Positions 1 through 32,505 of a DNA stretch of 32,505 nt are shown here, piece by piece; positions within the stretch are counted from its first letter, which is position 1; each line of letters begins with the position of its first letter. The position numbers were made by a program, and so were the translations under genes. The notes below the pieces were generated by a model that worked only from the letters and a program-made list of their open reading frames with translations, was not told the origin of the DNA and ran no database searches. This DNA comes from Candidatus Bathyarchaeota archaeon (lineage in GTDB: Archaea > Thermoproteota > Bathyarchaeia > Bathyarchaeales > Bathyarchaeaceae): positions 730,725 through 763,229 of the forward strand of contig CP070754.1 in NCBI GenBank assembly GCA_020348865.1, given 5' to 3'.

Positions 1-330
1 ATGTCCTCTCTGCCCGCTCTTTTCTATATCCTGAGAACTCGTTGCCCCGCATTTGAGTCTCACGCCTTATGTCAGCTATTCTTTGAAAAATCTTTTCTCG
101 ATTCCCACTTGCGAGTGGTTGTTTTGCGGGGGGTATCTTCCAACATTATATCCTTCTCTTGCTGTAAAACATCTTTTATGAGTTCACGTTTATTAGTTTT
201 CTTGCTTTTCGATACAGTTTCTTGGGAACACTCACTTTTCCGTAGAAACTGCTCGGGCTCACATGAAGCCCGCAGGTGTGGATCACTTTCGGTTTGATTG
301 TTGGCTCGGCTTCACATAGCTGTAAAGCAT
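1..330 (-). pseudogene. Possible broken gene downstream of rpo4, running off the window edge
   Basis: No intact reading frame spans this stretch. On the minus strand an ATG at 330 sits directly on the rpo4 stop, behind AAGGAG, and starts a short frame (MLYSYVKPSQQSNRK). A polar frame then continues one register over (for example KKTNKRELIKDVLQQEKDIM), and a third frame, again one base over, reads REKIFQRIADIRRETQMRGN and stays open to the window edge. Joining them needs two single-base insertions. The family is not recognised. The product looks charged and low in complexity, so this could also be non-coding. The plus-strand frame over the same bases is Ser/Cys/Phe-rich and looks like an antisense artefact. 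A small inverted repeat (CGGGCT/AGCCCG) lies at 254-272. Confidence 0.25.
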
Positions 331-675
331 TTACTCCTTTTTCTGGTACTTGTTTAGGAAAGCAAGTATTGCTTCCAGCTTGGAGGTTTCCACAATCTTA
401 TGTCCACCAGCCAGAAAGACTCGAATCTCCTCTATGCTTTTGGGCATGCAGTTGACTATTTGAACCGCCTCCTCTTCTTCCATTCCAAAACGCTCGATAA
501 GTTTCTTTGCTATCTCTCCTGCAATTCTCGGATCGACCTTAGAGAATTTTGCTGCGTAATCCAGCGATCTCCGCTGGAGCCGGTCAAGCTGCTCTTCTCC
601 TATTGATTCCAGTATTTTCTTTACCTCTGGAATTGTGACTACATGTTTTTTTGTTGTTTTTCCACGCATTTTCAT
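331..675 (-). CDS. rpo4: DNA-directed RNA polymerase subunit Rpo4 (RpoF)
   Basis: This 114-residue protein matches the archaeal Rpb4/RpoF family in size and pattern. It has a Lys-rich N-terminus, a 'TIPEVKKIL' helix and a C-terminal helical HRDC-like region that includes 'EEEAVQIVNCMPKSIEEIRVFLAG'. In the family, Rpo4 pairs with Rpo7 to form the stalk of archaeal RNA polymerase, which binds emerging RNA and helps open-complex formation. The start codon overlaps the stop of rpl21e by four bases (ATGA), indicating translational coupling. It is the last recognisable gene of the srp54-pus10-rpl21e-rpo4 operon. The L21e/Rpo4 neighbourhood is common in archaea, which supports the call. Confidence 0.93.
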   Translation of the reverse strand: MKMRGKTTKKHVVTIPEVKKILESIGEEQLDRLQRRSLDYAAKFSKVDPRIAGEIAKKLIERFGMEEEEAVQIVNCMPKSIEEIRVFLAGGHKIVETSKLEAILAFLNKYQKKE

Positions 676-971
676 CCCCCTGCATGAGGTTCTAGATGTT
701 CTGGACGGACAATTATCTCTTTTACCGCTTTTCCCTGCGTGACGTTTACGACATAGGCTCTACCTTTTTTGTCGGCTATGACACCGACTCTTCCATGGTA
801 TCTTCGGTGTGGCATGCCTTTGTGAACACTTGGATCAATCTTGACCACTATTTTCTCCCCAGGGCGATATTCATAGAGGATTTTGCTAAGGCCCGTTTTT
901 CCCCGTTCTCTAGGTTTTCTCCTCAGAAGAGAACGTGTCTTTGCACGATATCCCTTTGACTTTCCTGGCAT
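672..971 (-). CDS. rpl21e: 50S ribosomal protein L21e
   Basis: The 99-residue basic protein starts MPGKSKGYRAKTRSLLRRKPRERGKTGLSK in pieces typical of archaeal/eukaryotic L21e. It continues with the family's 'YRPGEKIVVKIDPSVHKGMPHRRYHGRVG' type segment (residues about 34-63) and an SH3-like C-terminal half. It is a large-subunit ribosomal protein that binds rRNA. Its ATG shares one base with the TAA stop of pus10 (TAATG), and its own stop overlaps rpo4, so the three genes are tightly coupled. Length and start agree with the family. Confidence 0.96.
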   Translation of the reverse strand: MPGKSKGYRAKTRSLLRRKPRERGKTGLSKILYEYRPGEKIVVKIDPSVHKGMPHRRYHGRVGVIADKKGRAYVVNVTQGKAVKEIIVRPEHLEPHAGG

Positions 972-2299
972 TAAGGTTCTCCCGCAATCACGTTTAGAAC
1001 ATCCAGTTCCAGAGGTGCTGCCTTCGCGGCGATAACCTTGGTCACATTGGGGTTGGTGCGACCTTCATCGCCTGTTATTAATTCTTTAATGTAAAGTCCT
1101 CCTTGACAGTGGATTCTCATTTCCACACAGTTGGGCCTTAACCTTTCTATTTTCGTCTTATATATGTACCTTTCTCGGATTCGATCTGCTCTTCTGTGCA
1201 AGACACGTAGAGGAGTTTGTTGACGAATAACTGTATTGGAAAAGACCTTCTCTAGGGCTCCTAGCTCTTCGTCACCAATGTTTCTATTGAACCCAACAAT
1301 CGCTTTGTAGATCTTTTCTGCTGTTTCTGCCTTTTTCAGCTTTCGAACCATGTCTCTATTAGTGACTCTTAAACCGAGAACTTTCACCTTGCCCCCCGCT
1401 TGTTTATTAATCGTTCGCGCAAGACTTCGCAAGTTCATGAACCGCTTTCTGGGTTTTTTGACTTCTATAACGAAAGGTCTTCCACGCCCTAGCATGCGAG
1501 CATCAATATCCTCTCGTCCAGCCGCATGAAATGCAGTGCCTTCTCCATAAGTTCTTCGTAATGTTGGCCCCGCAATGATTTCTTCCACCGATTCGGGGTA
1601 CATCTTCCCGGTCCAATTGCATTGTGGGCATCCTCTTCCTCTACATTCTCGGCAATGCCATTTGGACTGCGGTATTCCCCGAATTAGTTTTTTGTATTTA
1701 CCCATAATATATAATGGATTTACTTGGAGCACGACTTGTTTCGTGAACGGATTAATAAGGACTACAACCTCCGGTCTTGCATATTCCGTTGTTTTCCGTG
1801 TCATTTCTGAAAGTTTCTTTCCAATAGTGCGACTGAATTCGTTCCGCATATTTTCTCCGTGTTTCACCTCGAATTCAGCCTTGAATTCGTCTTCTCTTTC
1901 CTCGATTCTGGTTGGCAGTTCTATGCCGACTAGAAATGTGTTATATTCGTAATTCTGCAGTTCTTCCACTGAATGATCCACTAGTTCCTGTGTTAGTTCA
2001 AATCGTCCCTCGCAGAGATGGCATACCCGCCTTTTCCCAACTCTCTTTCTCAGCTTTCTTAATATTTCGCTAGCCATATCGAAAGCCCCATTTTCTGCTA
2101 TTTTTCTGAGGAGTGAAACGCCCGCCCTTTCCCCTAGGAGAGACAACTGATGGGCTTTCATGGTTAATGTTAGCTTGATGGCTTCACCACGTTGTCCGTT
2201 GTCTACTCCATAGCCAACGAGAGCGAATTGCCTTCCCAAGCAGTTATTGCATAGGGCATATCTCTCAAGCGTTCTTTGTGCCATTTCAAGGATTTGCAT
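971..2299 (-). CDS. pus10: tRNA pseudouridine synthase Pus10
   Basis: About 442 residues, matching archaeal Pus10, which makes pseudouridine at positions 54/55 of tRNA. The N-terminal THUMP-like zinc module is visible as 'CNNC' near residue 17 and 'CHLC' near residue 93. A second Cys cluster (CRECRGRGCPQC) follows in the catalytic half. The catalytic-loop region is 'HAAGREDIDARMLGRGRPF', where the Asp of the DxxxLG-type motif lies. I chose the ATG at 2299 rather than an in-frame one 30 bases upstream: GAGGTGG sits 5-6 bases before it, and the protein then begins MQILEMAQRTLERY as homologues do. It lies 52 bases after srp54 and overlaps rpl21e. Confidence 0.92.
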   Translation of the reverse strand: MQILEMAQRTLERYALCNNCLGRQFALVGYGVDNGQRGEAIKLTLTMKAHQLSLLGERAGVSLLRKIAENGAFDMASEILRKLRKRVGKRRVCHLCEGRFELTQELVDHSVEELQNYEYNTFLVGIELPTRIEEREDEFKAEFEVKHGENMRNEFSRTIGKKLSEMTRKTTEYARPEVVVLINPFTKQVVLQVNPLYIMGKYKKLIRGIPQSKWHCRECRGRGCPQCNWTGKMYPESVEEIIAGPTLRRTYGEGTAFHAAGREDIDARMLGRGRPFVIEVKKPRKRFMNLRSLARTINKQAGGKVKVLGLRVTNRDMVRKLKKAETAEKIYKAIVGFNRNIGDEELGALEKVFSNTVIRQQTPLRVLHRRADRIRERYIYKTKIERLRPNCVEMRIHCQGGLYIKELITGDEGRTNPNVTKVIAAKAAPLELDVLNVIAGEP

Positions 2300-2351
2300 G
2301 GGAACCACCTCTCTTCCACTTGAGCACACTATACCTTTCTGGCGATGTTGT

Positions 2352-3680
2352 CTACTGCTTCATGCGAAGCTTTTTTCCGAAAAATGGAACCTTCTTCCTC
2401 CTTAAGGTTTTCATCATTTTTTTCATCATTGTATGTTGTTTAACAAGTTCCTTTACTTCTTTCTCGTTAGTGCCTGATCCCCGAGCTACGCGTCGTATTC
2501 TGGAGGCGTTCAGGATTTTCGGTTTCTCCCGCTCAGCCGGTGTCATTGATTCAATTATTACCTTCCACTTCTTTAGGCGGTTCTCAGCGATTTCCATCTG
2601 ATCTTCAGGTATGTTGTAAGAAAAGCCAGGGATCATCTTCAGGAGATGTCGAAATGGTCCCATTCTTTTCATGGATTCGAATTGTTCATACATGTCCGTG
2701 AGGGTGAATCTACCGCTCAGAAAAGCCTGCATCTTCTTTTCAGGGACCTTCACCTCTGCTTGACGCACCTTTTCAACGAGTGTTTCGAGGTCGCCCATGC
2801 CTAGCAATCTGCCTACGAATCGTGATGGAACAAAAGGTTCAATATTGTTGATTTTTTCGCCAGTTCCAATGAATTTTATGGGGGCGCCTATGGCTGCGAC
2901 GGCTGAGAGTGCACCGCCTCCCCTCCCGGAACCGTCTAGTTTTGCGACGAATATTGAGCCGATTGGAGTGGCTTCATGGAACGCCTTTGCTTGTGTTGCC
3001 GCTTGTTGACCTATGGTTCCGTCTATCACCAAGATTACCTCGGTGGGGCTGACTGCTTTCTCCATTTCTTTCATTTCTTTGATTAGGCCTGTCTCGTCTT
3101 TGTGTCGTCCCGCTGTGTCAATGAGGGTTATATCGTAGTCGACAAATTGTTCTAGCCCATCTCTCGCAACAGCAACGGGTTCTTCTGCTTTTGGGTTTCC
3201 GTAGATGGGAACATTGATGCGTTTTGCTAATTGTTCCAGTTGTGCAAACGCGCCAGGTCTATAGGTGTCTGTGCAGACAAGCGCCACTTTCAATCCTCTT
3301 TTCTGAAAGTACCTAGCAAGTTTTGCTGCAGCCGTAGTTTTGCCTGAGCCTTGTATTCCCACAAGCATGAGCGTGTTTCTTTTTCCAGTCTTTATGTTTA
3401 GGGAAGCGGGATTCTCACCCAAAAAGCGCGTGAGCTCTTCGTAGACTACCTTTATTACGTGTTCTCTTCTGGAGACCCCTAGTGGAAGTTTTTCTCCAAG
3501 AGCTCTGTCTTCCATTTGCTTTGAGATTTCAAGAACGAGTTTTACATTAACATCCGCTTGGAGCAACGCCCGTTGAATGTCGCGGACCAACTCCTTTACA
3601 GTGGCTTCATCTATGACCGCGGCTCGGAAGACCTTCCTTATTGCACTGTAAAGACCTTTTCCCAATGTCTGGAGTACCAT
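2352..3680 (-). CDS. srp54: Signal recognition particle 54 kDa protein
   Basis: 442 residues with the complete SRP54 architecture: an N-terminal four-helix N domain (about 1-95), a Ras-like G domain (about 100-295) and a Met-rich M domain (about 300-442). The G domain shows the P-loop GIQGSGKTT (108-116), DTYRPGAF (about 138-145), DTAGRH (188-193) and [11 protein letters not shown] (about 246-256). The M domain contains '[20 protein letters not shown]' and a Met-rich, basic C-terminus ([13 protein letters not shown]). SRP54 is the GTPase that binds signal sequences and SRP RNA to target ribosomes to the Sec translocon. It is the first gene of the operon that continues into pus10, rpl21e and rpo4. 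Confidence 0.98.
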
Positions 3681-3734
3681 CGTTATCCGTTGCTCTCCAT
3701 TTTCTCAGGTCGTATTCATTCTCTTTTCTCATAC

Positions 3735-3746
3735 CTATTTATTAAG
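3735..3746 (-). promoter_or_regulatory. Archaeal TATA-type promoter of the srp54 operon
   Basis: On the minus strand the sequence CTTAATAAATAG lies about 60 bases upstream of the srp54 ATG. An archaeal transcript starting about 26 bases downstream would leave a leader of roughly 35 bases. The position fits, but no start site has been measured. Confidence 0.45.
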
Positions 3747-4035
3747 TGAGTTATTGTTTAGAAATGAGACAAGCACGAGATGATAACCTCCATAATTGCG
3801 CTCGAATGGTCTATTCCGTGAAGGCTCGAAACTGTCCGCTCAATGGAGTTCTAGAGTAAATCTATGAACAAAATGTGGAAGCAACTGTATGGTTTTGCTT
3901 ATGGTTTCTTATGTAAGGATGGCTAAACCCCTTGAGAAACTAGAGGGGGGCCTCTGTTTTGGTGTTGTTTTCAATGCTCCCACGCTGACATAGTTTCATG
4001 TTATCCTACGTTAAGAAATCTAAGAAAAGAACAGG
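3747..4035. other. Intergenic stretch without a recognisable gene
   Basis: Between the srp54 promoter and the small ORF at 4036 I see no supported gene. A 31-codon frame at 3764-3859 (plus) has no ribosome-binding site and no recognisable content. No tRNA, C/D-box pair or SRP/RNase P RNA signature was found. Confidence 0.5.
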
Positions 4036-4239
4036 ATGCCTGGTGTTGCAGAAGGGTCTACAGTAAGAGACTGTAAGAAGAACTCCAAGAAATTCGTTAA
4101 GGAGTTGAGCAACGTTTCTAAGAAATTTAAGAAAGGAGCTAAGAACGGGGTGGAGGGTTCGACGCCTTCGAAGGAAGAGAGGACGGTTAAACCCTGCTTC
4201 TCCAAGGAATGTGACAAGCAAACCAAGAAAGATTTCTAG
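4036..4239 (+). CDS. Doubtful small Lys-rich ORF
   Basis: The frame encodes 67 residues, strongly basic (for example KKNSKKFVKELSNVSKKFKK), with two cysteines near the C-terminus (KPCFSKEC). The coding strand is purine-rich, as in real genes of this window, whereas the two overlapping minus-strand frames give Leu/Phe-rich products that look like shadows. There is no clear ribosome-binding site and no recognised family. An AACTCC/GGAGTT inverted repeat lies inside it, so the segment could instead be an RNA gene or nothing. The call rests only on composition. Confidence 0.25.
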   Translation: MPGVAEGSTVRDCKKNSKKFVKELSNVSKKFKKGAKNGVEGSTPSKEERTVKPCFSKECDKQTKKDF

Positions 4240-4423
4240 GGCAAAGAAAGAAGTCGAAACACCAGATACACTCCTCGCATGCGGAGCAACTGAGCAAAAT
4301 ATGAGCAGGCTCTATTTGCTATTTGGAAGATTGCAGCAACCGGGTGGAGTGTTCGTCTGAATAAAATATGAGCGCAGAGAAGAATCAGGTATAAGCAAAC
4401 CACGAAAATGTGTCTAGGGCAGA
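4240..4423. repeat. Intergenic stretch with an 11-base direct repeat
   Basis: AAAATATGAGC occurs at 4296-4306 and again at 4363-4373, 67 bases apart. The palindrome CGCATGCG lies just upstream (about 4277-4284). No gene is visible, and the function is unknown. Confidence 0.35.
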
Positions 4424-4834
4424 TTACCCTTTCGTCCGCGTTATTTTTGTCCTTCCCAGGATGCGCCAGAATTCAACTTCAATGCCTGAGATAAGTCTTG
4501 ACTTCAGCTTTTCCTCTTCAGGCAATGGGGCTTCGAATATTTCGTATGTTTCGAGGTCCATCACCTGGACAGCTGAGGGCAACATTGCGACTATTTGCCC
4601 TCCTTTCTTTTCAATCATAGGCACTTCAACTTGTGCGCTAACTGGCTTGACTAGGGTTCTTTTAGCTGCGTCAAATGCGCCTATGGCCACTATTCTCGCC
4701 TTTGCGGAGCCGTGCTTTCCTGGTTTTGACTTTGTCAGGCTGACAATGCGACATGGCTCTCCGTCAATCATTATATAACTGCCAATTCTTAAGGCTCCTA
4801 ACTCCATTGGCTTGCTCATTTCCCTGTCCCTCAT
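4424..4834 (-). CDS. eif5a: Translation initiation factor 5A (aIF5A)
   Basis: About 136 residues with the two-domain eIF5A fold: an N-terminal SH3-like domain and a C-terminal OB domain (from about residue 75, 'VSAQVEVPMIEKKGGQIVAM'). The hypusination loop is intact, 'SKPGKHGSAKA', with the modified lysine at residue 40. In this family deoxyhypusine/hypusine is required to relieve stalled ribosomes, for example at proline runs. I took the ATG at 4834 because AAGGAG lies nine bases upstream. An in-frame ATG at 4819 (MSKPMELG) resembles the start of many homologues and is the alternative; the first in-frame ATG at 4864 looks too early. It is divergent from NAD kinase. Confidence 0.95.
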   Translation of the reverse strand: MRDREMSKPMELGALRIGSYIMIDGEPCRIVSLTKSKPGKHGSAKARIVAIGAFDAAKRTLVKPVSAQVEVPMIEKKGGQIVAMLPSAVQVMDLETYEIFEAPLPEEEKLKSRLISGIEVEFWRILGRTKITRTKG

Positions 4835-4899
4835 CACACAGCACTCCTTACAACGCGGTTTCATACATTAAGGTATCGCTGCAGTAACACTGGATTATC

Positions 4900-4909
4900 C
4901 TTTAAATAC
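4900..4909. promoter_or_regulatory. Shared TATA element between divergent aIF5A and NAD kinase genes
   Basis: CTTTAAATAC reads as a TATA box in either direction because TTTAAA is palindromic. Start sites about 26 bases away on each side would give leaders of about 45 bases (aIF5A) and 49 bases (NAD kinase, ATG at 4980). Another AT-rich hexamer, TTATAT, lies at about 4928 on the plus strand. Confidence 0.4.
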
Positions 4910-4979
4910 CTAGCTTTCAGCATTCTCTTATATCGGGTTCAGGCAGTAAATGCCATCTATAACGTTGGAGGATAAACAA

Positions 4980-5825
4980 ATGTTTAACGCAGTGGGGCTA
5001 GTTGCACGCATTGACCGTAAAACTGCGTTGGGACTTGCGACCAAACTGGTAGCTCACCTGGAAGCTAGAGGATTAGACATATTTCTTGAACCTGAATTAG
5101 CAAGACATATCAACAGAACTGAAAACACTGTCCCACTGAAAAAAATGAAAGCTGATCTGATTGCGATAGTAGGTGGCGACGGCACTATCCTTAGGACATG
5201 CCTTCAGATTCCTAAGCCTGAGCCTCCCATTCTGGCTATTAATATGGGTGTAAGAGGCTTCCTAGCAGAGGTCAATCCTGAGGAAGGATTAGATGCCTTG
5301 GACAAATGTCTGGAAGGAAGATTTACGCTTGAGCATTATATGAAGCTCGCGTCTTCTGTAGCAGGCACTCGACTGCCTGACGCTTTGAATGAGATTTTCT
5401 TCACGTCTCACATGCCAGCCAAGCTTTTGCACGTCAGAATATCAAGGGACGACGAGTCGATAGCGGAATGCCGAGCTGATGGTGTTGTGATTGCGTCTCA
5501 GGTTGGGTCAACAGGATATTCACTGTCTGGAGGTGGCCCAGTGTTAGACCCTGAGGTTAGCGCTTTCGTTTTGACCCCTATCTGTCCGCTCACCAAGTTT
5601 CATCCTGTAGTCTTTTCAGCGGAGTCCACCATAAGGATTGAACTCCTCAAGCCCAAAAGGGGGGTCGTGGTGATAGACGGTGATTACCAAATGAGTATAG
5701 AACCGGAAAGTCCTCATATAACCGTCAAAAAGTCAGAGTATGAATCTTCTTTCGTTCGGTTTAAAGGCAGTTTCTATAACCGTTTGAAGGGTAGGCTTCT
5801 TTTCTCAAGAGGGGAAGGGTTCTGA
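4980..5825 (+). CDS. nadK: NAD kinase
   Basis: 281 residues of the ATP-NAD kinase family (Pfam NAD_kinase), which phosphorylates NAD+ to NADP+. The GGDGT motif is at residues 65-69 (AIVGGDGTILR), followed by 'NMGVRGFLAEV' (about 88-98). The second conserved motif 'GSTGYSLSGGGP' falls near residue 185, and 'LTPICPL' follows. The start at 4980 is chosen because GGAGG sits eight bases upstream; an in-frame ATG 30 bases earlier has no ribosome-binding site. The next gene, nob1, begins at or just after its stop. NAD synthetase lies elsewhere in the same window (16566-17408), so NAD and NADP synthesis steps are both represented. Confidence 0.95.
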   Translation: MFNAVGLVARIDRKTALGLATKLVAHLEARGLDIFLEPELARHINRTENTVPLKKMKADLIAIVGGDGTILRTCLQIPKPEPPILAINMGVRGFLAEVNPEEGLDALDKCLEGRFTLEHYMKLASSVAGTRLPDALNEIFFTSHMPAKLLHVRISRDDESIAECRADGVVIASQVGSTGYSLSGGGPVLDPEVSAFVLTPICPLTKFHPVVFSAESTIRIELLKPKRGVVVIDGDYQMSIEPESPHITVKKSEYESSFVRFKGSFYNRLKGRLLFSRGEGF

Positions 5826-5851
5826 CCGCGGTCAAGAGGAAAGTTCTTGTC

Positions 5852-6355
5852 TTGGACACTTCAGCGTTCATTGCTGGTTTTGACCCTCTCTCAATTGATG
5901 ATCAACAATACTCGGCTCCTATGGTGGAAAAAGAACTCTTTGCGGATTCTATGCCCTGCGTACGGTTCAACGCAGCGGTTGAAGAGGGAAGCTTGAAGGT
6001 TAGGACCCCAAGTATATCTTTCCTGAAAGAGATTGAGGAAGCTTCAAAGAAGGTTGGAGATTTACTCCTTTCCAACGCGGACCAGCAGGTTTTGGCTCTG
6101 GCTTCTGAACTAAAGGATGAAGGTTATGATCCGCTGATTGTCACGGATGATTATTCTATTCAGAATGTAGCTCATTTGGTCGGAGTGGAATTCGCTTCCC
6201 TCATAACCTTTGGCATAAGGTTTCGGTTGTATTGGATTAAGTATTGCCCAGCTTGTCATCGAAAATATCCTTCGGATTACAAACACAAATGTTGTGAAGT
6301 TTGTGGCACTAGTCTCAAGAGGAGACCCTTGAAGAGAAAGAGAGTGAGAAGATAG
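5852..6355 (+). CDS. nob1: Endoribonuclease Nob1 (PIN domain plus zinc ribbon), start uncertain
   Basis: The 167 residues from TTG at 5852 contain a PIN nuclease domain, with Asp in 'DTSAFIAGF' and acidic residues in 'VTDDYSIQNVA'. A C-terminal zinc ribbon, CPAC-x13-CCEVC, and a very basic tail (KRRPLKRKRVRR) follow. Nob1 matures the 3' end of 16S rRNA late in small-subunit assembly. The start is odd: the frame upstream encodes VKRKVLVL, the expected first beta strand of a PIN domain, but has no ATG, GTG or TTG. The only near-start is CTG at 5822, which overlaps the NAD kinase stop (CTGA) behind GGGGAAGGG. Using TTG 5852 would remove that strand, so true initiation is probably upstream. Confidence 0.9.
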   Translation: MDTSAFIAGFDPLSIDDQQYSAPMVEKELFADSMPCVRFNAAVEEGSLKVRTPSISFLKEIEEASKKVGDLLLSNADQQVLALASELKDEGYDPLIVTDDYSIQNVAHLVGVEFASLITFGIRFRLYWIKYCPACHRKYPSDYKHKCCEVCGTSLKRRPLKRKRVRR

Positions 6356-6454
6356 AAGAGATGTGGCTCAAAATGCCTTTTCTGCGAATCCACGTTCAGA
6401 TCAGACTGGTTATTTGTGCTCCACGTGTAAAATCTGAATTCAAGTCAAGGAGTT

Positions 6455-6625
6455 TGGCGCCGGGGAAGGGATTTGAACCCTTGAGGCTCAAAGAGCCACT
6501 GGATCTCGACTCTGCCCCTTTTCCTTGGGCGCTATTGATAGGGAAAAAGGTGTCCAGCGCATTACCACTCTGCCACCCCGTATTGAGACATAGAACGCTT
6601 GGCAACGGATGATCAACGCCCCGGC
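6455..6625 (-). tRNA. tRNA-Ser (CGA) with two apparent non-canonical introns
   Basis: Class II tRNA on the minus strand, with CCA encoded at 6457-6455. The T arm is AAGGG-TTCAAAT-CCCTT, the variable arm GGCTC-TTT-GAGCC, the discriminator G73, and the 3' acceptor strand CCCCGGC. The anticodon stem CTGGA/TCCAG encloses the loop CTCGAGA only if 42 bases (6551-6510) are removed between positions 32 and 33. The 5' acceptor strand GCCGGGG, which pairs 7/7, lies at 6625-6619, 43 bases (6618-6576) before T8. Without this second intron the stem would have two mismatches. Both introns fold: CCTTTTTCC pairs with GGAAAAGGG in the anticodon-loop intron, and GTTGA with TCAAT in the acceptor intron. The four-G repeat makes the exact acceptor junction ambiguous. 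Confidence 0.88.
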
Positions 6626-6656
6626 AAGTCTTCCCTAGACCATCAAAGCGGCTATG

Positions 6657-6668
6657 CATCTAAAAGCA
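6657..6668 (-). promoter_or_regulatory. Putative TATA box of tRNA-Ser
   Basis: Minus-strand TTTTAGATG lies about 35 bases upstream of the inferred tRNA 5' end at 6625. This spacing would give a short precursor leader, which supports placing the 5' end at 6625 rather than near 6580. Confidence 0.35.
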
Positions 6669-6747
6669 TTTTGTTCCCGGTACCCCGTTTGCCCAAGTTT
6701 TGCACCCAAGCTATTCGCAAACAGAAAATGTAACATGAGCTCAAGTC

Positions 6748-7728
6748 TCAAACAGATTTGGGCATCACCAAATCAGCGATATCAACGCCGTTGTCGTAAA
6801 TCCTACCTATCAAAGATGCCACGGCAAGAGCGCGAGCCGCAACATCAACAGGCAAACCGCCAGCAGTACTCTCAACTTCTCCAAACATAGAAGAGATTTT
6901 ATCTTGTTTGTCTCCTACAGACTGAGCTAACTCAACATCACGAGAAAATAAGGCCTTCAAAGCATCTTCGTGCGAGTTATAGACTTGCCTATGAAAATGC
7001 AGGACAAGTTGTAACAAGTTCTCTGGAAGCTTTGTACCCTTTAGCCTAGTCGCTTTCCCGGCAATCTGGACGGAATAGTCACCGATTGACTCGACTAAGC
7101 TCGCCGTCAAACGATAATCCAAACAGTCGATGGGAAGAACCTCTAACTTCTCGCTCAAACTTGGATCCTGAACAACCGTCCGCAGACAACGTACCAGAAG
7201 AAAATATAGTCGATTAACCTCGTTATCCCTCGCAATCACATTCTCAGCCAAATGCTCATCCCCCTCAACCAAAGCAGTCACGGCATCGCGATGCATACCA
7301 GACGCAATAGAATATTCACGACGAAGGATCTTCCTAGGCGGAAAGGTGGAGGGTTCCAAGAGACACCGCATGACGATTTTGGAATAGTCTTCTTCAACTA
7401 TTTCCAAACCAACCAAACGACTTGACACCTGCTTAACGCAATCACGATTAACAGAATTTATCCTTGCCTTTCCCTCAACACGAATAACGTCACAACCCAA
7501 CAGGTACTTCCCAACAATCTCACGATCAAGGAACGGAGAAGGCCGAATTATAGCCACCCGTGGAATTTGCGCTACATAATATTTTGGATTGATACAAAGC
7601 CTTCCATCAGCCATTTCAGAAATCGCAACAACGGAACTACGTTGAAGCCCGCTTCTCTCCGCCCATTCCTTAGGCACGCATACAAAGAAGGTGCCACCAC
7701 TTGTCCTTTGGACTTTTCTCAAATCCAT
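6748..7728 (-). CDS. PhoU-domain regulator with N-terminal AbrB/SpoVT-like DNA-binding domain
   Basis: 326 residues. The N-terminal 45 residues (MDLRKVQRTSGGTFFVCVPKEWAER in pieces) have the swapped-hairpin AbrB/SpoVT pattern. Residues from about 110 onward are long helices of the PhoU type, with two acidic repeats such as 'ALVEGDEHLAENVIARDNEVNRLYF' and 'ALFSRDVELAQSVGDKQDKI'. Archaeal proteins of this architecture are annotated as phosphate-uptake regulators. No pst phosphate-transport genes are visible here, so the target is unknown. GAGGG lies about eight bases before the ATG, and a TATA-like GTTTAGATAAG is near 7757-7767. The 3' end converges on the tRNA-Ser promoter region. Confidence 0.85.
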   Translation of the reverse strand: MDLRKVQRTSGGTFFVCVPKEWAERSGLQRSSVVAISEMADGRLCINPKYYVAQIPRVAIIRPSPFLDREIVGKYLLGCDVIRVEGKARINSVNRDCVKQVSSRLVGLEIVEEDYSKIVMRCLLEPSTFPPRKILRREYSIASGMHRDAVTALVEGDEHLAENVIARDNEVNRLYFLLVRCLRTVVQDPSLSEKLEVLPIDCLDYRLTASLVESIGDYSVQIAGKATRLKGTKLPENLLQLVLHFHRQVYNSHEDALKALFSRDVELAQSVGDKQDKISSMFGEVESTAGGLPVDVAARALAVASLIGRIYDNGVDIADLVMPKSV

Positions 7729-7906
7729 ATCAAACCCTCAAAGCCGGTGTCAACTTATCTAAACAACAGTCTATTATCAGGAGATAAAGGATTCCACGTT
7801 CGTTTTCAGCCCACTGACACAATTAAGTCCCTACAAGTCCGTACATACACAAAGCTGTTCCTATCTTTGTAATCACTGATGTATCCACGCTTTCAAATGC
7901 TGTAGC
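7729..7906. other. PhoU upstream region, no gene seen
   Basis: Contains the likely PhoU promoter (minus-strand GTTTAGATAAG at about 7757-7767). A plus-strand frame here is antisense to the phoU start and has no support. Confidence 0.4.
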
Positions 7907-8324
7907 TTATAGGAACCAGATGGTAGATTTACCAAGGTTCTTTGGATTTGGTTTTTTGCTTTCCAAAGGGACAAGACCTATGCTGAAGCACGCGTAACAC
8001 CAAGCTGTTGCCCGTAACTGATTTCTAGTTCGGAATGAATAGGTCATGTAGGAGGTGGCAGCCCACAAGTCATTACGTGATGTCTCCAATCTCAACGCAT
8101 TCTCGTAGACCGATTTGTAGAACCTGCAAACTAGGAGACGGCTGGGGCAATCCAAATAGAAGGGTTTAGAGTAGTTGAGGTCTATCTGGCGCCCACTTCC
8201 AAGGCTTCAGGAACGCCTGTAAAGGATTGACAAAGGATTCATAGACCTTTGCAGGTATGAATGGGAGGAGGTCTGGAAACATGCGGATTGACGCCATTTG
8301 AGATTGATGTTTTTGCAGTATCAT
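7907..8324 (-). pseudogene. Frameshifted gene of unknown family
   Basis: An ATG at 8324, preceded by AAAGGTG eight bases upstream, opens a frame of 52 codons (residues such as PDLLPFIPAKVYESFVNPLQ and AFLKPWKWAPD). The next register, entered by skipping one base near 8183, then reads 'DLNYSKPFYLDCPSRLL', 'KSVYENALRLETSRNDLWAA' and 'TSYMTYSFRTRNQ' to the stop at 7907. The total length minus one base is an exact multiple of three (138 codons plus stop). The amino-acid mix looks like a real protein. I do not recognise the family. It is either a recent pseudogene or an intact gene with a sequencing insertion. Confidence 0.45.
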
Positions 8325-8425
8325 TGATCAGACACCTTTACCTAGAAGGAAGCAGAATTGGTAGGAGAGAATAAAGAAGGCGGTATTGCTGTCTGAGCAT
8401 AGAGTGATTAGGGAATGTTGTAGGT
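8325..8425. other. Short upstream region of the DP1 gene
   Basis: Divergent spacer between the frameshifted gene and the DP1 gene. It presumably carries both promoters, but no clear TATA box was picked. Confidence 0.3.
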
Positions 8426-9994
8426 ATGAGTAGTAAACTTCAAAGAGCGATTTCCTTCACAATAGATGCAGGGTATCAACTTGATAAACAAGCCTTCGAC
8501 TTTCTAAGCACACTTTCCCAAACGGAAGATCCCGTCAGATTGATGGAAGAAGTAATCAAAAGAATTGAAGCTCTCCCCCAGAAAACTCTGTTCATACAGC
8601 GGAGTTTTCTAGAGGAGATTTTGGAGAGAACATTTAAAGAAGGAAAAGAAGAGAAGCTTGGCTCGCTTGAATCTCCATCGCCAATTCCCCGAGCTAGGAA
8701 GGCGTTCCATGCGTACGCAGAAGATGCTAAAGCGGAAATTGAAGTGATTCAGGATCCCACAGATGAAATATGTGAAACTGGATCCATTGAAGAGTATCTG
8801 AAGTGTTTTCAAGATCGCTTCAAAAGAACACAAAAACTTCTGAGAAGAAGAATTGATGTTAGAGACGCAACGTCCATAACGGAAGCACTCAAATCTTCAG
8901 CTAACACAAAGGTTAAGATTATTTGCATGATTACTGAGAAGCGTGAACGCAAACAAAGAGTGTTTCTGACTGTTGAGGATTTGGAGACCAACGCCACTGT
9001 ACTTGCCTCTCAAAAAACAAATGAAGCCGTGATAAAGAAGGCACGTATGTTGTTGTTGGATCAGACTGTTTGTATATGCGCTATTAGAGGAAGAAACAGT
9101 ATGTTTATCGCAGAAGACATTATTTGGCCAGATATCCCCCAAAGGCAAGCCCATAAAGCCTCAGTACCAGTTTATGCAGCGCTCATATCAGATCTGCATA
9201 TCGGAAGCAAGGCGTTCATGCGAGAGGAGTTCAGTCGATTCGTGCTTTGGTTGAATGGGAAGTTCGGGAATGAAGATTTGAAGGATATAGCAAGTCATGT
9301 TAAGTATGTGGTGATTGCTGGGGACCTTGTAGAAGGAATAGGGATCTATCCGAGGCAGATAGAAGACTTGGCGATAACTGACATATATGAACAGTATCGA
9401 ATGGTCTCGAAATTCTTTGAGCAAATTCCGGATTACATCGAATTGATAATAATCCCTGGAAATCACGACGTGTCACGGAAGGCATTGCCTCAACCCGCCA
9501 TGCCTAGAGATTATGTAGAGGCGCTCTATGAGGGTAGACAAGTTCATTCCCTAGGAAACCCAAGTAGTGTGCGGCTTCATGAGGTTGAACTACTCTTGTA
9601 CCACGGGCGAAGCCTTGAAGATGTTATTGCGTCCATTCCAAATGTTAGCTTTCAAACCCCGGGAATAGCCATGAAGCTTCTCCTACAAAGTAGACATTTG
9701 GCACCCACTTACGGAAAGAAGACGTATATGGCACCAGAAAAGAGGGACTTCATGATTATAGAGAGACCCCCTGACATTTTCCATTCTGGACATATGCATG
9801 TGATAAAAGTCGACAATTATCGAGGAACTCTCATCGTCAACTCTGGGGCTTGGCAAAGACAAACTGAATTCCAAAGGAAAATGGGGATTGTTCCTAACCC
9901 AGGAATTGCCCCAATTGTCAATCTCCAAACATTGCAGGTTACACCTATCGATTTCACAGCATCTTCCACACAGACTCATATAGCTTCCAGTTAA
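8426..9994 (+). CDS. polB: DNA polymerase D small subunit DP1 (3'-5' exonuclease)
   Basis: 522 residues, with an N-terminal helical region, an OB-fold segment (about 155-240) and a C-terminal calcineurin-like phosphoesterase domain. The metal-binding motifs are intact: DLHIGS (about 255), GDLVEG (about 298), PGNHDVSR (about 344), YHGRS (about 392) and GHMH (about 455). In the PolD family this subunit is the proofreading exonuclease, and DP2 carries polymerase activity. DP2 is encoded 8.7 kb away (18729-22130) rather than adjacent. The gene faces cdc6 convergently across 32 bases. TAGGT precedes the ATG closely. An alternative later start is not obvious. Confidence 0.95.
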   Translation: MSSKLQRAISFTIDAGYQLDKQAFDFLSTLSQTEDPVRLMEEVIKRIEALPQKTLFIQRSFLEEILERTFKEGKEEKLGSLESPSPIPRARKAFHAYAEDAKAEIEVIQDPTDEICETGSIEEYLKCFQDRFKRTQKLLRRRIDVRDATSITEALKSSANTKVKIICMITEKRERKQRVFLTVEDLETNATVLASQKTNEAVIKKARMLLLDQTVCICAIRGRNSMFIAEDIIWPDIPQRQAHKASVPVYAALISDLHIGSKAFMREEFSRFVLWLNGKFGNEDLKDIASHVKYVVIAGDLVEGIGIYPRQIEDLAITDIYEQYRMVSKFFEQIPDYIELIIIPGNHDVSRKALPQPAMPRDYVEALYEGRQVHSLGNPSSVRLHEVELLLYHGRSLEDVIASIPNVSFQTPGIAMKLLLQSRHLAPTYGKKTYMAPEKRDFMIIERPPDIFHSGHMHVIKVDNYRGTLIVNSGAWQRQTEFQRKMGIVPNPGIAPIVNLQTLQVTPIDFTASSTQTHIASS

Positions 9995-10026
9995 CCCACT
10001 ATCACCTAGTCACTGAAGGCTTCGTA

Positions 10027-11274
10027 TCAACGTTTGCTCAGAATCACCGATAAGCAGCCAGGTGTATAGTTAATCAACCGTTCAAGCCTGTCATCCCCTT
10101 TGAATGACCCTCTAATGAGACCGTGTGCTATACTCAACCGAACTTTCTTTGTACGACCATATCGTCCCATGCTCACAACTCGTGTATTCAGCAATCCTAT
10201 AACATCCAATTCATTAATCAAGCTACTCACTCGTCTCTGAGTTAGCGGTGCAAGCCCCATCTGACCGGAAAGCTCGCCGTAAACTTCGAAAACGTCACCA
10301 GTAATAGCAGAGCTAACACCCGCCTTCCTCAATAAGTAGACGCTGCATAAAACGAGTTTTGAGTGGAGTGGGAGGTTCTCCAAAGCTTCCGAAATCCGGT
10401 CATGCTCAATCCTTTTTTCCGCCAGTCGTATGTGACCTTCCATAATGATTCCAGAGCCCTCCCTCTCACCCAACTCGCCAGCAACTCGTAGAAGGTCCAA
10501 AGCTCGCCGTGCGTCTCCATGTTCCGCAGCAGCCAACGCAGCACACAAACTAAGAGCGCCATCAAACAACACGCCATCACGAAATGCTAGTTGGGCACGG
10601 TTTAGGAGGATGTCTCGAAGCTCTGTTGCATTATACGGTCTAAATACGATTTCCTCCTCACCTAGAGAACTCAGGACTCTGGGATCAAGAAGCTCCTTGA
10701 ATCTGAGATCGTTGGAAATCCCAATAATTGATGCCCTACTATGCTGAAGGTTTTCGTTTATCCTAGTCAATTTATAAAGTAGAGTGTCCCCTCGCGTTTC
10801 TACGAGGGCATCAATTTCGTCGAGAATTATAATAAAAAGGATTTTATGTGAATCCAAGCAAGATCTGAACCGCTCAAAAACTTCTCCTACCGCTAACCCA
10901 GTAAATGGAACTTTCACGTTAAGGGCAGCACATAGATTTGAAAGAACTCGGTATTCCGTATTCACTAATCGGCAGTTCACGTAACAGGCTTTTATGGGTG
11001 CTCCAACTTCGCAAGCCCTATGAGTTAGTCGGTTCAACACATACTTTATGACCGCAGTTTTTCCTGTGCCTGTTTTTCCATATACCAAGATGTTAGACCC
11101 ATGGGAACCACCCAAAGTTGGGGCATATATTTCACCTACATAACGGATTTGTTCCCCACGATGTGGCAATATATCAGGGACATAATCATTACGCAATACA
11201 TTCCTATCTTGAAAAAGACTGCCACCTTTCAGGAAATGTTCGAAGACTTCATCTAATACATCATTCCTACCCAT
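10027..11274 (-). CDS. cdc6: Orc1/Cdc6 replication initiator
   Basis: 415 residues of the archaeal Orc1/Cdc6 AAA+ family. Walker A is GKTGTGKT (66-73), Walker B LDEID (151-155), sensor 1 region 'ASIIGISNDL', and a C-terminal winged helix (about residues 325-415) binds origin DNA. A start at 11274 is preferred over the in-frame ATG at 11295: a TATA box (CAATATAATG, 11304-11295) is centred about 26 bases upstream of 11274. This fits a leaderless mRNA, and no Shine-Dalgarno is visible for either start. The gene points away from the ORB-bearing region 11275-11966, which it presumably recognises. Confidence 0.95.
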   Translation of the reverse strand: MGRNDVLDEVFEHFLKGGSLFQDRNVLRNDYVPDILPHRGEQIRYVGEIYAPTLGGSHGSNILVYGKTGTGKTAVIKYVLNRLTHRACEVGAPIKACYVNCRLVNTEYRVLSNLCAALNVKVPFTGLAVGEVFERFRSCLDSHKILFIIILDEIDALVETRGDTLLYKLTRINENLQHSRASIIGISNDLRFKELLDPRVLSSLGEEEIVFRPYNATELRDILLNRAQLAFRDGVLFDGALSLCAALAAAEHGDARRALDLLRVAGELGEREGSGIIMEGHIRLAEKRIEHDRISEALENLPLHSKLVLCSVYLLRKAGVSSAITGDVFEVYGELSGQMGLAPLTQRRVSSLINELDVIGLLNTRVVSMGRYGRTKKVRLSIAHGLIRGSFKGDDRLERLINYTPGCLSVILSKR

Positions 11275-11294
11275 AACAAACACTTCAACACACA

Positions 11295-11304
11295 CATTAT
11301 ATTG
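11295..11304 (-). promoter_or_regulatory. TATA box of cdc6
   Basis: Minus-strand CAATATAATG is centred about 26 bases before the ATG at 11274, the classical archaeal distance from TATA centre to start site. The transcript is therefore predicted to begin at or next to the start codon. Confidence 0.5.
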
Positions 11305-11323
11305 TTTGGGTATTCACGCCCAG

Positions 11324-11344
11324 ACCCCTGCATTTCCGATGGAA
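11324..11344 (-). repeat. ORB-like element a
   Basis: Minus-strand pattern TTCCATCGGAAA, four bases, GGGGT. It aligns base for base in spacing with element b (11506-11526) in the opposite orientation, and matches the archaeal mini-ORB pattern. Confidence 0.65.
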
Positions 11345-11369
11345 TAGCTTCGGTATTGGTGGAGTTATG

Positions 11370-11388
11370 TTCCTTTTGTAAAAAGGAA
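11370..11388. repeat. Perfect 8-bp inverted repeat in the origin region
   Basis: TTCCTTTT, spacer GTA, AAAAGGAA. It lies between ORB-like element a and the AT-rich stretch. Confidence 0.6.
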
Positions 11389-11400
11389 TAGCTTCCGCGA

Positions 11401-11480
11401 GTTTATCATGATTTTTGGATTTAACATTTATTGTAAAATACTTTGAAGTTTATCTGTAGAAATTTTAGGAGACAACAAAT
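11401..11480. other. AT-rich stretch, candidate duplex-unwinding element
   Basis: Strongly AT-rich (contains ATTTTTGGATTTAAC and TTATTGTAAAATAC) between ORB-like elements a and b. Such stretches are where origins typically melt. Assigned on composition and position only. Confidence 0.4.
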
Positions 11481-11505
11481 AACCCTCCTCAAATCCTTTC
11501 TTTTA

Positions 11506-11526
11506 GTCCAATGGAAACGAGGGGGT
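11506..11526 (+). repeat. ORB-like element b (best match)
   Basis: Plus-strand pattern TCCAATGGAAACGA then GGGGGT, followed by TGG. It is the closest match in the region to the archaeal ORB, with both the dyad half and the G tract. Confidence 0.7.
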
Positions 11527-11695
11527 TGGTGCGAATCAATTAGGCCCGCGGCTAGAAGCTCGGAATACGATGATTACAATATACCCATTAACACAAATGA
11601 TGTTTACGAGCGGTGGGTTGTTTTGCCCGGCTCTGTATCAAATATCCCACTCACTGTGAACCAATGTGAATAATACTCTCCTAATGACTCAGCCA

Positions 11696-11716
11696 ACCCC
11701 TCATTTTGTGAAAATT
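11696..11716 (-). repeat. Weak ORB-like element c
   Basis: Minus-strand G-tract half is well matched (ATGAGGGGTTGG, compare CGAGGGGGTTGG in element b). The dyad half (TTTTCACAAAA) is degenerate. Confidence 0.4.
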
Positions 11717-11760
11717 CACCTTTTTATGTCCTGTATCGTGTAAACAACTGCCCCCTATGC

Positions 11761-11781
11761 TTCCACTGGAAGAAGGAGGTT
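11761..11781 (+). repeat. ORB-like element d
   Basis: Plus-strand TTCCACTGGAAGAAGGAGGTT. The dyad TTCCA-n-TGGAA is perfect, but the G tract is interrupted and one base shorter. Confidence 0.5.
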
Positions 11782-11966
11782 GCTACGCTTTTCGAGACTA
11801 TCTTACAATTCATCGCTTCTGTGAATTTTGTGAACGATAAAAAGAGCAATCCTCGTTTTATTTCTGTTTCTATGGCTAAATATTCCCCCTTTACTCTTTC
11901 ATATTCACCACAACTTCTATAACTTGTGACCTGTTAAACTGTAACAATCTTGCTTGGTGCTCAAGA

Positions 11967-12392
11967 ATGCCTGCGAGGAAAATGCGAGTAGAGGTCTTCG
12001 ACGAAAGCGGAAACCGTTACACAATTACGTTTCAGGGTCGTGTTACTCGCGACAAGGCCCTCCGCCTGTTGGACGTTGTTGAATTGCTCGGTGGGATGCC
12101 CGGGCTTAACCCTGGAGTTGGTGACTCTCCTTTGGTCGTGTCCAAATTCGATGAAGTTCGCTTGATTGTTGAAAAGAGCTTTCCGATTGTTTGGTTCTCT
12201 TCCCATGACGTTCAAATAGCATACGAGCAAGAGCTAAAGAAACCAATCAGTTTGAGTACGGTCTCCACATATTTGTCGCGAATGACTGAACGTGGGTTCC
12301 TTACCAACAGAAGGATGTCGAACCGCAGGAGTTACAGATGGGTTACCAGGATGTCCCAGGGTGCACTGAGGTTAGTAAAAAACGACCAATAA
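11967..12392 (+). CDS. Winged-helix protein of unknown function next to the origin
   Basis: 141 residues. The N-terminal part (MRVEVFDESGNRYTITFQG) looks like a small beta sheet. The C-terminal half has a winged-helix pattern: 'SSHDVQIAYEQELKKPISLS', then 'TVSTYLSRMTERGFLTNRRM' and 'SNRRSYRWVTRMSQGA', with the recognition helix and a basic wing. The protein is probably DNA-binding. CTATAACTT near 11920 may be its TATA box. I do not recognise a named family. It starts at the right edge of the predicted origin and is transcribed away from it, so a role in replication or in regulating cdc6 is possible but unproven. An internal ATG at residue 6, preceded by GAGGAAA, is an alternative start. Confidence 0.7.
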   Translation: MPARKMRVEVFDESGNRYTITFQGRVTRDKALRLLDVVELLGGMPGLNPGVGDSPLVVSKFDEVRLIVEKSFPIVWFSSHDVQIAYEQELKKPISLSTVSTYLSRMTERGFLTNRRMSNRRSYRWVTRMSQGALRLVKNDQ

Positions 12393-12470
12393 CAATCAGT
12401 TCCGAAGGACATTAGATACTCGTGATTCTAGGTCATACATGCATAAGTTAACTTGGAGAAAAAAAGTCAT

Positions 12471-13178
12471 TTAGGTTCTGGATTCGTTTCTTAAGAGTCT
12501 CTTCATCTCTTTCTTGATGTTATAAACATACGGGATTTTTCGTACGTCGCGTTCCAGATATCCTTCCACATAGAGTTTCTTCATTAGGCGTGCCGTGTGC
12601 TCCCTTGTGAGTTTCACTCTTTCCTTGATTTCCGGGGCGGTCTTTCCACCCTCCACCGCAATTATCTCGAGCACGTTCAACTCCGTTTGCGTCAGGGGCG
12701 CCAACGCATGTTCCCTCTTTATTGAGATTGCTGCCTCTGTTTCTACTTCAGGTGGCACTGTGAATCTGGATCCAACCTTTTCAATCCGTTCAATCTTCTG
12801 CGTAATCGTCTCTTGGTTCGTGGATATCACACTCATTCTCTTGTTTATGTTTTTAACATATGCTTTAGTTCTTTGTTCGATTTCCGAAATGGGCTGCATT
12901 TTGGTAGTGAATTTTGTCAGTTGTCCCTCACACACCTTCATTCTTCTTTCAGTTCTCTCGCTCTGAGAAGCAGCTACCTCAATTCTGCGAGTAACAACGG
13001 CGAGTCTTCTCTCTTGTGTCTGCAACTGTTTACTGAAACTTATTATAACATCATCTACAATCTCCTTTGCCTCTTCATACTTCCTATACGCTCTCTTTAT
13101 TCGGTCGTAATACAGTATAGAAGCGACTCCAGTCGCGAACAGGAGGAGTATTGTCATTGCCAGAAACAAGTCATACAT
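12471..13178 (-). CDS. Membrane-anchored coiled-coil protein with C-terminal winged helix
   Basis: 235 residues from the ATG at 13178. One membrane segment lies at about residues 3-22 (FLAMTILLLFATGVASILYY). A long charged coiled coil follows (about 25-150; for example 'KQLQTQERRLAVVTRRIEVA'). A MarR/winged-helix-like domain is at about 165-230 ('LTQTELNVLEIIAVEGGKTA', 'PEIKERVKLTREHTARLMKK', 'LYVEGYLERDVRKIPYVYNI'). The layout suggests a one-component regulator tethered to the membrane. The first in-frame start at 13271 would add 31 residues that look non-coding; GGAG lies ten bases before 13178. Upstream DNA holds repeated ATCACAC motifs that may be its operators. Confidence 0.72.
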   Translation of the reverse strand: MYDLFLAMTILLLFATGVASILYYDRIKRAYRKYEEAKEIVDDVIISFSKQLQTQERRLAVVTRRIEVAASQSERTERRMKVCEGQLTKFTTKMQPISEIEQRTKAYVKNINKRMSVISTNQETITQKIERIEKVGSRFTVPPEVETEAAISIKREHALAPLTQTELNVLEIIAVEGGKTAPEIKERVKLTREHTARLMKKLYVEGYLERDVRKIPYVYNIKKEMKRLLRNESRT

Positions 13179-13285
13179 TCTGGTGGCTCTCCAAGAAGCT
13201 GGAACACACGAGGCTGAAAGAACGTGCAATCTGCAATACAAACCAAGAAGAATGTGATTTAGACGTGACACTTGTGATTTGGACC

Positions 13286-13385
13286 CACATCACACATATC
13301 ACACAAGCATGAACAAACTTAAGGATTGTGGTGGAAAGGGGCGAAAAACACGGGCCTCACACGTGTGACATCACTAACATCACAC
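13286..13385. repeat. Cluster of ATCACAC repeats and a 12-bp palindrome
   Basis: ATCACAC occurs at 13289-13295, 13298-13304 and 13379-13385. ACATCAC occurs twice nine bases apart (13368-13374, 13377-13383). TCACACGTGTGA at 13357-13368 is a perfect palindrome. The motif returns as GTGTGAT at 13608-13614, next to the palindrome GTGATATCAC (13610-13619). These are plausible operator sites for a dimeric regulator. Confidence 0.55.
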
Positions 13386-13615
13386 TTTCTCAAATGACAG
13401 ACGCGGGGTTTTGAACTTGCCACTTATGGTTCTACAGGCGCTCAGTCTTGCTTGACCTACTGCCTGTGGGACTATTCGTTGGTTCTTTGTTGGACGGCGG
13501 TTGAAGCAGACAACTTGGAACCAACTGAATTGAGGCTGTGGTGGGTGTTTGGCCTCTTAATGTGAAGAATCTATGTGTTCGTTGAAGTGAATCACCACTA
13601 CTGTGATGTGTGATA
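13386..13615. other. Gene-free spacer with a tRNA-like relic
   Basis: Minus strand 13470-13391 resembles a decayed tRNA: GTAGGTCAAG, GAGCGC, a loop CTGTAGA as in tRNA-Tyr, and AAGTTCAAAACC. The anticodon and T stems do not pair, so it is not called as a tRNA. No protein gene was seen. Confidence 0.3.
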
Positions 13616-14095
13616 TCACGGTTTCCCTGACATTTTCCTTGGTTTAGATAGTTGCTTCAAATCGTTTTCGAGGTCATTACGGAGCGTAGCTATAGCCGCT
13701 AGATATTCTGTTGTCGTCATCTGTTCTCCCAAGGCTTCCCTATAAGTATTCATATATGTTTGGAGTCTGTTTGCTATCTCAATATAGGGGTCCAGAAGTG
13801 TGCCATCGGAGATCCCTACATAGCCGAGAAGAATGATTGTGTAAATTGCTCGAATGACATTTCTTCTAGCTTGCCCCAAAGTTCTGTTGAAAGCGCCACG
13901 ACTCACTGCTGATATTCGCAATTTGGCTTTCTCCTCGTATTTTAATGGTTTTTCAGCTATGTTCTCTGTCAGGGCATCAATTAGGAGAGTTTCGATCTGT
14001 ATTTTCGTTAGACAGCTGTTTTGTGAGAGTATTTTGGCGATTGGGTCTTCTAGGGACCGTTTTATCCATTTTTGGGTCTTTTCTTGTGGGCGCAA
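13616..14095 (-). CDS. Conserved-looking hypothetical protein, mostly helical
   Basis: 159 residues, with no signal peptide or convincing membrane segment; 'AIYTIILLGYVGI' (about residues 87-99) is a short hydrophobic helix. The central stretch 'ISAVSRGAFNRTLGQARRNV' resembles a helix-turn-helix, followed by amphipathic helices to the C-terminus. I do not recognise a family and assign no function. The stop codon lies within the palindrome GTGATATCAC. The gene is divergent from the aminotransferase gene, with 173 bases between them. Composition and length argue that it is real. Confidence 0.65.
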   Translation of the reverse strand: MRPQEKTQKWIKRSLEDPIAKILSQNSCLTKIQIETLLIDALTENIAEKPLKYEEKAKLRISAVSRGAFNRTLGQARRNVIRAIYTIILLGYVGISDGTLLDPYIEIANRLQTYMNTYREALGEQMTTTEYLAAIATLRNDLENDLKQLSKPRKMSGKP

Positions 14096-14268
14096 TCAGT
14101 TCACCAACAGGTCCTGGGCAACGGATACAGTTTCGTATACCGTGTAGAAAAGGCTTTTGATTCTTGCCGAGTTGCAGGGGTCAAAGGATTCGGCGTATAA
14201 TCCATCAAGACGTTGGCAAACGTAAAGATTTTATGCACAGACAATAGTCAAGATGATGAGGGTCGATA

Positions 14269-15438
14269 GTGAAGCGCTCAAGAATTTCGGCACGATTAAG
14301 GGAGGTCAAACCATCTGATATTCGTCGCCTTTTCTCACTTGCGCAAAGCCTTCCCGGCGTAATCAGTCTCGGGATAGGTGAGCCGGATTCTATGCCCCCT
14401 CCGCATGTAATAGGCGCGGCCAAACGGGCCTTGGATGAAGGCAGGACTCACTATACGCCCACAGCAGGTATTCGAGAACTCCGTGAAGCTCTAACCAGAA
14501 AGGCGAAACGTGACTACGGCTTGTCATATGATCCAGAGTCTGAGGTTGTAGTCACGATTGGGGGGACGGAAGCAATTTTCTTGGCTATGTTGACGTTGAT
14601 AGACCCTCACGATGAAGTGTTAATTCCTGATCCTGGTTTCATTTGCTACAGCCCCTGTACTTTGATGGCGGAAGGTGTCCCTGTTTCCATGCCTATATCT
14701 GAGGAGAATGATTTCGCGCTTGACGCGGAAACTGTGATGCCCTTGATCACAGAGAAATCACGTGTGATAATCATCAATTCTCCTAGCAATCCAACAGGAT
14801 CCGTCCTCTCCCATGATGTCCTAGCCGGGTTGGCGAAGCTTGCTGTGGATTGTGATTTGGTCGTGATTTCCGATGAGGTTTATGAAAAAGTGACATACGA
14901 CGGTGTCAAACATCATTGTCTAGCCACTTTTCCAGGTATGCGTGAGCGTACGATTGTTGTGAATTCCTTCTCAAAGACGTATGCAATGACTGGTCTTCGC
15001 GTTGGCTACGCGTTGGGTCCCAAAGAGTTAATCGCACCTATGATGCTAACTCATCAATTCACAACTGCATGCGTAAGCGGACCAGCACAACACGCTGCGA
15101 TTTCAGCTCTGGAAGGCCCACAGAAATTTGTAGGAGATATGGTTCAAGAGTTCGACAGACGACGTCGATTTCTTCATACTCGACTCAATGAAATTGAGGG
15201 ATTCAGGTGTGGTCTTCCTCAAGGAGCGTTTTACATATTCGCCAGCATCCAAGGATTTGAGTCATCATCCACGAAATTCGCTGACTACCTCCTCAACAAA
15301 GCAAAGGTTGTGACTGTGCCAGGATCTGTATTCGGCGAGTGCGGCGAAGGCTACCTTCGATTTTCATACGCTGCTGCCTATAGTGAAATCGAGGAAGCGT
15401 TAGACCGAGTAAAGGAAGCTGTGAAAGGGTTTGGATAA
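14269..15438 (+). CDS. PLP-dependent class I/II aminotransferase
   Basis: 389 residues of fold-type I aminotransferase subgroup I. The conserved features are 'GEPD' (37-40), the Asn of SPSNPTG (N174), 'SDEVYE' (201-206), the PLP-binding Lys in NSFSKTYAMTG (K236), Arg in 'GLRVGYA' and the substrate-carboxylate Arg in 'YLRFSYA' near the C-terminus. It transfers amino groups between amino acids and 2-oxoacids. The exact substrate (aspartate, aromatic or branched-chain) cannot be told from sequence alone. The start is a GTG at 14269, with GAGG eight bases upstream. Its 3' end overlaps a broken gene on the other strand by 39 bases. Confidence 0.92.
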   Translation: MKRSRISARLREVKPSDIRRLFSLAQSLPGVISLGIGEPDSMPPPHVIGAAKRALDEGRTHYTPTAGIRELREALTRKAKRDYGLSYDPESEVVVTIGGTEAIFLAMLTLIDPHDEVLIPDPGFICYSPCTLMAEGVPVSMPISEENDFALDAETVMPLITEKSRVIIINSPSNPTGSVLSHDVLAGLAKLAVDCDLVVISDEVYEKVTYDGVKHHCLATFPGMRERTIVVNSFSKTYAMTGLRVGYALGPKELIAPMMLTHQFTTACVSGPAQHAAISALEGPQKFVGDMVQEFDRRRRFLHTRLNEIEGFRCGLPQGAFYIFASIQGFESSSTKFADYLLNKAKVVTVPGSVFGECGEGYLRFSYAAAYSEIEEALDRVKEAVKGFG

Positions 15439-15674
15439 CAAGCTCCGCTCTTTCTGGAAGGGCTCGACTTCCTCAGTTTCCTTGTTTTCCACAAGGTCTT
15501 CAGGTAGCACGATGTATGTACAAGCCGCTCGTGAATTGTCTGCTATGGCTACTTCAAAAGACTGTGATGCCTATATCTCCCAGTCTTATGCAAGCGTGTG
15601 CATTAGTGTACTTCAGGCACTCCTATCAACACAGGATTCAAGTCTTCGTCTTGTATTACACATATACCGGTCAT
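15400..15674 (-). pseudogene. Small gene with two single-base frameshifts, unknown family
   Basis: An ATG at 15674, with GAGGTG seven bases upstream, follows the nitrilase gene by 11 bases in the same direction. It reads MTGICVIQDEDLNPVLIGVP then EVH. The next register, skipping one base near 15605, reads NAHACIRLGDIGITVF. The third, skipping one T in a run of four (15556-15559), reads EVAIADNSRAACTYIVLPED and LVENKETEEVEPFQKERSLL, and stops at 15400. The length minus two bases is exactly 91 codons. The joined protein (about 90 residues) looks natural. I do not recognise it. It is a young pseudogene or an indel-damaged real gene, possibly in an operon with the nitrilase and nadE. Confidence 0.6.
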
Positions 15675-15685
15675 AGGAGGTCACC

Positions 15686-16519
15686 TCACAGGTTTTCTAC
15701 TTGTTCCCTTAGGGAGTTGAAGAGTTCCGGTCTTAGGTCGCGAAGGGTTGGGACGAAGGTTTCCGTTCGTACCGAGTCTACATAATTGATATTACCTGTT
15801 ACCAGATCTTCATCATCATATTTGGCCTGTTCAATTATGCTTCCGTTTGGAGCTATGAGTCTGCTTCCGCCCCAAAACTGTAAACCGTTCTCCACACCGA
15901 CAAGATTGACATAGGCCAGAAAGACAGTGTTCTCAATAGCTCTTGCCGTGGTTAGCACTTCGAAGAATCTTCTTCGTCTAGCCGGAGAGGCTGATATGCA
16001 GATTATGAGTTCCGCACCTTTCAGCCTAAGCAAACGAGATATTTCAGGGAAAAATACATCATAACAGACCATTAACCCCAGTTTCCCAATATTGGTTTCA
16101 AAGACTGGCGTCTGATAGCCCAGTCTGAAATAGCGTTTTTCTTCGAAGACGCTGTGCGTGGGCAAGTGCATTTTCCGGTATTTACCGATAAATCCCTTAG
16201 GACCCAACAGAACCGCTGTATTATGAAGGACTGTATGTGCCTTTTCGCTCTGCTCCAACATTCCGAAAACCATGTATATGCTTTCTTTCTTTGCAATCTT
16301 CTCCAAAAGCTTGACTGATCGTCCTGGAATAGGTTCGGCTAGTTCATAGGCAAGGTCTCGAACTATGTACCCAGTCAATGATAGTTCCGGGAAAATGATG
16401 ATGTTTGTGCCCCTCTTCTTTGCCTCTTCAATATTCTTCTTCATTCTCTCTATGTTGTGCGTTTTGTCTCCGGTTTTAGGGATCATTTGTGCAAGAGCTA
16501 CATTAATCTGCCTAATCAT
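15686..16519 (-). CDS. Carbon-nitrogen hydrolase (nitrilase superfamily)
   Basis: 277 residues with the complete nitrilase-superfamily triad: Glu45 (FPELSLTGY), Lys116 (YRKMHLP) and Cys152 (MVCYDVFFPE). These enzymes hydrolyse amide or nitrile bonds through a Cys thioester. It lies 46 bases downstream of nadE on the same strand. The family includes the glutaminase domain fused to NAD synthetase in many organisms. The pairing suggests it may supply ammonia to NadE as a separate polypeptide, but a generic amidase or N-carbamoyl hydrolase role cannot be excluded. The start at 16519 fits the family's N-terminus ('INVALAQMIPKTGD'). Confidence 0.92.
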   Translation of the reverse strand: MIRQINVALAQMIPKTGDKTHNIERMKKNIEEAKKRGTNIIIFPELSLTGYIVRDLAYELAEPIPGRSVKLLEKIAKKESIYMVFGMLEQSEKAHTVLHNTAVLLGPKGFIGKYRKMHLPTHSVFEEKRYFRLGYQTPVFETNIGKLGLMVCYDVFFPEISRLLRLKGAELIICISASPARRRRFFEVLTTARAIENTVFLAYVNLVGVENGLQFWGGSRLIAPNGSIIEQAKYDDEDLVTGNINYVDSVRTETFVPTLRDLRPELFNSLREQVENL

Positions 16520-16565
16520 TCATTCTTCCCCATAGTCACATGTAGTGCGTTCATCGAGAAAAAGC

Positions 16566-17408
16566 TTAGTGTTCTGTGTAAGGAAGTCTAAAATCTGCTC
16601 CAACAGTCCTATATCCCAGCTTGGTCGTCAAGGGTATCCGTCGCTTGTGTTCGGTGGCCAGCCATCGCCTTTTGATACCGTCAACCAGTCTCAAGGGTAA
16701 CTTCAACTGTCTGGCGATTTCCTCTGTTGGCATGAAATGTTCCAAACCGCATAATATCAGGTCTAGTCTTTCGTACTTGACACCCAACTCTTCCTCCGCC
16801 AGTTGACCGACCCACAACCCAGGGGTTGAAGGTTTCGTGATTATTTCTTTTGGGATTCCTATATGCGAGGCCAGTTGTCTTACCTGCGTCTTATAAACGT
16901 CCATAAGCGGTGAGATGTCCGCGGCGGCGTCTCCCCATTTCGTGAAGTACCCCATCATTGTTTCAGACTTGTCTGAACTGCCACATACCAACCTCCCAAT
17001 TCTGTTGGCATAATAGTAGAGGTAGACCATTCTGATTCTCGCCTTTACGTTTCCGCGACTAAGCTTATCCGTAACGTCATAGAGCGGAAGAGACTTGAAG
17101 CAAGCTTTTAGAACTGGTGAAATGTCGACGAGATCTAGTTTGAAGCCGAATTTTTCAGCGACCAGTTTTGCATGGTGAACATCAGTGGCGTTATGCGTTT
17201 CTTCGTCAGGTAGTGCAATGCCCAAAACTCTATCTCCCCCCAAGGACAGAGTGGCGAGGGCGGCTGTTGTGCAGCTATCAATGCCCCCGGACACCCCAAG
17301 AACTATGCCACTTGTACCACATTTCTCTGTGTAATCCTTGATGAACCGCTTGATTCTGGTCTCAACGGATTGCGGGTCAATTTTCATGAGGTCTATGGTT
17401 AGTCTCAT
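16566..17408 (-). CDS. nadE: NAD+ synthetase
   Basis: 280 residues of the ammonia-type NadE family (N-type ATP pyrophosphatase fold). The P-loop SGGIDS is at residues 40-45. Other conserved parts are 'GIALPDEETHNATDV' (about 74-88), 'GNVKARIRMVYLYYYANR' (about 123-140), 'VCGSSDKSETMMGYFTKWGD' (about 145-164) and 'KPSTPGLW' (about 197-204). It amidates nicotinic acid adenine dinucleotide to NAD+. There is no fused glutaminase domain; a nitrilase-family gene follows 46 bases downstream. GGGAG lies about eight bases before the ATG. Confidence 0.96.
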   Translation of the reverse strand: MRLTIDLMKIDPQSVETRIKRFIKDYTEKCGTSGIVLGVSGGIDSCTTAALATLSLGGDRVLGIALPDEETHNATDVHHAKLVAEKFGFKLDLVDISPVLKACFKSLPLYDVTDKLSRGNVKARIRMVYLYYYANRIGRLVCGSSDKSETMMGYFTKWGDAAADISPLMDVYKTQVRQLASHIGIPKEIITKPSTPGLWVGQLAEEELGVKYERLDLILCGLEHFMPTEEIARQLKLPLRLVDGIKRRWLATEHKRRIPLTTKLGYRTVGADFRLPYTEH

Positions 17409-17572
17409 TGTTTAGGCTCCCTAGATTCCGCTCCCATCACACTCTCTCTATAACTCAAACTTACTCTTCCATTTCCTCATTTACGCTAAGGGAAATACTT
17501 AAGCGATAACAATATACTGGAGGCGGGGTAAATCTTTAACCCTAACTGCCACATTCACCTTGAGGATTTAAC

Positions 17573-17815
17573 ATGGGTAGAAGACGAAGAAAAGTAGTTC
17601 GCATTCCTAAGAAAAGATTACCTCAGGTCTTCTTATGTCCTAAATGCGGAAAAGAAGCTATCCGAATCGAGATACTTCAAAAGCAAGGCCACGCCACAGT
17701 GCGCTGTGGAAGTTGCGGTTTGACCGATGAGTTGCCTATCAAATCTGCCTTTAAAGAAATCGACGTCTATTGTCATTTCACCGACAGAGTCTATTCTCAG
17801 ATGGTCGGCACGTAA
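17573..17815 (+). CDS. elf1: Elf1-type transcription elongation factor (zinc ribbon)
   Basis: 80 residues: a very basic N-terminus ([17 protein letters not shown]) and a four-cysteine zinc ribbon, CPKCGKEA at about 24-31 and CGSCG at about 48-52. A short acidic/aromatic C-terminal helix follows. This matches archaeal homologues of Elf1, an elongation factor that binds RNA polymerase with Spt4/5. GAGG lies eight bases upstream of the ATG. TATA-like AAATACTTAAG (17493-17503) and AATATACTGG (about 17510) are candidate promoters. The stop is 12 bases before the GGGP synthase start, so the two are co-transcribed. Confidence 0.88.
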
Positions 17816-17826
17816 CGGGATTGCAA

Positions 17827-18603
17827 ATGGTCGGACGAGTGGAAAAGTATCTACTGAAGAAAGTCCGGAGAGACGGAGCTATCCACATGACTCTCATTGA
17901 CCCCGAAAAACTATCTCTAGAATCTGCGTCCCACATAGCCCGTGAAGCTGAGTCCGGTCAGACTGCAGCCATAATGGTCGGAGGCTCCACTTTTGTTTCC
18001 ACTCCTCATCTGGATGACACTATAAGAGCAATAAAGAACGCGGTTAGCATCCCTGTGATTCTTTTCCCCAACAATGTGACAGGCATCAGCAAATACGCTG
18101 ACGCGATATGGTTTATGTCGCTCCTCAACTCCTTGGACCCATATTTCATTGTGGGTGCACAGGTCTTGGCAGCTCCACTCATAAGGAAGTTTGGCATAGA
18201 AGCCATCCCACTTGGTTACATAATCGTTGGGCAAGGTGCCACAGTCGGCATAATAGGGCGAGCGAGTCCGATTCCATACGATAAACCGGAACTTGCTGCC
18301 GCACACGCACTGGCTGCGCAGTATCTTGGTATGCGATTCGTGTATTTAGAGGCCGGATCCGGAGCCAAACAACCAGTGCCTAACGAAATGGTGAGGACAG
18401 TAAGAAAGCTTGTCAGTATTCCTTTGATAGTCGGCGGTGGCATAAAGAAGGGTGCACAGGTCAAAGAGAAGGTCGATGCAGGGGCTGATGTCATAGTCAC
18501 TGGGAATGTTGTGGAAGGAGGTGAAACTCGGGGCAAAGTAAAAGAACTGGTAAAACATGTGAAATGGTATCGAAGAGCTATGAAACAGCTTAAACATAGA
18601 TGA
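17827..18603 (+). CDS. Geranylgeranylglyceryl phosphate synthase
   Basis: 258 residues of the GGGP synthase/PcrB TIM-barrel family. 'HMTLIDPEK' (about 20-28) provides the phosphate/metal-binding acidic residue. 'VGGSTFVS', 'YLEAGSGAKQPVP' and 'VGGGIKKGAQV' form the glycerol-phosphate binding loops. The enzyme makes the first ether bond of archaeal membrane lipids from sn-glycerol-1-phosphate and geranylgeranyl diphosphate. The start at 17827 is chosen because the longer in-frame option (17770) lies within elf1 and adds residues not expected in the family. The ribosome-binding site is weak, consistent with coupling to elf1. Confidence 0.94.
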   Translation: MVGRVEKYLLKKVRRDGAIHMTLIDPEKLSLESASHIAREAESGQTAAIMVGGSTFVSTPHLDDTIRAIKNAVSIPVILFPNNVTGISKYADAIWFMSLLNSLDPYFIVGAQVLAAPLIRKFGIEAIPLGYIIVGQGATVGIIGRASPIPYDKPELAAAHALAAQYLGMRFVYLEAGSGAKQPVPNEMVRTVRKLVSIPLIVGGGIKKGAQVKEKVDAGADVIVTGNVVEGGETRGKVKELVKHVKWYRRAMKQLKHR

Positions 18604-18728
18604 TTGATCCTCCTTTGTGAGTTTGCGTGAATGGTTTTGTGGTGTTCTCTTTTGTTTGTTTGTGTTAGAAAAGTTGAATATGCGCCTAACCAGATTCTAT
18701 GAAGGGAAAAATCATTCTGAGCATTGCG

Positions 18729-21700
18729 ATGAGCGAGGAGTACGAGCAATATGTATTTTCATTGGCGAAAAAACTCGAGAGCATATATGAAACTGCGAGA
18801 AACGCAAGAGAAAAGGGGTTTGATCCCTTCCTTCACCCAGAGCCTAGAATAGCTAAGGATCTAGCCGAACTCGTGGAGGGTATGGTTGGTCCCGAAGGCG
18901 TTGCTGAAAGTATACGTAACTTGAGCGGAAAGTTACCACGGGAAGAGCTTGCGTTTAAGATAGCTGAAGAGATTGTATATGGAAAGTTCGGGCACATGGA
19001 TGTGCAGGGGGGCGCTGACCAAGCGATAAGAACCGCCCTTGCCATACTGACTGAAGGCATTACGGCTGCGCCTCTGCAAGGTGTGGCGCAAGTAGCTGTC
19101 AAGCTGAACTCTGACCGAACGAAATATCTGGCAATCTATTACGCCGGTCCCATACGCTCTGCAGGCGGTACAGAGCAAGCTTTGAGTCTGTTGGTCGGAG
19201 ATTTTGTTCGCCGCTTGCTTGGGCTAGATCGCTACAAACCGACAGAAGACGAGATTGAACGCTTTGTTGAAGAAATGAGAGTATTTGAGCGATCAGTAGG
19301 TCGATTTCAATATCACGTGTCAGATGAAGAATTGAGAAGGGCTCTTCAACACCTACCCGTGGAAGTCACTGGATTGGAATCCAACCCAGTTGAAGTTGCC
19401 GCCCACCGTGACCTTCCCCGAATCGAGACGAACCGGGTACGGGGTGGTGCACTCCGCGTTGTAAACGACGGAGTCGTGGGGCGTTCGGCAAAAGTATGGA
19501 CAATTGTGGAAAAACTGGGAATTGAAGGCTGGGGCTGGTTGAAGGGTATTCGGGAAATTGAACAGAAGAGAAATGCTGGTTTTATGGAGGACATCATTGC
19601 AGGGCGCCCAGTCTTTTCATTTCCTTCTAGGCGTGGAGGCTTCAGGCTCCGCTATGGAAGGTCTAGAAACACAGGTCTAGCTGCAGTTGGGGTTCATCCT
19701 GCTACCATGATGGTTCTTCAAGGCTTTCTTGCAGCAGGCACCCAGCTTCGCATTGAATGTCCAGGAAAAGCTGGAGTTGTTCTTCCAGTGGATACGATAG
19801 AGCCTCCAATTGTGCGATTAAGAGATGGATCTGTTGTTCGCGTTTCGCTTGAAAACTTCGAACAGATAAAGGACGTAATTGATAAAGTCCTATTCTTGGG
19901 CGATATCCTCATCGGGTTTGGCGATTTTCTCTACACAAACAAACCTCTCTTTCCATCAGGGCTGACAGAAGAATGGTGGTGTCAGGAACTCCACGGGGCT
20001 ATTAAGCAGAGATTCAACGGAAATATGGGAGCGGTTGCTGCAGCGACGAAGATTACTGTGAAACGTCTTGAAGGATTCCTTACCGCTCCTTTTAGAGACA
20101 AGCCAACTGCCAAAGAAGCACTATCGCTAGCCTCACTCGTTGGGGGTCCTCTTCACCCATCATTTACATTCTACTGGTCAAATCTATCCCCTGACGAACT
20201 CCGAGTGTTACGGAAGTGGTTCTTAAACTCTCAAAGAGAGGTTGAGGATGAAACCATTCGTAAAATATCCGGGAGGATGAATAAATCGGTAAAACAGTTG
20301 CTCGAAAAGGCTTGCATTCCTCACAAAATTGTGGAGAGCAACATTGAGTTGGTAGGTGATGAGGCTTGCATCATCGCATTCTGTCTAGGACTAAACAATT
20401 CCAAGACAAGAATAACTGCTTCGAAAACTGTTCTTGACAACATCGGAACACTTTGTGGTATTCACGTCGGAGAAAAAGCTCCAACGTATGTGGGTGCGAG
20501 AATGGGGCGTCCGGAAAAGGCGAGGAGGCGAGAGATGAAGCCCATGGTACATGTACTTTTCCCGGTTGGACTTGTCGGTGGTCATCGTCGGAATATTGTG
20601 AAAGCTTCAAACAAAGTTAAGATTGAAGTTGAGCTTGTGAAGCGACGATGCTCTGACTGTCGAACAGAAACCCATACGACAAAATGCCCCGAATGTGGAG
20701 GGGAAACAATCCTAGACCAATCCTGCCTTCAATGTGGCAAGACTATAGGAGAGGGCCTTTGCCCGATCTGCAAGATTCCAACAAGGAGCTACAGCAAACA
20801 ATCAATTGACCTAAGGAAAATGATGAATGATGCAAGTGAAAGACTCAATCTCCCAATCCCAGAGCTTGTGAAAGGCGTAAAAGGGCTAATGAATGAGACA
20901 AAGACGGTTGAGACACTTGAAAAGGGAATTCTGCGATCAAGATATAATCTTTCCGTTTTCAAAGATGGAACAATCCGATTCGATGCCACAAATGCGCCAT
21001 TAACACATTTCAAACCAAAAGAAATTGGTGTGCCTTTTGAAAAGCTTCAACAACTAGGCTATCTTCATGATTGTCACGGAAATACGCTAAGCGATCCAGA
21101 CCAGATATGTGAGCTCAAGGCTCAAGATGTAATCATTCCGCTGAAAAGCGCTGAATACTTCGTTCGTGTGGCCAATTTTTTGGACGATTTACTTGAGAAG
21201 GCGTACGGGCTTCCTCCATTTTACAGCGTTGAGAGGATTGATGACTTGGTGGGACATTTGATTATAGGCTTAGCGCCCCACACCTCGGTGGGCATTCTCG
21301 GCAGAGTAATTGGTTTCACAGGTCACAACGTCTGTTACGCCCATGTTCTTTGGCATTCAGCGAAACGGCGGGATTGTGATGGTGATGAGGATGCTTTGAT
21401 GCTGGCTTTAGATACCATTCTGAACTTCTCTAAGGCATATTTGCCAGCTCAAATAGGTGGGATAATGGATGCTCCGCTATTCATCATTCCTGTAGTGAAC
21501 CCTCTGGAAGTGCAACGCCAAGCGCACGAAGTAGATGTTGCTGCAACATACCCACTGGCTTTTTACGAGAAGGCTCAACAGAGAGTCATGCCTCGTAAGA
21601 TTGGTGAACTCGTGGATCTAATTGAGTATCGACTAAACAGTGAAGCACAATTTCAAGGCTTCAACTACACGATTCCTGTCTCAAACATTAGCATGGGCAA

Positions 21701-22130
21701 TTGTGAAAGCGTTTACAAAAGGTTGGGGCAAATGCTTGACAAGTTAAGTCGCCAACTCACGTTAGCAGAGAAAATTAATGCAGTGGACGCCGAGACCGTT
21801 GCGAGGAAAGTTCTGACCACACATTTCATGCGAGACATCATGGGTAATCTGCGAGCATTTACCACTCAAAGCTTTCGGTGTAAGAAGTGCAGCAAACGTT
21901 TGAGAAGGCTCCCTCTTCGAGGAAAGTGCCCCACGTGCGGAGGCGATTTGGTCTTAACTGTTCATCGTGGTGGAATCGAAAAGTACTTGGAAGCCGCACG
22001 CCAACTCGTAAAGAAATACAGGTTGCCGGATTACTATACTCAACGACTTGCGCTTGTGGAAGAAGAGATTCGCTCCTTGTTCGAAGGCAACAAGCCTAGG
22101 CAGGTGAGCCTCTCCAACTTTGTAGCTTGA
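18729..22130 (+). CDS. polC: DNA polymerase D large subunit DP2
   Basis: 1133 residues from the ATG at 18729 (in-frame ATG at 18699 is the alternative; neither has a clear ribosome-binding site). This is the catalytic subunit of archaeal PolD. Visible conserved parts are 'SAGGTEQALSLLVGDFVRR' near 150, the two-barrel core motif 'RRDCDGDEDALMLALD' near 880 with acidic catalytic residues, 'GGIMDAPLFI' near 910, and two zinc modules: a Cys-rich cluster (CSDC, CPEC, CLQC, CPIC) near 640-690 and CKKC/CPTC near 1050. No intein was seen: the frame is continuous and of normal length. DP1 is 8.7 kb upstream on the same strand, so the subunits are not in one operon. Confidence 0.97.
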   Translation: MSEEYEQYVFSLAKKLESIYETARNAREKGFDPFLHPEPRIAKDLAELVEGMVGPEGVAESIRNLSGKLPREELAFKIAEEIVYGKFGHMDVQGGADQAIRTALAILTEGITAAPLQGVAQVAVKLNSDRTKYLAIYYAGPIRSAGGTEQALSLLVGDFVRRLLGLDRYKPTEDEIERFVEEMRVFERSVGRFQYHVSDEELRRALQHLPVEVTGLESNPVEVAAHRDLPRIETNRVRGGALRVVNDGVVGRSAKVWTIVEKLGIEGWGWLKGIREIEQKRNAGFMEDIIAGRPVFSFPSRRGGFRLRYGRSRNTGLAAVGVHPATMMVLQGFLAAGTQLRIECPGKAGVVLPVDTIEPPIVRLRDGSVVRVSLENFEQIKDVIDKVLFLGDILIGFGDFLYTNKPLFPSGLTEEWWCQELHGAIKQRFNGNMGAVAAATKITVKRLEGFLTAPFRDKPTAKEALSLASLVGGPLHPSFTFYWSNLSPDELRVLRKWFLNSQREVEDETIRKISGRMNKSVKQLLEKACIPHKIVESNIELVGDEACIIAFCLGLNNSKTRITASKTVLDNIGTLCGIHVGEKAPTYVGARMGRPEKARRREMKPMVHVLFPVGLVGGHRRNIVKASNKVKIEVELVKRRCSDCRTETHTTKCPECGGETILDQSCLQCGKTIGEGLCPICKIPTRSYSKQSIDLRKMMNDASERLNLPIPELVKGVKGLMNETKTVETLEKGILRSRYNLSVFKDGTIRFDATNAPLTHFKPKEIGVPFEKLQQLGYLHDCHGNTLSDPDQICELKAQDVIIPLKSAEYFVRVANFLDDLLEKAYGLPPFYSVERIDDLVGHLIIGLAPHTSVGILGRVIGFTGHNVCYAHVLWHSAKRRDCDGDEDALMLALDTILNFSKAYLPAQIGGIMDAPLFIIPVVNPLEVQRQAHEVDVAATYPLAFYEKAQQRVMPRKIGELVDLIEYRLNSEAQFQGFNYTIPVSNISMGNCESVYKRLGQMLDKLSRQLTLAEKINAVDAETVARKVLTTHFMRDIMGNLRAFTTQSFRCKKCSKRLRRLPLRGKCPTCGGDLVLTVHRGGIEKYLEAARQLVKKYRLPDYYTQRLALVEEEIRSLFEGNKPRQVSLSNFVA

Positions 22131-22183
22131 CGCACCAGTGGAAACCTTTTCTACGTGAATAGGGAATTATGTTTTGAGTATTC

Positions 22184-22462
22184 ATGATGAAAAGCAACTA
22201 TCACCCCAAAGCGTTTCTGTCTCTAAAGAAGAATGTTAGACCTGGACTGGTCGCTAGGACAGAGATTCTTTTCCTTTTGGAGAAAGGTTCATCTGACACT
22301 AAAGCCATTTTGAAGAAGAGCAAGCTCGGTTACTCTTCTATTCTGCATCATCTTCATCTCTTTGAGGCTGAGAATATAGTGGTGCACAAAGGTAAGCGAT
22401 TATATATTTGGGAGTTAACTGGTGTTGGGCAACAAAGACTGGCAAACGCTACTGGGATCTAA
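22184..22462 (+). CDS. Small winged-helix (ArsR-like) DNA-binding protein
   Basis: 92 residues. 'RPGLVARTEILFLLEKGSSD', 'TKAILKKSKLGYSSILHHLH' and 'LFEAENIVVHKGKRLYIWEL' form helix, turn, recognition helix and beta-wing of an ArsR-type winged helix. It is probably a transcription regulator; the target is unknown. It follows DP2 by 53 bases and converges on mazG with a 14-base overlap. A second ATG immediately follows the first. Confidence 0.75.
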   Translation: MMKSNYHPKAFLSLKKNVRPGLVARTEILFLLEKGSSDTKAILKKSKLGYSSILHHLHLFEAENIVVHKGKRLYIWELTGVGQQRLANATGI

Positions 22463-22745
22463 AAGAGCATTTGCAGGGTGTTTGCCGGCATTTCGGGCAT
22501 CCGTCGCCATACTTTGTCAATGCCGCCTTCTGCAGATCTATGTTGGCAATATTTGCCAATGATGCCAGCCAAGCAAGAACATCTGCAAACTCTTCTTCCA
22601 ATGCTTTTCTATCTTCTCCTTTCAAGGCTTCTCCCAATTCCCCTATTTCCTCCACAAGCCGCTCAAATGTTCCCCCGACTCCACGTTTTGAGTCCCTGCT
22701 GAAATAGATCCCCCACATCATATCCTGAAACTCACCCACATGCAT
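22449..22745 (-). CDS. MazG-type nucleotide pyrophosphohydrolase with C-terminal Cys tail
   Basis: About 98 residues from the ATG at 22745 (MHVGEFQDMMWGIYFSRDSKRG). The all-alpha NTP pyrophosphatase metal-binding helices are clear: 'LVEEIGELGEAL' and 'LEEEFADVLAWLASLANI', giving the E-E-x-x-E and E-x-x-D pattern. A CPKC-x4-CKC tail near the end could bind zinc. Family members cleave non-canonical or excess NTPs to NMP and pyrophosphate. In-frame ATGs at 22766 and 22865 would add up to 40 polar residues. GGAGG about 12 bases before 22745 and the family's usual N-terminus favour the short form. Confidence 0.85.
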   Translation of the reverse strand: MHVGEFQDMMWGIYFSRDSKRGVGGTFERLVEEIGELGEALKGEDRKALEEEFADVLAWLASLANIANIDLQKAALTKYGDGCPKCRQTPCKCSFRSQ

Positions 22746-22915
22746 TTCCCTGTAATCCCTCCGCATTTCTTCCTTGTCTCTTTGAGTTTCAAAAGGCTTG
22801 TTTGCCTCTTCGTGAGCGCATGTGTCACTTTCGAATAGTGTATCTTCAAACAGGTCGGGATGCATCAGTGATGATAGTGTTTCGGACCCAATTCATGCGT
22901 ACGACCATACGTGCG

Positions 22916-24232
22916 TTATCTAATCTTGACATATTTATACGCCTCAGTTGCATTTTCGAAGCAAAAATGAACCGTCTGGAAGTCTCTTCGAAACTCAGCA
23001 ACATCCTTCTTTACTTTTTCCACATCTTCTTTATCAATGACAACCCGCATCATGAACTCGGCAATTTCCGCCATTTCATTTTCCTGCATGCCTAGCCTTG
23101 TAACCTCAGACGTACCCAAGCGAATACCCCCTGGGTGCATAAAATGACGACCAGCTTTAATGTCCCAAGGCAACAAATTCCGATTTAAAATCACATTAGC
23201 CTTTTCCAGCTCACCCTCAATGGAACCACCATCACCATACTTCGTAATATCAACTAAGACCACATGTGACTCGGTGAACCCTTTATGCTCAGCCAAAACA
23301 TCAAAGCCACGCTCAAACAGAGCTTGCCCCAAAGCCTTTGAATTCCTAACAACCTGCCTAACATACGCCTCTCCAAATTCTAGCAACTCAGCACAAGCGA
23401 CAGCAACACCAGCCAGAGCATGAAGATGATGATTGCTCAGAAGCCCAGGAAAAGCGGCCTGTTTAATCCTATCTGAATGTCGATCCTGAGACAAAACGCC
23501 ACCATGCTGGGGGCCAAACAATGTCTTATGAGTGCTCAACGTCACAACCTCTGCGCCCTCCCTTAGAGGATCCTGAAAACAACCTCCAGCAATCAAGCCG
23601 GCTACATGCGCCGCGTCATATGCCACTGTGGCTCCAGCCTCATAGAATGTATCGGCCAACTCCCGTACAGGATGGGGGAACGGGAAAACACTACCGCCAA
23701 ACAGCGCCAACTTGGGGGGTCTTCCCTTCTGTACAAGCCTCTCAACCCTTCTCTTCGTCTTATCGACATCAATATTCAAATCCTTATGATCCAAAGCGAG
23801 ATATTCAACTACCAAATCATGAACAGCACCAGCAGTTCCCCCCAACTTCTTCTTCCCCATACTGATGTGCCCTCCACAAGGAATGGATAACGCCATCATG
23901 ACATCACCAGGATTCGTGAATGCTGTATATAGCACCAAGTTTGAGACAACACCTGATATGGGACGGACATCAACAAACTCTGCTTTGAACAGTTTCTTCA
24001 TCAACTCAATACAGAGAAGCTCTACTTGATCAATGTACACACATCCAGCGTATACACGCTCTTCAGGCCATCCTTCCGCGTATCGATTTCCGAAATCAGT
24101 CGCCAACGCTTCACGTACGGCTGGGCTCGGCACATTCTCACTTGCAATTAGCGGAAGCGCCTCTCTAAACCATCCATGATGCTGCTGAAGAAGCCGAAAC
24201 GCTTGGTCATAATATCCACGGGCAGATGTCAT
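22916..24232 (-). CDS. glyA: Serine hydroxymethyltransferase
   Basis: 438 residues of fold-type I PLP enzymes. The PLP lysine is K236 in TLSTHKTLFGPQHGG, with D206 and H209 in 'YDAAHVAG'. 'PLIASENVPSPAVREA' (27-42) and 'RYAEGWPEERVYAG' (50-63) are SHMT landmarks. The protein resembles the archaeal form, which may use a methanopterin-type rather than folate C1 carrier (inference). It interconverts serine and glycine with a one-carbon unit. GAGGT sits six bases before the ATG. Tdh/Kbl, which also produce glycine, lie 6-8 kb away in this window. Confidence 0.95.
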   Translation of the reverse strand: MTSARGYYDQAFRLLQQHHGWFREALPLIASENVPSPAVREALATDFGNRYAEGWPEERVYAGCVYIDQVELLCIELMKKLFKAEFVDVRPISGVVSNLVLYTAFTNPGDVMMALSIPCGGHISMGKKKLGGTAGAVHDLVVEYLALDHKDLNIDVDKTKRRVERLVQKGRPPKLALFGGSVFPFPHPVRELADTFYEAGATVAYDAAHVAGLIAGGCFQDPLREGAEVVTLSTHKTLFGPQHGGVLSQDRHSDRIKQAAFPGLLSNHHLHALAGVAVACAELLEFGEAYVRQVVRNSKALGQALFERGFDVLAEHKGFTESHVVLVDITKYGDGGSIEGELEKANVILNRNLLPWDIKAGRHFMHPGGIRLGTSEVTRLGMQENEMAEIAEFMMRVVIDKEDVEKVKKDVAEFRRDFQTVHFCFENATEAYKYVKIR

Positions 24233-24353
24233 AACCCTACCTCAGCATCATATCAACTTAAGTCGAAATAAAACTTTGGAATGGACAAAACTTTAATTGG
24301 ACCGCAGTCAACCAGCTAATAGTCGGGAGATCCGAAGTAGAAGGTCAACCTCA

Positions 24354-24548
24354 ATGAGCAGTAAGCGAAAGAAAAAGCGCGAGAAGAAAAGCCCCATGCC
24401 GATGCAAAGTGCGGGTTTGCTTCGATTCTTTGAAGAAGAGACTCGTGGCGTGAAAGTAAAACCCGAGATGGTCATAATTCTGGCAGTAGTATTGATAGTA
24501 TTCTGCATATTGCTGAAATTAGGGGTTCTTCCAGGTCTTCCTCCATAG
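24354..24548 (+). CDS. secG: Preprotein translocase subunit Sec61-beta (SecG family)
   Basis: 64 residues: a basic N-terminus (MSSKRKKKREKKSP), the family signature 'GLLRFFEEETRGVKVKPEMV' (about 21-40) and one C-terminal membrane helix (VIILAVVLIVFCILLKLGVL). This is the small tail-anchored subunit of the archaeal SecYEbeta channel. The ATG at 24354 is chosen over an in-frame one at 24297, because the extra 19 residues are not family-like and AAGGT lies eight bases before 24354. Confidence 0.9.
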   Translation: MSSKRKKKREKKSPMPMQSAGLLRFFEEETRGVKVKPEMVIILAVVLIVFCILLKLGVLPGLPP

Positions 24549-24592
24549 CATCACAACATCCTTAGTCCAGAATAAGGCAACGCTCAGACTAC

Positions 24593-24871
24593 TCATTCTT
24601 TATGCAAGACTTCGATACGTTGTACAGAGGTGAGGTTGACATATATCTCGCTTCTTTTCTCCTTGCTCGCAACTTGGGGTATTGGCTGCGCTATCGTGGA
24701 CCTGAGTATTACCGCGTCAGCATCTGAAAGCCAAATACCGGCTGGTTGTCGGGTAACTGCAACCAGTGTTCCCTCGAAACCATATGAAGTATCCAAAATC
24801 GCCACTATTCTTCTACCTACGTTCCGTTCAAGCATGTGGAATACGGTGAGGGGTAACCCAGTCTCAGGCAT
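24593..24871 (-). CDS. Sm-like (LSm-type) protein, divergent
   Basis: 92 residues. 'LERNVGRRIVAILDTSYGFEG', with 'TLVAVTRQPAGIWLSDADAV' after it, has the Sm1 pattern (a hydrophobic strand, then F-x-G-x-L). 'SEIYVNLTSVQRIEVL' is an Sm2-like strand. The usual D-x-x-N of Sm1 is missing, so the RNA-binding pocket may differ. Sm-like proteins form rings that bind U-rich RNA; whether this one does is unclear. GGTGG lies about five bases before the ATG at 24871; an in-frame ATG at 24883 is possible. It is convergent with Sec61-beta. Confidence 0.6.
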   Translation of the reverse strand: MPETGLPLTVFHMLERNVGRRIVAILDTSYGFEGTLVAVTRQPAGIWLSDADAVILRSTIAQPIPQVASKEKRSEIYVNLTSVQRIEVLHKE

Positions 24872-24970
24872 CTGAACCACCATGAAGTTGTAGACTCTCG
24901 AAATAAAACTCTATCCTTCTCTCAATTGTCAACCGTCAAGGATTCGTTGCAAGTGATGAAGACTTTCTAT

Positions 24971-25216
24971 TCACAAGAATATCCGTTTTATATATCCAGC
25001 ATATATGTTGAAAGTGATTACTCCGTTTACAGAACGTGTCCTAATTCCCGTCCTTTGGCTAATTTCTCTAACAGTCAAAGCCTTTTCTGATCCGTGCAAT
25101 GAACGAAAAATTCTTTCAGTGTAACCTTTGTACGCCAAAGTATCCTGTAGATAAAACTCACCCTTGACGCATCTGCTTTCTCCTGCCTTCGTTAAAGTAT
25201 ACTTATACCTTAACAT
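24971..25216 (-). CDS. Small winged-helix DNA-binding protein
   Basis: 81 residues. 'YTERIFRSLHGSEKALTVRE', 'ISQRTGIRTRSVNGVITFNI' and 'YAGYIKRIFL' fit a winged helix, with the recognition helix in the middle segment. The N-terminal strand pair (MLRYKYTLTKAGESRCVKG) may support dimerisation. No specific family or target is evident. A strong TATA box lies about 50 bases upstream. Confidence 0.6.
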   Translation of the reverse strand: MLRYKYTLTKAGESRCVKGEFYLQDTLAYKGYTERIFRSLHGSEKALTVREISQRTGIRTRSVNGVITFNIYAGYIKRIFL

Positions 25217-25261
25217 CCACGAACCAGCTTGGGAGCCTTTCTAATTAATTATTCAACTCGA

Positions 25262-25274
25262 GTTTATATAAAAG
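25262..25274 (-). promoter_or_regulatory. TATA box of the winged-helix gene at 24971
   Basis: Minus-strand CTTTTATATAAAC is one of the best archaeal TATA matches in the window. It predicts a start about 25241 and a leader of about 25 bases. The core is nearly palindromic and could also serve plus-strand transcription. Confidence 0.55.
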
Positions 25275-25405
25275 TTATGAAAAACTTTTCCATTGATTGA
25301 AAAAACGTTGTGCAAAGTCAGATATTTGCATCCTTCGAATCGTCACACGCAACCCCAATCTTTATGAACATTCATTTTAACACTTTATGGAAACGCTATT
25401 AGACG

Positions 25406-27238
25406 ATGCTCAAGATGACTTCTACCAAATCTTTAGATCAATACTTAAGCAAAGCGACTAGGCGCTATTCGTCATTGTTTACACTTCCATCTCAAAGAAA
25501 AGGGATTCTGCTTCTATGCATATTATGTGTATTAGGCGGAGCTCTTTCAATTCCACCATTATCCTTTTCTTACTTTGGCATCATACTAGGTCTAGCTTTC
25601 GGGGCAAGCTTCTTTCTCATCGTTATTTTATCTGATTTCATAGTAGCTCATAGCTGTATGAAAGAGGATCACGTTTTCAGTCTAAGGCGTTGTTTATTCC
25701 TCTCTTTGTTTTCCAGCCTTTTTTGGTTCGGGCTTGTCTTTCTTGGCGATGTTGTCAGCCTTTTCTCTGGGAATTCCAGTTTTTGGATTAAGTTTTTCCT
25801 TTTGGGGTTCTGTGCGGCGTTGACTCTTCGTTTGCTAGTCTTTTCCGCAGCTTCGTTTGCTAACCGTGGGGGGGTTATTCTTTCTTCTCTGCTGCAGCCC
25901 ACATTGTGTATTAGCCCTGTTCTTTTCATGCACTCGGTGATAGAATACGATTTAGCTTTGCTTCTGGTTTTTTTCTCGCTTTCCATTCCAACCATTGTGT
26001 TGACGATTCTTCTTTTCACTCTATGCCTGGATCGTGTTGGCAGAAGAATCGTGGGGGTTCCTTCTCTCTCCCTCTTCAAAGCGTTTCTGGCAGATTGGAC
26101 AGAATCCATGAACGCGCCTCTTGAAAGTCTTTTTGAGAGACTTGGCGATGAAATGGACGTAAAGCTTTCTCTTTTGGGATTCCGAACTGGTGAAAGAGTT
26201 AAGGCTATAATTGCTGTTCCCGGGTGTCATCCTGGGCCTTTCAGGAATGTTGGTAGTAGCCTTCTCCCATATATGATTCAAAGCGCGTTAGAAGACAAAC
26301 TACAGTGTGTGGCTTCCGTACCTCATGGATTGCTTGGCCATGATTTCGACCTCTCTTCTCAACTTCAAAGTCAGAAAGTCGTAGAGCACGTTCTTTCTTG
26401 TGTGGATTTTTCTCATTCTGATTCCAGGATTACTCCATTCATTCAAATTCGAAAAGAAGGGGCGACTGCAAGTTGCCAAATATTCGGAGACTGTGCGTTC
26501 ATTACATTAACAGTTGCACCCAAAACCATGGAGGATTTGCCCAACGAGTTGGCCTCACTTATTGTTAGCGAAGCCAAGAACCAACGACTGCCTTCTACAA
26601 TAGTCGTTGATGCCCACAACAGCATAGATGGTCCATTCAAACCCGGTCAGGCAATACGGGCTCTCCAAAAAGCTGCAGCAATAAGTCTTGAAGAAGCTTC
26701 ACTAAGTAAACGTTCTTCGTTTGAAGTGGGAGCTGCGAAAGTTATTCCTAGAGAGTTTAGTGTTGAGGAAGGTATGGGACTTGGAGGAATAAGCGTGATT
26801 CTGGTAAAGGTGGGCGATCAAAGAACAGCATATGTGACCATTGACGGAAACAACATGATATCTGGGCTCCGAGAGAAAATTCTTACAATGCTTCAGGAAA
26901 TTGGTGTCGTTGATGGAGAAGTTTTCACCACCGACACGCATATCGTGACTGGTGTTGCGACAACCGTGCGTGGATACCACCCTGTTGGCGAGGTGATGGA
27001 TCATTCGAAGCTAATCAGTTATGTCAAGGAAGCTGCGGAGGAAGCGCTAGTTGGTCTAAAACCTGCAGAGGTGTCGAAGCGCATATGCATCGTTCCAAAC
27101 GTCAAGGTCATTGGAGAGAAGTCTATAGAAGCTTTATGTGTAGTTGTCGATGAAGCGATGAAACGAGCTAAGAGACTGTCAGCGGTTCTCTTTTCGGCAA
27201 CTGCCCTTCTTCTAATAGGCTTGCTTTCACTTCTTTAG
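25406..27238 (+). CDS. DUF2070 family membrane protein
   Basis: 610 residues. Residues about 30-210 form several membrane helices (for example 'GILLLCILCVLGGALSIPPL', 'LAFGASFFLIVILSDFIV', 'LALLLVFFSLSIPTIVLTIL'). Residues about 230-590 form a soluble domain, and a last membrane helix ends the protein (LFSATALLLIGLLSLL). The soluble domain carries 'PGCHPGPFRNVGSSLLP', 'SVPHGLLGHDFDL', 'VVDAHNS' and 'TDTHIVTG', rich in His and Asp, suggesting metal binding. This matches the archaeal DUF2070 family. Its function is not established to my knowledge. An in-frame ATG at residue 4 is an alternative start. CTTTATGAAC near 25361 may be the TATA box. Confidence 0.88.
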   Translation: MLKMTSTKSLDQYLSKATRRYSSLFTLPSQRKGILLLCILCVLGGALSIPPLSFSYFGIILGLAFGASFFLIVILSDFIVAHSCMKEDHVFSLRRCLFLSLFSSLFWFGLVFLGDVVSLFSGNSSFWIKFFLLGFCAALTLRLLVFSAASFANRGGVILSSLLQPTLCISPVLFMHSVIEYDLALLLVFFSLSIPTIVLTILLFTLCLDRVGRRIVGVPSLSLFKAFLADWTESMNAPLESLFERLGDEMDVKLSLLGFRTGERVKAIIAVPGCHPGPFRNVGSSLLPYMIQSALEDKLQCVASVPHGLLGHDFDLSSQLQSQKVVEHVLSCVDFSHSDSRITPFIQIRKEGATASCQIFGDCAFITLTVAPKTMEDLPNELASLIVSEAKNQRLPSTIVVDAHNSIDGPFKPGQAIRALQKAAAISLEEASLSKRSSFEVGAAKVIPREFSVEEGMGLGGISVILVKVGDQRTAYVTIDGNNMISGLREKILTMLQEIGVVDGEVFTTDTHIVTGVATTVRGYHPVGEVMDHSKLISYVKEAAEEALVGLKPAEVSKRICIVPNVKVIGEKSIEALCVVVDEAMKRAKRLSAVLFSATALLLIGLLSLL

Positions 27239-27328
27239 CTCACCATAAAAACTCGAGGCTAACACTAATATTGCCGAGTTCGTATCTTCACTTCTAAAAC
27301 CAAAGAAAACATAGTGGCAAGTTAATTC

Positions 27329-27607
27329 ATGAGTGAGGCGTGGAATGGTGATTATTGCGTGATTGCCTTGAAAACATCACAACGAGAAGGGGGCCGACGG
27401 AAGGGAATGATCGCGATCAATGAGGAGCTATGTAAAGGGTGCACCCTCTGTGTGAATGTTTGCCCCTTCCATCTTATCCAAATCGCGGATCGTATAAGCT
27501 CTAAAGGCTACTATCCCGCAAAATTCGTTGATTTGAAGGGTAAGTGCACGGGGTGTACTTTGTGTGCTATTATCTGTCCTGACGTTGCAATAGAAGTTCA
27601 TCGGTAG
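27329..27607 (+). CDS. 2-oxoacid:ferredoxin oxidoreductase delta subunit (2x[4Fe-4S] ferredoxin)
   Basis: 92 residues from the ATG at 27329, or 66 from the ATG at 27407. Two complete [4Fe-4S] motifs are visible: CKGCTLCVNVCPF and CTGCTLCAIICPD. The small ferredoxin subunit passes electrons from the catalytic centre to free ferredoxin. The first 26 residues (MSEAWNGDYCVIALKTSQRE...) are not typical; the shorter form has the usual N-terminus (MIAINEELCKGC), but its ribosome-binding site is poorly spaced. It is the first gene of a four-subunit operon (delta, alpha, beta, gamma), 11 bases before alpha. Confidence 0.9.
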   Translation: MSEAWNGDYCVIALKTSQREGGRRKGMIAINEELCKGCTLCVNVCPFHLIQIADRISSKGYYPAKFVDLKGKCTGCTLCAIICPDVAIEVHR

Positions 27608-27618
27608 AACGTAGAGGA

Positions 27619-28686
27619 ATGAAAATGGGCAAGAAAACACTAATGACGGGAAACGAAGCTATAGCCGAAGCTGCGGTTCAAGCAGGATGTAGACATTTTT
27701 TTGGCTATCCAATAACCCCGCAAAGCGAGATTCCTGAATACCTGTCGAAGCGGTTTCCTGAAGTTGGAGGATGCTTCCTTCAAGCGGAAAGTGAAATAGC
27801 ATCAATCTACATGGTCTTTGGGGCAGCGGGAGCTGGTGCAAGGGTGATGACCTCGTCTTCGAGTCCGGGAATTAGTCTGATGCAAGAAGGTATCTCCTAT
27901 ATCTCAGCGGCTGAACTTCCATGCGTGATTGTTAACGTGATGCGAGGTGGCCCGGGATTAGGGGGCATTCAGCCGTCTCAGTCAGATTATTTCCAAGCAA
28001 CCAAGGGTGGAGGACATGGAGATTACCATGTACTTGTGCTTGCGCCGTCTACGGTTCAAGAAGCCGCTGACCTAATGATGGAAGCCTTTGATTTGGCGGA
28101 CAAATACCGCAATCCAGTGATGATCTTGGGGGATGGGTTCTTGGGTCAGATGATAGAGCCAGTAGAGTTTAAGCATATGTCATCTACAGATCGTCCAGCT
28201 AGGGATTGGACCATTACAGGCGCAAAAGGACGAGCTCAAAACGTGGTGAAAAGCCTCTATCTCAAACCAGATGTTCTGGAACAACATAACTTGGGGCTTC
28301 ATCGTAAATATCAGAAGATGATCAAAAACGAAAGGCGCGTCGAGGCGTATCTAACGGAAGACGCACAAATCATCATCGTGGCATTCGGGATGGCTGCAAG
28401 AATAGCGAAGACAGCTATCAAAATTCTACGTGAAAAAGATATCAAAGCAGGGTTGGTGAGACCAATCACACTTTTCCCTTTTCCATATCAAACTCTTGAG
28501 AGAGTAGCTGAGAAAGTGGATAACCTGCTCGTGGTTGAGATGAACTTGGGACAGATGATTGAAGACGTTAAGCTCGGAGTTTGTGGGAAAGCGGAGGTTC
28601 ATTTCTATGGTAGAGTCGGAGGTATGGTTCCAAACTACGATGAAATCGTAGCTGACGTAGAGAAAATCGTAAAGGAGAGTCGGTGA
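27619..28686 (+). CDS. vorB: 2-oxoacid:ferredoxin oxidoreductase alpha subunit (VorB-like)
   Basis: 355 residues. The N-terminal pyrimidine-binding domain contains 'LMTGNEAIAEAAVQAGCRHF', 'FGYPITPQSEIPEYLSKRFP', 'TSSSSPGISLMQEGISY' and 'RGGPGLGGIQPSQSDYFQAT'. The C-terminal domain II starts near 240. This segment pattern is closest to VorB (2-ketoisovalerate ferredoxin oxidoreductase), although 2-oxoglutarate enzymes (KorA) are related. The complex oxidatively decarboxylates a 2-oxoacid to acyl-CoA and reduces ferredoxin, or runs in reverse. Substrate identity is inferred. Overlaps and short gaps (11 and 6 bases) tie it to the neighbours. Confidence 0.92.
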   Translation: MKMGKKTLMTGNEAIAEAAVQAGCRHFFGYPITPQSEIPEYLSKRFPEVGGCFLQAESEIASIYMVFGAAGAGARVMTSSSSPGISLMQEGISYISAAELPCVIVNVMRGGPGLGGIQPSQSDYFQATKGGGHGDYHVLVLAPSTVQEAADLMMEAFDLADKYRNPVMILGDGFLGQMIEPVEFKHMSSTDRPARDWTITGAKGRAQNVVKSLYLKPDVLEQHNLGLHRKYQKMIKNERRVEAYLTEDAQIIIVAFGMAARIAKTAIKILREKDIKAGLVRPITLFPFPYQTLERVAEKVDNLLVVEMNLGQMIEDVKLGVCGKAEVHFYGRVGGMVPNYDEIVADVEKIVKESR

Positions 28687-28692
28687 CTTTAA

Positions 28693-29439
28693 ATGAAGAA
28701 AGTCTTTGAACGCCCCAAATCCATGTACCCGGTATCAACTCACTACTGCCCTGGGTGTGGCCACGGAATAGTTCATCGATTAATAGCTGAAACAATTGAT
28801 GAGCTAGGAATTTTGGAAAGAACAGTTGGAGTGGCACCTGTGGGCTGCTCCGTTCTTCTATACAATTATCTTAACTGTGATATGTATGAGGCAGCTCATG
28901 GCAGAGCGCCAGCGATTGCAACCGGATGTAAGCGAGTGCATCCTGAGCTTGTTGTTTTCACCTATCAAGGAGACGGAGACCTAGCCTCCATCGGGACAGC
29001 CGAAATTATTCACGCGGCTGCTCGTGGAGAGAAGATCACTACGATTTTTATCAACAATGCTATCTACGGAATGACTGGTGGACAAATGGCCCCAACAACT
29101 CTTATTGGTCAGAAGACGACTACTTCACCCTTTGGTCGAACTTCAAAAGATACAGGCTACCCGTTGAGAGTATCGGAGATTCTTGCAACTATTGATGGAG
29201 CAGCTTATGTCGAACGAGTAGCGGTAAATGATCCAAAAAACGTTATGCGGGCAAAGAAAGCAATAAAGAAGGCGTTTAAAACCCAGATGAAAGATTTGGG
29301 CTTTTCCTTAGTTGAAGTCTTATCTCAATGCCCAACGCCTTGGAGAATGTCTCCTCGCGACGCGATAAAGTGGGTGGAGGAAAAGATGATGCCCTATTAT
29401 CCGCTTGGCGAATTCAAGTCTCCTAAAAGGGAGGGCTGA
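28693..29439 (+). CDS. 2-oxoacid:ferredoxin oxidoreductase beta subunit (TPP-binding)
   Basis: 248 residues. '[11 protein letters not shown]' (about 18-28) and the thiamine-diphosphate motif GDGDLASIG...NN (about 97-127, '[14 protein letters not shown]') are intact. 'APVGCSV' and '[17 protein letters not shown]' are typical of beta subunits. It holds the cofactor that attacks the 2-oxo group. AAATGAAGAAAG marks the start, six bases after alpha. Its last bases lie eight bases before the gamma-subunit start. Confidence 0.94.
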
Positions 29440-29446
29440 GAAGAGA

Positions 29447-29998
29447 ATGAAAGCACCTTTTTATGAAGACATCATACTGGCTGGTTTTGGGGGACAAGGA
29501 ATTATGTTCATAGGAAAACTGCTGATTCATAGTGCAATGAAAGAAGGAAGAGACGTGACATGGATTCCTTCCTATGGTCCTGAAATGCGAGGAGGGACAG
29601 CCAACTGCACGGTGGTTATTTCAGACGAAGCAATTGGATCGCCCGTAATCACATCTCCTCATTCTTTAATCGTGATGAACAACCCATCGTTAGATGCTTT
29701 TGAACCTCGATTAAAAGAAGGAGGCGTCCTAGTGATGAACAGTTCCTTGATTACCCACAAAGCCAAAAGAAAAAACATCAGTGTAATTGGAGTGCCGGCA
29801 AACGAGATTGCCTCTGAGATTGGTGACAAAAGGGTTGCCAACATGGTGATGTTAGGAGCATACGTTGGGCACACAAAGACAGTGTCTAAAGAAAAGATCC
29901 TTGAAGGATTGAGGGGTCTTTTGGGAGAAGAAAAAAGGAAACTGTTTGAAGTGAACAAGAAAGCCTTCGAAAAAGGAATGGAGTTTGGTAAGGTTTAG
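29447..29998 (+). CDS. 2-oxoacid:ferredoxin oxidoreductase gamma subunit
   Basis: 183 residues, starting MKAPFYEDIILAGFGGQGIM, then 'WIPSYGPEMRGGTANCTVVI', which are the landmark segments of the gamma domain. The start at 29447 follows the beta stop by seven bases with GAGAAGAG just upstream; an in-frame ATG at 29405 lies inside beta. This subunit completes a delta-alpha-beta-gamma set, so the enzyme is of the four-polypeptide type. The convergent kbl gene ends 12 bases downstream. Confidence 0.93.
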   Translation: MKAPFYEDIILAGFGGQGIMFIGKLLIHSAMKEGRDVTWIPSYGPEMRGGTANCTVVISDEAIGSPVITSPHSLIVMNNPSLDAFEPRLKEGGVLVMNSSLITHKAKRKNISVIGVPANEIASEIGDKRVANMVMLGAYVGHTKTVSKEKILEGLRGLLGEEKRKLFEVNKKAFEKGMEFGKV

Positions 29999-30010
29999 CT
30001 CGTTGAAAGA

Positions 30011-31213
30011 CTAAATCAAGCCGAGCTTTTTGCCCCCTTCCTCGAACACTGCAACGGCTTTGCTCAATTGCTCTTTTGTGTGCTTGGTACATAACTGAGC
30101 CCGGATTCTTGCTTTGTCACGGGCCACCATTGGATATACAATCGGTAGTGCAAAGAAACCCTTCTTCCAAATGAAATCTGCGAGATTTTTTGCCTTCTTG
30201 CTGTCGCCGCACATCACGGGCACGATTGGTGTTTCGCTGTTCCCAGTATCAAAGCCTAGGTCTTGCATAGCCTTTATGAAGTAGTTACGATTTTCCCAAA
30301 CCTTCTTGACGTGTTGTGGCTCTGATTCGAGAACGCTGATTGCTGCACTGCAGGCGGTGGCTACTCCTGGCGGTACGCCTCCGCTAAGTAACCATGTTCT
30401 TGACTTGTTGTAAGCGAAGTTTCGTAGGTCTTCACAGCCAGTAATATGTCCGCCGACAACTCCAAAGGCTTTTGAGAAAGTCCCCATCTCGACGTGCACC
30501 TGTGTGTGGTTAAGGTGGAAATGATTGACGATGCCACGACCGCCTTCTCCAAGTACGCCTTCTCCGTGTGCATCGTCTACATACACGCCTGCACCGTGTT
30601 CCTCAGCGATTTTCGCGATTTCTGGCAACGGAGCGAGGTCGCCATCCATGCTGAAGACGCCGTCAGTGAATATCCAAATGTGCTTGTAGGGCGGGGTGTG
30701 TTTTTCTGCTTCATCCATAACTCGCACCAAGTCTTCAACATCCTTGTGTTTGAAGATAGCGCGATCCGCGTGGGTCAGTCTTACACCGTCGATGATGGAG
30801 CCGTGGTTCAACTCATCTGATACGAAAAGGTCACCTCTGCCACCAAGTTGAGGGATGAGTCCCTCATTTGCCATGAAGCCCGTTTGATAAGTCAGCGACG
30901 CTGGTGCCCGTTTAAATTTTGCAAGATGACTATCCAGCTCCTCATGGGCTGTCATGTTGCCAGCGATCGATCGGTCACTTCCAGCTCCTGCCCCGTACTT
31001 TCCAGTTGTCTCGAGCATTGCTTTGACGACTTTTGGATGAGTAGACAGGTTGAGGTAGTTATTAGCGCAGAGCATGATGACCTCTCTGCCGTCGACAGTG
31101 CAGGCAGGTTCGCTGGGGGTCTGGAGTTCTTTGAGTTCCCAGTTTAGGCTTTCACGGACTAAGCGCTCATACTCCTCGCCCAAATATCTTGTTGGATGTC
31201 GCCTTGTTGACAT
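30011..31213 (-). CDS. kbl: Glycine C-acetyltransferase (2-amino-3-ketobutyrate CoA ligase)
   Basis: 400 residues of the alpha-oxoamine synthase family. 'NNYLNLSTHPKVVKA' (51-65), 'GAGSDRSIAGNMTAHEELD' (76-94), 'YVDDAHGEGVLG' (211-222) and the PLP lysine K248 in TFSKAFGVVGG are intact. It cleaves 2-amino-3-oxobutyrate with CoA to glycine and acetyl-CoA. The gene lies 69 bases downstream of threonine dehydrogenase on the same strand, which makes the Kbl reading preferable to other family members such as BioF. AAAGGTG five bases before the ATG at 31213 decides the start over a GTG nine bases upstream. Confidence 0.94.
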   Translation of the reverse strand: MSTRRHPTRYLGEEYERLVRESLNWELKELQTPSEPACTVDGREVIMLCANNYLNLSTHPKVVKAMLETTGKYGAGAGSDRSIAGNMTAHEELDSHLAKFKRAPASLTYQTGFMANEGLIPQLGGRGDLFVSDELNHGSIIDGVRLTHADRAIFKHKDVEDLVRVMDEAEKHTPPYKHIWIFTDGVFSMDGDLAPLPEIAKIAEEHGAGVYVDDAHGEGVLGEGGRGIVNHFHLNHTQVHVEMGTFSKAFGVVGGHITGCEDLRNFAYNKSRTWLLSGGVPPGVATACSAAISVLESEPQHVKKVWENRNYFIKAMQDLGFDTGNSETPIVPVMCGDSKKAKNLADFIWKKGFFALPIVYPMVARDKARIRAQLCTKHTKEQLSKAVAVFEEGGKKLGLI

Positions 31214-31282
31214 GTGAATCACCTTTCAATGAACAGTTCAAACCTCTCTTTCTAATCTGATAAATATTCTCTTAACATTTAT

Positions 31283-32359
31283 CTATTCCCACTTAGGCTC
31301 GAGAACAACTTTTCCAGCTCGTTTGGAATGAATTGCTTCCATACCTTCAGCTATATCCTTAATTGGAATACGATGCGTAACGATTGAAGCAATCTTTTTC
31401 CTAAACCTGGAGTCAGAGAGCAACCCCCTCACTTGGTACCATGTTTGAAACATCCTTCGCCCAGAGATGCCGTAAATGGTTGCCGCCTTAAAAACTACAG
31501 CATTGTTCACATCGAATTCCAAGGGTCTGTCAAACAAACCAAAGAGAGAAACTCTTCCGCCAGGAGTGAGTATCTCAAAAGCCTGCCTCACAGCTGATGG
31601 AGCACCAGACATCTCCAACGCAACATCTACCCCATTACCATCAGTCGAATCCCGTATAATCTTCACGATGTTTTCGCCCTCTTCTCTGGCGTTGAGAACC
31701 ATATCTGCTCCTGACTTCTTTGCCAACTCCATGCGCACCTTGTTTCGACCACCACCAGTTGCAAAAATCTTCTCAGCTCCTAACGTGTCAAGGACTGCTA
31801 TGGCCATTAATCCTATTGGACCACAGCCCAAAACCGCCACATTCTTTCCTGCGATGTCTTCAATGCGGTCTTTCGGCAGGACTGTCTGAACAGCGTTTCC
31901 TAACGGTTCTTGAATAGAGGAGATAGCTGGATCTAAATCTGGAGGACTCTTCCATGCGTTTCTCTCAGGCAGTACGACGTATTCAGCGAAAACTCCATCT
32001 GTATCTACGCCTAGAATCTCTAGGTTTTGGCAGATATGCATGCGGTCGGTTCTGCATTGATAGCAAGTACCGTCCACAATGTGGGTTTCCGCTGAGACAA
32101 TGTCCCCCGCTTGCACGTTGGTTACGTCTTCTCCAACTTTGACTACTTCCCCTGTGAATTCGTGACCTATTGTAAGTGGGATTTTTTTCATGCGGTTTTG
32201 TGCCCATTCGTTCCAATCCCATATATGTACGTCCGTTCCGCATATAGCGGCCATTTTAGTCTGGACGAGGACTTGTTTATTGCTGATTTTTGGGGTGTTT
32301 ACGGTTGTGATTTCAGCTTTTGGTTGTCGTCTCTTCTTGACTATTGCATACATTTCCAT
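31283..32359 (-). CDS. tdh: L-threonine 3-dehydrogenase
   Basis: 358 residues of the zinc-dependent medium-chain dehydrogenase family. The catalytic zinc ligands C40, H66 and E67 are present (AAICGTDVHIWDWN, TIGHEFTGEV). A second Cys set (CYQCRTDRMHIC) is only partly that of the structural zinc lobe. A Rossmann motif follows (GCGPIG, about 175). 'GTDVHIWDWNEWAQ' is characteristic of threonine dehydrogenase. It oxidises threonine to 2-amino-3-oxobutyrate with NAD+, the substrate of Kbl. AGGAG precedes the first ATG by four bases; the ATG two codons later is also possible. It is the first gene of the tdh-kbl unit. Confidence 0.95.
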   Translation of the reverse strand: MEMYAIVKKRRQPKAEITTVNTPKISNKQVLVQTKMAAICGTDVHIWDWNEWAQNRMKKIPLTIGHEFTGEVVKVGEDVTNVQAGDIVSAETHIVDGTCYQCRTDRMHICQNLEILGVDTDGVFAEYVVLPERNAWKSPPDLDPAISSIQEPLGNAVQTVLPKDRIEDIAGKNVAVLGCGPIGLMAIAVLDTLGAEKIFATGGGRNKVRMELAKKSGADMVLNAREEGENIVKIIRDSTDGNGVDVALEMSGAPSAVRQAFEILTPGGRVSLFGLFDRPLEFDVNNAVVFKAATIYGISGRRMFQTWYQVRGLLSDSRFRKKIASIVTHRIPIKDIAEGMEAIHSKRAGKVVLEPKWE

Positions 32360-32505
32360 CGGTCTCCTAGGCTTCTGCTTGTGGATGTGTGAGTGTTTCC
32401 GAGTCTTTGTTGTTTGGACTATTGTTCATGAGCATCGTATTAAGGATTTGTCTGGAAACATCATGTTAATTGATCGTGGAGTTCTTGTACGCATATCACA
32501 TAGAA
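32360..32505 (-). promoter_or_regulatory. Upstream region of tdh
   Basis: Minus-strand CCTTAATACG (32445-32436) is a possible TATA box, giving a leader of about 56 bases. No further gene was seen before the window edge. Confidence 0.3.

Follow-up and report, generated by a model that had tools for sequence, protein, structure and literature searches.

Introns at unusual positions, several to a gene and each set in a bulge-helix-bulge (BHB) motif, are known from tRNA genes of Crenarchaeota (Thermoproteales) and Thaumarchaeota, as described in the accessible parts of PMC4090602, PMC4033280 and PMC8450103, the last of these being the tRNAscan-SE 2.0 paper. The bathyarchaeal tRNA-Ser(CGA) gene analysed here resembles them, as far as those parts go, in the short length, odd positions and number per gene of its introns, in their putative removal by the splicing endonuclease EndA, and in a possible ordered removal of neighbours. 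An earlier note on this DNA had drawn attention to the presence of two introns in one gene; both are indeed of the BHB type, but several non-canonical introns per gene are a known kind of arrangement. The unusual feature of the gene is a duplicate of its 5' acceptor strand, located upstream of the tRNA, which had been absorbed into the earlier splice model. The non-canonical introns, in the portions of those descriptions available, come with no duplicated upstream acceptor strand, whereas here one accompanies introns at positions from 3/4 to 10/11.

Two other kinds of rearranged tRNA genes invite comparison. In the split and tri-split tRNAs of Nanoarchaeum, Caldivirga and Desulfurococcales, according to the part of PMC3218864 that was available, a leader joins the BHB, as TCC and GTT of the linker do here; unlike them, our gene is not divided into separately encoded halves that meet in trans but would give one cis transcript, and its leader also duplicates a strand of the tRNA itself. 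Permuted tRNAs (PMC3978253, PMC3218864, equally available in part) resemble our gene in that a strand is found away from its normal location and one more step of processing is called for, but their 3' half lies upstream of the 5' half, whereas the order is normal here and the strand is duplicated rather than moved. A literature search, extended to Bathyarchaeota tRNA introns and to strand exchange, turned up no earlier account of acceptor-strand duplication in the parts of the sources that were accessible. Since the important older literature was covered incompletely by that search, the spare acceptor strand is likely, although not proven, to be new.

The window, that is, the whole stretch of 32,505 nucleotides that was analysed, belongs to a genome of 1.50 Mb assembled as one contig. 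On its minus strand, from 6625 to 6455, all the parts of a tRNA-Ser(CGA) gene follow each other in order within 171 bases (Table 1). No tRNA was called in the unspliced window by ARAGORN or Rfam; upon removal of the introns a canonical tRNA was restored, and the 86-nt spliced product was accepted by ARAGORN as Ser(cga) with all arms, in agreement with the identification made in the earlier note. That note had named an intact second Ser(CGA) gene, together with the lack of a spliced product from this locus, as what would speak against it, and whole-genome searches with the mature sequence found none: the strong matches were both halves of the window gene, and a third match was weaker. These data also bear on the idea that the locus is a decayed pseudogene, to which the window's intron 1, with its weak inner helix, and a poor predicted fold might point. 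Given that the cloverleaf is perfect, that orthologues are conserved in the genus and that the searches of the genome, a single contig, gave no other intact Ser(CGA), that idea is barely credible.

Table 1. Parts of the tRNA-Ser(CGA) gene and of its upstream region (window coordinates).
Feature	Position	Strand	Remarks
Possible TATA element TTTTAGAT	6658..6665	-	Lies 33-40 nt 5' of the spare strand
Spare (surrogate) acceptor strand GCCGGGG	6619..6625	-	Perfect complement of the tRNA 3' strand CCCCGGC
Linker/5' leader CGTTGATCATCCGTT	6604..6618	-	At its 3' end, TCC (outer-helix strand) and GTT (three central-helix bases of the BHB)
Exon 1, GCC (tRNA positions 1-3)	6601..6603	-	Placed by the BHB cut between GCC and A and by analogy with tRNA-Gln and tRNA-Ser(UGA)
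Intron 1, at 3/4, 21 nt	6580..6600	-	Central helix GTTG (6606-6603)/CAAT (6585-6582), bulges CCA and ACG
Exon 2, GGGG (4-7), T8, D arm, 5' strand of anticodon stem, C32	6552..6579	-	
Intron 2, at 32/33, 42 nt	6510..6551	-	Long inner helix; central helix CTGG/GCAG, with 3 pairs out of 4
Exon 3, T33-C34-G35-A36 through CCCCGGC, G73 and encoded CCA	6455..6509	-	

The intron next to the anticodon raised no difficulty. ARAGORN, by its intron mode alone, placed the 42-nt intron (6551-6510) between C32 and T33, the same placement as in the earlier note, whose count of three central pairs out of four (CTG/CAG) is also right for the window. This intron is kept, with changed pairs, in relatives G001-G003, G153, G037, G028 and G047, and its central helix is complete elsewhere (CTGG/CCGG, CTGG/CTGG).

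The intron in the acceptor stem required a different reading. The minus strand reads GCCGGGG-CGTTGATCATCCGTT-GCC, then the intron AAGCGTTCTATGTCTCAATAC, then GGGG-T8; cuts between GCC and A (6601/6600) and between C and GGGG (6580/6579), each after the second base of a bulge, would join GCC to GGGG. Because GGGG is repeated, the mature sequence cannot separate this reading from removal of 43 nt at 7/8, and the question was addressed through related genomes. A pattern search of the 163 genomes of the order, in which no upstream element was required, found the 3/4-intron arrangement in 14 genes of 12 genomes, including three genomes of the same genus as well as other families of the order; at least four further Bathyarchaeota contig records carried the same gene arrangement among the matches listed. 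In the genes behind three other pattern matches, in G016, G073 and G078, GCCGGGGT is uninterrupted and the motif is lacking. Among the 11 genomes that were compared, the central helix at 3/4, flanked by two 3-nt bulges, had all four pairs in ten and three in the remaining one (three to four for intron 2), its third pair being T-A, T-G or C-G. The third pair of the inner helix was A-T, G-C or C-G and the fourth C-G, A-T or T-A, so that the inner helix covaries across the relatives, in which it has 4-7 bp; it is weak in the window's own intron 1, with 2 bp.

It was the reading of the earlier note that the upstream GCCGGGG (6625-6619) is the exon and that a single 43-nt intron is removed at 7/8. 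It would yield an identical mature sequence, and the distance between the TATA-like element and the upstream copy is similar to the one seen in relatives that lack the intron: the T-rich element TTTTAGAT, a possible TATA element, has similar counterparts in several relatives, ca. 33-40 nt 5' of the spare strand, and in one (L029) ca. 32 nt 5' of the intact acceptor. However, the central helix required at 7/8 has only 2-3 of its four pairs across the 11 genomes and is not conserved, whereas the BHB at 3/4 is conserved with covariation. The same model applied to tRNA-Gln and tRNA-Ser(UGA) (see below) would moreover lose T8 to position 10, and we regard it as very unlikely. Since the covarying BHB of the relatives cuts there, comparison of the sequences identifies intron 1 as the 21-nt intron at 3/4; an intron in the acceptor stem thus stands as proposed in the earlier note, with a different length and site.

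All 14 genes with the 3/4 intron, although retrieved without asking for one, carry the spare strand upstream, as GCCGGGG in 13 of them and as GCCGGGA in one. It is separated from the inner GCC by a linker of 9-16 nt, which ends mostly in CCGTT and is otherwise variable; linker and upstream flanks drift between relatives while the spare strand stays. Comparable duplications were traced in the window's own genome from Rfam matches that lacked an acceptor stem. They belong to tRNA-Gln(CUG) (AGCCCGG-N8-AGCCCGGTGG-intron-TGTAGC) and tRNA-Gln(UUG) (GGCCCGG-N10-AGCCCGGTAG-intron-TGTAGC), both with the intron at 10/11, and to tRNA-Ser(UGA) (GCCGGGA-N7-GCCGGGAT-intron-GGCAGAG), with the intron at 8/9. 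The central helices of the Gln and Ser(UGA) introns, CGGU/GCCG and CGGG/CCCG, draw on the inner acceptor strand. In these genes T8 comes after the inner copy alone, which makes that copy their exon; by analogy, and from the conserved BHB, the inner GCC plus GGGG is to be taken as the exon of tRNA-Ser(CGA) and the upstream GCCGGGG, contrary to the earlier assignment, as a conserved duplicate in front of it.

The copies suit the tRNAs in front of which they lie (GCCGGGG, GCCGGGA, AGCCCGG, GCTCCGG), and they are restricted to one class of introns. In the window's genome, for which Rfam reported 27 tRNAs above the cut-off, a copy accompanies all four genes with introns at 3/4, 8/9 or 10/11 and none of 25 others, several of which have introns elsewhere; upstream of these 25 no match to the gene's own acceptor strand exceeded 5 of 7. 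The 30 full-length tRNAs of relative G003 gave the same picture, one of them reaching 6/7 identity. When pairing with the 3' strand was scored within 30 nt upstream, with G.U allowed, none of the 55 controls from the two genomes (G000 and G003) reached 7 pairs and five reached 6. The copy, a complement of the 3' strand, is found at most ca. 20 nt upstream where the BHB of an intron uses the acceptor strand, and is absent (no control at 7 pairs) where there is no such intron. As far as sequences can tell, then, the introns, the conservation and complementarity of the copy, and its association with this class of introns are established.

The arrangement is spread through the phylum. Within the order, a duplicated GCCCGG...AGCCCGGT pattern rendered 19 matches, 15 of them tRNA-Gln genes, and the reversed pattern none; within the class, a stricter copy pattern rendered 29 genes in 22 of 257 genomes, and a control pattern none. 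A search of 398 genomes of the phylum for the 10/11-intron pattern, with no copy required, found 20 tRNA-Gln genes in 14 genomes, from families inside and outside the class, and the copy was present in 20/20, forming 7 pairs with the 3' strand in 17 and 6 in three. Altogether 40 distinct Gln genes were collected, with 7/7 pairs in 37 and 6/7 in three; many came from searches that required a copy, the unbiased figure being the 20/20 given above. (One tRNA-Ser(UGA) row of the pairing table is aligned at the wrong copy.) The counts are not independent if, as may be the case, the Gln, Ser(UGA) and Ser(CGA) intron families each had few origins. Other instances came from partial tRNA matches that had not been looked for: a tRNA-Glu of G027 (10/11 intron, GCTCCGG copy, 7 pairs), an initiator-type tRNA-Met of G003 (G003:C31:128548-129013; 4/5 intron inside the acceptor stem, TGCGGGG copy, 6 pairs) and a tRNA of G012 with the acceptor strand GGGCGGG (9/10 intron, GGGTGGA copy, 6 pairs). 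The single 4/5 and 9/10 examples are weak, since a complementarity of 6/7 arose by chance in five of the 55 controls with G.U allowed.

A copy of this kind could be a functionless leftover of a duplication that took place when the intron was inserted. A direct repeat of 6-7 nt does lie beside each such intron, and duplication is a plausible origin for it, but the copy has been kept across many families of the phylum while linkers and flanks drifted. The way in which it changes also argues against neutrality. It is identical to the acceptor strand in only 24 of the 40 Gln genes, and most of the changes preserve pairing with the 3' strand: the commonest replaces A1 by G and so retains a G.U pair; CGTCCGG and CGCCTGG keep internal pairing by G.U; and in the changed copies as a whole (GGCCCGG, CGTCCGG, CGCCTGG, GGGTGGA) the changes are mostly to G.U. 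We therefore consider a neutral leftover quite unlikely. It could also be imagined that the two copies delimit a twintron, from which the 21-nt intron is removed first and the segment between the copies then leaves as a second intron. The direct repeats would allow this for tRNA-Ser(CGA), and the CCGG of both copies is self-complementary. In tRNA-Gln, by contrast, no frame of the repeat would by our reasoning allow a central helix and at the same time yield the correct mature tRNA; the linkers found outside the class, 1-3 nt long, are too short to contain an intron; and the 5' leader of a tRNA is ordinarily removed by RNase P. Such a second intron is extremely unlikely.

Folding of the precursors with RNAfold, from a set that excluded chance bacterial matches, predicts that the copy pairs with the 3' strand. 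In the Gln precursors the median probability was 0.98 for this pairing and 0.00 for that of the inner strand with the 3' strand; when the copy was scrambled, the inner strand took the 3' strand (median 0.94), whereby the BHB would be undone. In the Ser(CGA) precursors the copy paired with a median probability of 0.99, and with a scrambled copy the inner pairing was only 0.01, the inner GGGG being held in the intron hairpin. Scrambling cost a median of 5.7-9.0 kcal/mol. For the window's own RNA another fold was preferred, with only 0.06 for the copy and the 3' strand. The exact BHB register was not the favoured one in most Ser(CGA) genes; since RNAfold slips the CAACAA register, BHB probability failed as a test, and the pairing state of the 3' strand took its place. 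The outcome for tRNA-Ser(CGA), where a scrambled copy leaves the 3' strand without a partner and the intron hairpin still forms, is what would be expected if the copy served mainly 5' or 3' end processing or stability, as a stem for RNase P or tRNase Z or a protection of the 3' end, rather than the freeing of the splice site. The predicted loss of the BHB in tRNA-Gln upon scrambling goes against this, and both roles may coexist; as the main role, end processing is unlikely, though it is to be taken more seriously than the alternatives above.

The reading that we prefer, in which the copy spares the true strand, would run as follows. In the precursor, the true strand (GCC plus GGGG) would be engaged in the BHB of intron 1, and the 3' strand of the tRNA would have the upstream duplicate as its partner, so that the acceptor stem is complete while the splice site forms. 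EndA would cut the 3/4 BHB and a ligase would join the ends, restoring the inner strand, which would then displace the duplicate; RNase P would cut at the inner G1, and the duplicate and the linker would be lost as leader. The exchange step finds a mixed response in the folding. In spliced intermediates folded freely the spare strand was still paired (median 0.97-0.98), but with the tRNA body fixed, in four examples, the inner strand was about equal to the upstream one in one case and better by 4.6-7.7 kcal/mol in three. Because the inner strand is near-equal or better only with a fixed body, strand exchange is possible rather than predicted. We put at roughly 0.7 the probability of the whole explanation: that the locus is a functional single-copy gene, presumably expressed, with two EndA-type introns, at 3/4 (21 nt) and 32/33 (42 nt), and that its spare strand frees the true strand for the splicing motif, exchange and removal by RNase P being the steps that should follow. 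The same device would accompany archaeal introns whose motif uses the 5' acceptor strand, at 3/4, 4/5, 8/9, 9/10 and 10/11. The extension to the phylum, according to which such introns are tolerated only with a spare strand in the leader and strand exchange is obligatory between splicing and RNase P, we favour by a small measure.

If it holds, the spare strand explains how an intron can occupy a stem that is needed by processing enzymes, since the gene brings a second strand, and it predicts an ordered pathway: spare stem, splicing, strand exchange, RNase P. It could also be what permits introns near the 5' end to originate. For tRNA finders, it offers a signature of interrupted genes that they may miss.

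The earlier note had advised checking whether the endonuclease is of the heteromeric, broad-specificity type. The genome encodes an EndA of 185 aa (L028:1228-1785; PF02778 and PF01974), which is closest to crenarchaeal catalytic subunits (S. tokodaii 2cv8, A. pernix 3p1z_B). Aligned to the A. pernix protein, it has K-P-K at the K44-P45-R46 site, with the conserved Lys of the loop found in the (alpha-beta)2 type; this crenarchaea-specific loop has been tied to broad EndA specificity (PMC12397907). In its loop the enzyme is thus like the broad-specificity (alpha-beta)2 EndA, from which it differs in that a single PF01974 gene was found here: no second PF01974 match appeared in the genome up to E=10, a search that a divergent beta subunit could escape. 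The check comes out favourably for the loop.

Several other tRNA loci of the genome were recorded. The two tRNA-Gln genes found in it, both with the 10/11 intron and the spare strand, lie at G000:C1:914382-914437 (CUG) and 1485154-1485205 (UUG). The tRNA-Ser(UGA) gene (G000:C1:929065-929270) has, close to its anticodon loop, a further insertion of ca. 10 nt, a size below that of usual introns. A tRNA-Ser gene, probably GGA, on the minus strand (G000:C1:1100661-1101078) lacks a spare strand and apparently has three introns, located in the D loop, the anticodon stem and the anticodon loop. A tRNA-Gln-like 3' fragment (G000:C1:911107-911126, minus strand), whose 5' half is unrecognisable, lies ca. 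3 kb from tRNA-Gln(CUG); it is either a pseudogene or a gene with strong interruptions. The 5' part of tRNA-Thr occurs as a copy (GCCTCGGTGGCTCAGC...CGTAAGC; G000:C1:559513-559575, minus strand) with no proper 3' part, which is perhaps the integration scar of a mobile element.

Elsewhere in the window, positions 25406-27238 encode a 610-aa membrane protein with a DUF2070 match in Pfam and no NCBIfam name. The genes for the small (8426-9994) and large (18699-22130) subunits of PolD lie on one strand at a distance of ca. 9 kb from each other; the interval holds a Cdc6/Orc1 gene (10027-11295, minus strand), and this region is possibly near a replication origin.
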